Source: Acidobacteriota bacterium
Lineage (GTDB): Bacteria > Acidobacteriota > Terriglobia > Terriglobales > SCQP01
Length of the DNA stretch: 50,855 bases
Assembly (NCBI GenBank): GCA_021818955.1
Contig: JAKASR010000026.1
Span: forward strand, 1-50,855
Reading direction: 5' to 3'
The position numbers and the translations under genes are program-made. Every line of letters begins with the position of its first letter. Position 1 is the first letter of the stretch. This document shows, piece after piece, positions 1-50,855 of this stretch. The notes under the pieces are model-generated. The model was not told the origin of the DNA. It saw only the letters and a list, made by a program, of their open reading frames with translations, and searched no databases.

Positions 1-320
1 AAATAATTCCTTTATTATCAATAAGCTAGGATTGACACTATAGTAAAAACCAGTATCAGAAGAAAATCGAAAAAACCAAGACTAATTCCTTAAGTATCTA
101 TGATTTAGCATACCCGTCACTAAGTGCATATAAGGAACTTCCGGCGCTCCCGAGCGCCCGAAGTCTGGCATCTGATTTGTTTTCTGTGGTTACCCTACAG
201 CAACCAAAGTTGCTGTGCAGCACCCTTTTAGGGGTGAAATGTCATACCTACTCCCGGTGCCGCAGGCACCGTCCTCCAGGCGCTCCCCGGCGCTCTCCGT
301 CAACGAAGGGCAACCCACCC
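1..320. other. AT-rich non-coding segment with four consecutive hairpins
   Basis: I see no convincing gene here. The first 120 bases are strongly AT-rich, unlike the rest of the window. Between 143 and 271 lie four perfect or near-perfect inverted repeats in a row: GGCGCTC/GAGCGCC (143-158), ACAGCAAC/GTTGCTGT (197-216), CACCC/GGGTG (221-236) and CGGTGCC/GGCACCG (255-271). They are downstream of the minus-strand gene that ends at 321, so one of them may act as its transcription end, but none is followed by a clear T-run on that strand. Confidence 0.5.
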
Positions 321-1037
321 CTAATCTCCCGTTTTGAACCAGTCAAAGTTGATGTCAATTAGGACACCCCCGTCGGGCCTTGTGCATTCGCCATACACCA
401 CAACGCCCGGAAACGTCTTTGCAATGGTGTCCAGCGCCTGGTCCACAGTCACATTCCTCATCTCAGGGGGGAGATGCGGAAGCGTTTTCATCGGTGGCTC
501 CACGAGGCCGATGTAGAAGTACGGCTCCTGATGGATTCCAAGCTTGTGTGCGGCGGCTTTCACGACTGCCGCGCTCTCGATTGTGTCAATGGCTCCGCCT
601 GGCCCGCCCGGATTGTATCTCGCAGACCGACTCAGCTTGAGCAGGGGCAACTTCGTGCTTAAGATTGCGCCGGAAACTTTCCCTATCACGATTGTGACTA
701 TACCCGAGCGCGTTTCGGTTACCCTGGCATCCTTGTCGTTGCGAAATATTTTTTGGACTGCCTCAAGTCCCGACTCACCGCTCTGCGGGGGCTGAACATC
801 TATGACAGGAAATAGTACGCGGGAATCATCTCCCTGATAACATGCGGCATGAAAGTAGATTCGAGCGGCCCCTCCCGTGTGAGCCAATGCCAAGTGAAGG
901 TCCTTTATGACGGTTTCTTCTCTATGCAACCTCTCTCCCCGCGATTGATCTTGGCTGCCTTGAGCGCTTCGCGCGTCCAGGGGCGTGATTGTGCCAATTA
1001 CAAGGAGAATGGCGAGTACGATTCCGCCAAGCTTCAT
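321..1037 (-). CDS. Secreted hypothetical protein, STN-like C-terminal segment
   Basis: 238 aa. Residues 1-22 form a signal peptide (Lys-3, then a hydrophobic stretch ILLVIGTIT, cleavage probably near the DARSA segment), so the product is exported. The start is supported by GGAGGG five bases upstream. Near the C-terminus, VTVDQALDTIAKTF resembles the short domain shared by secretins and TonB receptors (STN), in which such a helix follows a beta strand; this is weak similarity and I assign no function. The gene is isolated, and its upstream flank is AT-rich, so recent acquisition is possible. Confidence 0.7.
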   Translation of the reverse strand: MKLGGIVLAILLVIGTITPLDARSAQGSQDQSRGERLHREETVIKDLHLALAHTGGAARIYFHAACYQGDDSRVLFPVIDVQPPQSGESGLEAVQKIFRNDKDARVTETRSGIVTIVIGKVSGAILSTKLPLLKLSRSARYNPGGPGGAIDTIESAAVVKAAAHKLGIHQEPYFYIGLVEPPMKTLPHLPPEMRNVTVDQALDTIAKTFPGVVVYGECTRPDGGVLIDINFDWFKTGD

Positions 1038-1230
1038 ATAACCCTCCGCTTTGAGCCATCACGAATACATATATACTTGTATATGGAATTATTAATTTTA
1101 AACCAGCTGAGCAATAAGGGCAATTTGCACGCAAACTGCCAACAAATTGATTCTTATTGATTTCTCTATTACATCTCGGGCATCTTACGATCCCTGAATT
1201 ATTAATAATTAACAATGGAATGCCCATCAT
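922..1230 (-). CDS. Possible small zinc-ribbon protein (or remnant)
   Basis: 102 codons are open. The N-terminal third contains CPRC at residues 17-20 and CPYC at 36-39, a C-x2-C-x15-C-x2-C pattern typical of a zinc ribbon. From residue ~49 on, the frame overlaps the start of the downstream secreted-protein gene by 116 bp and loses any recognisable character, so the 3' half is probably fortuitous. It may be a zinc-ribbon gene truncated or frameshifted next to the neighbouring gene. I have no functional assignment, and a chance reading frame cannot be excluded. Confidence 0.3.
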   Translation of the reverse strand: MMGIPLLIINNSGIVRCPRCNREINKNQFVGSLRANCPYCSAGLKLIIPYTSIYVFVMAQSGGLYEAWRNRTRHSPCNWHNHAPGRAKRSRQPRSIAGREVA

Positions 1231-1329
1231 TACCTCAAAATCAACGATTTGACAGCATATCCGATCATCGGAGAACTGCTTTTCTTCCTTTCCAGATCCA
1301 GATTCCAGAATCCAGAGTCCCCGCCCAGA

Positions 1330-2751
1330 TCATTTCAATTGTTGGCGCGCCTGGCGGAGCAGGCGCTGGAGGGCGGGGCTGAGGCGGACGGGATAACGGG
1401 CGGCCTCGACCAAGCGGCGATAGCGGGCGGGCAGCTGTTCCAGTTGCCGCAGGCAGCGCTCGCGGGCGGCGCGGAGGTCGGCGGCGCGCTCGCCGGCGGG
1501 GGCGCGCCGGCCGCCGCGCAAGACGGGCACGAGCAGGGGATGGCCGCCGCGCGGCGGCGGCGCGTCCTGCAACTCCACCCAGTCGTAGAGCATTTGCCCG
1601 GCAGCCGTAGACTCCGCCACCGGGCGGGCGGCAGCGGCGCGCCCGGCGGCCGGGCGGGGGGGGCGGAAGAAGCGGTAAACCTGTTTGCGTCCGGGGACGG
1701 TGGCTTTGCGGGGGCTGAATTTGGCGGGCCAGGCGGCGCGGCCGCGGCGCTCGATTTCGACCAGCTTGTAGATGCCGCCGAGCGCGGGCGCGTCCTGGGA
1801 AGTAATCAGCTCGGTGCCGACGCCGTAGGAGTCGATGGGCGCGCCCAGGCGGGTGAGGTCTTCGATGCGGTACTCGTTGAGGTCACCGCTGGCCATGATT
1901 TGGATTTCCGGGCGGCCGCGGCGGTCGAGAAGGGCGCGCACGCGGCGCGAGAGCTGCAGGAAGTCGCCGCTGTCGAGCCGCACGGCATGCACCGGCAGGC
2001 CGATGCCGGCGGCGCGTCCGGCGCCGCGCAGCGTGTCGTAGGTGTCGATCAGCAGGGTGGTGCGCTGGCGGAAGACGTCCCAGAAATTGCGGAAGGCGGC
2101 AGCCTCGTCCTCGAAGGCGAGGGTATAGGAATGGGAGAAGGTGCCGAGCACGGGGATGCCGTATTCGTAGCCGGCTTCGAGGTTGGAAGTGCCGATGCAG
2201 CCGCCGACGTAGGCGGCGCGGGCGCCGTAGAGTCCGGCGTAGGGGGTGTGGGCGCGGCGGGTGCCGAACTCGACCACGCCGCGGCCGGCGGCGGCCTGGA
2301 CGATGCGCGCCGCCTTGGTGGCGACGCTGGTCTGAAAGTTAATCATCGAGAGCAGGAAGGTTTCGACCAACTGGGCCTCGAACAGCGGCGCTTCGACGCG
2401 CAACAAGGGCTCGCCGGCAAACGCCACCGTGCCCTCGGGCATGGCCCAGACGTCACCGCTAAAGCGCAAATGGCGCAGGCGCTCGAAAAATTCCGGGCCG
2501 ACGTGCTGGAACATTTCGTGGCGGCGCAGGTATTGCACCTCGGCGGGAGTGAAGGCCAGGCGGTCGAAATATTGCAGGACCGGCTCCAGGCCGGCAAAGA
2601 CCATGTAGGAGCGCACGGGCGGCAGATGGCGCACGAACAGCTCGAAAACGGCGCGGGAATCGGCGATGCCGCGCTTCAGATAGGCGGCGCCCATGGTGAG
2701 CTGATAGAGGTCGGTGAGCAGGCCTAAGCCGGAAAGAGTGCGGGTGCGCAT
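1330..2751 (-). CDS. pncB: Nicotinate phosphoribosyltransferase
   Basis: 473 aa. It catalyses the ATP-assisted condensation of nicotinate with PRPP to nicotinate mononucleotide, the first step of NAD salvage, in the cytoplasm. Diagnostic segments are LLTDLYQLTM (11-20), EFGTRRAHTP (161-170) and GTFSHSYT (203-210); His-207 in the last is the likely phosphorylated catalytic histidine. SGDL and SYGVGT further on match the phosphate-binding half of the type II PRTase barrel. Length is normal for the family; the last ~100 residues are Arg/Ala-rich and poorly conserved. The gene stands alone, with repeat-rich DNA upstream. Confidence 0.93.
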   Translation of the reverse strand: MRTRTLSGLGLLTDLYQLTMGAAYLKRGIADSRAVFELFVRHLPPVRSYMVFAGLEPVLQYFDRLAFTPAEVQYLRRHEMFQHVGPEFFERLRHLRFSGDVWAMPEGTVAFAGEPLLRVEAPLFEAQLVETFLLSMINFQTSVATKAARIVQAAAGRGVVEFGTRRAHTPYAGLYGARAAYVGGCIGTSNLEAGYEYGIPVLGTFSHSYTLAFEDEAAAFRNFWDVFRQRTTLLIDTYDTLRGAGRAAGIGLPVHAVRLDSGDFLQLSRRVRALLDRRGRPEIQIMASGDLNEYRIEDLTRLGAPIDSYGVGTELITSQDAPALGGIYKLVEIERRGRAAWPAKFSPRKATVPGRKQVYRFFRPPRPAAGRAAAARPVAESTAAGQMLYDWVELQDAPPPRGGHPLLVPVLRGGRRAPAGERAADLRAARERCLRQLEQLPARYRRLVEAARYPVRLSPALQRLLRQARQQLK

Positions 2752-2888
2752 TGGTTAAGAGGCGAGGCGATAAGCTGAGCATAGCTTCGCACGCGCCTGA
2801 CGCAAAACCTGCGGTTTTGCTTTGGGCTGCCCGGCGATGCTCATGTTTTTCCCTATACACAAAGCCGCCGCCCCGCGGCTTTAGTTTG

Positions 2889-2910
2889 GACAATTTCCAT
2901 GAAATTGTCC
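2889..2910. repeat. Perfect palindrome related to the dispersed element's hairpin 5
   Basis: GGACAATTTC and GAAATTGTCC pair over ten bases around a CAT loop. The core CAATTTC-NNN-GAAATTG is the same as the fifth hairpin of the dispersed element, so this may be an isolated module or the upstream relic of the copy that starts at 2938. Confidence 0.6.
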
Positions 2911-2937
2911 CGCGGCCTCGCCCGGCCCGCGGCTTTT

Positions 2938-3021
2938 AGCGGCACGGCCGCATTTACTTTTAGGCGCTGACGCTTTCGCCAAGGTCCGGCCGAAACCGGA
3001 CGCATGGCGAATACTCTTGGG
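2938..3021 (+). repeat. Dispersed palindromic element, 5' fragment (copy A)
   Basis: The fragment begins with the AGCGGC-ACG-GCCGC head, continues through the TTTACTTTTAGGCGCTGACG stretch and the hairpin GTCCGG-CCGAAA-CCGGAC, and stops shortly after ATACTCTTGG. Modules 3-5 are missing. It sits in the gap between pncB and the small membrane protein gene; 3022-3156 holds nothing else I recognise. Confidence 0.85.
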
Positions 3022-3156
3022 CGCTACGCTTTGTCTCGCCCTGGCTTCTTTTTGCAGCCGTAGTCCAGGCCCTGACAGAAACTCCGAACTATCCCAGTTT
3101 ACTGTTCCCGGTGACTAAAAACAGCGAATACCGCTATTACTATCAGCCGCCGGCTA

Positions 3157-3441
3157 CGGCACGCCCGCTTTTACTTTTAGGCTCTGACGCTTTCGCAAAG
3201 GTCCGGCCGAAACCGGACGCATAGCGAATACTCCAGGCAATTTCTCCGAAATTGAGCATGCTTGGGCAATTTCTGCGAAATTTAGCATGCTGCAGGCAAT
3301 TTCTCCGAAATTGAGCATGCTTGGGCAATTTCTGCGAAATTTAGCATGCTGCAGGCAATTTCTCCGAAATTGAGCATGCTTGGGCAATTTCTTCGAAATT
3401 GCATATGACGAAAACTGCCGCCCGACTCGGCCGTTAACGTT
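3157..3441 (+). repeat. Dispersed palindromic element with internal 59-bp amplification (copy B)
   Basis: The head (with one changed base in the first hairpin) and the GTCCGG/CCGGAC hairpin are followed directly by repeats of the CAATTTC/GAAATTG hairpin and then by the family's tail, GACGAAAACTGC and CGGCCGTTAACG. Modules 3 and 4 of the full element are missing and are replaced by the tandem array. Confidence 0.88.
3235..3411 (+). repeat. 59-bp tandem repeat, three units
   Basis: Units begin at 3235, 3294 and 3353 (AGGCAATTTCTCCGAAATTG each time), an exact 59-bp period. Each unit holds two hairpins, CAATTTC-TCC-GAAATTG and AATTTC-TGC-GAAATT, separated by AGCATGCT-like palindromic spacers. 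The third unit diverges at its end, where the loop is TTC and the family tail begins. Confidence 0.9.
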
Positions 3442-3485
3442 TCGGGAGAACAGGCTATGATAAAAGCACGCCGGCGGAAGATTCC

Positions 3486-3848
3486 ATGAACCGAGAATTG
3501 GCAGCCTCCGCCGCCGGCGGAAAAGCGATGCCCGATATTGCCGCGCCGGAAGCCGCGAGCCTGTCCGCGCCAGCGCCCCGGCGGCGTTTCGGCGGCCGCC
3601 TGCTGCATGCCTTGCTGGTGGTGATCATGCTGGAGTTGGGGCTGGTCTTGCTAATCCTGCCCTGGACGCGGGACTGGAACACCAATTTCTGGACGCTACG
3701 CTGGCCGCAGGTGTGGAAATACTGGGTCAGCCCCTATACGCGCGGCGTCATCAGCGGGCTGGGGCTGCTGAATTTATGGTATGGGACCGAAGAGATCGTG
3801 CCGCATGGAGGCGGCGCGGCTTCGCCGCGCGGGAAAACAAGAATTTAA
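3486..3848 (+). CDS. Small single-pass or two-pass membrane protein, unknown
   Basis: 120 aa. After a ~35-residue Pro/Ala/Arg-rich N-terminus there is one clear transmembrane helix (about residues 39-60, LLHALLVVIMLELGLVLLIL), then a Trp-rich loop and a weaker hydrophobic segment around 86-97 (RGVISGLGLLNLWYG). The pattern ending in GLGLLNLWYG suggests a small inner-membrane protein. I do not recognise a named family. It is followed 60 bp later by thiE but shows no evident functional link. Confidence 0.7.
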   Translation: MNRELAASAAGGKAMPDIAAPEAASLSAPAPRRRFGGRLLHALLVVIMLELGLVLLILPWTRDWNTNFWTLRWPQVWKYWVSPYTRGVISGLGLLNLWYGTEEIVPHGGGAASPRGKTRI

Positions 3849-3915
3849 GCACGGGAAAACAAGCGGCTATCAGCGACAGCTAAAGATAGCGGCTGCAAAA
3901 TAAACGCTGTTGTCG

Positions 3916-4491
3916 ATGCTCCGCTATTACATAACCGATGGACGCGGCCAGGCTCACCGCCAGGACTGGCTGCTGGAGCGCATGAGCGCCGCCGCCGCCG
4001 CCGGGGTGGACTACATTCAGATGCGGGAAAAAGATTTGAGCGCGCGCGCGCAGTGGGAATTGGCCCGCGCCGCGCTGGAGCGCCTGCGCGCCTTTCCCGC
4101 CACCCGGCTGCTGATCAATGACCGCCTGGATGTAGCGCTCGCCGCCGGGGCGCAGGGCGTGCATTTGCCCGGCGGCGGGCTCGCCATCGCCGACGCGCGG
4201 CGGCTGGCGCCGCCCGGCTTTTTGATCGCGGCCAGCTGCCACGCGCCGGGCGAAGCGGTTGCCGCCGCCGAGGCCGGGGCGGATTTTCTGGTTTTTGGGC
4301 CGGTGTTCGCCACTCCTTCCAAGCCGGGCGCCACGCCCGCGGGACTGGCGGCGCTGGCGGCAGCCTGCCGCGCCGCCATCCCCGTGCTCGCGCTCGGCGG
4401 CGTCAACCGGGAAAACGCGGCGGAATGCCTGGCGGCGGGCGCCGCCGGGATTGCCGGAATACGGATGTTTCAGGAAGAAACTGACCGCTAA
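3916..4491 (+). CDS. thiE: Thiamine-phosphate synthase
   Basis: 191 aa from the ATG; a TTG two codons upstream is a possible alternative and no strong ribosome-binding site decides. The enzyme joins HMP pyrophosphate and the thiazole phosphate to give thiamine phosphate. In order, the TIM-barrel signatures are YIQMREKD, LLINDR, GVHLP, SCH, FGPVFATPSKPG and LALGGV, which supply the pyrophosphate- and Mg-binding residues. Other thi genes are absent nearby except a ThiF/MoeB-like gene 10 kb away, and I see no TPP riboswitch upstream. Confidence 0.92.
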   Translation: MLRYYITDGRGQAHRQDWLLERMSAAAAAGVDYIQMREKDLSARAQWELARAALERLRAFPATRLLINDRLDVALAAGAQGVHLPGGGLAIADARRLAPPGFLIAASCHAPGEAVAAAEAGADFLVFGPVFATPSKPGATPAGLAALAAACRAAIPVLALGGVNRENAAECLAAGAAGIAGIRMFQEETDR

Positions 4492-4493
4492 GC

Positions 4494-4530
4494 GGCCCGG
4501 CGCTTCTACTTTTAGGCGCAGACACTTACC
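4494..4530 (+). repeat. Degenerate head of the dispersed element (copy C)
   Basis: CTACTTTTAGGCGCAGACAC preserves the stretch that follows the head hairpin in complete copies, with several substitutions and no further modules. The rest of the gap to 4655 shows nothing recognisable. Confidence 0.5.
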
Positions 4531-4655
4531 CTATCGAGCCACGCATCGAAGCGCAGACGAGGTGGCTCACAGAACATGGACCGCGGGCATGGCTGGGCGC
4601 CAAATCGGGGAGATGCGCCGGCCGGCCGCGCGGCGGGCAGCCGCTGCCCGGCGGC

Positions 4656-4931
4656 TCAGGGCACGCGGTTAAGGCCGTGATAGAGCCAAATTCCCGCAAT
4701 TACCACAATCAGTAACCCGGAGATGGCGGACAGGGTGCGGATGTAGGGAGTGAGCTTTTTCAGCACGCCCAGCGTATGCTCCTGATCGCGCTGCAACCCG
4801 GCCTCGCCTTCATGCAGGTAGAGCTGATCGTCTTCGTGCATGGCGACGACGCTACGATAAATCAGCAAACCGACCAGCAACGCGGTGAAGACTCCCCAGA
4901 TAACCAACAGCTTGAGCAGTAATGGGGTCAT
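4656..4931 (-). CDS. Small two-helix membrane protein, unknown
   Basis: 91 aa with a hydrophobic helix at about residues 3-25 and another at about 67-85, separated by a charged, acidic loop (MHEDDQLYLHEGEAG) that is probably outside the membrane core. The start is supported by GGGAGGG a few bases upstream. The pattern is that of a small inner-membrane hairpin protein. I do not recognise the family. It is convergent with thiE and 160 bp downstream of rplI on the same strand. Confidence 0.72.
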   Translation of the reverse strand: MTPLLLKLLVIWGVFTALLVGLLIYRSVVAMHEDDQLYLHEGEAGLQRDQEHTLGVLKKLTPYIRTLSAISGLLIVVIAGIWLYHGLNRVP

Positions 4932-5094
4932 ATTCCCTCCCGAGAGCGAGATGGAATGCCGATTGAATTATAGTCCTGTGGAGCCGAAGGTCAAGAGGGG
5001 AGAAAGCGTAGTGGAAAGCAGCCGCCAAGGCGGGCCAAGGCGAGCGGCGCGGTTCCGAGGAGCGGGGGCCGCGCCCAGGCCAGACAAACAAGCT

Positions 5095-5559
5095 TTAAGC
5101 GGCGCCTTCTTCGGTGGATTCCGGCTGGACTTCGACTTGCAATTTGACGGTCACGTCGGCATGCAGTTGCGCCGGCACCTCGAATTTGCCCAGGCTCTTG
5201 ATCGGCTCGGGCAGGTGAATGCGGCGGCGGTCGAGGTTAAAGCCGTGGCGCTCCAGCGCGGCGGCGACATCCATGGAGGTCACCGAGCCGAACAAAGCGC
5301 CATGCTCGCCGGCGCGCCGGAGGAAGACCAGCGAGAGGGCCTCCAGTTGCCGGGCCAGTTCCCGGGCGGAGGAGACCTCCTGCGCCGACTTGCGGGCCGC
5401 GGCGGCGCGCATCTGCTCGATATTTTTCAGATTGGCGGCGGTGGCTTCGATGGCGAGGTGATGCGGCAGCAAATAATTGCGGCCGTAGCCTTCGGCGACT
5501 TTGACCACGTCGCCGCGGTGTCCGAGCTTGGGCACATCCTGTTTCAGGATCACTTCCAT
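5095..5559 (-). CDS. rplI: 50S ribosomal protein bL9
   Basis: 154 aa. The N-terminal domain starts MEVILKQDVPKLG and includes the conserved GRNYLLPHHLA segment that binds 23S rRNA; a long connecting helix and the C-terminal domain follow. The reading frame is open further upstream, but the family begins at MEVILKQ and GGGGAG lies eight bases before this ATG, so I place the start here. It is the last gene of the rpsF-rpsR-rplI run. Confidence 0.95.
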   Translation of the reverse strand: MEVILKQDVPKLGHRGDVVKVAEGYGRNYLLPHHLAIEATAANLKNIEQMRAAAARKSAQEVSSARELARQLEALSLVFLRRAGEHGALFGSVTSMDVAAALERHGFNLDRRRIHLPEPIKSLGKFEVPAQLHADVTVKLQVEVQPESTEEGAA

Positions 5560-5628
5560 AACCATTCTCCCCTGGCAGCCGCCGGCGATTCGCCGGCCGC
5601 GCCGCCAGCTTAAGGAAAAAAACAAACC

Positions 5629-5904
5629 CTAGAGCGAGGCGGCAAAGGGCAGCAGAGCGATATTGCGCGCCTGTTTGATCGCCCGCGTCAGCCGGCGTTG
5701 ATGCGGAGCGCAGGTGCCGGTGATGCGGCGGGGAATGATTTTACCCCGTTCGGCCACAAACTGTTGCAGCAGCCGGGCGTCTTTGTAGTCAATCTTGTCG
5801 ATTTTCTCCATGCAGAACTTGCACACCTTGCGGCGGCGGAAGTACTGGCGTTTGCCGCCGCGTTCGGAAGCGGCGGGAGCAGCGGATTTTTTTTGATCGT
5901 CCAT
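5629..5904 (-). CDS. rpsR: 30S ribosomal protein bS18
   Basis: 91 aa. The core [11 protein letters not shown] and the segment [25 protein letters not shown] are diagnostic; bS18 binds bS6 on the small-subunit platform. The start at MDDQKKS is supported by AAGGAT upstream. A Cys pair (KVCKFC) with a third Cys at TGTCAPHQ suggests the zinc-binding form of the protein. It lies between rpsF and rplI. Confidence 0.96.
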
Positions 5905-5940
5905 AATCCTTGATCCTTGGCGTAGCATGCGGGCCGGCAT

Positions 5941-6399
5941 TTAAGCTTGCGGCTCGGGGTTGGCTTGCGGCTCGTCGAGGGGCGAACGCGGCTCGATGGC
6001 GGGCGCGGGCATGGCCGGCGCTTCCGGAGCGGCGGCGGCGGGAGCGGGCGCGGGCTTGCGCCTGGCCCGGGCTTCGCGGTGGCGGCGATCCTGCGCCAGG
6101 CGCTTCTCCAATTCATCGGTGCGCACGGTCAGATATTTGATCACCGATTCGGTGACCCGCAGGCGGCGTTCCAGCTCGCGCACCGCTTCCGGCGGCGCTT
6201 CCAGATCGAACAGGACATACTCGCCGTCGCGGAAGCGTCCAATCTCGTAGGCCAGGCGGCGCTTGCCCAGGCGCTCGGCCTGGCGAAAGCTGGCGCCGGC
6301 GTGGGTGGCGATATTCTGCAGCCCGGCGACGAGTTGATCGGCCTCTTCGGAGGGCAGATCGGGGCGCAGGATGAACATCACTTCATAAGTTCTTGGCAT
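5941..6399 (-). CDS. rpsF: 30S ribosomal protein bS6
   Basis: 152 aa. The family starts with MPRTYEVMFILRPDL and contains RLAYEI and GEYVLFDLE, the beta strands that pair with bS18. Beyond residue ~105 there is a 45-residue Arg-, then Pro/Ala-rich tail longer than in E. coli before modification. The next gene is rpsR directly, without the ssb gene that separates them in many bacteria. pth ends 13 bp upstream. Confidence 0.95.
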   Translation of the reverse strand: MPRTYEVMFILRPDLPSEEADQLVAGLQNIATHAGASFRQAERLGKRRLAYEIGRFRDGEYVLFDLEAPPEAVRELERRLRVTESVIKYLTVRTDELEKRLAQDRRHREARARRKPAPAPAAAAPEAPAMPAPAIEPRSPLDEPQANPEPQA

Positions 6400-6412
6400 A
6401 TAGCACTCTTTC

Positions 6413-7066
6413 TTATTCCTTTCCCAGACCAGTAGCGTCACCGGCCGCGCCGGCATCGGCGGCGGGCGGGGCGTTGTACAAGCTCATGGCGCGAGCGCAG
6501 CCGGCGCGCAACAGGGTTTCGACCGCGTCGCCGGCGCGCTCGAGCATCCGGCCGACGGCCGGCAGATCGGCCTTGCGCCAAGGCGAGGTAACGAAGCGGG
6601 CGGCATCGCGGATAGGATGTCCGGGATGGATGCCCAGGCGCAGGCGGGGGAACTCCGGGCCGAGCAGGCCAACGACGGAGCGCAAGCCGTTATGGGTACC
6701 GGCGGAGCCGCGCGGGCGCAGGCGCAGCGCGCCCAGCGGCAGGTCGAAATCATCGGAGACGACCAGCAGGCGCGGGAGCGGGCAATCGTATTTGGCCAGC
6801 AGGCTCTTCACCGCGATACCGCTCAGATTCATAAAAGTTTCCGGTTTGGCCAGCAGCACGGAGTGACCGGCCAGCCGGGCGCGGCCGGTCAACGCCTGGC
6901 ACTCGCGCCGCTCGACCCGCACGGCGGCGCGCTGCGCCAGCTCATCCACCAGCAAAAAGCCGCAATTGTGCGGGGTAAAGGCATATTCGATTCCCGGATT
7001 GCCCAAGCCGGCAATGATCCATAGCCCGTCCGCGGAAGCGGCATCGTGCTCGACAGGAGCAGGCAT
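6413..7066 (-). CDS. pth: Peptidyl-tRNA hydrolase
   Basis: 217 aa. It cleaves the ester bond of peptidyl-tRNAs that drop off the ribosome. The active-site set is visible: Asn-23 in GLGNPG, His-33 in TPHNCGF (the catalytic histidine), Asn-80 in FMNLSG, Asp-105 in SDDFDLPLG and Asn-126 in THNGL. A 13-residue N-terminal extension and a Gly/Ala-rich tail flank the domain. It sits between rplY and rpsF on the same strand with gaps of about 15 bp, so co-transcription is likely. Confidence 0.95.
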   Translation of the reverse strand: MPAPVEHDAASADGLWIIAGLGNPGIEYAFTPHNCGFLLVDELAQRAAVRVERRECQALTGRARLAGHSVLLAKPETFMNLSGIAVKSLLAKYDCPLPRLLVVSDDFDLPLGALRLRPRGSAGTHNGLRSVVGLLGPEFPRLRLGIHPGHPIRDAARFVTSPWRKADLPAVGRMLERAGDAVETLLRAGCARAMSLYNAPPAADAGAAGDATGLGKE

Positions 7067-7081
7067 AAGGGGCGCAACCGG

Positions 7082-7855
7082 CTATTTTTTCTCCTTTTTG
7101 CCGGCTTCGGCCTTCTTGCCGGTTTCGGCTTTCTTACCGGCTTCGGCTTTGGCTTCCGGCTTGGCTTCTCCGGCTTCGGCTTCGGCTTCCTCGGCCTTGC
7201 CTTTGCGGATCACTTCCGGCTCGGCGGGAGCGGCGGCGGCTTCGGCGGCGGCCGGAGCTTCGACCACTTCCTTGACCGCGACCACGTGGGCGATGACGCG
7301 TTCCGGATCGGTCAGCACGCGCAGCTTGCTATCGTCGAGCTTGAGGTCGCCGGCGCGGAAATTCTGGCCGATGGACAGATTGGCGATATCCACCACGATG
7401 TGCTCGGGAATGTTGGTGGGCAAGCACTCGATTTCGATTTCGCGGGTAACGAGTTCGAGGATGCCGCCCTGGGTTTTGACGCCAATGGCGTCGCCCTGGG
7501 TGATGACCGGGATGCGCAAGCGCAGGCGGTCGTCTTTACCGATGCGCTTGAGGTCAACGTGCAGCAGAGCGCCGCGCACCGGCTCCAATTGCCAATCGAC
7601 GATCATGGCGGCGCCGCTTTCGCCGCCGGCGACCTGGAGATCGAAGACGGTATTATGCCCGGTATCGGAATGCAGCACCTGGGCGACGGACTTGGGATTC
7701 AGGGCGAGCGAGAGCGGGGCTTGGCCGGCGCCGTAGAGGGTGGCGGGGATGCGGCCGCCGCGGCGCAGCTTGCGGGCCGCGCCCTTGCCGCCGGCTTCGC
7801 GGATTTCGGCGGCCAGCGCCAGGCGGCCGCGAGCGGAGGAGGACGGAGTTGCCAT
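7082..7855 (-). CDS. rplY: 50S ribosomal protein bL25, CTC form
   Basis: 257 aa. The N-terminal ~95 residues are the 5S-rRNA-binding bL25 domain (GKGAARKLRRGGRIPATLYG); the middle is the TL5/CTC beta domain (GVKTQGGILELV, CLPTNIPEHI, GQNFRAGDL). The last 60 residues are an Ala/Glu/Lys-rich tail with repeated AGKKAE units, which is disordered and common in this form. GAGGAA supports the start. It lies between prs and pth, the usual partnership of ctc, prs and pth. Confidence 0.94.
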   Translation of the reverse strand: MATPSSSARGRLALAAEIREAGGKGAARKLRRGGRIPATLYGAGQAPLSLALNPKSVAQVLHSDTGHNTVFDLQVAGGESGAAMIVDWQLEPVRGALLHVDLKRIGKDDRLRLRIPVITQGDAIGVKTQGGILELVTREIEIECLPTNIPEHIVVDIANLSIGQNFRAGDLKLDDSKLRVLTDPERVIAHVVAVKEVVEAPAAAEAAAAPAEPEVIRKGKAEEAEAEAGEAKPEAKAEAGKKAETGKKAEAGKKEKK

Positions 7856-7914
7856 AAAAAATTCCTCGTTTCAAGCCGGGCGCGCACCGCCGGGCGGCGC
7901 GCGCCGGGAAAATC

Positions 7915-8910
7915 TCAGATGAAGAGCCGGCTCACCGAACTCTCCTCATGAATATTGCGGATGGCCGTGGCCAGCAAGCCGGCGACGCTGAGCACGCGCA
8001 GGCGGGGCTCGGCGAGCAGCTTTCTGGACGGCGGAATCGAATTGGTGACCACCACCTGCTCCAGGCGGCTGTGGGCGATGCGCTCGAGCGCCGGCCCGCT
8101 CAGCACGGCATGGGTGGCGCAGGCCAGCACCCGGCGGGCGCCATGGCGCAGCAGCGCTTCGGTGGTTTTCACCAGGGTGCCGGCGGTGTCGATAATGTCG
8201 TCTAAAATCACGGCAGTGCGCCCGCTGACCTCGCCGATGACGTGCATGACTTCGGTCTCGTCCATGGCGATGCGGCGCTTATCGACGATGGCCAGGGCGG
8301 AATCCATTTTCTTGGCGAAAAAGCGCGCCCGCTCCACCCCGCCGGCATCGGGCGAGACCACGGTGAGGTCGGGCAAATCGAGTTTCTTGAAGTGATCCAC
8401 CAGCACCGGCGAGGCGAACAGATGGTCCACGGGGATATTGAAAAAGCCCTGAATCTGGGGGGCATGCAGGTCGAGCGTGAGCGCCCGGTGGGCGCCGGCG
8501 GTGGTCAGCAGGTCGGCCACCAGCTTGGAGGAAATCGGCACGCGCGGCTTATCCTTACGGTCCTGGCGGGCGTAGCCGTAATAGGGGATGACGGCGGTGA
8601 TGCGGCGCGCCGAGGCGCGCTTGAGCGCGTCAATCATCAACAGCAGCTCCATCAAATGGGTGTCGACGGGATCGCAGGTGGGCTGCACAACGAAGACATC
8701 GGCGCCGCGCACGTTTTCGGCGATATGGATGTAGTTTTCGCCGTCGCTGAAGCGGGTCAACTGCCGCTCGGAAAGCGGCATCTGGAGAAAATCGCAAATC
8801 TCCTTCGCCAGCGCCTCGTTGGCGCTGCCGCTGAAGATTTTGAATTTGTTTTCCCCGCCGCCGCGGGTGCGCCGGGGGGAGGCGACAGTCGGCGCCGAAG
8901 CCACACTCAT
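7915..8910 (-). CDS. prs: Ribose-phosphate pyrophosphokinase
   Basis: 331 aa from the ATG; a TTG 12 codons upstream is less likely. It transfers pyrophosphate from ATP to ribose 5-phosphate to give PRPP. Signatures are PYYGYARQDRK (109-119), TLDLHAPQIQGFF (145-157), VVSPDAGGVERAR (184-196) and the PRPP loop VILDDIIDTAGT (234-245). The ~20-residue N-terminal extension before NKFKIFSG is longer than in E. coli. PRPP made here also feeds pncB, the window's NAD salvage gene. A tRNA-Gln gene lies ~100 bp upstream. Confidence 0.96.
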   Translation of the reverse strand: MSVASAPTVASPRRTRGGGENKFKIFSGSANEALAKEICDFLQMPLSERQLTRFSDGENYIHIAENVRGADVFVVQPTCDPVDTHLMELLLMIDALKRASARRITAVIPYYGYARQDRKDKPRVPISSKLVADLLTTAGAHRALTLDLHAPQIQGFFNIPVDHLFASPVLVDHFKKLDLPDLTVVSPDAGGVERARFFAKKMDSALAIVDKRRIAMDETEVMHVIGEVSGRTAVILDDIIDTAGTLVKTTEALLRHGARRVLACATHAVLSGPALERIAHSRLEQVVVTNSIPPSRKLLAEPRLRVLSVAGLLATAIRNIHEESSVSRLFI

Positions 8911-9009
8911 AGTCGGATCATCTTTCGCCACGTCGAAAATTCCCAATGCCCGCAGCCGCCAACCGCTGCCGGCGGCTCAGCCAGGTAAAGCCCGCCCGAT
9001 AAAATTTTT

Positions 9010-9083
9010 GGCTGGGGCGTTAGGATTCGAACCTAAATTCCATGCTCCAAAGGCATGTGTCCTACCCTTGGACGACACCCCAA
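9010..9083 (-). tRNA. tRNA-Gln (anticodon TTG)
   Basis: The acceptor stem pairs TGGGGTG with CGCCCCA. The anticodon stem CATGC/GCATG encloses the loop CTTTGGA, giving anticodon TTG, which reads glutamine CAA/CAG codons. The T-arm contains GGTTCGAATCC. A discriminator G is followed by an encoded CCA (9010-9012). It lies 25 bp downstream of ispE and upstream of prs on the same strand, so it may be processed from a shared transcript. Confidence 0.95.
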
Positions 9084-9108
9084 AAAAATCGTTCAGCGCG
9101 CCGCTGAG

Positions 9109-10098
9109 CTACGAATTCAGGCGGCGGGCATACTGTTTTCTGCCGAGCAGCGCGGTCACCCACACCGGGCCCCACTGCCGCAGGCGCACGGCGCTGGTCC
9201 GCGCCCGCCGCCAATCGGCAAACAGCGCGAACTGGGCCGCGCCGCTGCCGCTCATCGCCGTCCACAAGACGGGAGCGGCGGCCAGCGCACGGTGAATAGC
9301 GCGAAAATCCGGGGAAAGCGGGAAGACGACCTCTTCGAGGTCGTTGGCGATTCCGGCGCGGACTTTCGGCCGGGCAGGGGCGAAAGCCAACCTCCCCGAA
9401 CCGCGGTCCCGCCTGGGGCGGGACACCGGCAAGGCTCGCCAGAGCGAGCCGCAAAAAGTTATTTTAGCAGAGACGGCGGCCGGCGTGCGCGCCGCCTGGG
9501 GATGGACGGCATCCCAGGCGGCAAAGACGCGAGGGGTGGACATGCGGTGCTGGCGCGGCAGCACCAGCACGCAAGGCCAGGCGGGAAGATCGGGGAGGGG
9601 GTAAATTTCTTCGCCGCGGCCAGCCCCCACGGCCGCGCCGCCCACCAGAAAAAAAGGGACGTCGGCGCCTAACGCCGCCGCCACTTCCCAGATCCGTTGC
9701 GGCGACGGCCGCCGCGGCGCCGCCGCCGCCAGAATTTCAATGACGGTAGCCGCATCGCTCGAGCCGCCGCCCAGGCCGGATTGCAGCGGGATATGTTTTT
9801 CCAGCTCGATGGAGACATGGGCCCGCAGCCCGAAGGCTTCCAGGGCGCACTCCGCCGCGCGCCAGGCGAGGTTGGCCCGGCCTGGCGGCGCGCACAGCCA
9901 ACGCGCATCAACCGCACCTCGCGCCGGCCGGCACTGCAACTCGATGCCGCGGCCGCGCTCCAGCTTGACCCGCAGGCGGTCGGCCAGGCGCAGGGTTTGA
10001 AAGACGGTGCGCAACTCATGATAGCCGTCGGAACGGCGTCCCAGGACACGCAGCCCCAGGTTGATTTTGGCGTACGCGCGGGCGGCGAAGGTGGGCAT
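9109..10098 (-). CDS. ispE: 4-diphosphocytidyl-2-C-methyl-D-erythritol kinase
   Basis: 329 aa. This GHMP kinase phosphorylates CDP-methylerythritol in the non-mevalonate isoprenoid pathway. The catalytic Lys-11 (AYAKINLGL) and Asp-115 in the glycine-rich loop SGLGGGSSDAA (107-117) are present, as is the third GHMP motif TAMSGSGAA. It is ~45 residues longer than E. coli IspE; the excess lies at about residues 210-248, where the DNA contains two perfect hairpins (see separate entry). The start at MPTFAARAYAKI fits the family; the frame is open further upstream. Confidence 0.92.
   Translation of the reverse strand: MPTFAARAYAKINLGLRVLGRRSDGYHELRTVFQTLRLADRLRVKLERGRGIELQCRPARGAVDARWLCAPPGRANLAWRAAECALEAFGLRAHVSIELEKHIPLQSGLGGGSSDAATVIEILAAAAPRRPSPQRIWEVAAALGADVPFFLVGGAAVGAGRGEEIYPLPDLPAWPCVLVLPRQHRMSTPRVFAAWDAVHPQAARTPAAVSAKITFCGSLWRALPVSRPRRDRGSGRLAFAPARPKVRAGIANDLEEVVFPLSPDFRAIHRALAAAPVLWTAMSGSGAAQFALFADWRRARTSAVRLRQWGPVWVTALLGRKQYARRLNS
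9380..9470. repeat. In-frame palindromic insertion within ispE (putative)
   Basis: Two perfect inverted repeats lie side by side: GTCCCGCC-TGG-GGCGGGAC (9406-9424) and GGCTCGC-CAGA-GCGAGCC (9433-9450). They encode an Arg/Pro-rich stretch (ALPVSRPRRDRGSG) that IspE normally lacks. Boundaries are approximate. The frame stays open through it, as with palindromic elements inserted in genes of other bacteria; that comparison is inference. Confidence 0.5.
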
Positions 10099-10237
10099 GG
10101 AGCTAGTGAGATGCAACTGAGATGCCGCTCGCAGCGGGCAGCGATTCGCGGCCAGCTTGCAGCGAGCAGCTCTCCGCTGAGGAAGGCTGACAGTATAGTG
10201 CAAAACGGCGAAACGCGGGCGGCGGCGCGAGAGTTTA

Positions 10238-10243
10238 TATAAT
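10238..10243 (+). promoter_or_regulatory. Possible -10 element for eno
   Basis: TATAAT 34 bases before the eno start, in a locally AT-rich patch. No good -35 hexamer is visible at 16-18 bp, so this is only suggestive. Confidence 0.35.
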
Positions 10244-10246
10244 TAA

Positions 10247-11611
<1,365 letters not shown>

Positions 11612-11622
11612 GCGGAGCGCGG

Positions 11623-11872
11623 AGCGGCACGGCCGCTTTTACATTTAGGCGCTGACGCTTTCGCAAAGGTCCGGCCGAAACCGGACGCATGTCGAATACT
11701 CTTGGCTGCCGGGCATTGCCGGGCGCAATTCCCGCGGAATTGCTTGGTATTGTCGTTCATAGGCGCGGGACCTAATAGGAACCCCGCGCTTCGGCCTGCG
11801 GGCATGGCATGAAGGCAATTTCTCCGAAATTGCCAATGACGAATACTGCTGTCCGACTTGGCCGTTAACGCG
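11623..11872 (+). repeat. Dispersed palindromic element, full-length (copy D)
   Basis: All modules are present: head AGCGGC-ACG-GCCGCT followed by TTTTAC, GTCCGG-CCGAAA-CCGGAC, GCAATTCC-CGC-GGAATTGC, the GCGGG...CCCGC arm, GGCAATTTC-TCC-GAAATTGCC and the tail GGCCGTTAACG. It fills the gap between eno and gpmI. The head hairpin with its T-run could terminate eno transcription. Confidence 0.92.
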
Positions 11873-11940
11873 GTTGAAGACTGAATTTTTCCAGGCGCGG
11901 CCCGCGCGCGGGCCGCTTTCCACGGAAGGGAAAAGCCGAA

Positions 11941-13521
11941 ATGCCCATCGTACTTGTGATTCTGGATGGCTGGGGGGCAGCGCCCGCCGGGCCGGCCAAC
12001 GCGATTGCGCTCGCCCGCAAGCCCACTTACGACCGCCTGTGGCGCGAGTACCCGCACAGCCTGCTCGCCACCTCCGGGCCGTCAGTGGGATTGCCGGAAG
12101 GACAGATGGGCAACAGCGAAGTCGGCCATTTGAATATCGGCGCCGGCCGGGTAGTGCTGATGGACGTGACCCGGATCGACCGCGCCATCGCCCAAGGCGA
12201 ACTCGGACGCAACCCCATCCTGACCGGGGCCTGGGAGCAGGCGCGGCGCAGCCGGCTGCACCTGCTGGGGCTGGTCTCGGATGGGGGCGTGCATTCCCAG
12301 CTCAGCCATCTGGAAGCCCTGCTGCGGCTGGCGCGGCAACAGGGAGTGGAGCGCATTCTGGTTCACGCCTTTACCGACGGCCGCGACACCATGCCGCACT
12401 CCGGCCGCGATTACGTGGCGCGGCTGGAAAAAACCATGCGCGAGACGGGCGCCGGCCAGATCGCCAGCGTCAGCGGCCGCTATTACGCCATGGACCGCGA
12501 CCGGCGCTGGGAACGCATCAAGCTGGCCACCGACGCGCTCATCCATGCCGCCGGCCCGCGGGCGGCCAGCGCCACCGCGGCGCTGACGGCTTCGTATGAG
12601 CGCGGCGTTACGGATGAGTTTGTCATGCCCACGGTGATTGAAAGCCATGGACAGAATGAAGGCCAGCCGGTGGGGGTGATTCAGCCGGGCGATGTCTGTA
12701 TCAATTTCAATTTCCGCGCCGACCGCGCCCGCCAGATCACGCGGGCGCTGACCCGCGCGGGCGCGCCCGACGAGGCGCTGGAAGCCGCCATTCCCGCCGC
12801 GTCCATGCCGGCCAACCTGCATTACATCTGCATGACCCGGTACGACAAGACCTTCGGCCTGCCGGTGCTAATGCCGCCGGAAAACCTGCAGCAGATACTG
12901 GCCGAGGTGCTGGCCGAACGCGGGCTGCGCAATCTGCGGGTGGCGGAAACCGAGAAATACGCCCACGTCACTTATTTTTTCAATGGCGGCACCGAGGCTC
13001 CCTTTGCCGGCGAAGAACGGGTGCTGGTGCCCTCGCCCAAGGTGGCCACCTACGATTTGAAGCCGGAAATGTCGGCGGCGGGCATCGCCGCGCGGGTGGC
13101 GGAAGCGATCGAGCGCGATCCGTTCGACCTGGTCGTGGTCAACTTCGCCAATGCCGACATGGTCGGCCATTCCGGCAAAATCGAGCCCACGGTGAAGGCG
13201 GTCGAGGCAGTGGATGCCGGCTTGAGCGAAATCTACGCGGCGCTCCGCCGCAAGGGCGGGACGCTGTTGATAACCGCCGACCACGGCAATGCCGAACAGA
13301 TGATCGACCCCGCTACCGGCGGCCCGCACACCGCCCATACCACCAATCCGGTGCCGATGATTCTGGTTTCGGAAGAGCGCAAGGAGTGGCGGCTGCGACC
13401 GCAAGGGGCGCTGCGCGATCTGGCGCCGACGATTCTGGATTTGTTGAAGCTGCCGGAACCGGCGCAGATGACGGGCGAAAGCCTGGCGATGGCGCCGGAA
13501 AAGCTCAAGCCTCAAAGCTGA
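11941..13521 (+). CDS. gpmI: 2,3-bisphosphoglycerate-independent phosphoglycerate mutase
   Basis: 526 aa. It interconverts 3- and 2-phosphoglycerate using two Mn ions and a phosphoserine. The alkaline-phosphatase-like domain begins VLVILDGWG; the catalytic Ser lies in [15 protein letters not shown] (~residue 59-61). [37 protein letters not shown]-type metal/substrate segments and [10 protein letters not shown] with [10 protein letters not shown] complete both domains. Length is typical (510-530). It follows eno after a 330-bp gap occupied by copy D, so the two genes probably have separate promoters. Confidence 0.96.
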
Positions 13522-13528
13522 AGCGGCA

Positions 13529-13615
13529 GCGGCACGGCGCGCCAGCCGACCATCAGCAGATTTCCTCGAAATTGCCCGGGACGAAAACTGCCGTCCGACG
13601 CGGCCGCGAGCGCTT
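13529..13615 (+). repeat. Dispersed palindromic element, internally deleted fragment (copy E)
   Basis: A GCGGCACGGC head remnant is joined to the 3' end of the element: ATTTCCTCGAAATTGC, GACGAAAACTGCCGTCCGAC and a decayed tail. The middle modules are missing. It separates the convergent gpmI and cold-shock genes. Confidence 0.75.
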
Positions 13616-13622
13616 GCCGCGC

Positions 13623-13826
13623 TTAGACGCGCGTAACCTCGGCGGCTTGCAATCCCTTCGGACCTTCCTTGATTTCGTACTCGACGGTATCGCCCTCGTT
13701 TAACGTGCGATAGCCGTTTTCCTGAATGGCGGAATAGTGAACGAAAACATCCTCGCCCGTACTGCGCTGGATAAATCCATATCCTTTCGCGCCATTGAAC
13801 CACTTCACCTTACCTGTTTCTCTCAC
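13623..13826 (-). CDS. csp: Cold-shock domain protein
   Basis: 67 aa. A single OB-fold that binds single-stranded RNA/DNA. RNP1 (KGYGFIQ, residues 14-20) and RNP2 (DVFVHYSAI, 26-34) are intact, as is the start [17 protein letters not shown] sits seven bases before the ATG. The ~120 bp upstream free of genes may hold a structured 5' leader of the kind that controls cold-shock genes, but I cannot show one. The exact paralogue name cannot be decided. Confidence 0.95.
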
Positions 13827-13945
13827 ATGGAACTCCTTGCAACCTGAAAAAGTGACTGACTGACAATTTGACCACGGTCAGTTCAGGCACGGCGGGAATA
13901 TATACGAACATGAAAGGAAAAACAAGGGGTTAAAGCAGAAGATCT

Positions 13946-13999
13946 GCGGCACGGCCGCTTTTACTTTTAGGCGCCAACGCTTCCGCGGCGGAGGCATTG
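13946..13999 (+). repeat. Dispersed palindromic element, head fragment (copy F)
   Basis: GCGGC-ACG-GCCGC followed by TTTTACTTTTAGGCGCCAACGC, then the sequence diverges and only CATTGCGAA remains recognisable. Located upstream of the cold-shock gene; 14000-14079 shows nothing else. Confidence 0.8.
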
Positions 14000-14079
14000 C
14001 GAACCCCCAGGAAGCAAGGCAAAATCATTGATCAACAAGGAATTACCAATAATTGCCGACGGCAGCAGTCAGTAAAGTT

Positions 14080-14328
14080 GCGGCACGGCCGCTTTTACTT
14101 TCAGGTGCTGACGCTTTCGCAAAGGTCCGGCCGAAACCGGACGCATTGCGAATACTCATGGCTGCCGGGCATTGCCGGGCGCAATTCCTGCGGAATTGCT
14201 TGGTATTGTCGTTAATAGGCGCGGGACCTTATAGGAACCCCGCGTTTCGGCCTGCGGGCATGGCTTGAGGCAATTTCTTCGAAATTGCCAAGGACGAAAA
14301 CTACTGTCTGACTCAGCCGTTAACGCTT
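14080..14328 (+). repeat. Dispersed palindromic element, full-length (copy G)
   Basis: Complete order of modules: GCGGC-ACG-GCCGC plus TTTTACTTT, GTCCGG-CCGAAA-CCGGAC, GCAATTCC-TGC-GGAATTGC, GCGGGACC...CCCGC, GGCAATTTC-TTC-GAAATTGCC and the tail AGCCGTTAACGCTT. It lies upstream of the cold-shock gene and directly downstream of the ThiF-like gene's stop, in the opposite orientation to both. Confidence 0.93.
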
Positions 14329-14345
14329 AAAGACTCAACTTCAAC

Positions 14346-15389
14346 TCACATACCCAAGTATTGGGTATAGAGACGGCGGGCCAAGACCGGATCGCTGGTG
14401 CCATGGATAATCGCGCGGCCATCGGGAAAGATTGAAAATTCAATCGTTTCCGGCGCGGCGTTCTGGGCGCGAGGCCAGAATTTCAGCAGGTAAGGAGTCG
14501 CTTGCAGGCGACCGCAAGCGGCCAATTGGCGGTGAAGCCAAGCCAGATCGAGCGTGCGTCCGGGAGCGCGAATTTGCACCGCGTTCCGGCCACAGAGCGC
14601 GCGCGCCTGGGAATGGGACTCGCCCTGCAGCCAGACATAATGGCCCTGACAGGCCGGACAATCCGGGCGGCGCGGCGGCGGCGCCAGCTCGCGCGACAGG
14701 TTATGCCATAAATCGGCGGTAATCACGGTGGGGCGCAGCGCCGCGTCCGCGCCTAACAGCAATTTAACCGCTTCGCTTACCTGTTGCGCGGCCACCCAGC
14801 GGGCGGCCCAAGCCAGCACGCCGGTCTGATCGCAGGTTTCGCCAGCCTCGGGAGGAGCCGGGCCGAGCAGGCATTGCAAGCAGGCGGTCTGGCCGGCACG
14901 AATCGTAAAGCTGATGCCATAGGCGCCGGCGACCGCGCCATAAATCCAGCTCAAGCCCCGAGCAAGCGCAAAATCGTTGATCAGATAGCGCGTTTCGAAA
15001 TTATCGGCACCGTCGAGAATCAGCCCGGGCGCGCGCAGCCGGGCGGCGATATTTTCCGGCAGCAGATCGTCGACGACGGCGTCAATTTCGATGGTGGAGT
15101 TGATTTGCAGCAGGTGTTCGCGCGCCGCCACCGACTTGGGGCGGTGGGCGGCGGCATCGGCTTCGGTATAGAGGGCCTGGCGCTGCAGATTGCTGGGTTC
15201 GACCTCGTCGCGGTCTATCAGGGTGAGGTGGCCGACGCCGGCGCGGGCAAGTAGTTCCGCCTGGGCGCTGCCCAGCGCTCCACAGCCGACGATGGCGACG
15301 TGCGAATCGCGCAAGCGCCGCTGGCCGGCTTCGCCGATGGGGGCGTAACGGATTTGCCGCGAATAGCGGCCGGTGCTGGCATCGGACAT
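14346..15389 (-). CDS. ThiF/MoeB-type adenylyltransferase
   Basis: 347 aa from MSDASTGRYSRQ. E1-like enzymes adenylate the C-terminal glycine of ThiS or MoaD for sulfur transfer. The nucleotide-binding VAIVGCGALGS, the DRDEVEPSNLQRQ loop, LDGADNFETRYLIND and the catalytic-region GETCDQTGVLAW are present; ACLQC and DCPAC supply the four zinc-binding cysteines. A ~75-residue C-terminal domain ends in FPDGRAIIHGTSDP and ARRLYTQYLG, a tail seen in MoeB/ThiF variants. thiE elsewhere in the window favours a thiamine role, but MoeB cannot be excluded. Confidence 0.88.
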   Translation of the reverse strand: MSDASTGRYSRQIRYAPIGEAGQRRLRDSHVAIVGCGALGSAQAELLARAGVGHLTLIDRDEVEPSNLQRQALYTEADAAAHRPKSVAAREHLLQINSTIEIDAVVDDLLPENIAARLRAPGLILDGADNFETRYLINDFALARGLSWIYGAVAGAYGISFTIRAGQTACLQCLLGPAPPEAGETCDQTGVLAWAARWVAAQQVSEAVKLLLGADAALRPTVITADLWHNLSRELAPPPRRPDCPACQGHYVWLQGESHSQARALCGRNAVQIRAPGRTLDLAWLHRQLAACGRLQATPYLLKFWPRAQNAAPETIEFSIFPDGRAIIHGTSDPVLARRLYTQYLGM

Positions 15390-15508
15390 GAAGAGGCGCT
15401 TTCGTATTCCATTATAGTTGCGCGGGATTGCTTGCGGCGGCACATCAAGTTAGCGGCTCGCGGCTATTCATGCCAAGGCGGATTTACCGGGGCGCGCGGC
15501 GCGGCAAC

Positions 15509-16693
15509 TCAAGCCAGGCAGGCGATGCCGAGGGCGGCAAGCGCGGCCAGCAGGGCGGAAAGATAAAACGGCGCCACCGCGCCCACCCGATGCCAGAGCA
15601 GGCCGGCCCAGAATGAGGCCAGCAGCGCGCTGCCGCCGCTCAGCGCCGAATACCAGCCAAAGGCGCGGCCCCGCTTACCGCCCGGCGCCAGTTCCGCGAT
15701 CCAGGCGCCGAGCACGCTATCGGTTAAGGCGTGATAAAGCCCATAGCCGGCGAAGAGCGGCCAAAGCATCCAGATCGAAGCCGCCCGCGCAAAGCCGAAT
15801 TGCACCAGGGCGAAAGCGCCATAGCCGGAAGCCACCAGATACCGGCGCGGCCAGCGGTCGGAAAGGCGTCCGAAAGGCCAACTGAGGGCGGCGAACACGG
15901 CATTGAACAGCAAGCCCAAAAGCGGCGCCGCCGCCGCCGACATGCCCAGGCTATGGGCCCGGAGGATAAGAAACAAGTCACTGAACGCGCCCAGGCCGAA
16001 CAGGGTCACAAAGCCGAGCAGCAGCAGATAATGGCGCGGCATAGGCGCAGACGGCTGAGCCGGGGCTGGGACCGCGCCGCGCCGGACGACGCCGGCCTGG
16101 CCCCCGGTTTCGTGGACGCCCAGCCAGACAATCAACACCGCGGCCAGCCCCGGCAGGGCGGCGAGCGCGAACACCAGGCGGACGGCATGGGTCCAGGCCA
16201 TGATGGCAAAGGCCAACAGCGGACCCAACATCGCCCCGGCGGTATCCATCGCCTGGCGCAAGCCAAAGACCGCGCCTAAGCGCGAGGGCTCGACCGATTC
16301 GGCCAGCAATACGTCGCGCGGCGCCCGGCGAAAGCCGGCGCTGGCGCGGTCGGCGAGGCGCAGAGCCAAAACCTGCGTCCAGGAGCGGGTCAGCGCCAGC
16401 AGCGGTTTGACCGCGTTGGCGATCGCGTAGCCGGCGACCACGAACGGCTTGCGCCGGGGGAAATGGTCGGTCAAATACCCGGAGACCAGGCGCAGGATGT
16501 TAACGGCGCCGTTAGCCAAACCTTCGATGATGCCCAGCGCCGCCGGCCCGGCATGCAGCACGTTGAGCAAAAAATAGGGCAACAGCCAATACGCCATCTC
16601 GGTGGCGGTATCGTTCGCGAACGCGCTCCACCCCAGGCGCAGAGGATTGCGCCTGACCGCGGCATCGGGCTCGGGGACGGGCAGCAACGGCAT
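15509..16693 (-). CDS. Major facilitator superfamily transporter
   Basis: 394 aa from MPLLPVPEP. About eleven to twelve hydrophobic helices are visible, in two halves separated by a hydrophilic loop (GGQAGVVRRGAVPAPAQ). The inter-helix loops carry MFS-like signatures: GYLTDHFPRRKP after helix 2 and the equivalent GRLSDRWPRRY in the second half. The N-terminal FANDTATEMAYWLLP is typical of a subgroup of acidobacterial and proteobacterial MFS proteins. Substrate unknown. The frame is open to 16774, into a repeat copy, so the upstream part is not considered coding. Confidence 0.88.
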   Translation of the reverse strand: MPLLPVPEPDAAVRRNPLRLGWSAFANDTATEMAYWLLPYFLLNVLHAGPAALGIIEGLANGAVNILRLVSGYLTDHFPRRKPFVVAGYAIANAVKPLLALTRSWTQVLALRLADRASAGFRRAPRDVLLAESVEPSRLGAVFGLRQAMDTAGAMLGPLLAFAIMAWTHAVRLVFALAALPGLAAVLIVWLGVHETGGQAGVVRRGAVPAPAQPSAPMPRHYLLLLGFVTLFGLGAFSDLFLILRAHSLGMSAAAAPLLGLLFNAVFAALSWPFGRLSDRWPRRYLVASGYGAFALVQFGFARAASIWMLWPLFAGYGLYHALTDSVLGAWIAELAPGGKRGRAFGWYSALSGGSALLASFWAGLLWHRVGAVAPFYLSALLAALAALGIACLA

Positions 16694-16758
16694 GACGCTA
16701 TGATCGCGCAGGCGGCGTGGTTCCGAAATGCGGCTGCTTTTGGGAGCGCGTTGCGCAA

Positions 16759-17043
16759 AGCGGCACGGCCGCATTTACTTTTAGGCGCTGACGCTTTCGC
16801 AAAGGTCCGGCCGAAACCGGACGCATGGCGAATACTCATGGCTGCCGGGCATTGCTGGGCGCAATTCCCGCGGAATTGCCGGCTTGCTTGGCGCAATTCC
16901 TGCGGAATTGCTTGGGATTGTCGTTAATAGGCGCGGGACCGAATAGGAACCCCGCGCGAACCCGGCCTGCGGGCATGGCTAGAGGCAATTTCTTCGAAAT
17001 TGCCGATGACGAAAACTGCTGTCCGACTCGGCCGTTAACGCTT
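16759..17043 (+). repeat. Dispersed palindromic element with duplicated third hairpin (copy H)
   Basis: Full-length, but the GCAATTCC/GGAATTGC hairpin occurs twice in tandem, once with a CGC loop and once with TGC, separated by CGGCTTGCTTGGC. Head, second hairpin, GCGGG/CCCGC arm, GGCAATTTC-TTC-GAAATTGCC and tail CGGCCGTTAACGCTT are intact. It lies upstream of the MFS gene and downstream of mqnD. Confidence 0.92.
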
Positions 17044-17110
17044 CCGGAACGCGCAAAAGAAGGGCAGGCGGCAACAGGCATGCCGCCCTCGCTCCCCAAG
17101 GGAGCGGCAT

Positions 17111-17974
17111 TTATTCGAGGAAATCGAGCTTGGGCGCTGCCGGGATGAGGCCACGCTCGTAGCCCATGGTCAGCAGCGTCTGAATGGCCATGCGGTCATC
17201 GGGACCGTAGCCGAGCGTGCGTTCGTTGACGTACATGGAGACGAACTGATCGGCCAAGGCAGGGTCCATATCGCGGGCGAACTGCAGGGCATAGGCCAGG
17301 GCCTGATCGCGATGATCGAGCGCGTATTGGATGGATTCTTTCAATAAATGAGAAAGCTGGCGAGCCAGCGCGGGCTCGAGGTCGCGGCGAATGGCGTTGC
17401 CGCCCAGGGGTAGCGGCAGGCCCGTCAGCTCCTGCCACCATTTACCCAGGTCGAGAACTTTGTGCAATCCGGCGCTGGAATAGGTCAACTGGCCCTCATG
17501 AATCAAGACGCCGGCCTCGACTTCACCGGCGACAATGGCGGGAATGATCTGATCGAAGGGCACCACGCGGGTTTTGCATTCCGGCGCAAACAACTGCAAG
17601 ACCAGCGCCGAGGTAGTCAGCTCGCCGGCAATGGCGATGGTCAGTTTTTTCACTTCATCCATATTCATCGGCCGCGCCGCTACGATCATCGGCCCGTAGG
17701 CAAAGCCGACGCTGCCGCCGTGCGCCAGCAGACGATAGCGTTCCTGCAGCCGGGGATAGGCGTGAAAACTGATGGCGGTGATCTCGTATTCGCCCTCCAG
17801 CGCCTTGCGGTTCAAGGTTTCGATGTCGGAAAGAATATGTTCCAGGCGCAACCCGGGGGCGCGCAATTTATTGGTCGCCAGCGCATAAAACATAAAAGCA
17901 TCGTCGGAATCCGGGCTATGGGCAATACGGATGAGCCGCGCCGCATCGGCCGCGGTTGATTTTCTTGCACTCAT
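17111..17974 (-). CDS. mqnD: 1,4-dihydroxy-6-naphthoate synthase (futalosine pathway)
   Basis: 287 aa from MSARKSTAAD. It cleaves cyclic de-hypoxanthine futalosine to the menaquinone ring precursor. HSPDSDDAFMFYAL near the N-terminus is the MqnD signature, followed by ITAISFHAYP, the conserved GPMIVA and VEAGVLIHEGQLTY. The fold is that of a periplasmic-binding protein, but no signal peptide is present. No other mqn gene is in the window. It implies menaquinone made by the futalosine route. A TTG five codons upstream is unlikely as a start. Confidence 0.93.
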   Translation of the reverse strand: MSARKSTAADAARLIRIAHSPDSDDAFMFYALATNKLRAPGLRLEHILSDIETLNRKALEGEYEITAISFHAYPRLQERYRLLAHGGSVGFAYGPMIVAARPMNMDEVKKLTIAIAGELTTSALVLQLFAPECKTRVVPFDQIIPAIVAGEVEAGVLIHEGQLTYSSAGLHKVLDLGKWWQELTGLPLPLGGNAIRRDLEPALARQLSHLLKESIQYALDHRDQALAYALQFARDMDPALADQFVSMYVNERTLGYGPDDRMAIQTLLTMGYERGLIPAAPKLDFLE

Positions 17975-18140
17975 AAAAACTTGATCCAATCGCGCCGTCC
18001 GGGCCGGCGCACAAGGCCGATGCTGGCCTTAGGAAGAGAAAATAATTTTTTCCACCGGACCGCAACCTGCCCGGATCGCAGCTACCAAACTACCATGAAC
18101 GAGGCGGGCGCGTCCCGCACCAGCTATCACTTTAACCAGT

Positions 18141-18181
18141 AAGCGGCACGGCCGCTTTTACTTTTAGGCGCTGACGCTCGT
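18141..18181 (+). repeat. Dispersed palindromic element, head fragment (copy I-1)
   Basis: AAGCGGC-ACG-GCCGCTTTTAC and TTTTAGGCGCTGACGCTCG only. It lies in the mqnD upstream region; 17990-18140 contains no recognisable gene. Confidence 0.85.
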
Positions 18182-18286
18182 CCCATCAAACCACCCCTTT
18201 CACTGCCAGCCCTGTCCACCACGCGCAAAAATAAATGCGGCGCGCCTAAGTAAGCGGCAGGGGCCAAGCGCGGCCCTTGAGCTGGC

Positions 18287-18447
18287 TTTAGGCAATTTCT
18301 CCGAAATTGAGCTGGTTGCAGGCAATTTCTTTGAAATTGCCAATGACGAAAACCGCTGTCCGACTCGGCACGGCCGCTTTTACTTTTAGGTGCTGACGCT
18401 TTCGCAAAAGTCCGGCCGAAACCGGACGCATTGCGAATACTCTCGGC
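18287..18447 (+). repeat. Two dispersed elements fused tail-to-head (copies I-2)
   Basis: The first part is a 3' end: two CAATTTC/GAAATTG hairpins (loops TCC and TTT) and GACGAAAACCGCTGTCCGAC. Its tail runs into a new head at CTCGGCACGGCCGCTTTTAC (from about 18366), followed by the GTCCGG/CCGGAC hairpin and GCATTGCGAATACTC. The two copies share the CGGC bases at the junction. Confidence 0.88.
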
Positions 18448-18457
18448 CGTGTACGCT

Positions 18458-19267
18458 TTAGACCACCGGGTTTTCCAGGCGGCCGATACCGGCGATTTCC
18501 ACCGAGACCCGGTCGCCGGCTTGCAACCGCCCCACGCCAGCGGGGGTGCCCGTGGCAATCAGGTCACCGGGTTCGAGCGTCATTACCGCGCTAATGGCTG
18601 CCAGCAGCCGGTCGAGCGAGAACAGCCAATCAGCGGTATCGCCGGCTTGCCGCAATTGGTCGTTGACGCGAGTTTCCAATTTCAAACCGCGCCAGGGGCG
18701 AGAGGAATCCCAGCCGGCGGGGGCCGGCCCCGGTCCCGGCCAGCCGGAGGAGAAATCTTCAATTACCGGTCCAAAGGGGCAGAAGGTATCAAAGCCCTTG
18801 GCGCGGGTCCACTGGCCGTCGGTTTTCTGCAAATCGCGCGCGGTCACGTCGTTGAGGCAGGTGAAGCCGAACAGAAACGGGCGCGGGTCATCGCCGGCGC
18901 GAAAATCGCGGCAGCGCCGGCCGATCACAACCGCCAACTCGCCTTCGTGCTCCACCTGGCGCGAGAGCGAGGGCAGCCGGATCGCATCGCCGGGAGGCAG
19001 CACCGCCGAGGGTGGTTTTAAAAACAGCAGCGGCTCTTGGGGAGGCTGATTGCCCAACTCTTTCGCATGCTCGGCGTAATTGCGCCCGACGCAGACGATT
19101 TTGCTCGGTTCGGAGGGCGGCAGCAGGTTCAAGCCGTCGAGCGGCAAGCGCTCCGCGGTGACATGGTGTCCGTCCTCAAAGGGCGAACCCGAGCAGATCT
19201 GCGCCACGTTGTCACGCAAGACCCCCCAATAAACTTCCCCGGCCTGACAGAACCGCAACCATTTCAT
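18458..19267 (-). CDS. Fumarylacetoacetate hydrolase family protein
   Basis: 269 aa from MKWLRFCQAG, supported by GGGGGTG just upstream. The frame is open another 53 codons into repeat copy J, but those residues are repeat-derived. The FAH fold is shown by CVGRNYAEHAKELG, the metal-binding glutamates in EHEGELAVVIG and the aspartate in TCLNDVTARDLQ, then KGFDTFCPFGP and GTPAGVG. Members hydrolyse or decarboxylate acylpyruvates or catechol-pathway intermediates; the substrate cannot be told here, and no catabolic partners are adjacent. Confidence 0.9.
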   Translation of the reverse strand: MKWLRFCQAGEVYWGVLRDNVAQICSGSPFEDGHHVTAERLPLDGLNLLPPSEPSKIVCVGRNYAEHAKELGNQPPQEPLLFLKPPSAVLPPGDAIRLPSLSRQVEHEGELAVVIGRRCRDFRAGDDPRPFLFGFTCLNDVTARDLQKTDGQWTRAKGFDTFCPFGPVIEDFSSGWPGPGPAPAGWDSSRPWRGLKLETRVNDQLRQAGDTADWLFSLDRLLAAISAVMTLEPGDLIATGTPAGVGRLQAGDRVSVEIAGIGRLENPVV

Positions 19268-19383
19268 CGCCACCCCCTTCGACGCCCCCGCCTGGAGCAG
19301 ATGGACGTCGCGCACGCTTGTGAACCCATGAAGCATCCAGATTAAAACAAATGCGGGCGGCGGCGAAGCAGCAGCCGCCGTGG

Positions 19384-19465
19384 GCGGCACGGCCGCTTTT
19401 ACTTTTAGGCGCTGAGGCTTGCGCAAAGGTCCGGCCGAAACCGGACGCTTGGCGAAAACTCATGG
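19384..19465 (+). repeat. Dispersed palindromic element, 5' fragment (copy J)
   Basis: GCGGC-ACG-GCCGC with TTTTACTTTTAGGCG, the GTCCGG-CCGAAA-CCGGAC hairpin and GGCGAAAACTCATGG; modules 3-5 are missing. It lies just upstream of the FAH-family gene, which is read in the opposite direction, and downstream of the LolA-like gene. Confidence 0.85.
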
Positions 19466-19488
19466 CAACTAACGGCTAAAAACCCCGC

Positions 19489-20457
19489 TTAGGGTTTCGG
19501 GTTCGGCACCGGGCCCATGGGCGTGATGGTGTGGGTGGCGACGTAACGCTTGTAGTCGCTAAAGCGGATGATCATGCGAATCGCGATGTTACCCGGACTA
19601 TCCGGCACGGGGCCTTTTTGTTTGTTGAAGGCCGGAAACCAATACTTATTGTCGACCGGCTGGTAATAGAGCTCGAAGGGCAGATAGAAATGGGTAATAT
19701 GGCCGTGCTTGTCGTAAATATCGGGCACGTCCTGGCCATCCACCTTCACGATCTGCAGCGAAACGTCATCCACCCAGACCTTGCCCTGGAAATAATGGTG
19801 ATGTTTCAAAATTTTCCGGGGCATCACGGAAAACTCATAAGCGGTGAGCTGGTCGAGCTTGTAATGCCCGCGATAGCGAATCCGGTACTGGGACAAATCG
19901 TGAATTTTAAAACTGAAGGCGTACATGTCGAAAAAATCCTGCATGTCGCGCTCATCCAGGCCGACCTGATTATCCAGGGTGGGCTGCGGACACCAGGTGC
20001 AGACGATATTGCGCTGGCCGCTATTGTTGAACAGGATGTCGTCTTTTTGCTTGAAATTGCCGATGACGTTGCCGTCGGAATCCAACTCATCCATATCAAT
20101 GGATTCTTTGTAAGTGTAGTCGTGACGCAGCAATTGGCGAACGTGCTCTTCTTTTTGGAGAAAAGCTTGTTGAATTTGCGCGATCCGGGCCGGCGGCGGA
20201 TCGGGCAACCGCGGAGGGGCCACCTTCACCGAAGCGGCCTTGGGGGGAGTGCCGGCGTTCACGATGCGGTAGTTTTGCGCGAATACGCCCGCGCTCGCCA
20301 GCGCCATGATCCAGCCGGCCAGAAGGACGGGTAAAGCGGCTCGACCTGCGGCAGTAAATATCGGCGCCGAGGCTTGGGCAAGCATCCGGCCGAAACCGGA
20401 TTGGGCCAAGCCAACGTTTAATGGCTTTAACCTCTGAGAAGGAAATGCGGCAGTCAT
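19489..20457 (-). CDS. Secreted protein with outer-membrane lipoprotein-sorting (LolA-like) resemblance
   Basis: 322 aa as drawn. A signal peptide lies at about residues 41-61 (LPVLLAGWIMALASAGVFAQ); Met-25 is a plausible alternative start and would give 298 aa. The mature part, with WVDDVSLQIVKVDG, a LPFELYYQPVDNKYWFP segment and FSDYKRY, matches an acidobacterial secreted family annotated as outer-membrane lipoprotein-sorting-like; I rely on memory for that. Role unknown. The segment before the signal core (SGFGRMLAQASAP) equals the translation of a degraded repeat copy. Confidence 0.75.
   Translation of the reverse strand: MTAAFPSQRLKPLNVGLAQSGFGRMLAQASAPIFTAAGRAALPVLLAGWIMALASAGVFAQNYRIVNAGTPPKAASVKVAPPRLPDPPPARIAQIQQAFLQKEEHVRQLLRHDYTYKESIDMDELDSDGNVIGNFKQKDDILFNNSGQRNIVCTWCPQPTLDNQVGLDERDMQDFFDMYAFSFKIHDLSQYRIRYRGHYKLDQLTAYEFSVMPRKILKHHHYFQGKVWVDDVSLQIVKVDGQDVPDIYDKHGHITHFYLPFELYYQPVDNKYWFPAFNKQKGPVPDSPGNIAIRMIIRFSDYKRYVATHTITPMGPVPNPKP
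20357..20410 (+). repeat. Degenerate dispersed element overlapping a coding start (copy K)
   Basis: GGCGCCGAGGCTTGGGCAAG and TCCGGCCGAAACCGGA keep the order of the family's 5' half, including one arm of the second hairpin, with substitutions. The stretch lies inside the first 35 codons of the LolA-like gene on the opposite strand. Confidence 0.6.
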
Positions 20458-20554
20458 CTTTTTGCAGAACGCGGCGAGAATGCGACCTTGCTTTTTATTG
20501 TAATCGAATCCCAGTGAACAGCACGCAAGGCGCGGGCGGAGTTATGATCGCTGC

Positions 20555-21481
20555 ATGCGAATTCAAAGGCCGCGATTCCGTTTTCTGTTGTTTGGCCTGG
20601 GCTGGGCCCTCGCCATCGCGCTGCCGCTCCAGGCCAAGCGCGTACACTATATCCGCCCCGTAGTCGCCAGTTTTCCCGCCCAAGGACTCGGAACCATCGT
20701 CATCGAAAACCTGGATGGACCGATCACGTTGAGCACCGAGACGACCTCCACCGTGAAAGTCGAAGCGCTGATCCATGCCGGCGGCGCGGATGAAACCTTT
20801 GCCCGCACGCTCAGCGATCAGCTACGGCTCACGCCGCATGTCGTCGGGAATCAACTGCGGATTGTGGCCCATTACCCGGTCATGCAGTTTCACGACTACG
20901 GTTATCCGCACATCCGCTCGTTGTTCCACATTTCGATGTTCCATTTCTTTCACGGCACCGACACCAACCGCTATGAGCATCAGACGGTGCATGTGCGCAA
21001 GGTGGGCAGCGGGCAGAGCGTCGAGTTGTGGACCGAAATCCGGGTTACCGCCCCACCCACGGTCACGGTTTATGTGCGTAACGTTTATGGCAACGTGGAG
21101 AGCCGCGGGCATGGGCCGGCCGGCAATGGCGAGCTGGACGCATTCACTTCCGCCGGCGACATCGTCGTCAACAACCCGCGCTGGTCCAAATTAAATCTGC
21201 AAAGCGATTACGGCGCGGTGAAATTTCCGCGCGGGCTGGGCGTGGCGGAAAACATCAAATTGAAAACGCATTTCGGCGGCGCCTTTCTATTCCTGGCGCC
21301 CGGCGCCTCGGGCCAGATTATCGCCCGCAAGAACCTGGGGTTTTTACATAATTCCTTTACGAAAGGGCATTTTACCCGGCATGGGAATCATTGGGTGATG
21401 CTTCTCGGCGACGGCCATGGCCCGATAGTACACGTGGATATGCAAGTCGGCAGCCTGCACCTGCAGCGCCAACAGAATTAG
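20555..21481 (+). CDS. Secreted DUF4097-like beta-repeat protein
   Basis: 308 aa. Signal peptide at residues 1-27 (FLLFGLGWALAIALPLQAK). The body contains a run of short beta segments characteristic of right-handed DUF4097/adhesin-like folds: GTIVIENLDGPITLSTE, TVYVRNVYGNVESRG, DIVVNNPRWSKLNLQSDYG and a His-rich middle (HDYGYPHIRSLFHISMFHFF). Function is unknown. It is divergent from the LolA-like gene, with ~97 bp between them that must hold both promoters. A terminator-like hairpin follows the stop codon immediately. Confidence 0.72.
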   Translation: MRIQRPRFRFLLFGLGWALAIALPLQAKRVHYIRPVVASFPAQGLGTIVIENLDGPITLSTETTSTVKVEALIHAGGADETFARTLSDQLRLTPHVVGNQLRIVAHYPVMQFHDYGYPHIRSLFHISMFHFFHGTDTNRYEHQTVHVRKVGSGQSVELWTEIRVTAPPTVTVYVRNVYGNVESRGHGPAGNGELDAFTSAGDIVVNNPRWSKLNLQSDYGAVKFPRGLGVAENIKLKTHFGGAFLFLAPGASGQIIARKNLGFLHNSFTKGHFTRHGNHWVMLLGDGHGPIVHVDMQVGSLHLQRQQN

Positions 21482-21521
21482 GCGGCTCAGCCGCCTTTAC
21501 GCGACTCGGCCGTTAACGAGG
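21480..21521 (+). terminator. Terminator hairpin formed from a minimal dispersed-element copy (L)
   Basis: GGCGGC-TCA-GCCGCC followed by TTTAC, one base after the upstream gene's stop codon, then the family tail CGACTCGGCCGTTAACG. The head hairpin and the tail alone are present, with no middle. Position and T-run suggest it ends transcription of the DUF4097-like gene. Confidence 0.65.
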
Positions 21522-21542
21522 AACCAAAGTCCCGGTTCATCT

Positions 21543-22409
21543 ATGAAACCAGCCAACATTGGCGAACGACGCGTAAAATTCTTATTTGGCGCCCTGCTCT
21601 TATGCGGCAGCGCGGCGGGCGCGGGCGGGGCAACCCGCAGGCATGGCGAATCGCGTTTTATGGCGCGACTGCCCAAGCCGATCGCACGCCAGGCGATGCA
21701 AAGCCCGGAAACCTGGGAACTGCTGCGGGACTACGGCGCCATGTATATGGCGCGGGGGGTGAGATTGCCGCCCCGGCTGGTTTTTTACTCCGCGGCCGAC
21801 ACCGCGCGGTGGCAAGAGCAGACACCACAGATCAGCCGGCGCTGGGATGGCGTTCAAGTCACACTCCAGCCGCCAGCGATGGCGGCGCTGGCGACAGCCC
21901 GCGACCGCGCCCTCCATGCGGGCATGCGGCTTGAGCCTCGCGGCGCCGATGCCAGCCGGCGAGATTATGAGCAAACCGCACGGCTTTGGGAAAGCCGCGT
22001 CAGACCGGCGCTGCGTTATTGGCAGCGCCGCGGCCGGCTCAGCCGGCGCGAAGCCGCCCGCATACGCTCGCTCACCCCGGCCAGGCAAGTGCCATGGGTG
22101 CTGCGGCTCGAGCGGCAAGGGGTCTGGTTCAGCACCTACTTCAATAAATCCATACTCGATTCCGTAGCCGCGCCCGGAAGTTCGCAACACCTGGCGATGC
22201 TGGCCTTCGACCTGCGGGAATATTCCAACCCTCGGCTTTGGCGGCTGCTCGCCGCAACCGGCTGGTATCAAACCATCCCCACCGACTTGCCGCATTTCAC
22301 TTACCTGGGCTGGCCGCAAACGGAGTTACCGCGCCTTGGCCTACATTTATATCGAGCGCAAGGGCATATTTTCTGGATTCCCGATTTGGCGGCGCACCGC
22401 CCCCACTAG
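21543..22409 (+). CDS. VanY-like (peptidase M15) secreted protein
   Basis: 288 aa. Signal peptide at about 10-30 (VKFLFGALLLCGSAAGAGGA). The C-terminal half matches D,D-carboxypeptidases of the VanY/M15 type, which trim peptidoglycan stem peptides: SQHLAMLAFD (214-223) supplies zinc ligands His-216 and Asp-223, and DLPHF (248-252) supplies His-251. In active family members an ExxH glutamate precedes that histidine; here Asp-248 occupies the position. It may therefore be a weak or altered peptidase. RRDYEQTARLWESRVRPA is the expected substrate-side helix. Export to the cell wall fits the role. Confidence 0.72.
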   Translation: MKPANIGERRVKFLFGALLLCGSAAGAGGATRRHGESRFMARLPKPIARQAMQSPETWELLRDYGAMYMARGVRLPPRLVFYSAADTARWQEQTPQISRRWDGVQVTLQPPAMAALATARDRALHAGMRLEPRGADASRRDYEQTARLWESRVRPALRYWQRRGRLSRREAARIRSLTPARQVPWVLRLERQGVWFSTYFNKSILDSVAAPGSSQHLAMLAFDLREYSNPRLWRLLAATGWYQTIPTDLPHFTYLGWPQTELPRLGLHLYRAQGHIFWIPDLAAHRPH

Positions 22410-22430
22410 CCCGTCCGCGCCGCATTCGAT

Positions 22431-22541
22431 GCGGCACGGCCGCTTTTACTTTTAGGCGCGGACGCATTCGCAAAAGTCCGGCCGAAACCGGACGCAGGGC
22501 GAATATTCTTAGTTTTGTCGTTAATTCGTTAACGCTTTCTG
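22431..22541 (+). repeat. Dispersed palindromic element, shortened (copy M)
   Basis: GCGGC-ACG-GCCGC head with TTTTACTTTTAGGCG, the GTCCGG-CCGAAA-CCGGAC hairpin, GGGCGAATATTCTTAG, then directly the TTGTCGTTAAT stretch of the middle and GTTAACGCTT of the tail. Modules 3, 4 (mostly) and 5 are deleted. It lies 20 bp after the VanY-like gene. Confidence 0.85.
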
Positions 22542-22704
22542 TATTGCGACCTTACTATTGCGGTTAGTGCTATTTGGCACGCAAGCCAAGACATTTCGGG
22601 CATTCCCTTCATAGTGGCCCGAATGAGCGCTGAATCTCATTCCCCTCAACCCGATCAACGCGCCGCGATAACGGAACGGCGGCGAGCGAGCGCAAGCGCG
22701 TGTT

Positions 22705-24018
22705 ATGCTCGGCGGCATGGAATTGGGCATCGTCGCCGGCGAAGCCTCGGGCGACCGGCAGGCGGCAGCGCTGGTCGAAGAGTTGCGCGCCCGGCATGCG
22801 GATTGGCATTTTTTTGGCTGCGGCGGCGAGCGGATGCGGCAGGCAGGATGCGAGTTGCTGCTGGATGCGCGGCAGCTTTCGTTATTGGGGCTGGCGGAAG
22901 TCGTGCGCCATCTGCCGCGCCTGTATCGTCTTTATCGCCGGCTGTGGAAGGAAATTGCGCGCCGCCGGCCCAGGGCGCTGGTGCTGGTGGATTTTCCCGA
23001 TTTCAACCTGCGCCTGGCGCGCCGCGCCGCCGCCGCGGGCATTCCGGTGATCTATTTCATCAGCCCGCAAGTCTGGGCCTGGCGGCCAGGGCGAGTTCGG
23101 CTGCTGCGCCGCACGGTGCGGCGCATGATTTGTATATTCCCTTTCGAAACCGCCTTTTATGCCCGGCATGGTATGGCCGCCGATTTCGTCGGGCATCCCC
23201 TGACCGAGCAAATCAAGCGGCAGGAGGCCGGTTGCGCGGAATTTCTTCATCAAGCCGGCTGCGCGGCCAACCGGCCGGTGGTGGCCTTGTTGCCAGGCAG
23301 CCGGCGACGCGAGTTGGAATTTCATTTGCCGGTGCTGGCGGCAGCGGCGCGCCGGCTATATGCCGAACGCCAGATCCATTTCCTGCTGCCGGTGGCGCCC
23401 GGACTCGAACTGGCCAGCGCGGAACGCCAATTGGAGCGCCCGGATCAGAAATTCATCCACCTGCTGGCGGGACAAAGCGAACGAGCGCTCACCTGCGCGC
23501 AAGTAGCGGTAGTGGCCAGCGGCACGGCCACGCTGGAAGCGGCCCTGCTGGAAACTCCGAGCCTGGTGGTATACCGGCTTTCACGCTGGACCTATTGGCT
23601 GGGGCGGCGGCTGGTACGCACGCCGTATATTGCCATGCCCAATCTGATTTTGGGCGCGCCGGTATTGCCCGAACTGATCCAAAACGACTTCACCCCGGAG
23701 GCTGTTGTAAACTGGGTTCGAAAGCTGCTCGACGAGCCGGCCACGCGCCAACAGATGGCAGACCGCCTGGCGGAAGTTCGCGAGCAATTGGGACCTCCGG
23801 GAGCGATAGCCCGCGCTGCCGATTGCCTCGAATCCGAACTGGGCACCGGCCCCAGCAACACCGCAGGAACGCCCGGCCTGCACGAAACGGATGCGCCCGC
23901 GCAGAAATCCGGCTTATACCACAATGAAAACCATGCATCTTCGTTTGGCTATTGGTTTATGCCTAATGGCAGCCCTGGCGGCCGCGGGGCAGGCTCCGAC
24001 TGCGCCCAGCACCCTTAG
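22705..24018 (+). CDS. lpxB: Lipid-A-disaccharide synthase
   Basis: 437 aa (an ATG four codons later is equally possible). It condenses UDP-diacylglucosamine with lipid X during lipid A synthesis at the inner membrane. GIVAGEASGDRQAAALVEEL, LVDFPDFNLRLA, YFISPQVWAWRPGR, FVGHPLTEQ, LLPGSRRRELEFHLP and ASGTATLEAALL are all diagnostic of the family (GT19). The family normally ends near residue 385; here a ~50-residue Ala/Gly/Pro-rich tail runs into the next gene and overlaps its signal peptide by 95 bp. Confidence 0.94.
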   Translation: MLGGMELGIVAGEASGDRQAAALVEELRARHADWHFFGCGGERMRQAGCELLLDARQLSLLGLAEVVRHLPRLYRLYRRLWKEIARRRPRALVLVDFPDFNLRLARRAAAAGIPVIYFISPQVWAWRPGRVRLLRRTVRRMICIFPFETAFYARHGMAADFVGHPLTEQIKRQEAGCAEFLHQAGCAANRPVVALLPGSRRRELEFHLPVLAAAARRLYAERQIHFLLPVAPGLELASAERQLERPDQKFIHLLAGQSERALTCAQVAVVASGTATLEAALLETPSLVVYRLSRWTYWLGRRLVRTPYIAMPNLILGAPVLPELIQNDFTPEAVVNWVRKLLDEPATRQQMADRLAEVREQLGPPGAIARAADCLESELGTGPSNTAGTPGLHETDAPAQKSGLYHNENHASSFGYWFMPNGSPGGRGAGSDCAQHP

Positions 24019-25939
24019 CACGCCCAGTGTTCCATCCATACCCGGCAATTTTGCGACTATCCGCGTCAGCCATTACCACCTTGATCTCGGCTTTAATTTT
24101 CCCGCTCACCAGCTCACCGCGACGGCGAAAGTCACGTTTCAAATCCTCTCGCCCGGCTCGGTAATCACCTTGCTGCTCAATCAAAACCTGGGCGTGAAAA
24201 AGGTTACCGACGACCAGAACGGGCCTTTGAATTTTCAACGGCGCGGCGAACAGGTTCTCGTCTATTACCCCAATCCGCTCACAGCCAATCAACCCCAAAC
24301 GCTGGTGATGGAATATGCCGGGCAATTAGCCAGCACCGCGCTCAGCCCGATTTCCGGATTGGAAACCGCCTACGTCGGGCCAGAAGGCTCATTTCTTCTT
24401 TACCCTGGGGAGTGGTTTCCGATGGTGGGCTATAACACCGATCGTTTCAGCATGACGGTAAGCGCAACCCTGCCCCCTCCTTATGGATTACTGGCCAGCG
24501 GACAAGCGACAGCAACGCCCCAACCTGATAACACCGTGGTGTACACCTGGCGCGAAACGACGCCCGGATTTCCCGGCAGCGTGGCCATCACTCCCTTGCG
24601 GCCCCAGACGTACACCCTATCCGGCCTGACCAGCAATTTTTATTTTGCCGCCAACACACCGCCGGCGCTGTTGCAGCAATACGCCAATTCGGCCGCGGCG
24701 ATTGCCGGTTTTATCAATGAAAGGGTAGGCACGCCGCCGACCAACACGCTGATCTTCGTCGAATTGCCCAACAACAGCCTGCCCTCCTATAGCTCACCGG
24801 GCTTGATTTTTTTGACCCAATCGAGCGTGGGCACCACCCTGAACTATCGCTTGCTGACGGATGAGATAGCGCAACAGTGGTTCGGCAACCTGATTAGCCC
24901 GGCAACCCTGAACGACAGCTGGATTCAATATGGCGCGGCGCGTTTTTTTGAAGCGTTGTACGTGGAACAGTTGGACGGCCAGGAAGCCTACCAGACGGTG
25001 ATTCGCGATTTTGCGGTAGGCGCGCTCAGCTATCCGCAAACCGCGCTGGCGCAGACGGCCACACTCTATCCGTTTTCACCCGCCTATCAGGATTTGACCT
25101 ACGATAAGGGCGCCATGCTGTTCCACATGCTGCGCTGGCAACTGGGAGACCAGCATCTGTTTACCGGCTTGCGGCAGTTCGTGGCCCAATACGCCAATCA
25201 GCCGGTCACCACCGCCGAATTGCAGCAAAGCCTCGAAGCCGCCAGCGGCACGAGCCTGAATGCCTTTTTCGCCGAGTGGTATCGTGGCACCGAGTCCCCA
25301 ACTTTTCATAATCAATATACGGTTTATCGCCTCTATCAGGGCGGGTTTCGCATCGTCGGCCAATTGAAGCAAAACCTGAACCTGTTCGCCATGCCGGTGG
25401 AAATCAGAGTCCTAACCGACGGCAAACCGGTCAACCAACGGATCGAGGTAGAAGGGCGCAACAGTCCATACAGCATCGCCACTGCCGATCGCCCGCGGAA
25501 CGTGCAGGTGGATCCCCATCATTGGCTATTGATCAACTCGCCCGAAATTCAGCTACGCGTGGAAATCGCCCGCGGCGACAACCAGGTGGCCGCCGGCAAT
25601 TTTCCCGGGGCGATCCGGCATTATGAAATGGCGTTAAAAATCAACCCCATCAGTTCGCTCGCGCACTATCGCATCGCCGAAGCCGATTATCAGGAGCAGA
25701 ACTGGCAGGGCGCGGCCGACCAATACCGCGACGCTTTGGGCGGCGATCTGCGCCCGGAATGGATCCGGGTCTGGAGCCACATCCAGCTGGGTAAAATCTT
25801 CGACCTCACCGGCCAACGCGATCGCGCGGTGCATGAGTACGAACGGGCGCTGCAAACGCACGACAACACCGATGGCGCGCTCAGCCTGGCACGGGAGTAT
25901 CTGAAGACGCCCTACAAACAGGCGCGGGCCAGCGCTTGA
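23924..25939 (+). CDS. M1-aminopeptidase-like pseudoenzyme with C-terminal TPRs
   Basis: 671 aa from MKTMHLRLAIG. Residues 1-23 form a signal peptide. The rest follows the M1 metallopeptidase layout: beta N-domain, then LLTDEIAQQWFGNL where the HExxH helix should be, WIQYGA where the third zinc ligand lies, and a helical region, followed by two or three TPR-like repeats (about 540-640, NFPGAIRHYEMALKINP). All three zinc ligands are replaced (Asp-313, Gln-317, Tyr-336), though Glu-314 remains. I infer a secreted, non-catalytic protein. It overlaps the end of lpxB. Confidence 0.85.
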   Translation: MKTMHLRLAIGLCLMAALAAAGQAPTAPSTLSTPSVPSIPGNFATIRVSHYHLDLGFNFPAHQLTATAKVTFQILSPGSVITLLLNQNLGVKKVTDDQNGPLNFQRRGEQVLVYYPNPLTANQPQTLVMEYAGQLASTALSPISGLETAYVGPEGSFLLYPGEWFPMVGYNTDRFSMTVSATLPPPYGLLASGQATATPQPDNTVVYTWRETTPGFPGSVAITPLRPQTYTLSGLTSNFYFAANTPPALLQQYANSAAAIAGFINERVGTPPTNTLIFVELPNNSLPSYSSPGLIFLTQSSVGTTLNYRLLTDEIAQQWFGNLISPATLNDSWIQYGAARFFEALYVEQLDGQEAYQTVIRDFAVGALSYPQTALAQTATLYPFSPAYQDLTYDKGAMLFHMLRWQLGDQHLFTGLRQFVAQYANQPVTTAELQQSLEAASGTSLNAFFAEWYRGTESPTFHNQYTVYRLYQGGFRIVGQLKQNLNLFAMPVEIRVLTDGKPVNQRIEVEGRNSPYSIATADRPRNVQVDPHHWLLINSPEIQLRVEIARGDNQVAAGNFPGAIRHYEMALKINPISSLAHYRIAEADYQEQNWQGAADQYRDALGGDLRPEWIRVWSHIQLGKIFDLTGQRDRAVHEYERALQTHDNTDGALSLAREYLKTPYKQARASA

Positions 25940-25970
25940 ACGGCTGCCCCGTCCTACAATGGGGAGCGCC

Positions 25971-26309
25971 ATGGATTGCATCTTCTGCCGCATCATCTCG
26001 GGCGATTTGCCCGCGAAAAAGATCTTTGAAGACGAACGCGTACTGGCCTTCGAAGACTTGAATCCCAAAGCGCCGACGCATCTGCTGCTGATTCCGCGTG
26101 AGCACATAGCCGGCCTGGCCGAAGCGGAAGCGCAGCACGATGCTCTACTGGGCTACTTACAACGCATCGCCGCGCAGCTTGCCCAGGAGCGGGGACTCAC
26201 CGGCGGATATCGCACCGTACTGAATGTGGGACCGGATGCCGGCCAGAGCGTATTCCATCTGCATGTGCACCTGCTCGGCGGACGCGCGATGAGCTGGCCG
26301 CCGGGCTAG
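25971..26309 (+). CDS. HIT-family nucleotide-binding protein
   Basis: 112 aa from MDCIFCRIISGDLPAKK, supported by GGGGAG four bases upstream. HIT proteins hydrolyse AMP-linked nucleotides such as adenosine 5'-phosphoramidates. The histidine triad HLHVHLLGG lies at the C-terminus, preceded by NVGPDAGQSVFHLH, and CIFC with HLLLIPREHI is typical of the HinT branch. Length is normal (110-120). It follows the M1-like gene by 31 bp and is convergent with rlpA. Confidence 0.95.
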   Translation: MDCIFCRIISGDLPAKKIFEDERVLAFEDLNPKAPTHLLLIPREHIAGLAEAEAQHDALLGYLQRIAAQLAQERGLTGGYRTVLNVGPDAGQSVFHLHVHLLGGRAMSWPPG

Positions 26310-26331
26310 CCGCAGCATGGGAAGCCTACCA

Positions 26332-27159
26332 TTAATTCAGCCTTACCAGGTAGGCGGGAAAACGATGGCGGCGGAGGGCGGCGACCACCTCCGCCGCCGT
26401 CTGGCGCGACAGCCGCACTTCTCGCCGGTAGCGCAGCCAGCGGCCTTCACGCGAACGAAATGAGATCACCGGCGCGTTGAAATAACGCCGCATGTCGCGG
26501 CGGCAGCGCTTGAGCTTGCCGGCCTGAGTGAACCAGCCTACCTGCACGGTGTAAAAGCCGGGCGGCAACGGATCCGGCAGGCGCAAAATCCGCAAGCGCA
26601 CTCGCGCCAAGCCCTGGCGATAAAGCCCAATGCGCTTAGCCGCGCCCACAGAAAGATCAATAATGCGATGCGGCCAGAAGGGGCCACGATCATTGATGCG
26701 CACATTGACCGAGCGACCGGTGACCAAGTCCGTAACGCGCACAATCGTGCCAAACGGCAAGGTGCGAGATGCCGCGGTCAGGCGATGCATATTGAAGCGT
26801 TCGCCAGAGGCGGTGAAATTGCCCTGTTCCCGCCGGCCATAAAAACTGGCAACGCCGATTCGCCAAACTATGCCTGCGCGCAAGAGGCGCCCGCCGGCGC
26901 GAGCAGTGTTTTCCGGCCCGGCAATTTCCGGCGGGCGTGCGGGATTCGAGATGACTTTCCCCCCCGCAGGCCGCCCCCACGTCACGCCGGGGGGCAGAGA
27001 GGGCGGCTGGGGGGGCCCCAGCGCGACCTGCTTATGCCCGCAGGCGGAGGTGAGGACCGCCATCAAGAAAGTCAGGGCGGAAAACCAATAGGAGGCGTGG
27101 AGGCGCGGAAGCGCCCGCCGCTCGCTAAAAACGCGGGGCGATAAACCAGTAAACCGCAT
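26332..27159 (-). CDS. rlpA: RlpA-like septal lytic transglycosylase with SPOR domain
   Basis: 275 aa from MRFTGLSPR. A signal peptide with a Cys following VLTSA at about residue 40 suggests a lipoprotein, although the lipobox is not canonical. The double-psi beta-barrel RlpA domain is seen in GVASFYGRREQGNFTASGE, RTLPFGTIVRVTDLVTGRSV, RINDRGPF and RIIDLSVGAAKRIG; Asp in RINDRGP is the catalytic aspartate of RlpA. A SPOR-type C-terminus (FYTVQVGWFTQ, RYFNAPVISF) binds denuded glycan at the division site. The ~92 bp upstream hold no recognised feature. Confidence 0.9.
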   Translation of the reverse strand: MRFTGLSPRVFSERRALPRLHASYWFSALTFLMAVLTSACGHKQVALGPPQPPSLPPGVTWGRPAGGKVISNPARPPEIAGPENTARAGGRLLRAGIVWRIGVASFYGRREQGNFTASGERFNMHRLTAASRTLPFGTIVRVTDLVTGRSVNVRINDRGPFWPHRIIDLSVGAAKRIGLYRQGLARVRLRILRLPDPLPPGFYTVQVGWFTQAGKLKRCRRDMRRYFNAPVISFRSREGRWLRYRREVRLSRQTAAEVVAALRRHRFPAYLVRLN

Positions 27160-27251
27160 CGAATGAGCGAAGCGGGCCGGCAACCAACCAGAGCTGGATT
27201 ATTATCGCTTACTCAATCCGGGGACGGCCAGCGTGCATTTCCGCACGGTAA

Positions 27252-28124
27252 TCAACTAGTAACGGTCCATAGAAACCGCTCCAACGCAGCTTGAAAGGGC
27301 TCGGGGTTTTCCAGCATGGGCAAATGGCCCGCTTGCGGAACGATGCTCAGCGTCGCACCGGGGATGGCGGCGGCGGTTTGGCGGGCATCGGCTTCGGGCC
27401 AAATTGCGTCTTCCTCGCCAGTCATCACCAGCACGGGCAGCTTGAGAGCCGGCAGCAAATCCGTTTGGCCGCATCGGAGCGCCATACCGCGATTGAGCCG
27501 GATGGCGGCGATCAGGGAGCGCTGCGCCGCCCATTCGCGCAAGCGGCGGGCGATGGCCGGCCGGCGCTCGCGAGAACCAGTTCCCAGTTGGCGCGCAATC
27601 AGCCGCTCGCTCCAAAGCACGCGGGCGCGATCAGGGCCGTATTGGACGGCTTCGGCGACGAGCTGAGCATCCGCCTGGCGACGCGACTCGCCGCCATCGG
27701 CATCGGCTTCGGGGCGGGAATCGCAGAGGATCGCGGCGCGAAGCCGCGCAGGAAAATGCCGCAGCAATTCATAAAGCACATAGCCGCCCAACGAGCAGCC
27801 GGCAACGATGGCGCTGTCGATACGCTCGGCATCGAGCAGGGCAGTCACATCCGCGGCCAATTGGGAGGGCGCCAGTGGCGACCAACTCACGCGTGCCGAT
27901 GCTTGGAACGCGGCGCGGTCGCGTTCAAACTCATTTTCCGGAGCGCAACCGCGCCAGTCGGGCCGCAGGACATAAAACCGCGGTGCGAGGCGAGAAGCCG
28001 CCTCAGCCCAAAGCCGGCCATCCCAGGGCCAAGCATGGAGCAACACCAGGGCGGGCAGATGCGAGTCGCCGTCACTCTGGTAATAGAAACTTCCCTGTTG
28101 GGTCCGAAGGTTGCGGCGCAGCAT
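27252..28124 (-). CDS. Alpha/beta hydrolase
   Basis: 290 aa. The catalytic triad is visible: nucleophile Ser in GCSLGGYVLYE, Asp in GEEDAIWPE and His in QAGHLPMLENP; the oxyanion region is LLHAWPWDGRLW. The protein has a short N-terminus and no signal peptide, so it is cytoplasmic. Substrate is unknown; resemblance is to the 3-oxoadipate enol-lactonase/BioH-like group. Its start lies one base after the stop of the pseudouridine synthase gene, so the two are translationally coupled. Confidence 0.9.
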   Translation of the reverse strand: MLRRNLRTQQGSFYYQSDGDSHLPALVLLHAWPWDGRLWAEAASRLAPRFYVLRPDWRGCAPENEFERDRAAFQASARVSWSPLAPSQLAADVTALLDAERIDSAIVAGCSLGGYVLYELLRHFPARLRAAILCDSRPEADADGGESRRQADAQLVAEAVQYGPDRARVLWSERLIARQLGTGSRERRPAIARRLREWAAQRSLIAAIRLNRGMALRCGQTDLLPALKLPVLVMTGEEDAIWPEADARQTAAAIPGATLSIVPQAGHLPMLENPEPFQAALERFLWTVTS

Positions 28125-28125
28125 G

Positions 28126-28992
28126 CTACTCGCGACGGCGGGAATGAGGGCGGTCGAGACGGCGAGGCACAGCCGGCGTGCGCGGCGAATGCAGCGAGGT
28201 TTTCACCGGCTTGAGCGCGTTCCACATACGTGCAAGCTCGTCAGGCTGCAGCGGGCGCTTTTCTCCGGGGTTAAGCTGGCCCAGGCTGAGCGTGCCAATC
28301 CGCACGCGCCTGAGCTTTTCCACTGGATGGCCCACGGATTGGAACATGCGCCGAATCTGATTTTTCCGACCCTCGGATAAGGTCACTTCCAGCCAGGGGT
28401 TGGCTTCCGAACGCTGCGGCTTATGGTTTTGACGCACTGCCCGCGGAGAGGTTTTGCCCGGCACCGCGGCTAACCAGCGAATTTCCGCCGGCGCCGTGCG
28501 CTGGGCATGATTGGGATCCGCGAGCATAATGCCGCGGCGCAATCTTTCCAGTTGGGCTTCACTCGGCCGTCCGGCGACTTTGACCCAATAGATTTTCGGA
28601 AAAGCGCGGCCGGCCTTGAGCACCCGTTCGGCCAAGGCGCCGTCGTTGGTAAACAACATTAAGCCTTCGGAGTGGTAATCCAGCCGTCCGACCGGATACA
28701 GGCGCTCGCCGCGCCGCGCCGGGAACCATTCGCCGACGTGCTTTCGGCGCTGGGGATCATCCAAGGTGGAAACGACGCCGCGCGGCTTATAAAAAAGCCA
28801 ATATTGCGGCATGACCGGCCGGCGCAAGGGACGGGCATCGAGCGTGATGCGGTCGCGCTCGGGATCGGCCTTGGCGCCCAGCTCGCTAATGATGTGACCA
28901 TTCACCGCTACCCGGCCGGCTAGGATCAGTTCCTCGGCTTTCCGGCGCGAGGTCACACCGGCTTGGGCGATGATTTTTTGCAGGCGCTGCAT
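28126..28992 (-). CDS. rluB: Ribosomal large-subunit pseudouridine synthase, RluB type
   Basis: 288 aa. It converts a 23S rRNA uridine to pseudouridine. An S4 RNA-binding domain (QRLQKIIAQAGVTSRRKAEE, residues 2-50) precedes the catalytic RsuA/RluB domain; GRLDYHSEGLMLFTNDG carries the catalytic Asp, and SEGRKNQIRRMF is the conserved substrate loop. The last ~35 residues are Arg/Pro-rich. It ends one base before the alpha/beta hydrolase gene. The 124 bp between it and scpB contain no other gene. Confidence 0.93.
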   Translation of the reverse strand: MQRLQKIIAQAGVTSRRKAEELILAGRVAVNGHIISELGAKADPERDRITLDARPLRRPVMPQYWLFYKPRGVVSTLDDPQRRKHVGEWFPARRGERLYPVGRLDYHSEGLMLFTNDGALAERVLKAGRAFPKIYWVKVAGRPSEAQLERLRRGIMLADPNHAQRTAPAEIRWLAAVPGKTSPRAVRQNHKPQRSEANPWLEVTLSEGRKNQIRRMFQSVGHPVEKLRRVRIGTLSLGQLNPGEKRPLQPDELARMWNALKPVKTSLHSPRTPAVPRRLDRPHSRRRE

Positions 28993-29116
28993 ATTTTGAT
29001 CAAGCTGTCAGCTAGCGGCGTTCCGCCGCCAGCACAAGGAAGCGGCAAACCTAACCGTCATGCAATACAATCTGCGGGTGGCAGCCGGGTATTCATGCCG
29101 GTTCTCTAATTTTAAA

Positions 29117-29815
29117 TTACTCCGGCTTGCCGTTATCGCCGCCACCACTGGCGGCGGAAGTCATTTCTGCCGAACCAGGCACATCGATATCTTTCTCAGC
29201 CGATTGAGGGCTTTCAGATTCGGTCGCGGCATCGGCCGCGACCGCTTCCGTTTCTTCCCCACCTGCAGCCGGCGGCAAGCCTTCCATGCCGGCCTGGAGC
29301 ATTTCCTCGAATTCTTTCATGGTGGGCAAGTCGGACAGGCTGCCCAACCCAAAGCGCAGCAAGAATTCCCGCGTGGTGCGATACAGGATGGGCTTGCCCA
29401 CCACGTCTTTGCGGCCGGCGGTAGTGATGAGTTTTTTATCGAGCAAAGTATTCAAGACGCCACTGGCATCCACCCCGCGGATTTCGCGAATTTCCGGCGC
29501 GGTGACGGGCTGGCGATAGGCAATCACAGCGAGCGTTTCCAGGGCGGGCAGTGAAAGCCGCAGCGGAGGTTTCAAGCTGCGAATGAACTGGCGCACGGCC
29601 TCGTGGTGCTGAGGCTTGGTCATCAGCCGCCAGCCCCCCGCAACGCTTTTCAACTCGATGCCACAATCCTCGGCGGCATAGCGCGCGCCCAATTCCTGGA
29701 GCGCGGTTTCGACTTGTTGAGGCGACTCACCGAGCGCCTCGGCCAAGCGCGATAATTCAACCGGCTCGGGGCTGGCGAACAAAATAGCCTCGGCGGAAGC
29801 GGCCAACTCACTCAT
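29117..29815 (-). CDS. scpB: Segregation and condensation protein B
   Basis: 232 aa. ScpB is the winged-helix partner of the Smc kleisin complex. The N-terminal domain (SAEAILFASPEPVELSRLAEAL) and the second winged helix with the conserved TLAVIAYRQPVTAPEIREIRG and KDVVGKPILYRTT segments are present. The final ~50 residues are Glu/Ser/Ala-rich and acidic, beyond the core domain. The gene overlaps the end of scpA by 8 bp, the usual coupling. Confidence 0.95.
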   Translation of the reverse strand: MSELAASAEAILFASPEPVELSRLAEALGESPQQVETALQELGARYAAEDCGIELKSVAGGWRLMTKPQHHEAVRQFIRSLKPPLRLSLPALETLAVIAYRQPVTAPEIREIRGVDASGVLNTLLDKKLITTAGRKDVVGKPILYRTTREFLLRFGLGSLSDLPTMKEFEEMLQAGMEGLPPAAGGEETEAVAADAATESESPQSAEKDIDVPGSAEMTSAASGGGDNGKPE

Positions 29816-30626
29816 GCGCGGATCCTTTCCCCGGTTCGGGCGCGGCAGCGGCGAATACGGTATCGAAGAGGCGATGTTTGCGGATCAGAATATCGCCGAA
29901 CATGCGCTCCTGGCGCAACTCGACTGCCTGCAGGCGAACCATTTCCAGCACAGCCAAAAAAAACGTCACCAGCACGCGCCGGTTAGGCGCCGCTTCGAAC
30001 AATTCCCGCACGCGTAGTGGACGCCCGCCCGCCAGCAGCAGCTTTTTCAAATGCTCCAGCGCCTGGCCCACGGTAATGTCTTCTTCAGCATCGAGAGCCA
30101 TCACCGGACGTTCCTTCAAGCGCCGCAACACCTGTTCGAAAGCCTGAGTGAGGTCAAAAGTACTCACCGCAAGTTCCGGCTCGGCGGCGCGATCGCCGGC
30201 AAATTCATCGCCCGCGGGCCGCGGCCAACTGGCGCTTTCCAATTGCTGGCGCTCGTGCAGCATTTCAGCCGCTTTCTTGAACTGCTCGTATTCGATCAGC
30301 CTTCGCACCAGGTCTTCGCGCGGATCTTCCAAGCTCTCGCCGGGCAATGCAGGCGCGGCGGGCAGCAGCATACGGCTTTTGATCTGAATCAGAGTTGCGG
30401 CCATCAACAAAAATTCGGCAGCAACTTCCACGTCGAGATCGCGCAAATCCTGCAAAAAGGCCAGGTACTGGCTCGTGATGCGGGCGATGGGGATGTCGCG
30501 AATATCAATATCCTGCTTCCGAATCAGTTCCAGCAGCAGATCGAGCGGACCGTCATAAATGCGCCCGACACGCACACTGATGGGCGAGAGGGCGGAAGCG
30601 GGATTGGCGGGCTCGGCGGCGGGCAT
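29808..30626 (-). CDS. scpA: Segregation and condensation protein A (kleisin)
   Basis: 272 aa. ScpA links the two heads of Smc. The N-terminal helix contains YDGPLDLLLELIRKQDIDIRDIPIARITSQYL in shortened view, and AAEFLLMAATLIQIKSRMLL follows; the C-terminal winged helix is VTFFLAVLEMVRLQAVELRQ. Length is normal. It overlaps scpB by 8 bp and lies 21 bp after the stop of the M50 protease gene, so the three genes probably form one operon. Confidence 0.95.
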   Translation of the reverse strand: MPAAEPANPASALSPISVRVGRIYDGPLDLLLELIRKQDIDIRDIPIARITSQYLAFLQDLRDLDVEVAAEFLLMAATLIQIKSRMLLPAAPALPGESLEDPREDLVRRLIEYEQFKKAAEMLHERQQLESASWPRPAGDEFAGDRAAEPELAVSTFDLTQAFEQVLRRLKERPVMALDAEEDITVGQALEHLKKLLLAGGRPLRVRELFEAAPNRRVLVTFFLAVLEMVRLQAVELRQERMFGDILIRKHRLFDTVFAAAAPEPGKGSAHE

Positions 30627-30647
30627 ATGGCGTTGACAGATACGGGG

Positions 30648-31373
30648 TTAGAGTATCCCGTGCAGGCCAAAGACGCCACGGAAAAACAACAGCACGGGAA
30701 GAAACAGGCGGTTGGGAACTCCCAGATAGATGATCCCCAGCAGAAGAAGCAGGCAGAGCCAGCCATGACCATAGAGGCGGCGGTAGGGGGCGCGCAAGGT
30801 TTCCGGCAGCAAATGGCTGAGGACATGGCTGCCGTCCAGGGGTGGAATCGGGATGATGTTGAAAACTGCGAGAATAATGTTTAAAACCAGGCTGTAATAA
30901 GCCAAATTGGTAATCGGAGCCAGCCAGCCGGCACTACCAGTGGGGTAGAGAATGCTACTGAAGGCAGCCGGCTGAAACCGGCGAATAATTAACAGCAGCA
31001 GGGCCGATAAGCATGCCATTAATAGATTACTGGCCGGGCCTGCCAGTGAAACCAGGATGTCATCCCATTTACGATTTTTCAGGCGGGAAACATCCACGGG
31101 GGTGGGCCGGGCCCAGCCAAACAGCCAGCCGGCACCGCTGATCAGCATCAACAAGGGAAACAGAATCGACCCCAATAACTCTATATGTTTCAAAGGGTTA
31201 AGGGTTACGCGACCGAGCAGCATGGCGGTATCGTCACCACGCAGATGCGCCATCCAGGCATGCGCGGCTTCGTGTAAGCTAAGCGCGAATAGAAACGCCA
31301 AAAACTCGACTGCGATCAGGGCTGGATTATGAAACAAGCGGCTCGAATCCTTCGAATCAACCAACTTTGGCAT
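30648..31373 (-). CDS. Site-2 protease family membrane metalloprotease (M50)
   Basis: 241 aa from MPKLVDSKDSS. M50 proteases cut substrates inside the membrane. The zinc site is HEAAHAWMAH (about residues 35-44) on the first long helix, with the third ligand in NIIPIPPLDGSHV near residue 190. Five to six hydrophobic segments are present and there is no PDZ domain, so it belongs to the short soil-bacterium type rather than RseP. Its divergent neighbour is the ECF sigma gene, start to start 90 bp, which makes a role in releasing that sigma factor attractive but unproven; scpA linkage is common for this family. Confidence 0.88.
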   Translation of the reverse strand: MPKLVDSKDSSRLFHNPALIAVEFLAFLFALSLHEAAHAWMAHLRGDDTAMLLGRVTLNPLKHIELLGSILFPLLMLISGAGWLFGWARPTPVDVSRLKNRKWDDILVSLAGPASNLLMACLSALLLLIIRRFQPAAFSSILYPTGSAGWLAPITNLAYYSLVLNIILAVFNIIPIPPLDGSHVLSHLLPETLRAPYRRLYGHGWLCLLLLLGIIYLGVPNRLFLPVLLFFRGVFGLHGIL

Positions 31374-31424
31374 GGTAGCATAGGCGGTTTTTCGAGCCAG
31401 ATCGTGGCCATCCGGCGTCCGGGG

Positions 31425-31451
31425 TGTAACATTTTTAGCATTTGGAGCGTT
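31425..31451 (+). promoter_or_regulatory. Possible ECF-type promoter upstream of the sigma gene
   Basis: TGTAAC (31425-31430) and CGTT (31448-31451) are separated by 17 bases, the spacing and sequence typical of promoters read by some ECF sigma factors. The first ATG of the sigma gene is only 12 bases further, so a usable leader would favour the later TTG start at 31505. A chance match is possible. Confidence 0.3.
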
Positions 31452-31462
31452 AGCAGGATGAG

Positions 31463-32080
31463 ATGCAAACCGAGTCAGCCATCTGGACAGGTTTTGGTGG
31501 CGCTTTGGTAAGCGACGATCCAGACCAGCGGTTGGTTGAGCGCGCCCAAGGGGGCGAAGTCTGGGCATTTGAACAGCTTTATGCCCGCTACCATGCCGCC
31601 ATCAGCCGCATGGTGGCCAATCTGGTGCGCAACCCCGCCGACACCCCCGACCTGGTGCAGGAAATCTTCGCCAAGGTGTATTTTGCGCTGGATCGAGTGC
31701 GGCCAAATTCGCCATTCCGCCCCTGGCTCTACCGCATCGCCGGCAATCATTGCCTGGATTACATACGCAAGCGCAAGCGCCAGCCGGCATGGATTGACGC
31801 GGAGAGCGCAAGCGCAGAAAATACCATACCAGCGGAAGGGGCCACCCCCGCCGAGAGGGTGCTGGCGCAGGACCTAGTCAGCAAGTTGTTCGAGGGACTC
31901 AAACCCCGCGACCGCTGGCTGCTGGTGTTGAAAGAAGTGGAAGGACTGACGCTGGAAGAGATATCGGAGATGACGGGACTCGGCATCTCGGCATTGAAAG
32001 TTGCGTTATTTCGGGCGCGGCGGCGCATGCAGCGCCGCTACCAAGAAATGCGGTCGCGGAGAAAAGAGGAGCCGTTATGA
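31463..32080 (+). CDS. ECF-type RNA polymerase sigma factor
   Basis: 205 aa; AGGATGAG supports this start, with a TTG at 31505 as alternative. Region 2 lies at about 44-110 (LYARYHAAISRMVANLVRN, DLVQEIFAKVYFALDRV, PWLYRIAGNHCLDYIRKRKR) and region 4 at about 136-195 (LKPRDRWLLVLKEVEGLTLEEISEM, the helix-turn-helix). ECF sigmas direct RNA polymerase to stress genes and are held by anti-sigma factors. The next gene, overlapping by 4 bp (ATGA), is an anti-sigma, so the pair is translationally coupled. Confidence 0.94.
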   Translation: MQTESAIWTGFGGALVSDDPDQRLVERAQGGEVWAFEQLYARYHAAISRMVANLVRNPADTPDLVQEIFAKVYFALDRVRPNSPFRPWLYRIAGNHCLDYIRKRKRQPAWIDAESASAENTIPAEGATPAERVLAQDLVSKLFEGLKPRDRWLLVLKEVEGLTLEEISEMTGLGISALKVALFRARRRMQRRYQEMRSRRKEEPL

Positions 32081-32523
32081 ATTGCCGCGAGTGGCGAACC
32101 CGAAGAGAGAAACAGCCCCCCCAGGCAGCGCTGTCGCCGTCCGCCGAAGAGCATCTGCGCGCGTGCCCCGGCTGCGCGGAATACGAACGTTTGCGGCAAT
32201 GGAGCAGTGAATTACTGCGACAAGGCGAGTTGCCGCCGCCGCCGGGCAATTTTGGCGCACTCTGGGCGGCAATCCAAGCCCGCCGGCCGGCCCTGCCGCG
32301 CTGGGATCTGGACTTACTGGGCAGTTTTCGCCGTCTGGCGCCGTTCCTGGTAGCAGTTTCACTGTTGTTCTTTTTGGTGGGGGCGATTGGCCAGAAGCGT
32401 CCCGGCGTGGCCGTGGGGTTCAACTCGCAACAATTGCTGGCTGGATCCAACACGGTCAATCTTGCTCCCGATTTGAGCCGGCAAGGCAGTCCCGAAGCCG
32501 TATTGGTATCGCCTCAACCCTAA
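32077..32523 (+). CDS. Anti-sigma factor with zinc-finger (ZAS-like) motif and one transmembrane helix
   Basis: 148 aa. The N-terminal domain has His-26, Cys-30 and Cys-33 (EEHLRACPGC), the H-x3-C-x2-C core of zinc-associated anti-sigma domains, which binds the sigma factor in the cytoplasm. One transmembrane helix follows at about 90-108 (LAPFLVAVSLLFFLVGAIG), leaving a short periplasmic tail. This topology allows release by intramembrane proteolysis. It overlaps the sigma gene by 4 bp and precedes a Spy-like gene by 15 bp. Confidence 0.88.
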   Translation: MNCREWRTRREKQPPQAALSPSAEEHLRACPGCAEYERLRQWSSELLRQGELPPPPGNFGALWAAIQARRPALPRWDLDLLGSFRRLAPFLVAVSLLFFLVGAIGQKRPGVAVGFNSQQLLAGSNTVNLAPDLSRQGSPEAVLVSPQP

Positions 32524-32538
32524 CGATAGGCCGCTAAC

Positions 32539-32934
32539 ATGCGCTGGCGCACGACTCTGGTTCTGATTTTCGTCTTCCTGCTCGGCATTGCCGCCGGCGT
32601 GGGACTGGCGCGGGGGTATCCCAACTGGCGAGCGCATTGGCATAAACCCGCGCCGCATCATGACCGGCAGTGGTTCATCCACCACATGCAGCAAAAACTA
32701 GGACTGAATAACCAGCAGACGCAGCAGTTCAGCACTATCCTGGACGATGCCCGGGGCCAATATCATCAACTGCACCAGAGCTGCCGGCAGCGGTTCCAAA
32801 TCATTCATCATCAAGTCCGCAACCAAGTCCGCGCCATGCTCACCCCGGCCCAAGAGGCCAAATTCAACGCCTGGTTGAAAGCCCGGGCGAAAAAGCGGCA
32901 GGCGCAACATGGGCCCGCTCCGCCGCATTCCTAA
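32539..32934 (+). CDS. Periplasmic Spy/CpxP-like protein
   Basis: 131 aa. An N-terminal hydrophobic segment (LVLIFVFLLGIAAGVGLARG) is a signal anchor or signal peptide. The rest is helical and His/Gln-rich, with the LTPAQ motif at about 105-109 that is typical of the Spy/CpxP/heavy-metal-resistance family, preceded by KLGLNNQQTQQF as the first LTxxQ-like repeat. Such proteins act as periplasmic chaperones or sensors. It is the third gene of the sigma/anti-sigma group and probably a target or modulator of it. Confidence 0.8.
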   Translation: MRWRTTLVLIFVFLLGIAAGVGLARGYPNWRAHWHKPAPHHDRQWFIHHMQQKLGLNNQQTQQFSTILDDARGQYHQLHQSCRQRFQIIHHQVRNQVRAMLTPAQEAKFNAWLKARAKKRQAQHGPAPPHS

Positions 32935-32982
32935 AACGGCACGGCCAAGGTTCGAAACTTCCTCCCCCAGCCTGCTCACGGC

Positions 32983-32988
32983 TATAAT
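32983..32988 (+). promoter_or_regulatory. Promoter -10 element before the ppiD-like gene
   Basis: A perfect TATAAT followed by a G/A-rich start region; transcription should begin near 32996. A clear -35 hexamer at 16-18 bp is not visible, the region there being C-rich. Confidence 0.5.
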
Positions 32989-32995
32989 AGGAATC

Positions 32996-33142
32996 TGTAC
33001 CCCGTCAGACGTGGTCAAGGATTTCCACCTCTAAGGTGATTTCCTCCCTGATAGGAAGCGTCAGGCGAAATCACGCCAAGGTGCAGCCTTCTTTCTTGCA
33101 AGCTGCCGCGACTAACGGGCGGGAGACAAAAGGTAAAGCACG
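32996..33142 (+). ncRNA. Structured 5' leader of the ppiD-like gene (unidentified)
   Basis: About 145 bases before the start codon fold into several hairpins: CACCT-CTA-AGGTG (loop CTA), GATTTC enclosing CCTGA/TCAGG and closed by GAAATC, and GCAGC/GCTGC before a GGGAGA purine run. The nested stem GATTTC-CTC-CCTGA...TCAGG-C-GAAATC is the best supported. It does not match a riboswitch class I can name. It may be a regulatory leader or only an untranslated region. Confidence 0.4.
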
Positions 33143-35080
33143 ATGTTAAGACTCTTTCAAGCCCGGGATAAGCTGGTCAAATATTTGCTGGGCGCCATTC
33201 TGGTTTTCGTTTCCGTTGGCATGACGATGTACCTGATTCCGGGCTTTCTGGCCAATCCGGGCGGAGATGCCAGTGGCGGCAATCTGGCAGTCGTGGACGG
33301 CCAGCCGATTACCACGTTGCAGTTTTCGCAAGCATTCCAGCAGGCGCAAAACCAGTATCAAGGCCAGATTCCGGCGGCGATGATGCCCTATCTGGGGCAG
33401 CAGGTTTTGAACAATCTCGTTCAGACCCAAGCTATCGTGGATGAAGCGAAAAAACTGGGGCTAACGGTCAGCAACGCCGAGCTAAACCATTTTCTGCAGC
33501 AAAATCCGAACCTGTTTCCGAACGGCCAGTTCATCGGGGATCAGCAGTATCAGAATCTGGTGGCAAACGCGTACAACATGACCGTGCCGGAATTCGAGGA
33601 GCAAGAGCGCCAGCAAATCCTGGAAGGCAAGCTGTTGGATTTGATTACCGACGGCTTGCGCGTCAGCCCCGGCGAGGTGCGGCGGGAATTTCAACTGGAA
33701 TACGAGAAAGCCCAAATCGCCTATGTAGCCCTAACCGCGCAGGCGCTGCAAAGCCAGGTTCAGACGACGCCAGCGGCACTGGAAACTTACTTCCATGCAC
33801 ACGCCTCGAAGTACCTCACTCCGGAGCGGCGCAGCCTGGAATTCATCGTCGCCGATCCCGGCCAGTTCGCTGCGCGCGTCCATATCTCCCAAGCGGCGAT
33901 TGCGCGCTATTACCAGCAAAATATCGGTGAATACAGCTTTCCCGAACGTGCGAAGGTGGAGCATATCCTCATCAAGACCACCGGGTTGAATGCAGCGCAG
34001 CGCCGGCAGGCAAAGCAAAAAGCACTAAAGATTCTGGCCCAGCTGAAAAAAGGCGCTCATTTCGCCCAACTGGCGAAACAATATTCGCAAGATCCGGGCA
34101 GCGCGACTCAAGGCGGGGAGCTAGGCTGGATTACACCCGGCCAGACCGTGGCAGCCTTTCAGAAGGCGGCCTTTTCGCTGCCAATTGGCCAACTCAGCGG
34201 GCTGGTGAAAACGATTTATGGATACCACATTTTAAAAGTGGAGGCGCGGCAGCCGGCTCATACCGAGAGCCTGGCGGAAGCCACGCCCGAAATCCAGCAA
34301 AAATTGCAACAACAGCAAAGCCAGATGGCAGCGCAAAACGCCATCGAACAAGCCGATCTGCTGGCGTCCACGGTTGGGCTGACGGCGGCGGCTAAAAAGC
34401 TGCAATTACCGCTGATCACGACGCCACCGATCAGCCGCACCGATCCGGTGGAATATGTAGGCATCAATCCCGAATTCGTGAACGCCGTATTCCAGACGCC
34501 GGTGAATGGTTTGACGCCGGTGTTGCATTTGCCCTCCGGTTTCGTTCTGGCCAAGGTCAAGTCCATACAATCGCCGGCGCAGCCGCCATTCAGCCAGGTG
34601 GAAGCGCAAGTTAAGCGCGATTACGTTCGCGATCAATCCGCACAACTGGCGCAGACACAAGCCAAGTTGCTGGCACAAACGGCGGGCAAGCAGGGCCTCC
34701 CGGGGCTGAAAGCCGCCGCCGCCAAGCTGAAATTGAAGCTGGTCACCAGCGGATGGCTCGGGCGGGACGATTCTCTAACCGGCGTCGGACCGGTCAGCAC
34801 GTTTTTCCGCTCGCTGCTAGGGCTGCAGCCTGGACAGGCGGGCGGGCCGGTTCAGGTCGGCAACGATCAGGTGGTTTATATCCTGCAACAACTGCAGCCG
34901 CCGCCGCCAGGAACCTTTGCAAAAAATCGCACGCAGATCGAAAGCAGCCTGCTCGAACAGAAACGCCAGGCCGTATTCACCGCCTACGGAGATGCCCTCC
35001 TGGCGCGCATGCAAAAAGCCGGCAAAGTGAAAATCAATCAAGCAACACTGAACAATCTGGTGGGAACCGGCGGCGAGTAA
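33143..35080 (+). CDS. ppiD: PpiD/SurA-like periplasmic folding factor (peptidyl-prolyl isomerase)
   Basis: 645 aa. One N-terminal transmembrane helix at about 16-36 (LLGAILVFVSVGMTMYLIP) anchors it to the inner membrane; the SurA-type chaperone domain follows (VVDGQPITTLQFSQAFQQ, QQVLNNLVQTQAIVDEA), then a parvulin domain at about 270-375 (AKVEHILIKTTG, QYSQDPGSATQGGELGW, YGYHILKVEARQP) and a C-terminal second chaperone half. PpiD helps outer-membrane and periplasmic proteins fold. Its place downstream of sigma/anti-sigma and Spy-like genes fits envelope stress control. Confidence 0.9.
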   Translation: MLRLFQARDKLVKYLLGAILVFVSVGMTMYLIPGFLANPGGDASGGNLAVVDGQPITTLQFSQAFQQAQNQYQGQIPAAMMPYLGQQVLNNLVQTQAIVDEAKKLGLTVSNAELNHFLQQNPNLFPNGQFIGDQQYQNLVANAYNMTVPEFEEQERQQILEGKLLDLITDGLRVSPGEVRREFQLEYEKAQIAYVALTAQALQSQVQTTPAALETYFHAHASKYLTPERRSLEFIVADPGQFAARVHISQAAIARYYQQNIGEYSFPERAKVEHILIKTTGLNAAQRRQAKQKALKILAQLKKGAHFAQLAKQYSQDPGSATQGGELGWITPGQTVAAFQKAAFSLPIGQLSGLVKTIYGYHILKVEARQPAHTESLAEATPEIQQKLQQQQSQMAAQNAIEQADLLASTVGLTAAAKKLQLPLITTPPISRTDPVEYVGINPEFVNAVFQTPVNGLTPVLHLPSGFVLAKVKSIQSPAQPPFSQVEAQVKRDYVRDQSAQLAQTQAKLLAQTAGKQGLPGLKAAAAKLKLKLVTSGWLGRDDSLTGVGPVSTFFRSLLGLQPGQAGGPVQVGNDQVVYILQQLQPPPPGTFAKNRTQIESSLLEQKRQAVFTAYGDALLARMQKAGKVKINQATLNNLVGTGGE

Positions 35081-35181
35081 TCAGCCGTTCGCGCGGCTCA
35101 GCCGACGCCATCCATCCCCCTAAGGCGATAGGTGCTTGAGTTGAGACGCTGAACCCGCAGCGTGGGTTAAAATTCCGACTG

Positions 35182-35436
35182 AAAGCGGCACGGCCGCTTT
35201 TACTTTTAGGCGCTGACGCTTTCGCAAAAGTCCGGCCGAAACCGGACGCATTGCGAATACTCATGGCTGCCGGGCATTGCCGGGCGCAATTCCTGCGGAA
35301 TTGCTTGGTATTGTCGTTAATAGGCGCGGGACCTAATAGGAACCCCGCGCGAAACCGGCCTGCGGGCATGGCTAGAGGCAATTTCTTTGAAATTGCCAAG
35401 GACGAAAACGGCTGTCCGACTCGGCCGTTAACGCTT
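35182..35436 (+). repeat. Dispersed palindromic element, full-length reference copy (O)
   Basis: Head AAAGCGGC-ACG-GCCGCTTT (stem of eight, then TTACTTTT); hairpin 2 GTCCGG-CCGAAA-CCGGAC (35230-35247); hairpin 3 GCAATTCC-TGC-GGAATTGC (35286-35304); arm GCGGGACC...CCCGC; hairpin 5 GCAATTTC-TTT-GAAATTGC (35378-35396); tail CGGCCGTTAACGCTT. It lies between the PpiD-like gene and asd. Confidence 0.93.
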
Positions 35437-35627
35437 CGGGAGCATTGCGGAATCATCTTCGCTCAAATTTTCACGGAGCGGACGGCTCGGAGGCAGCAAG
35501 AACACTCGGGACCAACCCTAAGGGCGATCAAGTCCCCAGTCAGCGTGCAAGCACGGGAACCGGTTGTTGCACCAAGATTCTGAAAGCGGGACCGAGGCGG
35601 CCATTACTTTTTTACTCCATTAAGACC
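35437..35627. other. Intergenic stretch before asd, nothing recognised
   Basis: About 190 bp between the dispersed element and asd. The coding frame of asd is open through this stretch, but residues before MSKIPVG look random and no promoter is obvious. Confidence 0.5.
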
Positions 35628-36689
35628 ATGTCGAAAATTCCCGTTGGCATCTTGGGCGCGACCGGCATAGTCGGCCAGCGCCTGCTTACGCTACTGGACC
35701 AGCATCCCTGGTTTGAACCGGTTTGGCTGGCGGCCTCGGAACGATCCGAAGGCAAGTCTTATGCCGTGGCGGCGCGATGGCGGCTGGCCCAGCCGCTGCC
35801 GGCGCGGTTTGCGGGCATGCAAGTACAGGCGCCAGAGCCGGAAAATTGCCCGGCGCGGGTGGTGCTGGCGGCTTTGGATTCCACCGCGGCGGCCCGGCTA
35901 GAGCCCGCCTTTGCCGCCGCCGGCCATATGGTGATTTCGAATTCCAGCGCATTACGCATGCATCCGGATGTGCCGCTGCTCGTGCCGGAGGTCAATCCGG
36001 AGCATTTGCAATTGCTGGAGCGCCAACGGGCCGGCGAGTTCGGACGCAAGGGCGGCGGCGTAGTGACCAACCCGAACTGCTCGACGATCGGACTCGTGCT
36101 GGCGCTGGCCCCCCTGGCGAGGAGCTTTGGCTTGCAGCGCGTGCAGGTGACCACGCTGCAAGCTATTTCCGGCGCCGGATATCCCGGTGTAGCCGCACTC
36201 GACATTGTCGGCAATGTCATCCCCTATATTGCGCAAGAAGAAGAAAAGATGGAGAGCGAAACCCGCAAAATCCTCGGCCGGCTGACTGCCACCGGCATCG
36301 AGGACGCCGGCACTCGAGTCTCGGCGCAATGCAATCGCGTCGCCGTGGAAGACGGCCATATGGAATCGGTCAGCGTGGAACTGGAACACAAAGCCGGGCT
36401 GGACGAAGTGCGCGCCGCCATGGCCAGCTTTCGAGGGCGCCCCCAGGAGCTGGCATTGCCCACCGCTCCCGCGCAGCCGCTGATCATCGTGGAAGCCGCC
36501 GACCGCCCACAACCCCGCTTTGACGCCGAACGAGCCGGCATGAGCGTGCTCGTGGGCCGGCTGCGAGCCTGCCCGGTGTTCGATTATAAGTTCACGCTGC
36601 TGTCACACAATACGCTGCGCGGCGCAGCCGGCGCAGCGCTGCTGAATGCCGAATGGATGAGGGCGGAAAAGCGGCTATCAGCCGAATAG
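35628..36689 (+). CDS. asd: Aspartate-semialdehyde dehydrogenase
   Basis: 353 aa from MSKIPVGILGATGIVGQ. It reduces aspartyl phosphate to aspartate semialdehyde for lysine, threonine, methionine and cell-wall diaminopimelate. The Rossmann GATGIVGQR, the catalytic Cys in VVTNPNCSTIG and SGAGYPG are visible; the sequence resembles the archaeal/fungal-like branch. The upstream frame is open to 35445 but is not needed. The stop is 30 bp before lysC, the preceding enzyme of the pathway. Confidence 0.94.
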   Translation: MSKIPVGILGATGIVGQRLLTLLDQHPWFEPVWLAASERSEGKSYAVAARWRLAQPLPARFAGMQVQAPEPENCPARVVLAALDSTAAARLEPAFAAAGHMVISNSSALRMHPDVPLLVPEVNPEHLQLLERQRAGEFGRKGGGVVTNPNCSTIGLVLALAPLARSFGLQRVQVTTLQAISGAGYPGVAALDIVGNVIPYIAQEEEKMESETRKILGRLTATGIEDAGTRVSAQCNRVAVEDGHMESVSVELEHKAGLDEVRAAMASFRGRPQELALPTAPAQPLIIVEAADRPQPRFDAERAGMSVLVGRLRACPVFDYKFTLLSHNTLRGAAGAALLNAEWMRAEKRLSAE

Positions 36690-36719
36690 CCACAGGACCA
36701 GAAGAAAGGAAAGGGCGGC

Positions 36720-38156
36720 ATGATAATCATGAAATTCGGCGGCACCTCGATGGAAAATGCCGCCGCCCTGAGCCGCCTGGCCGAGATTGTCGCCGACCGG
36801 CGTCCGGACCGCCCGGTGATCGTCGTTTCCGCCATGGCCGGCATCACCGACCGGCTGGTGGAGCTCGCCAGCCTGGCGCTCACCGGGGCCGAAATTTACC
36901 TTGCCCAGGCGCTGGAAGCGCTCGAAAAACGGCACCTGGAGGCGCTGCGGCAAATCGGCGGGGAGAGCGAAGCCAGGCAAAAAATTGAAGGCTTGTGCCG
37001 CAGCCTGCGCGAACTGCTGCAAGGGATTGCGGCGGTGGGCGAACTGACGCCGCGCACGCGTGACGCCGTGCTGTCTTTCGGCGAGCGGCTTTCTCCCACG
37101 CTGGCAGTGGCCGCCCTACGCGCGCACGGGCTGGCCGCGCACGAACTCGACACCCGCCACTTCATCGTTACCGACAATCAGTTCAACCAAGCCCAGCCGC
37201 TCTACGATGAAATCCAACCGCAAGTGCAGCAGGAGCTGTTGCCGGCGGCCGGAGACGGCAGCAGCGACAATTCTCCGCTGGCGGTGATGGGCGGGTTTAT
37301 CGGAGCTACGCGCCAGGGAGTCACCACAACCCTTGGCCGCGGCGGCTCCGATTTTTCCGCCGCCATCCTGGGCGCGGCATTGAATGCGGAGCGCATCGAG
37401 ATTTGGACCGACGTGAATGGCATGCTGACCACCGATCCCCGCATCTGCCCGACGGCGCTGCGCATCAAGCACATCTCTTTTGCCGAAGCCGCCGAGTCCG
37501 CCTACTACGGAGCCAAGGTGTTGCACCCGGCCACGCTCCTGCCGGCGATGCAAAAAAACATTCCGGTTTGGATTTTGAATTCGCGCGCCTGGCTGCCCGG
37601 CCGCCCCGACGGCGAACGCACCGGCACCCTGGTTTCATCCCATGCTCCACGGTCCAATACCTTATTCAAATGCATTTCCTGCAAGCGCGGCATTGCCCTG
37701 GTGGATGTGGTCTCTACCCGAATGCTGATGGCGCATGGCTATATGAAAGCCATTTTCGACGCCTTCGCCCGGCAAAGCTGCCCGGTGGATATGGTGGCAA
37801 CCTCCGAGGTCAGCGTTTCGCTGACCGTAGCCGATACGGCCAATCTGCCGGAAATCGCCGACGAACTGAGCCGTTTCGCAGAGGTTCGGTATCAGGGGAA
37901 AATGGCGATTCTCTGCATGGTGGGAGAAAACATCCGCTATCGGCCGGGCGTGGCAGCGCGGGTTTTCGACGCGCTCAAACACATCAATATCCGCATGATT
38001 TCACAGGGGGCCTCGGAGATCAACATTGGCGTCGTCATCGCCGATGAAGATGTTCCCGCCGCGATCGAGTCGCTGCACCGCGCATTTTTTCAAGATCCCG
38101 ACCCGGCCATTTTCGGCATCGAGTCCAGCGCGCAGGCTGTGCTAGGCTCGAACTAA
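36720..38156 (+). CDS. lysC: Aspartate kinase
   Basis: 478 aa; AGGAAAGGG supports the start. It phosphorylates aspartate, the first step of the aspartate family. KFGGTSMENAAALSRL at the N-terminus and the RGGSDFSAAILGAAL and WTDVNGMLTTDPR segments define the kinase domain; two ACT-type regulatory domains follow (SRMLMAHGYMKAIFDAFA-type and RISQGASEINIGVVI-type), pointing to feedback control by an end product. asd and a small Trm112-like gene flank it at 30 and 34 bp, so the three are probably co-transcribed. Confidence 0.95.
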   Translation: MIIMKFGGTSMENAAALSRLAEIVADRRPDRPVIVVSAMAGITDRLVELASLALTGAEIYLAQALEALEKRHLEALRQIGGESEARQKIEGLCRSLRELLQGIAAVGELTPRTRDAVLSFGERLSPTLAVAALRAHGLAAHELDTRHFIVTDNQFNQAQPLYDEIQPQVQQELLPAAGDGSSDNSPLAVMGGFIGATRQGVTTTLGRGGSDFSAAILGAALNAERIEIWTDVNGMLTTDPRICPTALRIKHISFAEAAESAYYGAKVLHPATLLPAMQKNIPVWILNSRAWLPGRPDGERTGTLVSSHAPRSNTLFKCISCKRGIALVDVVSTRMLMAHGYMKAIFDAFARQSCPVDMVATSEVSVSLTVADTANLPEIADELSRFAEVRYQGKMAILCMVGENIRYRPGVAARVFDALKHINIRMISQGASEINIGVVIADEDVPAAIESLHRAFFQDPDPAIFGIESSAQAVLGSN

Positions 38157-38190
38157 CAGCGCCCGCAGCGCGCAGAAGGGAATACAAGCT

Positions 38191-38370
38191 ATGGCCATCA
38201 GCCAGGAATTGCTCGATATTCTGGTTTGCCCGGAAGATAAAGCTCCGGTGAAACTCATCATGGACGGCGCCGGCCTACAGTGCCAGCAATGCCATCGCAT
38301 CTATCCCATTCGCGACGGCATTCCCGTCATGCTGGTGGATGAAGCGAAGCTGCCAGAGAAAGAAAGCTAG
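38191..38370 (+). CDS. Trm112-family small zinc-associated protein
   Basis: 59 aa; the gene is too short to appear in many automated calls. It starts MAISQELLDILVCPEDKAPV and contains CQQCHRIYPIRDGIPVMLVDE, matching the YcaR/Trm112 family. Two Cys pairs (Cys-13 and the later CQQC) resemble a zinc site, although the first pair is incomplete here. Bacterial members are activators or partners of methyltransferases, but the local partner is unknown. It follows lysC by 34 bp. Confidence 0.8.
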   Translation: MAISQELLDILVCPEDKAPVKLIMDGAGLQCQQCHRIYPIRDGIPVMLVDEAKLPEKES

Positions 38371-38486
38371 CCGCTGACGGGCCGCCAGGAGGAGACCAAT
38401 TTAATTTAACCGCGATACTCGCGCCGATATTCCCGCAATTCCGTATTAATTTTCCCAGTATTTTTCCCGATCGCCTCAATTAAAAC

Positions 38487-38508
38487 GGGGCCGGAGGGTA
38501 CCGGCCCC
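38487..38508 (-). terminator. Intrinsic terminator of rpoC (and lysC operon boundary)
   Basis: GGGGCCGG-AGGGTA-CCGGCCCC forms an eight-base stem; on the minus strand it is followed by CGTTTTAATT, so it fits best as the rpoC terminator. 38371-38486 contains no gene. Confidence 0.75.
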
Positions 38509-38540
38509 GCAAACAAAAGCCAAAAGGCTTGCCGAAAGGG

Positions 38541-42752
<4,212 letters not shown>

Positions 42753-42873
42753 GATACCTCCGAAAAACCCGCGTCCGTCCCGCGCGTCAGGACGTCCGCT
42801 CGAAGCTCCCGGTCAGGGAGCGGTGCGCCATTCCCGCCGGTCGGGAGCGGCCATAAAAATAAGCAAACGCCGC

Positions 42874-47205
<4,332 letters not shown>

Positions 47206-47403
47206 ATCTACTCCCGCCGGCGACAGGGATCACCGGTGCTGGGCAAGTTTTTCCGGAGAGAACGAGAAGATGATCCGGATGGAAACTCGCCAAAATGCCA
47301 TAAGCGCCCGCCCCCGGCGGCCGGGGGGATATACGGACGTAAAGATGCCGTGCTGCGCCCCAGGCCATGGGACTGCGCCGCAATCGGCCACTGCCACACT
47401 GGA
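47206..47403 (-). other. rplL-rpoB spacer with a perfect hairpin
   Basis: 198 bp with no gene. On this stretch CCCCCGG-CGG-CCGGGGG (47311-47327) forms a seven-base stem. It occupies the place of the partial terminator that lowers rpoB expression relative to rplL in E. coli; the same role here is inference. Confidence 0.55.
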
Positions 47404-47787
47404 TTACTTGATCTCGACCGTAGCGCCGGCTTCCTGGAATTTCTTCTGGATGGTCGCCGCTTCCTCTTTGTTGACGCCTTCCTTGATGGTCTTGGGAGCG
47501 CCGTCGACCAAGTCCTTGGCTTCCTTCAGGCCCAAGTTGGTGACCTCGCGCACAGCTTTGATGACGTTGATCTTATTCGCGCCCACCGCAGTAAGCACGA
47601 CGGTGAACTCCGTCTTCTCTTCCGCCGCCGCGGCAGCTCCGCCGGCGGCGGCGCCGCCGGCCACCATCATGGGGGCGGCAGCCGCAGCGGAAACTCCCAA
47701 TTCTTCTTCCAGCCGTTTGATCAGCTGCGAAGCCTCAATAAGGGTGAGGCTTTTGATGGAATTCACTAAGGTTTCAAGTTCAGCCAT
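47404..47787 (-). CDS. rplL: 50S ribosomal protein bL12 (L7/L12)
   Basis: 127 aa from [20 protein letters not shown]. The dimerising N-terminal domain is followed by an Ala/Gly-rich hinge (about 34-56) and the C-terminal domain [24 protein letters not shown] with [14 protein letters not shown], which contacts elongation factors. GAGGAG lies upstream. The frame is open further, into the rplJ end, but the family start is clear. Confidence 0.97.
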
Positions 47788-47864
47788 GGTCGGAATCGCT
47801 CCTCTGAAATTTTCCAAAATTCGTCTTGCTTGCATCCCGCCGCAGCGGGATCGCGCGCGCCGTC

Positions 47865-48401
47865 TCAAGACGGGCGCGAGAACTTTTCCTGCTTCACTGC
47901 CTGATCCACCACGGTCGCCAACTGACGCCCGGCGGCGGCCAGGGTGCCCAGCAAACGCTGCGCCGGCGATTGCAGCAAGTAGAGCAGCTTGGAATAAAGC
48001 TCGGCTTTCGACGGCAGCGCCGCCAATTGCACAATTTCTTCAACCGAGTACACCCGCCCTTCGACGACCGCCGATTTAAATCGCAGGCTGGGATTCTCCT
48101 TGATGTACTCCTGCAGCTTTTTGGCCAGCGCCGCGGCATCGCCGCTGGTGTAGGCAATCGAACTCACGCCTTTCAGCTTTTGGCAGACCGCCGCCGCCGG
48201 GGTGCCCTCGGTAGCCCGCCCGATCAGGGTATTTTTTACGACCCGATAGCGTGCGCCCGCGGCACGCACCTGACGCCGCAAGCCCAGATCCTGCTCCACC
48301 GTGAGGTGTTCGAAACTGGTCACCAGCACCGCTGTAGCCGCGCTCAATTCACCGCGCAGGCGCTCGACTTGGGCCTGTTTTTCCTGCCTGCTTACCGCCA
48401 T
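47865..48401 (-). CDS. rplJ: 50S ribosomal protein uL10
   Basis: 178 aa from [18 protein letters not shown]. uL10 forms the base of the L12 stalk. Conserved [13 protein letters not shown] and [12 protein letters not shown] are visible, and the C-terminal helix holds the L12 binding sites. GAGGAG precedes the start closely. It lies between rplA and rplL, in the usual order. I found no clear autoregulatory leader, since only ~25 bp separate it from rplA. Confidence 0.96.
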
Positions 48402-48426
48402 CGTAGGCTCCTCTTCTCTCGTAACT

Positions 48427-49134
48427 TCAGGCGTGCTCCGCCGCTTCAATTGCCGCCGAATCGAGCGCGATGCCCGGCCCCATAGTCGAGGTCAGCGTCA
48501 CGCCCTTCAAGTAGCGGCCCTTGGCTGTCGCCGGCTTGGCGCGCAGCACGCCGCCGAGCAGCGCTTGCGCATTGGCCACCAGATTTTCCGCCGGGAAGCT
48601 GATCTTGCCCACCGGAACATGGATCAGACCTTGCTTATCGGTACGGAATTCGACCTTGCCCGCTTTAATCTCTTCCACCGCCTTGGCCACCTCGAAGGTT
48701 ACCGTGCCGGTCTTGGGGTTGGGCATCAGCCCCCGCGGGCCAAGCACTTTACCCAGCCGGCCGACGGATTTCATCATGTCCGGGGTGGCGACGACGGCGT
48801 CGAAATCGGTCCAATTTTCCTTCTGAATCTTTTCCACCATATCCTCGCCGCCGGTAAAATCGGCGCCCGCGGCTTTGGCTTCCAGCTGTTTTTCGCCGGC
48901 GGCGATGACCAACACCCGCTTGCTTTTGCCCAGTCCGTACGGCAGCACCACGGTACCGCGCACCATCTGGTCGGCATGCTTGGGGTCCACGCCCAAGCGC
49001 AGGCTCAGCTCGACGGTCTCATCGAACTGGGCGAACTTGACCTTTTGCAGCAGAGGAACCGCTTCCTGCAAAGGATAAGGGCGCGGCTGTACCTGGCCTC
49101 GCGCAGCTTGAATTTTTTTGCCTTCTCGTTTCAT
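48427..49134 (-). CDS. rplA: 50S ribosomal protein uL1
   Basis: 235 aa. [21 protein letters not shown]-type N-terminus, [18 protein letters not shown] and the signature [19 protein letters not shown] are present. uL1 binds 23S rRNA near the E site and, in many bacteria, its own mRNA. It follows rplK by 11 bp and precedes rplJ, so one transcript is likely. Confidence 0.97.
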
Positions 49135-49145
49135 AGGACTGCCTC

Positions 49146-49577
49146 TCAGACGCTGATCTCAATTCCCATGCTACGGGCGGTGCCGCTGACGCTCTTGATG
49201 GCCGATTCCAGCGTGGCCGCGTTGAGGTCGGGCATTTTCGTCCGCGCGATCTCTTCCACCTGCTTGGCGGTGACGCGCCCGACTTTGTCTTTGTTGGGCG
49301 TGCCCGAGCCCTTGGCGATACCGGCGGCGCGCTTGAGCAACTCGGCAGCCGGCGGAGTCTTGGTAATGAAGCTAAAGCTGCGGTCGGCATAGATGGTCAC
49401 CACCACCGGCACCACCATGCCCTCCAGTTCGCGCCCCGAGGTCTTGGCGTTCACCGCCTTGCAGAACTCCATCAAGTTGAGGCCGTGCGGTCCCAGCGCG
49501 GTGCCTACCGGGGGCGCCGGCGTAGCTTTGCCCGCCTGAATCTGAATTTTGACCTGGGCCTGGACTTTTTTCGCCAT
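49146..49577 (-). CDS. rplK: 50S ribosomal protein uL11
   Basis: 143 aa. The N-terminal [21 protein letters not shown], the proline-rich linker and the C-terminal rRNA-binding domain with [16 protein letters not shown] and [13 protein letters not shown] match the family. uL11 forms part of the GTPase-associated centre. It is 15 bp after nusG and 11 bp before rplA on the same strand. Confidence 0.97.
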
Positions 49578-49592
49578 CGTCGGTTCCTCGAA

Positions 49593-50177
49593 TCAGAGTT
49601 TTTCGACCTGCTGGAATTCCAGCTCGACCGGGGTTTGCCGGCCGAATATGGTGACCATCACCTTGAGCGTTTCGCGCTCTTCATTGACTTCATCCACCAC
49701 CCCGCTGAAGGAAGCGAACGGACCCTCGGTGATTTTGACCGTCTCGTTTTTCTCAAACCGCACTCGCAGGCGCGGCCGTTCTCCGCCCAGCTGGATGCGT
49801 TCCAGGATTTCCCGCACCTCGTTTTCCGGAATCGGCGTCGGGCTGGTGCCGCTGCCAACGAAACCGGTCACGCGCGGAGTGTTTTTCACCAGGTGCCAGA
49901 CCTCGTCATTCATGGCCATCTGCACCAACACATAGCCGGGATAGAACATGCGCGTGGACTGCACTTTTTTCCCGCCGCGATGTTCGATCACTTCCTCGGT
50001 CGGAACCAGGATCTGGCCAAAGCGCTCGTTCAACCCAAAGGCCTGAATACGGTTCCTCAGCCCTTCCGCCACTTTGCGTTCGAAACCGGAATAGGTGTGG
50101 ATGATGTACCACAGCTTTTCCGGCTCTTCCGCCGGGGCTGGGCCATGCTCGATCTGGCTTTTGAGTTCCTCTGGCAT
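49593..50177 (-). CDS. nusG: Transcription termination/antitermination factor NusG
   Basis: 194 aa from MPEELKSQIE. The NGN domain (KLWYIIHTYSGFERKVAEGL, MFYPGYVLVQMAMNDEVW, NTPRVTGFVG) and the KOW domain (GPFASFSGVVDEVNEERETLKVMV) are complete. NusG binds RNA polymerase and couples it to Rho and the ribosome. The frame is open a further 15 codons, but this start fits the family. It lies between secE and rplK. Confidence 0.96.
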   Translation of the reverse strand: MPEELKSQIEHGPAPAEEPEKLWYIIHTYSGFERKVAEGLRNRIQAFGLNERFGQILVPTEEVIEHRGGKKVQSTRMFYPGYVLVQMAMNDEVWHLVKNTPRVTGFVGSGTSPTPIPENEVREILERIQLGGERPRLRVRFEKNETVKITEGPFASFSGVVDEVNEERETLKVMVTIFGRQTPVELEFQQVEKL

Positions 50178-50190
50178 AATTCCAGACTTC

Positions 50191-50448
50191 TCAGCGGGCA
50201 AAGTAGTTAATAATGGCATCAATCGCCCGACTCAAGATCGCGTCCGTAACAAAGAAAAACACCCCAAAAAACGCCACCGTCACCAGCACCACCCCGGTAG
50301 TGGCGCGCACTTCCTTCAAGCCCGGGCGGGTCACCTTCTTCATCTCGGCGCGGACATCGCCATAGAAAGCCCCGACCCGGCCCCACCAGCCTTTAACCGC
50401 CTCGCCCGGCGATCGGCGGCGTTCTTGCGCGGGCACGCTGGCGCTCAT
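50191..50448 (-). CDS. secE: Preprotein translocase subunit SecE
   Basis: 85 aa from MSASVPAQERR. A basic, Arg-rich N-terminus, the helix FYGDVRAEMKKVTRPGLKEV and a single transmembrane helix (ATTGVVLVTVAFFGVFFFV) define the short bacterial SecE, a core component of the SecYEG channel. It lies 13 bp before nusG and 32 bp after tRNA-Trp, as in many genomes. Confidence 0.94.
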   Translation of the reverse strand: MSASVPAQERRRSPGEAVKGWWGRVGAFYGDVRAEMKKVTRPGLKEVRATTGVVLVTVAFFGVFFFVTDAILSRAIDAIINYFAR

Positions 50449-50476
50449 AATGCACACTCCGCGGCGGCGCTGAGAT

Positions 50477-50552
50477 TGGCAGGGGTGGAGGGATTCGAAC
50501 CCCCACATCCGGTTTTGGAGACCGGCGGTCTAGCCGTTAAACCTACACCCCT
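50477..50552 (-). tRNA. tRNA-Trp (anticodon CCA)
   Basis: AGGGGTG pairs with CACCCCT in the acceptor stem; the anticodon stem CCGGT/ACCGG holds the loop CTCCAAA, anticodon CCA, reading UGG. GGTTCGAATCC in the T-arm is standard. Discriminator G and an encoded CCA (50477-50479) complete the 3' end. It lies between rpmG and secE, the usual position. Confidence 0.96.
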
Positions 50553-50572
50553 ATTTTTGTTCCTCGGCATGA

Positions 50573-50725
50573 CTACTTCACTTCCTTGTGCGCCGTGTGC
50601 TTGCGGCACTTCGGGCAATACTTGCGGAACTCCAACCGTTCGGTGGTTGTCTTGCGGTTTTTCGTGGTGGAGTAATTCCGGTTTTTACAATCCGGACATT
50701 GCAGGGTGACAATTTCGCGCGGCAT
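50573..50725 (-). CDS. rpmG: 50S ribosomal protein bL33
   Basis: 50 aa; a short gene that is easily missed. The zinc-type form is shown by CPDC at residues 10-13 and CPKC at 37-40, around a basic core ([19 protein letters not shown]). It starts [10 protein letters not shown]. It follows tuf by 3 bp and precedes tRNA-Trp by 20 bp. Confidence 0.95.
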
Positions 50726-50728
50726 GGC

Positions 50729-50855
50729 TTACTCCAGAATCTCGCTGATGGCGCCGGCGCCGACGGTGTGGCCGCCCTCGCGGATGGCGAAGCGCAAGCC
50801 CTTCTCCATGGCCACCGGCGTGATCAACTGCACTTCCAGGCTGACGTTATCGCCC
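50729..50855 (-). CDS. tuf: Elongation factor Tu, C-terminal fragment (runs off the window)
   Basis: The last ~41 codons are visible, ending [34 protein letters not shown] precedes. This is the third domain of EF-Tu, which delivers aminoacyl-tRNA. The gene continues beyond the right edge. It precedes rpmG, as expected for the tuf-rpmG-trnW-secE-nusG order. Confidence 0.95.

Follow-up and report, generated by a model that had tools for sequence, protein, structure and literature searches.

What an M1-type peptidase may still be doing once all of its zinc ligands have been replaced is the question raised by an open reading frame (ORF) in a 50,855-nucleotide stretch of DNA from an Acidobacteriota bacterium (class Terriglobia, order Terriglobales, family SCQP01; assembly GCA_021818955.1, contig JAKASR010000026.1), referred to here as the window. 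On balance, its product is probably a secreted M1-fold protein that is devoid of catalysis and has a periplasmic role as a binding or assembly factor of outer-membrane or LPS biogenesis. The gene, hereafter pseudo-M1, and its two immediate neighbours comprise the following features.

22705–24018, + strand: lpxB (lipid-A-disaccharide synthase) ORF (PF02684, 4.8e-89; TIGR00215 above cut-off)
23924–25939, + strand: pseudo-M1 ORF with TPR, 671 amino acids, coordinates including the stop codon (ORF translation, Pfam, AF2)
23924–23995, + strand: signal-peptide-like N-terminus (MKTMHLRLAIGLCLMAALAAAGQA), hydrophobic stretch recognized by eye, lipobox not seen
24059–24628, + strand: M1 N-terminal β domain, residues 46–235 (AF2 secondary structure, sub-threshold PF17900)
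24629–25288, + strand: catalytic-like M1 domain without a zinc site, residues 236–455 (PF01433, VIA-align)
24860–24874, + strand: position of HExxH, occupied by D313-E314-I-A-Q317 (sequence, orthologue alignment)
24929–24931, + strand: position of the third zinc ligand, occupied by Y336 (sequence, orthologue alignment)
25100–25102, + strand: position of the catalytic tyrosine, retained as Y393 (Y-D-K-G; sequence, orthologue alignment)
25289–25543, + strand: β-sandwich domain, residues 456–540, in the position of M1 domain III (AF2, structure alignments)
25544–25906, + strand: C-terminal helices with TPR repeats, residues 541–661 (Pfam TPR, AF2, entropy)
25959–26309, + strand: HIT-family protein gene, directly downstream of pseudo-M1 (Pfam)

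The original prediction, made from the sequence of the window, had described an M1 fold preceded by a signal peptide and followed by TPR repeats, with coordinates and residue numbers (D313, E314, Q317 and Y336) that proved to be correct. The fold is borne out by a Pfam match to Peptidase_M1 (PF01433, residues 308–452, 1.9e-19, 70.6 bits against a cut-off of 27.7), by an AF2 model with a pLDDT of 87.8 and a pTM of 0.86, calculated from an alignment of 37 sequences, and by VIA-align, in which this model matches M1 structures with Z scores of 28–29 (1z1w, Z 29.4, rmsd 7.2, 527 aligned; 8sw0, Z 29.1, rmsd 3.6, 500 aligned). The Peptidase_M1_N match (PF17900, residues 49–137) is sub-threshold, at 20.2 bits against a cut-off of 25.8. 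In the model the catalytic-like domain is followed by a β region (residues 461–529) and then by helices from residue 540 onwards, and many of the structure alignments extend through the β-sandwich region to residues 535–576. Because the structure alignments hardly reach into the TPR region, the claim on its fold is limited to the AF2 helices and to Pfam, in which TPR families match at approximately residues 549–648 (TPR_2, 7.2e-11); both agree with the predicted repeats. At E ≤ 1 Pfam returned M1 and TPR families only, and no M48 domain, for the window protein. A secretion-type start was likewise upheld on the basis of hydrophobicity, and in a crude hydrophobicity test, run without a control, such a start was found in 124 of the 125 orthologues with enough upstream sequence, two of which also carry a lipobox.

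The residues D313, E314, Q317 and Y336 occupy the H, E, H and E positions of M1 enzymes, respectively. This assignment follows from the phmmer alignment of ELAHQWFGNL of ERAP1, among the PDB sequences, with DEIAQQWFGNL of the window protein, in which the motif stretch reads T312-D313-E314-I-A-Q317-Q-W319-F-G. It agrees with the AF2 model, whose helices at residues 308–316 and 329–351 lie in the M1 places of the ligand pair and of the third ligand, a check that had been suggested together with the original prediction; the geometry of the ligands was judged on alignment and secondary structure. The window protein contains no HExxH-18-E zinc site. An alternative alignment restoring the HExxH triad, named at the outset as the observation that would overturn the prediction, was ruled out, as neither the protein nor any of the six frames of 23801–26000 contains HExxH. 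The GxMEN exopeptidase motif, which holds free N-termini, is also absent from the protein. The statement that only Glu314 remains holds for the four H, E, H and E positions, at which the zinc ligands are indeed replaced, and is too sweeping for the active site as a whole, given that the catalytic tyrosine is retained in an intact YxKG motif (Y393-D-K395-G396); the zinc site is thus gone, yet some active-site residues remain. With the zinc ligands replaced and both HExxH and GxMEN absent, the loss of normal aminopeptidase activity that had been proposed is strongly supported by the sequence and, for the window protein, nearly certain.

The loss extends far beyond the window. Among 126 aligned orthologues, which represent a taxon-spread choice rather than a random sample and include 14 from the family of the window, the H/E/H/E tetrad is kept in only four (L116, L189, L191 and L131); at least one of its residues is missing in the other 122, and 77 have none of the three zinc ligands left. 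More than 50 residue combinations occur at these four positions. The survey for orthologues with matching losses, suggested together with the prediction, found the combination of the window protein, DEQY, in all 14 sequences of its family. Most other members of the order display NTHN, NTHD or NAHD. RLSD prevails in a related group (gp2 and Acidiferrum records), and REYQ, along with many other combinations, is seen in members from outside the class. The catalytic tyrosine is retained in 20 of 125 orthologues, and L191 is the only one to possess all five catalytic residues (the tetrad and the tyrosine). The string GxMEN or GxLEN was found in just three of the 126, and GxMEN is missing in all four orthologues that keep HExxH. 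Since these four preserve HExxH-18-E, some members of the family may still bind zinc.

Another M1 family of the same class served as a control, and HExxH-E and GxMEN/GxLEN were both present in all 12 of its sequences from 11 class genomes, a set that includes the query and a second copy from the genome of the window; YxKG was found in ten of the 12. This control family is patchily distributed (11 of 61 genomes at 1e-100). The pseudo-M1 orthologues form a single clade with respect to seven other M1 proteins (SH-aLRT 99). Assuming an ancestor with an intact site and no regain, the tree calls for five or more losses of the full tetrad, and one of the five branches concerned has a support of 42. 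Unordered parsimony requires four changes on the tree with outgroups, and three if the family is taken alone and its ancestor was already dead.

Despite the loss of its zinc site, the M1 + TPR family is near-universal in the class of the window. A search of 299 class genomes gave a match at 1e-60 or better in 291, mostly as a single copy; nine of the 291 show two matches, some of which may be split genes. An orthologue is also present in each of the 14 genomes searched of the window's own family. In a 149-genome sample of the phylum, a full-type gene is present in 50 genomes overall and its orthologue in 34 genomes from outside the class, and five more out-of-class genomes contain only matches of 7.5e-41 to 1.2e-43 that end before the TPR part. 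Orthologues score at least 326 bits and other M1 proteins at most 179 bits, so that the two are well separated. A single scan of a genome collection, built on short peptide patterns of the window protein, returned 27 named records with the M1 + TPR family, all from Acidobacteria and some labelled Acidobacteriales or Terriglobia. In the 29 loci that it returned from other groups the match ends at residue 555 or earlier, apart from one (L063) at residue 625, and the H/E/H motif is kept in 28 of these, the remaining one being cut off there.

The gene is also under purifying selection. Compared with its nearest orthologue, the window gene has a dN/dS ratio of 0.097 (0.082 for the catalytic-like domain and 0.057 for the TPR part), and across 11 pairs the ratio ranges from 0.03 to 0.24. 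Conservation is highest in the TPR part, with a mean column entropy of 1.53 bits, followed by the β-sandwich (1.68 bits), the catalytic-like domain (2.17 bits) and the N-domain (2.30 bits). Beside the dead site, W319, W333 and G337 are nearly invariant (0.18, 0.34 and 0.07 bits, respectively). The three ligand columns themselves, at 2.3–3.1 bits, are about as variable as ordinary columns of the domain, of which 47% to 80% vary less, and this ordinary variability is expected for a fold that is retained while its reaction is no longer selected.

The most constant companion of pseudo-M1 is lpxB. In the window the end of the lpxB ORF overlaps the start of pseudo-M1 by 95 bases, the lpxB profile match ending at 23775. 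Among the 98 class genomes with both genes among the matches listed (175 pseudo-M1 and 150 lpxB places), the two are adjacent in 93, with lpxB immediately upstream in the same orientation, and in the remaining five the two genes are on different contigs. The same arrangement is found in 18 of the 34 out-of-class genomes, and in 49 of 65 distinct loci with flanks the next gene upstream on the same strand is lpxB. On the other hand, lpxB itself is present in 292 of 299 class genomes and in 142 of 149 phylum genomes, whereas the full-type pseudo-M1 occurs in only 50 of the latter, and pseudo-M1 is therefore not a general requirement for LPS. LpxB is a cytoplasmic protein, and the gene order consequently indicates co-regulation at most, and not contact.

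A gene that has lost its zinc site and is nevertheless kept almost throughout a class, usually beside lpxB, probably encodes an envelope protein with a binding or assembly function and no catalysis, and we infer a role in LPS from gene order. The original suggestion, that the protein may bind peptides or act as a scaffold for envelope proteins, is upheld as the best reading. Among envelope functions, assembly of LPS is favoured on account of this gene order and of an analogy with BepA. In E. coli, the periplasmic protein BepA, an M48 peptidase that ends in a TPR domain, can either promote LptD intermediates or degrade them. Through its TPR it makes contact with LptD and BAM, and both activities depend on a strand next to the active site (PMC8423444; PMC7950410). 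The likeness consists of a secreted metallopeptidase-type domain followed by TPR and a link to the LPS machinery (PMC8423444; PMC7950410). The window protein differs in belonging to M1 rather than to M48, in having lost its catalytic site and in being linked to LPS through lpxB gene order only. In such a scheme pseudo-M1 would be co-expressed with lpxB and would work in the periplasm as an adaptor for the assembly or quality control of outer-membrane or LPS biogenesis. The conserved surface of the TPR and β-sandwich regions may dock a fixed partner, for which components of LPS transport or of β-barrel assembly would be the obvious candidates. The M1 cleft could, at the most, accommodate a peptide or a β-strand, which it would not cut. 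The plan would amount to the chaperone side of BepA without its protease side, with an M1 domain in place of the M48 domain. In the genome of the window an LptD-family match was found above the cut-off (E 1.3e-8), and none of the seven M48 proteins tested, out of eight found, gave a TPR match.

A bolder form of this proposal, tentative and somewhat doubtful, is that the dead M1–TPR protein is a core part of lipid A/LPS assembly found almost everywhere in the class. The peptidase fold would have been recruited beside lpxB as an assembly chaperone of the periplasm, after which its zinc site would have drifted freely and repeatedly, and the protein would fill the place of a BepA-type M48–TPR protein.

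The dead cleft may instead capture peptides or N-termini that the TPR part delivers, in a receptor that serves to take up or sense peptides and has no connection with LPS. This is rather unlikely, although the strand region next to the site (residues 289–297) has kept P292 in 102 and G293 in 92 of the 126 orthologues, and although yeast Tma108, an M1 homologue proposed to act by binding and not by cutting, binds nascent chains, probably through its substrate pocket (PMC11266112). A receptor for N-termini fits poorly with the absence of GxMEN from the window protein and its near-absence from the family, and with a catalytic-like domain less conserved than the TPR and β-sandwich parts, and it leaves the linkage to lpxB without explanation.

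The linkage may also be no more than an old gene arrangement that has persisted for reasons of expression, with pseudo-M1 as a general envelope scaffold not tied to LPS. Compatible with this view, pseudo-M1 lies elsewhere in 16 of the 34 out-of-class genomes, as in L202, where it adjoins two M16-type peptidase genes. Eleven of these 16 exceptions have been sequenced; ten belong to the REYQ-type branch, and the other, G324, displays RKYE. Among the 65 flanked loci, 16 do not show lpxB; two of them lack flank, and 14 have at least 4 kb of upstream flank and no lpxB, including L038, from the window's own family, and L191. The persistence of the pair in the 93 of 98 class genomes, when the HIT neighbour is found in only eight of the 65 loci, makes mere hitch-hiking quite unlikely.

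Metal-free or otherwise altered catalysis in the M1 cleft is highly improbable. The persistence of Y393, K395, E314 and the fold in the window protein, as well as the intact tetrad of four relatives, would be in its favour, but the many combinations observed contain no other residue set that is conserved, and the tyrosine itself is missing in most orthologues. A salt bridge between R/K313 and D/E336 in place of the zinc was considered as a replacement, as the raw table (50 orthologues with both, 11 with R/K only, 26 with D/E only and 39 with neither) gives the appearance of an association; it was rejected, as tree-independent pairs gave a null result (ten pairs, median p of 1). Decay of the gene, with site loss as the onset of pseudogenization, can hardly be entertained and is in the main refuted, for although different substitutions removed the sites in different lineages, the gene persists in 291 of 299 class genomes with no stops among the matches listed, and the dN/dS ratios of the 11 pairs indicate purifying selection long after the loss.

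The preferred reading, of a non-catalytic assembly factor, places pseudo-M1 beside other M1 proteins that have changed function. With the M1 aminopeptidases (tricorn-interacting factor F3, ERAP1, LTA4H and the two-domain M1 enzyme of Deinococcus) it shares the N-domain, catalytic-like and β-sandwich fold, WFGN and YxKG, and it differs from them in the absence of the zinc ligands and of GxMEN and in the TPR helices that follow the β-sandwich. A helical domain follows the β-sandwich domain in the larger M1 enzymes, and the active site has been lost in TAF2. The M1-aminopeptidase homology domain of TAF2/Taf2 is a structural part of TFIID (PMC6220335), and differs from the present case in belonging to a eukaryotic transcription factor, while Tma108 differs in being associated with nascent chains at the ribosome (PMC11266112).

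The principle of a pseudopeptidase is thus known, in M1 from a few eukaryotic proteins; what is new is the architecture, the near-universal setting across a bacterial class and the conserved link to lpxB. Among the papers listed by searches of an open-licence PMC library, none describes an inactive M1 + TPR family beside lpxB. As the zinc ligands have been replaced in dozens of ways across the class, the family offers a natural series for following what a peptidase fold does after catalysis is lost. The pairing with lpxB hints at outer-membrane biogenesis, an idea that cultivated members of the class make testable, and annotation of the gene as an `M1 aminopeptidase' would in most cases be incorrect.

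Other neighbours of pseudo-M1 are less constant. The HIT matches (five on the same strand and three on the opposite strand) are all within the window's family, for which reason the HIT protein is probably not part of the system, and an RlpA-like match occurs in five of the 65 loci, including the window and its family; with eight and five loci, respectively, both were rejected as partners. Pfam assigned no domain to either of the two window genes that precede lpxB (20555–21481 and 21543–22409). An ABC exporter, recognized by Pfam in one copy, which scored 393.5 bits against the MsbA cut-off of 602 in the one copy tested and fell below every cut-off among the 25 NCBIfam families listed, is for this reason not called MsbA. 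It speaks for an envelope or LPS link in that it is encoded past lpxB, upstream and on the same strand, in 26 of the 65 loci (>150 bits against the L175 protein); 24 of these matches are strong (>680 bits) and belong to one group of loci, and those in L185 and L187 score approximately 300 bits.

Orthologues L116, L189 and L191 (family f5) and L131 (family f10) possess the M1 zinc site, HExxH-18-E, and lack the exopeptidase motif GxMEN; they are natural proteins for comparison with respect to metal binding. In L191 the tyrosine corresponding to Tyr393 is kept as well, and the gene does not adjoin lpxB, which encodes lipid-A-disaccharide synthase. At L202, another orthologue without adjoining lpxB, two M16-type peptidase genes are found on the opposite strand directly upstream of the orthologue (L202:2662-5719; one genome).

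The window contains a further gene upstream of lpxB:

20555-21481, secreted-looking protein

Its product displayed no Pfam match at 1e-4.

In genomes G004-G006, the orthologue (L021-L023, L031, L032 and L034) sits inside 993-amino-acid open frames that share approximately 900 bases with the lpxB open reading frame, and the match is interrupted around residue 472. Three lpxB-type matches were found in genome G432, two of which lie side by side on contig C73.
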